NCBI GenBank assembly: GCA_017631215.1
Contig: JAGBTR010000272.1
Span: 1-6,895, forward strand
DNA length: 6,895 bases
Reading direction: 5' to 3'
Source of the DNA: Clostridia bacterium
Lineage (GTDB): Bacteria; Bacillota; Clostridia; Oscillospirales; CAG-272
A model generated the notes under the pieces. It did not search any database and had not been told where the DNA came from. It saw only the letters and a program-made list of their open reading frames with translations. How positions within the stretch are numbered: position 1 is the first letter of the stretch; every line of letters begins with the position of its first letter. This document shows positions 1 through 6,895 of this stretch, piece after piece. A program made the translations under genes and the position numbers.

Positions 1-156
1 CGCGCATCGGCTGCAGCCAATGGGCTGCTCCAGATCGGAGATCACGATCTCCGCATCCCCAAAGAGGCGATATTTTCCCGCATCAAGCAGGCGGACGTAT
101 CGTCCGTTTTTGAACAAAAAGCCCTTCTGTGTTTCGTTAATGATAACCTTTTTCAT
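1..156 (-). CDS. Slipin / SPFH (band 7) family protein, N-terminal fragment, runs off the window
   Basis: Only the first 52 residues are present, beginning MKKVIINETQKGFLFKNGRY. The pattern of a short beta strand, then GFLFKNGRYVRLLDAGKYRLFGDAEI and an 'EQP' turn matches my memory of the N-terminus of slipin-type SPFH proteins, membrane-associated scaffold proteins related to stomatin. The SPFH domain itself would lie beyond the window. The ATG at 156 is supported by a strong Shine-Dalgarno AAAGGAGG (complement of 167-174) ten bases upstream. The gene follows an unusually long structured leader (157 to about 600) and lies downstream of two WYL regulators. Slipins of this short type are known from bacterial RNA-repair clusters with RtcB ligase and the Ro60 homologue Rsr, which is why the leader is of interest. 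The family call is fairly good. The role is inferred from context, and no catalytic residues can be judged from the fragment. Confidence 0.7.
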   Translation of the reverse strand, partial: MKKVIINETQKGFLFKNGRYVRLLDAGKYRLFGDAEIVISDLEQPIGCSRCA

Positions 157-203
157 TGTATGTTTTCCTCCTTTAAGGTAATGATGTCGTTCCGCGACGG
201 TTC

Positions 204-315
204 TGCAAAAGCAGCGGCTGATGGCTTCAGTGCCTCCTGCGCGGCGCGGAAGGATGTCCTTTGGCACCGCTGGGGAATACACGGTATCCGCCCTCAGGCA
301 GGGCTTGCTTTTGCA
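204..315 (-). ncRNA. Second structured RNA domain in the slipin leader, closed by a perfect 10-bp helix
   Basis: On the minus strand TGCAAAAGCA (complement of 306-315) pairs perfectly with TGCTTTTGCA (complement of 204-213), enclosing 92 nt. Inside, in transcript order, are a hairpin GCCC/GGGC with a 7-nt loop at 290-304, an immediately adjacent hairpin at 274-289 (six pairs with one bulged base), and a helix pairing 263-267 with 230-234 (GTGCC/GGCAC, extendable by a wobble and one more pair). That helix encloses a small AAGGA/TCCTT hairpin at 250-261. The nested, non-conflicting helices suggest selection for structure rather than chance. I do not recognise the family. It could be a second Y RNA-like molecule, a cis-regulatory element for slipin, or a coincidence of GC-rich sequence. 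Confidence 0.3.
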
Positions 316-404
316 TTGCTCCGACAAGCGGGCGGGCCCGTCTGTCCTTGCTGAACAGTCACGGTCGTTAGGCTTGAAAAAACCTTCTTTTTTTCGAACG
401 GAAA

Positions 405-573
405 CGTCCGGTTCTAAGAGTCCCGAAGGACAACACCGATCCACCGGCGATACGCCTTTCGGCGCACGGCGGGATTCGAACCCGCGAATAGAGAGCTTTA
501 CAGGCTCAAGACGCAATCATTCTTCTGGCATACACGTTGGAATCTCCTTGTGCACCGCGGTGAAGGATGGACG
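405..573 (-). ncRNA. tRNA-like structured RNA, candidate bacterial Y RNA (YrlA-like)
   Basis: Minus-strand structure: a perfect T-arm GCGGG-TTCGAAT-CCCGC (469-485) with the hallmark T-loop. Seven nucleotides before it is a GAGC/GCTC hairpin (493-507) whose 7-nt loop CTGTAAA has the T33 and purine-37 pattern of an anticodon loop (apparent anticodon GTA). Both sit inside an 8-bp acceptor-like helix, CGGTGCAC (550-557) with GTGCGCCG (460-467). That helix continues without a gap on the 5' side into ATCC-[TTC bulge]-ACCG (558-568), pairing with CGGTGGAT (439-446), and then CGTCC (569-573) pairing with GGACG (405-409). A UUCG-capped hairpin lies at 420-431. It is not a functional tRNA: the space for the D-arm is 42 nt, no D-arm is seen, and the helix continues past the acceptor end. 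A tRNA mimic on a bulged stem is the architecture of bacterial Y RNAs, which bind Rsr (Ro60). A decayed tRNA is the main alternative. Confidence 0.45.
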
Positions 574-583
574 CAAACACTCG

Positions 584-602
584 CTTGAAGTAATCTTGCA
601 AG
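584..602. promoter_or_regulatory. Possible regulator site: CTTGAAG and CTTGCAAG one helical turn apart at the predicted start site
   Basis: Two similar elements, CTTGAAG (584-590) and the palindrome CTTGCAAG (595-602), start 11 bp apart and straddle the predicted transcription start of the leader RNA. The spacing of about one helical turn is what a dimeric regulator would need, and two WYL regulators are encoded immediately upstream. This is pattern-based only; short repeats of this size can arise by chance. Confidence 0.2.
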
Positions 603-605
603 CAT

Positions 606-634
606 ATTTTACCAACATCTTCGCCGTTTTTCAC
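606..634 (-). promoter_or_regulatory. Predicted sigma-A type promoter for the leader RNA and slipin
   Basis: On the minus strand the -10 is TAAAAT (606-611), preceded by TG one base away (extended -10, TGG). A 17-nt spacer leads to the -35-like GTGAAA (629-634, four of six matches to TTGACA). Transcription would start near 599, giving a leader of about 440 nt. The promoter sits between the terminator of the WYL operon and the structured leader, which fits independent expression. Phased A-tracts lie just upstream and could add UP-element or bending effects. Confidence 0.5.
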
Positions 635-663
635 GGAAAAAAAGCTGCGAAAAGCCTCAAAAA

Positions 664-696
664 CGCGTTTTTTTCGGTTTTTTTCGGTTTTTTCGA
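664..696. repeat. Phased A-tract repeat, T6-7CGG units with 10-bp period
   Basis: Three T-runs (7, 7 and 6 bases) start at exactly 668, 678 and 688, separated by CGG, so as A-tracts they recur every 10 bp. A further run of six on the opposite strand begins at 698, inside the terminator tail. A-tracts in phase with the helix bend DNA. They lie about 35-60 bp upstream of the predicted -35 of the leader RNA promoter. Confidence 0.6.
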
Positions 697-697
697 C

Positions 698-731
698 AAA
701 AAAGGACAGAGATCTCTTGTCTCTGTCCTTT
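698..731 (-). terminator. Intrinsic terminator of the WYL regulator operon
   Basis: A perfect 12-bp stem pairs AAAGGACAGAGA (701-712) with its complement at 720-731 around a 7-nt loop. On the minus strand it is followed by six T residues (complement of 698-703). It begins about 30 bases after the TAG stop of the second WYL gene, so it should end the regulator transcript before the leader RNA promoter. Confidence 0.85.
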
Positions 732-761
732 GCGTATGTGTTTTTGGGAGATGGCGAGCGT

Positions 762-1673
762 CTATCGCAGCGCGCGTTTTCTCTGCGCGATCAGCTTATC
801 GCACACAGCGCGGCGAAGCGAGGCAGACTCCAGCACCTCGACCATCGGGCCGAAGGATAGCACGCGGATCACCAGCTCGGGCTCATCGTCGTGCGCGTAT
901 TTGATCTGCAACAGATAGGTATTTTCGTCCAGCCGCTCTGCCTGCTTCTCAAAATGCGCGAAATGGAGCATCACGCGCTCCAGCGCATTTCGCTCGTCGA
1001 CCACCCGCAGTGTGGCCGTATCGTACTGTGTTTCCCGCTCCTCGCCCACCAGTATTTTCTCGCCCAGATAATGCGTGCAGCGTTGGATCTTGGCCAGATT
1101 GACCGTCGCCACCGAGCGCCAGCCGGCGGTCACAACGCGGAATTTATCATCCTTTTCCGAATACTCCAGCCTCACGGGGCGGCATCGGACAAACATCGTA
1201 TTTCCCTTGCGGTTGACCATTTCAAATTTGATCTGCGAGTGCCGCTTGATCGCGGTCAGGATGACGCGGAATTGCCGAATATACTCCTCATCCTCAAACG
1301 GATCGCCGTCGCTGTATTGGTCGTAGACGTAATAATCCTCCGGCGTGAACAGCGGATCGACGCCGTCAAGCCCCGTCAGCGACACGCCGAACAGCTTGAT
1401 GCGGGGATCGAGCGAGATGGCCTTGAGCCATTGCTTTTGCAGTGTCGTCAGCGGCATCGTCGGACGGTGCGTCAGTGCCGTCGTCATATCCGCATGCACG
1501 AGCTGCCATTTTTCGCTTTTCAGCGAGGGCAAAATGGTCAGCGCACTCTCACCGAAGGCTCGCTCGGTAACGATGCTTTGCAGCTCGCGCTCGGAATGCT
1601 CACCGTCGAGAATGCGAGCAATGATGGCCGCGACGGTATTATAGTACGCAGAATACAGCTCACTGAATATCAT
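762..1673 (-). CDS. WYL-domain regulatory protein, second of the pair, without a clear DNA-binding domain
   Basis: A 303-residue protein. Residues about 75-96 (LTTLQKQWLKAISLDPRIKLF) are the linker typical of this WYL subfamily. The WYL beta-barrel spans roughly 135-200 (QIKFEMVNRKG, FRVVTAGWRSVATVNLAKI), followed by a C-terminal extension (WCX-like) around 215-295 with VLSFGPMVEVLES. WYL domains are known sensors of nucleic acid or nucleotide ligands in bacterial regulators. No convincing winged helix is visible in the first 75 residues, unlike the upstream partner, which suggests the two act as a hetero-complex in the style of PafB/PafC. The ATG overlaps the partner's TGA (ATGA, 1670-1673) and has a strong AGGAGGTGG site inside the partner gene, so translation is probably coupled. 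The stop is TAG and the gene ends just before an intrinsic terminator. Family call firm; ligand and target unknown. Confidence 0.85.
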   Translation of the reverse strand: MIFSELYSAYYNTVAAIIARILDGEHSERELQSIVTERAFGESALTILPSLKSEKWQLVHADMTTALTHRPTMPLTTLQKQWLKAISLDPRIKLFGVSLTGLDGVDPLFTPEDYYVYDQYSDGDPFEDEEYIRQFRVILTAIKRHSQIKFEMVNRKGNTMFVRCRPVRLEYSEKDDKFRVVTAGWRSVATVNLAKIQRCTHYLGEKILVGEERETQYDTATLRVVDERNALERVMLHFAHFEKQAERLDENTYLLQIKYAHDDEPELVIRVLSFGPMVEVLESASLRRAVCDKLIAQRKRALR

Positions 1674-2929
1674 CGCTCCACCTCCTCGTCAATGCCATAC
1701 ATCCGATACATCTGCGCCAGATCGCGCTTGAAGCGACGCTCGATCTCGCGATTCGACCAATGCATCTCAACGATACGGCAGATGAACGTCCTCACCCACG
1801 GGATCAGCTCGCTCGAGTCGTAAACGTCCGCCGAAAAGCGGTAGGTATGCTCGTCCAGCCGCTCTACCCTTCCGATGCGCTTCTCTCTTTCCAGACGCCG
1901 AACGATATAATCCTCATAGTCCTCGACCTTGACCGTAAAATCCACGTGCTCAAGGTTTGGCTCGCGCCAGCCGTTGCGCGTAATGCCGACGCCCCACATA
2001 TACTTTTGCATACGGTCAAGCTCCGCGCGAAGCTCTTCAAAGCGGGGCGTGACCTCCTCGAGCGTCACGTCGGAAAGATAATCCACGCGATAGGACTGAA
2101 AATGATTGTATTCCGGCAAATACGCGATCAAATGCTGTCTGCCGCTCTGCACGCTGATCAAAACGCGCAGCGGAATGAGGCGGTGTCGCTGCGGCGTCTC
2201 CCGTCGGCGGCTGACGTTGGTGGCGGTCACGACGCGCATCTCGCGCATCGCACGAAACAGCGCTGCCAGCACGCCGCTGTCGATCGCCCCCGTCATATAG
2301 TGATGCTTAAAGGTAAAGACGTCGCTGCTCTTCTCCTGCTTATCCAGTATGTAGGAGCCGATCACACCGCAGGGCGCGGCCTCCGAAAAATAGTGCAGAA
2401 CCTCGTCAAGCGCCAAAAGATCGGGGCTTTCGGCTCGGCGATAGTACATTTTCCGCCCGTCCCGCTCTGCCTCAAGGATACCTGCCTCGCAGTATTCCTT
2501 CAGCTTTTTTCGCACGGTGGATTCATCGAACATCATCGGTCCCTCAAAGCCTGCCAGATACCTCTCATCGATTTCTTGAACAAGCTCCGCAACCGTTCGA
2601 CGCACCGACGGCTCGTGGAGGATATCGAAGAGGATAAAATGCAGCGTCACGTCACCGTCGGTAAAGCTCTTGGTCTTCCACGCCTTGAAAAACGGGTTGT
2701 GACCGACGGCGCGGCTGTCGATGGAAATGAACACGTTCTTGCCCTCGGCCGTACGGACAAAGCGCATATGATCCCCCAGCCAGCTTTCCATACGCCGCCG
2801 CTCGTCGTCGTATGAGCGCGCGCTTTTCTTGTCGTAATCCTCGCGACTCTTAAAGCCATACACGTAAAACTCGCGCATATAAGCGCGGATACGCTCAAAA
2901 TTCTTGACCAGCTCACTGTAATTGGACAT
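1670..2929 (-). CDS. WYL-domain transcriptional regulator with winged helix, first of the pair
   Basis: With the ATG at 2929 the protein is 419 residues. A GTG at 2938 would add three; I prefer the ATG because the predicted transcription start near 2949 leaves a sensible short leader and AAGGG lies about 11 bases upstream. Roughly residues 97-165 form a winged helix (TVAELVQEIDERY, DESTVRKKLKEYCEAGILEAE, then a basic MYYRR wing). The WYL domain follows at about 220-292, with a clear core ISVQSGRQHLIAYLPEYNHFQSYRVDYLSDV. A C-terminal alpha/beta extension covers about 320-415. Such proteins are transcription factors whose WYL domain senses a nucleic acid or nucleotide-like ligand. It is co-transcribed with the second WYL gene through a 4-base overlap. 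The tandem arrangement and adjacent structured RNA/slipin unit suggest that it controls that unit, but this is inference. Confidence 0.88.
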   Translation of the reverse strand: MSNYSELVKNFERIRAYMREFYVYGFKSREDYDKKSARSYDDERRRMESWLGDHMRFVRTAEGKNVFISIDSRAVGHNPFFKAWKTKSFTDGDVTLHFILFDILHEPSVRRTVAELVQEIDERYLAGFEGPMMFDESTVRKKLKEYCEAGILEAERDGRKMYYRRAESPDLLALDEVLHYFSEAAPCGVIGSYILDKQEKSSDVFTFKHHYMTGAIDSGVLAALFRAMREMRVVTATNVSRRRETPQRHRLIPLRVLISVQSGRQHLIAYLPEYNHFQSYRVDYLSDVTLEEVTPRFEELRAELDRMQKYMWGVGITRNGWREPNLEHVDFTVKVEDYEDYIVRRLEREKRIGRVERLDEHTYRFSADVYDSSELIPWVRTFICRIVEMHWSNREIERRFKRDLAQMYRMYGIDEEVER

Positions 2930-2955
2930 ATGCCTCACCGTCCCTTCTTTTCTTT

Positions 2956-2984
2956 AGTATATCATAAAAGCCGACCGACTGCAA
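2956..2984 (-). promoter_or_regulatory. Predicted promoter of the WYL regulator operon
   Basis: The minus-strand -10 is TATACT (2956-2961) with an extended TG motif (TGA just upstream). A 17-nt spacer leads to TTGCAG (2979-2984), a weak -35. The start site would be near 2949, only about 20 bases before the ATG at 2929. It sits immediately beyond the hairpin that follows the GH2 gene. Confidence 0.6.
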
Positions 2985-3003
2985 GCCCCTTTTTCGGCAT
3001 AGC

Positions 3004-3038
3004 AAACGCCGCGCCCCCGAGGTGGAGACGCGGCGTTT
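3004..3038. terminator. GC-rich hairpin after the GH2 gene, probable terminator
   Basis: A 10-bp perfect stem, AAACGCCGCG (3004-3013) with CGCGGCGTTT (3029-3038), encloses a 15-nt loop and starts six bases after the GH2 stop codon. On the minus strand the T-run is only three bases, which is weak. On the plus strand the stem is followed by T5-A-T4, a better terminator, although no plus-strand gene is seen. It likely insulates the GH2 gene from the WYL promoter. Confidence 0.6.
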
Positions 3039-3043
3039 TTATT

Positions 3044-5314
3044 TTACATCTGCTTGGGCTTTTTGATGCGGTTGAGCTTTTTGTTCATCTTAAGCAGCTC
3101 TTCCTTGGTGAAGCTGATGTTCAGCATACCCATCATGCTCGTCAGACGAAGCACGGTGAAGCCGCCCATCATTGCCATCAGACCGCCGTCTGCCTTGAGG
3201 TCGACCTCAAAGCCGCCGCCCTTCTTCTCTCCCTTGGCCTTGCCCTTCTTGTTGGCATCCATCTTCTTTTTGATCTTGAGACCAACACCGATGAACCACA
3301 GCTTGCCTCTCTTGGACTTCATAATATCCGCGATCTTGTCGTTGAGCGAGTATCTGCCCTCAACCTCGACGACGTCGAACCAGTTCAGCACCGCGCCAAC
3401 CTCGCGCAACACGTAGTCCATATTCATCTCGTCGACGCGGCGGATCTTGCCCTCGTCACTAAGCTCACCCGCCTTGGCAACGATGGTGCTCTCGCCCTCG
3501 TTCTTGACGTCGAAGTAGAAGAAATGATCCTCTGCCGTCTTCTTGCCGATGCTCTCGCCGTTGACGAACAGCTCGACCTCGGGCAGATTGGAATAGACGG
3601 TCACGCGGGTCACGTCCTCGACGCGGTCGATATATCTCTTACCGCACAGATGCACGAAGGGATCGTCCGACAGCCAAGCCTTGTAAGCATAGAAGGCGTC
3701 CTTCTTGTACTTTCTGTCCATAGTGACCAGACCCTTGTGGTTCTGACCGTTCTCGCCGCCCTCGGCACGTGCATCCGCACCGAAGTCGAACATATTCCAG
3801 ACGTGCGTCGCCCAGATATACTTGCGGCTGAAGAGCTGCTTGATCAGCTCCTCGTGGTAGTACGCCTGGTACTCCTCGCTGTAATCGCCCTGCTTGGGGT
3901 CACTGGTGTGCCAGTTGAGCGCCTCGCAGCCGTACTCGCTGATACCGATCGGAATGGTGGGGTGCGTCTCGTGGAACTTATCAAACCAAGGGCCGTTCAT
4001 GCTCGTGTCGCCGCCGTACCAGCCGAAATAGTGGTTGTAGGAAACGACGTCGGGAATGAGCAGATAGGGATCGTCCATCTTGCACATCGAAACGGCGGCG
4101 ATGGTGGTCAGTCTCGTCTTGTCCATCTCGTGGACGAGATCGTTGAGGATGCGGTGGTTCTCGAGCAGATCCTCGTCCGAGCCGCCGATCGAGATCTCGT
4201 TGGAAAGACCCCAGACGACGATGGATGCGTGGTTGTAGTTCTGCGTGACCAGCTCCTTCATCTGTGAGATGGTGTTCTCACGACCGCCGGGCATATGCTT
4301 GGAGATATAGGGGATCTCCGCCCAGATGACCAGACCCTTCTCATCGCACAGATCGTAGAAATACTGATCGTGCTGATAGTGCGCAAGACGAATGGTCGTC
4401 GCACCGACCTCCATGATCAGGTCGATATCCTCGGCGTGATGCTCGGGCAGCAGCGCGTTGCCGATGCCGAGTCTGTCCTGATGGCGCGAAACGCCGCGCA
4501 GCGGATACTCCTCGCCGTTCAGAATAAAGCCGTTGTCGGGATCGATGCGGTAGGAGCGGCAGCCGAAGCGGTTGCACACGTTGTCAAGAACGGTCTCGCC
4601 CTCGACGATCTCGACCTCACAGCAATAGAGGTAGGGATCGCGGCGACCGTGCCACAGATGCACGTCCTTGATCTCGAAGGTCACCTTCGAATCGGTCGAC
4701 TCGATCTTCTGCAGCTCGTTCTCGTCCTTGTCATAGATGGCATAGACCAGCTTCTGACCGTCCGAAAGGGGCGTGGTATAGACCTCGACCTCGACGCGGG
4801 CATCCTTGCCGTCAACGGTGGGCGTGATCTTGAGCCCCGAGCCGCCGTAGTAGTCCAGATCGAAATGCGTCTTGTTGACCGCGATCAGATTGACGTCGCG
4901 GTACAGACCGCCGTAGAAGGTAAAGTCTGCCATCTGGGGATAGACCGTATCGTTTTGCGTGTTGTCCACGAGGATGGCGACCTCGGTCGCATCGGTCAGA
5001 TGCGCGGTCAGATCGACTCTCCAGGTGGAATAGCCGCCGTCGTGGTGCGCCAGCTTTTCACCGCCGACGTACACGTCAGCCGACGAGTTGGCACCGCGGA
5101 TCTCGAGATAGTAGCAATCCGCCTCGGGCAGATCTGCCTTGCGAAGCGTCTTCGCGTACAGACAAGTGCCGCGGAAATAGTCGTTGCCGCCGTCCTGACC
5201 GTCGGTTGCGTTCCAGGTGTGGGGCAGGCAGACCGTCTCGCCCTCGCGCAACGCGATATCGGTCGTGTCCTTGATAAAGAGCCAGTCCTTGTTCAGATTG
5301 ATGATGTTTCTCAC
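3044..5314 (-). CDS. Glycoside hydrolase family 2 enzyme, beta-galactosidase-like, cytoplasmic
   Basis: A 756-residue retaining glycosidase expected to cleave terminal beta-linked sugars, probably beta-galactosides. Order: N-terminal jelly-roll sugar-binding domain (about 1-150, FYGGLYRDVNLI), immunoglobulin-like domain (about 155-255), catalytic TIM barrel (about 257-550), a beta-sandwich (about 555-620) and a C-terminal Lys/Met-rich domain (about 630-756). Visible signatures are RGVSRHQD (273-280), RLAHYQHDQ (309-317), acid/base Glu373 in GLSNE, nucleophile Glu460 in GISEYG, and the substrate-wall HVWNMFDFG (504-512). There is no signal peptide, so it acts on imported substrate. The start is GTG at 5314: AAAGGAG (complement of 5323-5329) lies eight bases upstream, an in-frame TAA closes the frame just above, and no ATG fits. 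It lies downstream of a GPH sugar porter but behind a terminator and its own promoter. Exact substrate cannot be told from sequence. Confidence 0.93.
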   Translation of the reverse strand: MRNIINLNKDWLFIKDTTDIALREGETVCLPHTWNATDGQDGGNDYFRGTCLYAKTLRKADLPEADCYYLEIRGANSSADVYVGGEKLAHHDGGYSTWRVDLTAHLTDATEVAILVDNTQNDTVYPQMADFTFYGGLYRDVNLIAVNKTHFDLDYYGGSGLKITPTVDGKDARVEVEVYTTPLSDGQKLVYAIYDKDENELQKIESTDSKVTFEIKDVHLWHGRRDPYLYCCEVEIVEGETVLDNVCNRFGCRSYRIDPDNGFILNGEEYPLRGVSRHQDRLGIGNALLPEHHAEDIDLIMEVGATTIRLAHYQHDQYFYDLCDEKGLVIWAEIPYISKHMPGGRENTISQMKELVTQNYNHASIVVWGLSNEISIGGSDEDLLENHRILNDLVHEMDKTRLTTIAAVSMCKMDDPYLLIPDVVSYNHYFGWYGGDTSMNGPWFDKFHETHPTIPIGISEYGCEALNWHTSDPKQGDYSEEYQAYYHEELIKQLFSRKYIWATHVWNMFDFGADARAEGGENGQNHKGLVTMDRKYKKDAFYAYKAWLSDDPFVHLCGKRYIDRVEDVTRVTVYSNLPEVELFVNGESIGKKTAEDHFFYFDVKNEGESTIVAKAGELSDEGKIRRVDEMNMDYVLREVGAVLNWFDVVEVEGRYSLNDKIADIMKSKRGKLWFIGVGLKIKKKMDANKKGKAKGEKKGGGFEVDLKADGGLMAMMGGFTVLRLTSMMGMLNISFTKEELLKMNKKLNRIKKPKQM

Positions 5315-5322
5315 GTTCGTTT

Positions 5323-5329
5323 CTCCTTT
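5323..5329 (-). promoter_or_regulatory. Ribosome binding site that fixes the GTG start of the GH2 gene
   Basis: AAAGGAG on the minus strand lies eight bases before GTG at 5314. Because the frame upstream is closed by TAA and the next in-frame ATG is around codon 128, this site decides the start. Confidence 0.8.
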
Positions 5330-5350
5330 AATTAAGCGATCGGATGTCGA

Positions 5351-5369
5351 CGGTACTATGATAGCACCG
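5351..5369. promoter_or_regulatory. Operator-like inverted repeat over the -10 of the GH2 promoter
   Basis: A 19-bp odd-centred inverted repeat: CGGTACTAT (5351-5359), centre G, ATAGCACCG (5361-5369), with eight of nine positions complementary. It covers the minus-strand -10 TATCAT (5358-5363), which also has an extended TG motif (TGC). A repressor bound here would occlude RNA polymerase, as expected for sugar-induced control of a catabolic gene. No regulator for it is recognisable in the window. The -35 for this -10 is poor; an alternative TTGAAA with CATATT further upstream is possible. Confidence 0.5.
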
Positions 5370-5398
5370 AAATATGAATGGCATATGAAGATTTTTTC

Positions 5399-5436
5399 AA
5401 AAGATGGCGCCCGACGGATTGGGGTCGGACGCCATC
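5399..5436 (-). terminator. Intrinsic terminator after the full-length sugar porter frame
   Basis: A 13-bp stem with one G-U wobble pairs 5403-5415 with 5424-5436 around an 8-nt loop, followed on the minus strand by four T residues. It begins 13 bases after the TGA at 5450-5452, which is the stop reached if the internal TAG at 5624 is ignored. This spacing indicates that the original gene ended at the TGA. Confidence 0.75.
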
Positions 5437-5449
5437 GAAGGGTCAGGGA

Positions 5450-5623
5450 TCAAACAAGATTGTCATTGTCCTCTGCCGTGGTGACCACGAAGAGGTCGTC
5501 CGCCTCCACGTCGCGGCCAAGCGCGGAATTCATCTCGGACAGCGTCTTCTTGTCCAGATTGTAGACCACGGCAAGACCGATGAACTGCACGACGGCGCTG
5601 AACAGATACAGCGCGGCGACCAG
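5450..5623 (-). pseudogene. In-frame continuation of the sugar porter beyond an internal TAG (last helix and tail)
   Basis: Directly after the TAG the same frame stays open for 57 codons to a TGA at 5450-5452. It encodes a hydrophobic segment LVAALYLFSAVVQFIGLAVV, the usual last membrane helix of GPH transporters, followed by YNLDKKTLSEMNSALGR, the family's typical cytoplasmic tail, and an acidic end (EDNDNLV). There is no start codon or ribosome binding site suggesting independent translation. The tail is therefore either lost through a nonsense change, made by readthrough of the TAG, or split by a sequencing error. TAG is used as an ordinary stop by the WYL gene ending at 762, so general recoding of TAG is unlikely. 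Confidence 0.75.
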
Positions 5624-6895
5624 CTAGCACATATTCTTCGCCGTTTCGGGCGTCTGGAGGATGGTTCCCAGCTCTGCCTTGTAACCGAGCCAGCCCATCA
5701 TCAGCAGCACCACCGAGGGGCCGATGCCCTGCGCCAGCTTACGGAAGAAGGAGTGCAGCGAATAGACCGTACCCTCCTCGCGCGTGCCGTACTTCCACTC
5801 GTTGTAGTCGATGGCATCGCCCATCATTGCCCACGACACGCAGGTGTAAACACCCATACCGATGCCGAAGACGACCAGACCCAGCAGATAAACGACCAGC
5901 GCGATCTTCACGTCTGCGATCATCGGGAAGATGAGCATGATCACGCCGCCGACCAGCGAGACGACGGTACCGAACACAGAGGATTCCTTCTTACCGTACT
6001 TTTTGACGATCTTGGTAATGAAGGGCATAAACAGGAACATCGGAAGGAAGCCGATCATCTGCACAAGACCCGACAGCGAAGCCATATTGAAATAGGTGGC
6101 AAACATAACGGTGTTGGCAGTAGAGGCGGCGTTCATACCGAGGAACATACCCATTGCGGCCAGCGTGGCGCCAACAGCGGGGCGGTTCTTCATAAACTTA
6201 CCAAATGCCTTGAAGACGTTGAACTTTTCGGTGTTCTCGTTCGTCTTGACGGAATTCTCATCCACGCGGAGCGTGATGTTCTTGATCATAAACATAAAGG
6301 CGACAAAGCCGATCACACCCATCACGAGAGCGGCAAAGAAGGCGCGCTCGCCGAGCAGGATCTCGACCTGGCTACCCGTCAGCGGGTTGAGGAACTTCTT
6401 ACCGATCTGGTAAGCCTGGCCCGTCTTGGGGTTGGTGTGGAGGTACTGAAGGAAGACCTCCTTGGACTCCTCGGGAATGTAGATCTTATCGAGGAAGTCC
6501 GTGTTGCCCGTATAGGTCACCTTCTCCCAGATCAGCATCGGGAGGATGACCATCGGCAGAATGTTACCGATCATCGAGCCGATGGAGCGCCAGGTGGAGA
6601 GCTGTGCGCGCTCACCCACATCCTCGGTGATCAGCGAGAGCATCGAGCCGTAAGGAACGTTGGCAATGGTGTAGAAGGCATCCCAGACGATATAGCCCAG
6701 AACGAACAGCACCGCCTTCACGACGACGGGTGCCTTGGGGAACGGCAAAAAGACCGCTGCACCGCCGACCAAAAGGCCGCACGCGCCGATAAAGACGTAG
6801 GTCTTGAACTTGCCCATTTTGTACTTGCGTCTGTCGTTGTCGATCAGCGAGCCGATCATCGGGTCGTTGACGGCATCCCAGATCTGCACGAGCAG
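5624..6895 (-). CDS. GPH-family (MelB-like) sugar:cation symporter, 5' end outside window, interrupted by TAG near its C-terminus
   Basis: The visible 423 codons encode a polytopic membrane protein of the glycoside-pentoside-hexuronide:cation symporter family (MFS fold), importing a sugar with Na+ or H+. Near the visible start is WDAVNDPMIGSLID, matching the MelB helix II cation-site motif with its Asp-xxx-Asp pair (MelB Asp55/Asp59), so about 48 residues are missing upstream. The frame is open at the window edge, and a GTG at 6889 lies inside this motif and is not the start. Other family marks are NVPYGSMLSLITEDVGERAQLSTWRS and, near the end, WKYGTREEGTVYSLHSFFRKLAQGIG. A long insert of about 40 residues (YTGNTDFLDKIYIPEES) sits between helices. 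The frame is cut by TAG at 5624-5626 before the last helix. Followed by the GH2 gene, so it probably supplies that enzyme's substrate. Confidence 0.88.
   Translation of the reverse strand: MLVQIWDAVNDPMIGSLIDNDRRKYKMGKFKTYVFIGACGLLVGGAAVFLPFPKAPVVVKAVLFVLGYIVWDAFYTIANVPYGSMLSLITEDVGERAQLSTWRSIGSMIGNILPMVILPMLIWEKVTYTGNTDFLDKIYIPEESKEVFLQYLHTNPKTGQAYQIGKKFLNPLTGSQVEILLGERAFFAALVMGVIGFVAFMFMIKNITLRVDENSVKTNENTEKFNVFKAFGKFMKNRPAVGATLAAMGMFLGMNAASTANTVMFATYFNMASLSGLVQMIGFLPMFLFMPFITKIVKKYGKKESSVFGTVVSLVGGVIMLIFPMIADVKIALVVYLLGLVVFGIGMGVYTCVSWAMMGDAIDYNEWKYGTREEGTVYSLHSFFRKLAQGIGPSVVLLMMGWLGYKAELGTILQTPETAKNMC

What the first reader, a model, noticed from the sequence alone, without database searches (positions are those of the whole stretch)
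405..573. Candidate tRNA-mimicking Y RNA (YrlA-like) upstream of a slipin gene
The minus strand shows a T-arm with the GTTCGAAT signature, an anticodon-like arm, a 7-nt variable segment and an acceptor-like 8-bp helix. That helix does not end as in a tRNA but continues on its 5' side, without a gap, into an 8-bp stem with a 3-nt bulge. A 42-nt segment takes the place of the D-arm. A tRNA module on a bulged stem is the design of bacterial Y RNAs of the YrlA class, partners of Rsr (Ro60). Placement before a slipin and after two WYL regulators fits an RNA-repair/Ro locus. It would be missed by tRNA scanners and by ORF-based annotation.
Basis: partly seen in the sequence, partly recalled or inferred. 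Interest (0 to 1): 0.78.

Follow-up and report, generated by a model that had tools for sequence, protein, structure and literature searches.

The report
Rearranged tRNA mimic beside RNA-repair genes
Next to RNA-repair genes, this gut bacterium carries a conserved element, found in 43 related copies, whose changes fit an RNA that copies a tRNA with its arms in rotated order and its amino-acid end sealed by a loop; it is likely transcribed and predicted to help the neighbouring membrane protein and RNA ligase handle damaged tRNAs.

Summary
Window 431-601 (minus) matches a structured RNA found in 43 loci. Of 80 WYL-WYL loci, the 37 with a slipin gene all have it and the other 43 do not. The operon reads WYL1-WYL2-RNA-slipin, followed by RtcB in 31 of 37. 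A 5' three-way junction is followed by anticodon-like arm, T-arm, acceptor stem closed by a loop, then D-arm: a circularly permuted tRNA. YrlA has the same permuted core, but this RNA is not scored as YrlA, and no TROVE/Rsr was found in 146 genomes. I recall, but could not open, a 2016 survey naming a tRNA-like RNA linked to SPFH/Band-7 repair genes, so I file this as a new variant of a known kind. Sister operons instead carry arrays of 2-9 Y-RNA-like cassettes beside a DUF2828-type protein. Function (scaffold, decoy or cis leader) is inferred; transcription is untested.

The parts
632..651 (-). conserved promoter-proximal element TTCGCAGCTTTTTTTCCGTG, 3' of WYL2; possible regulator (WYL) site
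   Evidence: core TTTTTCCGTG after WYL2 in 74 of 80 loci; binding inferred
606..611 (-). -10-like hexamer TAAAAT with TG before it; predicted start near 599
   Evidence: pattern scan; a TANNMT hexamer lies exactly 20 nt after the core motif at 75 of 79 sites
431..601 (-). structured RNA, the whole element matched by covariance model R1
   Evidence: 175.1 bits; 43 loci
513..599 (-). 5' domain: helix H1 (two segments) enclosing H2 and H3
   Evidence: pair counts
557..584 (-). helix H2 with one bulged base
   Evidence: 94.9% of cells paired, 4 of 6 pairs with changes on both sides
527..556 (-). helix H3 GGTGCAC/GTGTATGCC with inner GGA/TCC
   Evidence: 99.3% and 98.4% paired, 4 of 7 and 3 of 3 pairs with both-sided changes
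493..507 (-). anticodon-like arm, loop CTGTAAA (triplet GUA)
486..492 (-). 7-nt variable segment
   Evidence: sequence
469..485 (-). T-arm
   Evidence: 99.5% paired, 4 of 5 pairs with both-sided changes
450..467 (-). acceptor-like stem closed by a loop (no free 3' end, no CCA)
   Evidence: 97.6% paired, 5 of 6 pairs with both-sided changes
435..448 (-). D-arm-like hairpin with GG in its loop
   Evidence: 94.1% paired, 4 of 4 pairs with both-sided changes; GG in 41 of 43 loops
420..431 (-). small hairpin GTCC-TTCG-GGAC
   Evidence: seen in alignment A2; not counted separately with the right columns
194..362 (-). second structured element, a long hairpin in the slipin leader
   Evidence: RNAalifold on 31 leaders: 47 pairs, 90.9% paired, 41 pairs with both-sided changes; 20 column shuffles gave 0.0 against -46.4 kcal/mol; no letter-shuffle control
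1..156 (-). slipin (SPFH/Band-7), first 52 codons, cut by the contig end
   Evidence: tblastn 75% identity to residues 1-52 of a relative; a slipin matching residues 60 onward, then RtcB, on own contig C113
762..1673 (-). WYL2 regulator
   Evidence: Pfam WCX; PADLOC WYL
1670..2938 (-). WYL1 regulator
   Evidence: Pfam WYL

Best explanation
This is a conserved structured RNA element of a WYL-slipin-RtcB operon whose 3' half fits a circularly permuted tRNA mimic sealed at its acceptor end, and it likely acts as the RNA scaffold that brings tRNA-handling enzymes, RtcB predicted first among them, to the slipin platform. Shown by comparison: the covarying fold, its order (anticodon-like arm, T-arm, capped acceptor, D-arm), its tie to slipin-type operons, and slipin-RtcB adjacency. 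Inferred: transcription from the promoter-like site at about 606 under WYL control; that tRNA-binding proteins bind the mimic as they do YrlA; that it is never charged because it has no free acceptor end; that the 5' junction is the slipin- or RtcB-binding part. The varied anticodon triplets suggest that which tRNA is copied matters, but they do not fix the mechanism.
For: Covariation: an alignment not fitted to the structure (A3, 14 sequences) has 92.6% paired cells and 16 of 43 pairs with both-sided changes, 0 of 500 shuffles; the model-fitted one (A5, 43 sequences) 96.1%, 35 of 43, 218 cells against a shuffled mean of 49.1. D-loop GG in 41 of 43. Genetic tie: 37 of 37 loci with a slipin carry it, and of the other 43 named loci none scores above 35.1 bits; in wider searches all 17 hits of 43 bits or more lie beside a slipin. 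RtcB lies after slipin in 31 of 37, within 100 nt in 27, and in the own genome. YrlA, with the same permuted core, is described as tethering Rsr to PNPase and as a substrate of the tRNA enzymes DusA and TruB (PMC8394870, passages).
Against: No expression data and no protein-RNA contact are shown. No strong terminator follows the RNA: the only minus-strand terminator-like match is the D-arm hairpin itself (449-434, weak tail), so it may be a cis-acting leader. The strict anticodon loop is in only 18 of 43, and 12 of 43 carry a second T-like arm, so many copies are not a whole tRNA. Some pairs fail (D-arm outer pair unpaired in 10 of 43). In 6 of 37 slipin loci no RtcB was found in the DNA held.
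Confidence: 0.45

Rival explanations
1. Decoy or sensor for anticodon nucleases: the RNA offers an anticodon loop on a body that cannot be charged, is cut in place of (or together with) real tRNAs, and RtcB reseals it.
For: Hairpins with loop CTNNNAA occur in 18 of 43 RNAs against a mean of 0.036 (maximum 1) in 500 shuffles of the variable region; triplets vary (GUC 5, GUU 4, GUA 2, GAC 2, five others once each), 11 of 18 being GUN. GUN is the target set of colicin E5 and of queuosine insertion (recalled). RtcB joins the ends such nucleases leave (recalled). Hughes et al. suggest YrlA as a possible competitive inhibitor of an anticodon nuclease (PMC7790460, passage).
Against: 25 of 43 RNAs have no strict anticodon loop. 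YrlA itself was not cut by the nuclease studied there. I did not search the operons for a nuclease gene. Related sequences are not independent.
Confidence: 0.27
2. Cis-acting leader: the two structured elements regulate slipin-rtcB expression, reading tRNA state or a tRNA-binding protein.
For: Both elements lie between the promoter-like site and the slipin start, with no strong terminator between. tRNA-like operators exist in mRNAs, such as thrS (PMC8394870, passage).
Against: The 5' element persists where an ORF of about 230-280 codons lies between it and slipin, as in L044, L046, L051 and L053, which suits a separate RNA better.
Confidence: 0.2
3. A bacterial Y RNA of the YrlA class, partner of Rsr.
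For: Same permuted core as RF02553; RtcB neighbourhood.
Against: No TROVE in 146 genomes; no RF02553 match; the Y stem is not supported.
Confidence: 0.06
4. A decayed tRNA or an integration scar.
For: T-arm and anticodon arm look tRNA-like; ARAGORN calls one relative's RNA (L048) a tRNA-Asp.
Against: 43 divergent copies with compensatory changes; the 23 own tRNA loci match only over a 17-nt T-arm.
Confidence: 0.01

Closest known systems
YrlA, bacterial Y RNA (RF02553)
   Same: Permuted order T-arm, loop-closed acceptor, D-arm; RtcB operon in some bacteria (PMC7790460 and PMC8394870, passages)
   Different: YrlA closes its module with the strands of a basal Rsr-binding stem and is described with D, T and acceptor arms only; here there is a closed anticodon-like arm in 18 of 43, a separate 5' three-way junction, slipin instead of Rsr, and no RF02553 match
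SPFH/Band-7-linked 'novel tRNA-like molecule' of RNA repair systems (Burroughs and Aravind 2016, gkw722; recalled abstract, paper not held)
   Same: Band-7 protein, RNA repair, tRNA-like RNA
tmRNA (RF00023)
   Same: T-arm only (17.7 bits)
   Different: Far below cut-off; acceptor closed by a loop
Permuted tRNA genes (recalled)
   Same: Rotated order of tRNA parts
   Different: Those mature into ordinary tRNAs; here the acceptor is closed within the conserved fold

Membership tests
YrlA / bacterial Y RNA | RF02553 match over the gathering score | tested here: not met
   No match in window 340-700 at E up to 10, nor in the slipin-type RNAs; 0 of 146 genomes over the cut-off, 27 of 146 and 6 of 14 controls below it. 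No control passed the cut-off, so the search is not sensitive
YrlA / bacterial Y RNA | Rsr/TROVE partner gene in the genome | tested here: not met
   0 of 146 genomes, 112 of them at least 90% complete and at most 5% contaminated; the control rang in Deinobacterium. Own genome 73% complete
YrlA / bacterial Y RNA | tRNA-like core in the order T-arm, capped acceptor, D-arm | tested here: met
YrlA / bacterial Y RNA | basal stem of the RNA's two ends enclosing the core | tested here: not met
YrlA / bacterial Y RNA | RtcB RNA-repair operon | tested here: met
SPFH/Band-7-linked tRNA-like RNA (2016 survey, recalled) | adjacent Band-7 gene and RtcB | tested here: met
   Band_7 and RtcB by Pfam in one relative each; adjacency
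SPFH/Band-7-linked tRNA-like RNA (2016 survey, recalled) | homology to the RNA described there | not testable with these tools
   paper not held; no Rfam family over its cut-off on the RNA
tRNA | canonical cloverleaf with free acceptor and CCA | tested here: not met
   ARAGORN 0 genes in the window, though it calls L048's RNA tRNA-Asp; acceptor closed by a 4-13 nt loop
tmRNA | match over the gathering score | tested here: not met
   17.7 bits of 47 needed; 16.2-22 bits in relatives' RNAs

The most novel reading that the evidence does not exclude
A family of un-chargeable, circularly permuted tRNA baits with exchangeable anticodon loops, each shipped with its own ligase (RtcB) and membrane scaffold (slipin): bacteria swap the bait triplet to match the anticodon nucleases they meet, while sister operons do the same with arrays of Y-RNA-like cassettes on a Ro-like DUF2828 protein.
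Probability: 0.2. Interest if true: 0.9.

Novelty: new variant of a known kind. Interest (0 to 1): 0.7.

Why it matters
Why RNA-repair operons carry tRNA-like RNAs is an open question. Here one promoter context precedes two alternative RNA-protein kits: a permuted tRNA mimic with slipin (37 of 37 slipin loci) or Y-like cassettes with a DUF2828-type protein (27 of 27 such loci), usually with RtcB. That clean swap makes 'the RNA is the scaffold partner of the protein' directly testable, and the varied anticodon triplets make a bait hypothesis testable in vitro.

Tried and rejected
A pairing of CAC(T/C)G with C(A/G)GTG after the acceptor, which I first saw by eye, was dropped because helix H2 explains the same 5' letters with covariation; I did not count it separately. 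ARAGORN with a 50% threshold gave only noise. DNA search hit L007 (42 nt; the ORFs around it look like uvrB and radC by eye) has none of the operon's genes. RF02553 matches of 27-37 bits in 27 of 146 relatives: the one such match I aligned, in L045, spans two tandem tRNA-like genes; the others were not checked. A FuFi-1 match (32.5 bits, cut-off 59.6) at L021:1422-1669 overlaps the end of WYL2 and the leader; it did not recur in seven further loci. A PDB profile search with the DUF2828-type protein found nothing, so its likeness to Ro60 stays a recollection. L052 (35.1 bits) has cassettes and no slipin hit and was not pursued. Spacings printed were wrong for motifs near the start of the stretch; one search replaces them.

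Rows dropped: A3 used 14 of the 38 slipin-type RNAs then listed (37 named loci and the window); A5 used the 43 matches with E up to 1e-12 from 43 sources chosen; the second element used 31 of 38 leaders, those under 420 nt. Of the order's hits only the 30 places that were fetched as loci were examined for neighbours. The script failed on L002 (a coordinate carried over); the same record was read as L057. L057, L077 and L091 are the same records as L002, L006 and L004.

Full report
What was checked. The window is the whole of contig C293 of a 73%-complete assembly. On the minus strand it holds WYL1, WYL2, a 605-nt gap, and the first 52 codons of a slipin. In the window no tRNA program or Rfam family claims them, apart from the bare T-arm as tmRNA. 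Single-sequence folding is unremarkable, so the case rests on comparison.

Relatives. A DNA search of 146 genomes matched in 7, own included; in five of the six others (L002-L006) the match lies between WYL2 and slipin, in the sixth (L007) it does not. Of the 80, 37 have a slipin hit, and all 37 have a T-arm element 138-224 nt after a conserved TTTTTCCGTG motif. RtcB lies after slipin in 31 of 37, within 100 nt in 27; in the other six no RtcB was found in the DNA held. In the own genome, contig C113 begins inside a slipin (matching residues 60 onward) and continues into RtcB, so the operon very likely runs across a contig break; the two contig ends do not overlap.

Fold. From 14 copies I drew nine helices and built model R1. 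On that plain MAFFT alignment 92.6% of 594 cells pair, 16 of 43 pairs show changes on both sides, and none of 500 shuffles reaches any measure; sliding the partners drops pairing to 33-47%. The model finds 43 copies at 55 bits or more among 93 sources, with a gap down to 35 bits. On those 43, 35 of 43 pairs have both-sided changes (218 cells, shuffles 49.1 +/- 7.5), though this alignment leans towards the model. Related rows are not independent.

Architecture. The 5' part is a three-way junction (H1, H2, H3). Between H3 and the T-arm lie 32-105 nt, which include the 3' strand of H1 and a variable region; then the T-arm, a stem closed by a loop of 4-13 nt, one or two bases, and a 4-bp hairpin with GG in its loop in 41 of 43. 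In tRNA numbering this reads 27-43, 44-48, 49-65, 66-72, cap, 1-7, 10-25: a tRNA opened between D-arm and anticodon arm and closed at the acceptor. The variable region carries a CTNNNAA seven-base loop on a stem of at least four pairs in 18 of 43 (shuffle mean 0.036, maximum 1 in 500); triplets are GUC 5, GUU 4, GUA 2, GAC 2, and UUC, UAC, UUU, UUA, UGA once each. In 12 of 43 a second T-like arm sits there. ARAGORN calls one relative's RNA (L048) a tRNA-Asp with anticodon GTC.

Promoter. The TTTTTCCGTG motif occurs after WYL2 in 74 of 80 loci, and a TANNMT hexamer follows it at exactly 20 nt in 75 of 79 sites.

Comparison with YrlA. Rfam's consensus printed reads, 5' to 3', outer stem, T-arm, short capped stem, UA, D-arm, outer stem. 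TROVE was found in 0 of 146 genomes, own included.

Distribution. In the order 15 of 394 genomes have a hit of 44 bits or more (own included); in the class 4 of 391 at E up to 1e-10 (own included); in the phylum 2 of 398, both counted before (stricter filters were used). Of the 32 loci fetched, all 17 at 43 bits or more, and two weaker ones (34.9 and 32.5 bits), lie beside a slipin; the other 13 (34.3 bits or less) have none within the DNA held.

The alternative kit. In 27 of 80 loci the interval holds an ORF with the motif GGLGER, mostly of about 490-570 codons (23 of 27; four are shorter pieces). The one tested, L040, has DUF2828 and DUF7788 by Pfam, and ten others are 62-85% identical to it. 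All 27 have cassettes AAAG-RYRY-NN-ACAGCAA ... RYRYCTTG. By the pattern used there are 155 in 34 loci, 2 to 9 per locus; 145 are closed by seven Watson-Crick pairs against a mean of 29 (maximum 42) when strands are swapped between cassettes. Seven loci have cassettes without that ORF in the interval (L036 and L045, where the contig ends, and L108-L112, where RtcB follows). Inserts include tRNA-like sequences in ordinary order (for example L101), and whole predicted tRNA genes also stand between cassettes (for example L034). Three loci carry both kits, each behind its own TTTTTCCGTG motif (L042, L092, L094); none of the 34 slipin-only loci has a cassette. These look like Y-RNA arrays; this is resemblance, not membership.

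Mechanism. Shown: fold, order and gene association. Inferred: transcription, regulation by WYL proteins, protein binding. I favour a scaffold because the RNA follows slipin strictly, while the anticodon loop is optional, and because its nearest structural relative tethers proteins. A bait for anticodon nucleases and a cis leader remain open; the only minus-strand terminator-like match is the D-arm hairpin itself, with a weak tail.

Novelty. No title or abstract start in the capped lists points to this RNA; beyond these I saw passages of PMC7790460, PMC9650030, PMC4012209, PMC7824862 and PMC8394870. From memory, the abstract of Burroughs and Aravind 2016 names SPFH/Band-7 modules with 'a novel tRNA-like molecule'; the paper is not held. 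I therefore treat the association as probably known, and the permuted fold, the varied anticodon triplets, the second leader element and the cassette arrays as the new part.

Noticed in passing
L034, L037, L038, L040, L043, L049, L052, L054, L056, L059 and others, between WYL2 and the DUF2828-type gene: Arrays of 2-9 Y-RNA-like cassettes (AAAGGYRCNNACAGCAA ... GYRCCTTG) with differing, often tRNA-like inserts: 155 in 34 of 80 loci by the pattern used, none in the 34 slipin-only loci.
   Followed up: partly
window 194-362 (-): A second covarying structure, a long hairpin with conserved GGATACCGTG and GTGCCAAA, in the slipin leader; 31 leaders, 41 of 47 pairs with both-sided changes. No Rfam match in the window at E up to 1.
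   Followed up: partly
window 606-651 (-): Conserved TTCGCAGCTTTTTTTCCGTG, its core exactly 20 nt before a -10-like hexamer at 75 of 79 sites; in 74 of 80 loci, and repeated before the second kit in L042, L092 and L094. Candidate WYL operator.
   Followed up: partly
L044, L046, L051, L053, L073, L094, L009:6173-6823: An ORF of about 200-280 codons between the RNA and slipin; the one tested (L094) has no Pfam or NCBIfam match.
   Followed up: no
L037:10028-11161, L041:9913-11190: An AAA ATPase gene (Pfam for L037; L041 has a similar ORF) behind a TTTTTCCGTG motif inside the operon.
   Followed up: no
variable region of 12 RNAs such as L072, L084, L050: A second T-like hairpin GGGG-TTCAACT-CCCC, often preceded by GGCAATCGA...TCGAT: modules appear to be exchanged inside the mimic.
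   Followed up: no
L061, L062, L070, L087, L102: WYL2 followed directly by RtcB (92-131 nt), without either RNA kit by the tests used; L102 may hold one degenerate cassette.
   Followed up: no
L048:1534-1617, 3095-3175, 10267-10350 (-): Three Gut-1 RNA matches (RF01706; 50.6, 44.7 and 38.2 bits, cut-off 50) near the operon in one relative, not in the other six loci scanned.
   Followed up: no
window 3044-6889 (-): A family-2 glycoside hydrolase and an MFS sugar transporter upstream of the regulators; ordinary.
   Followed up: no
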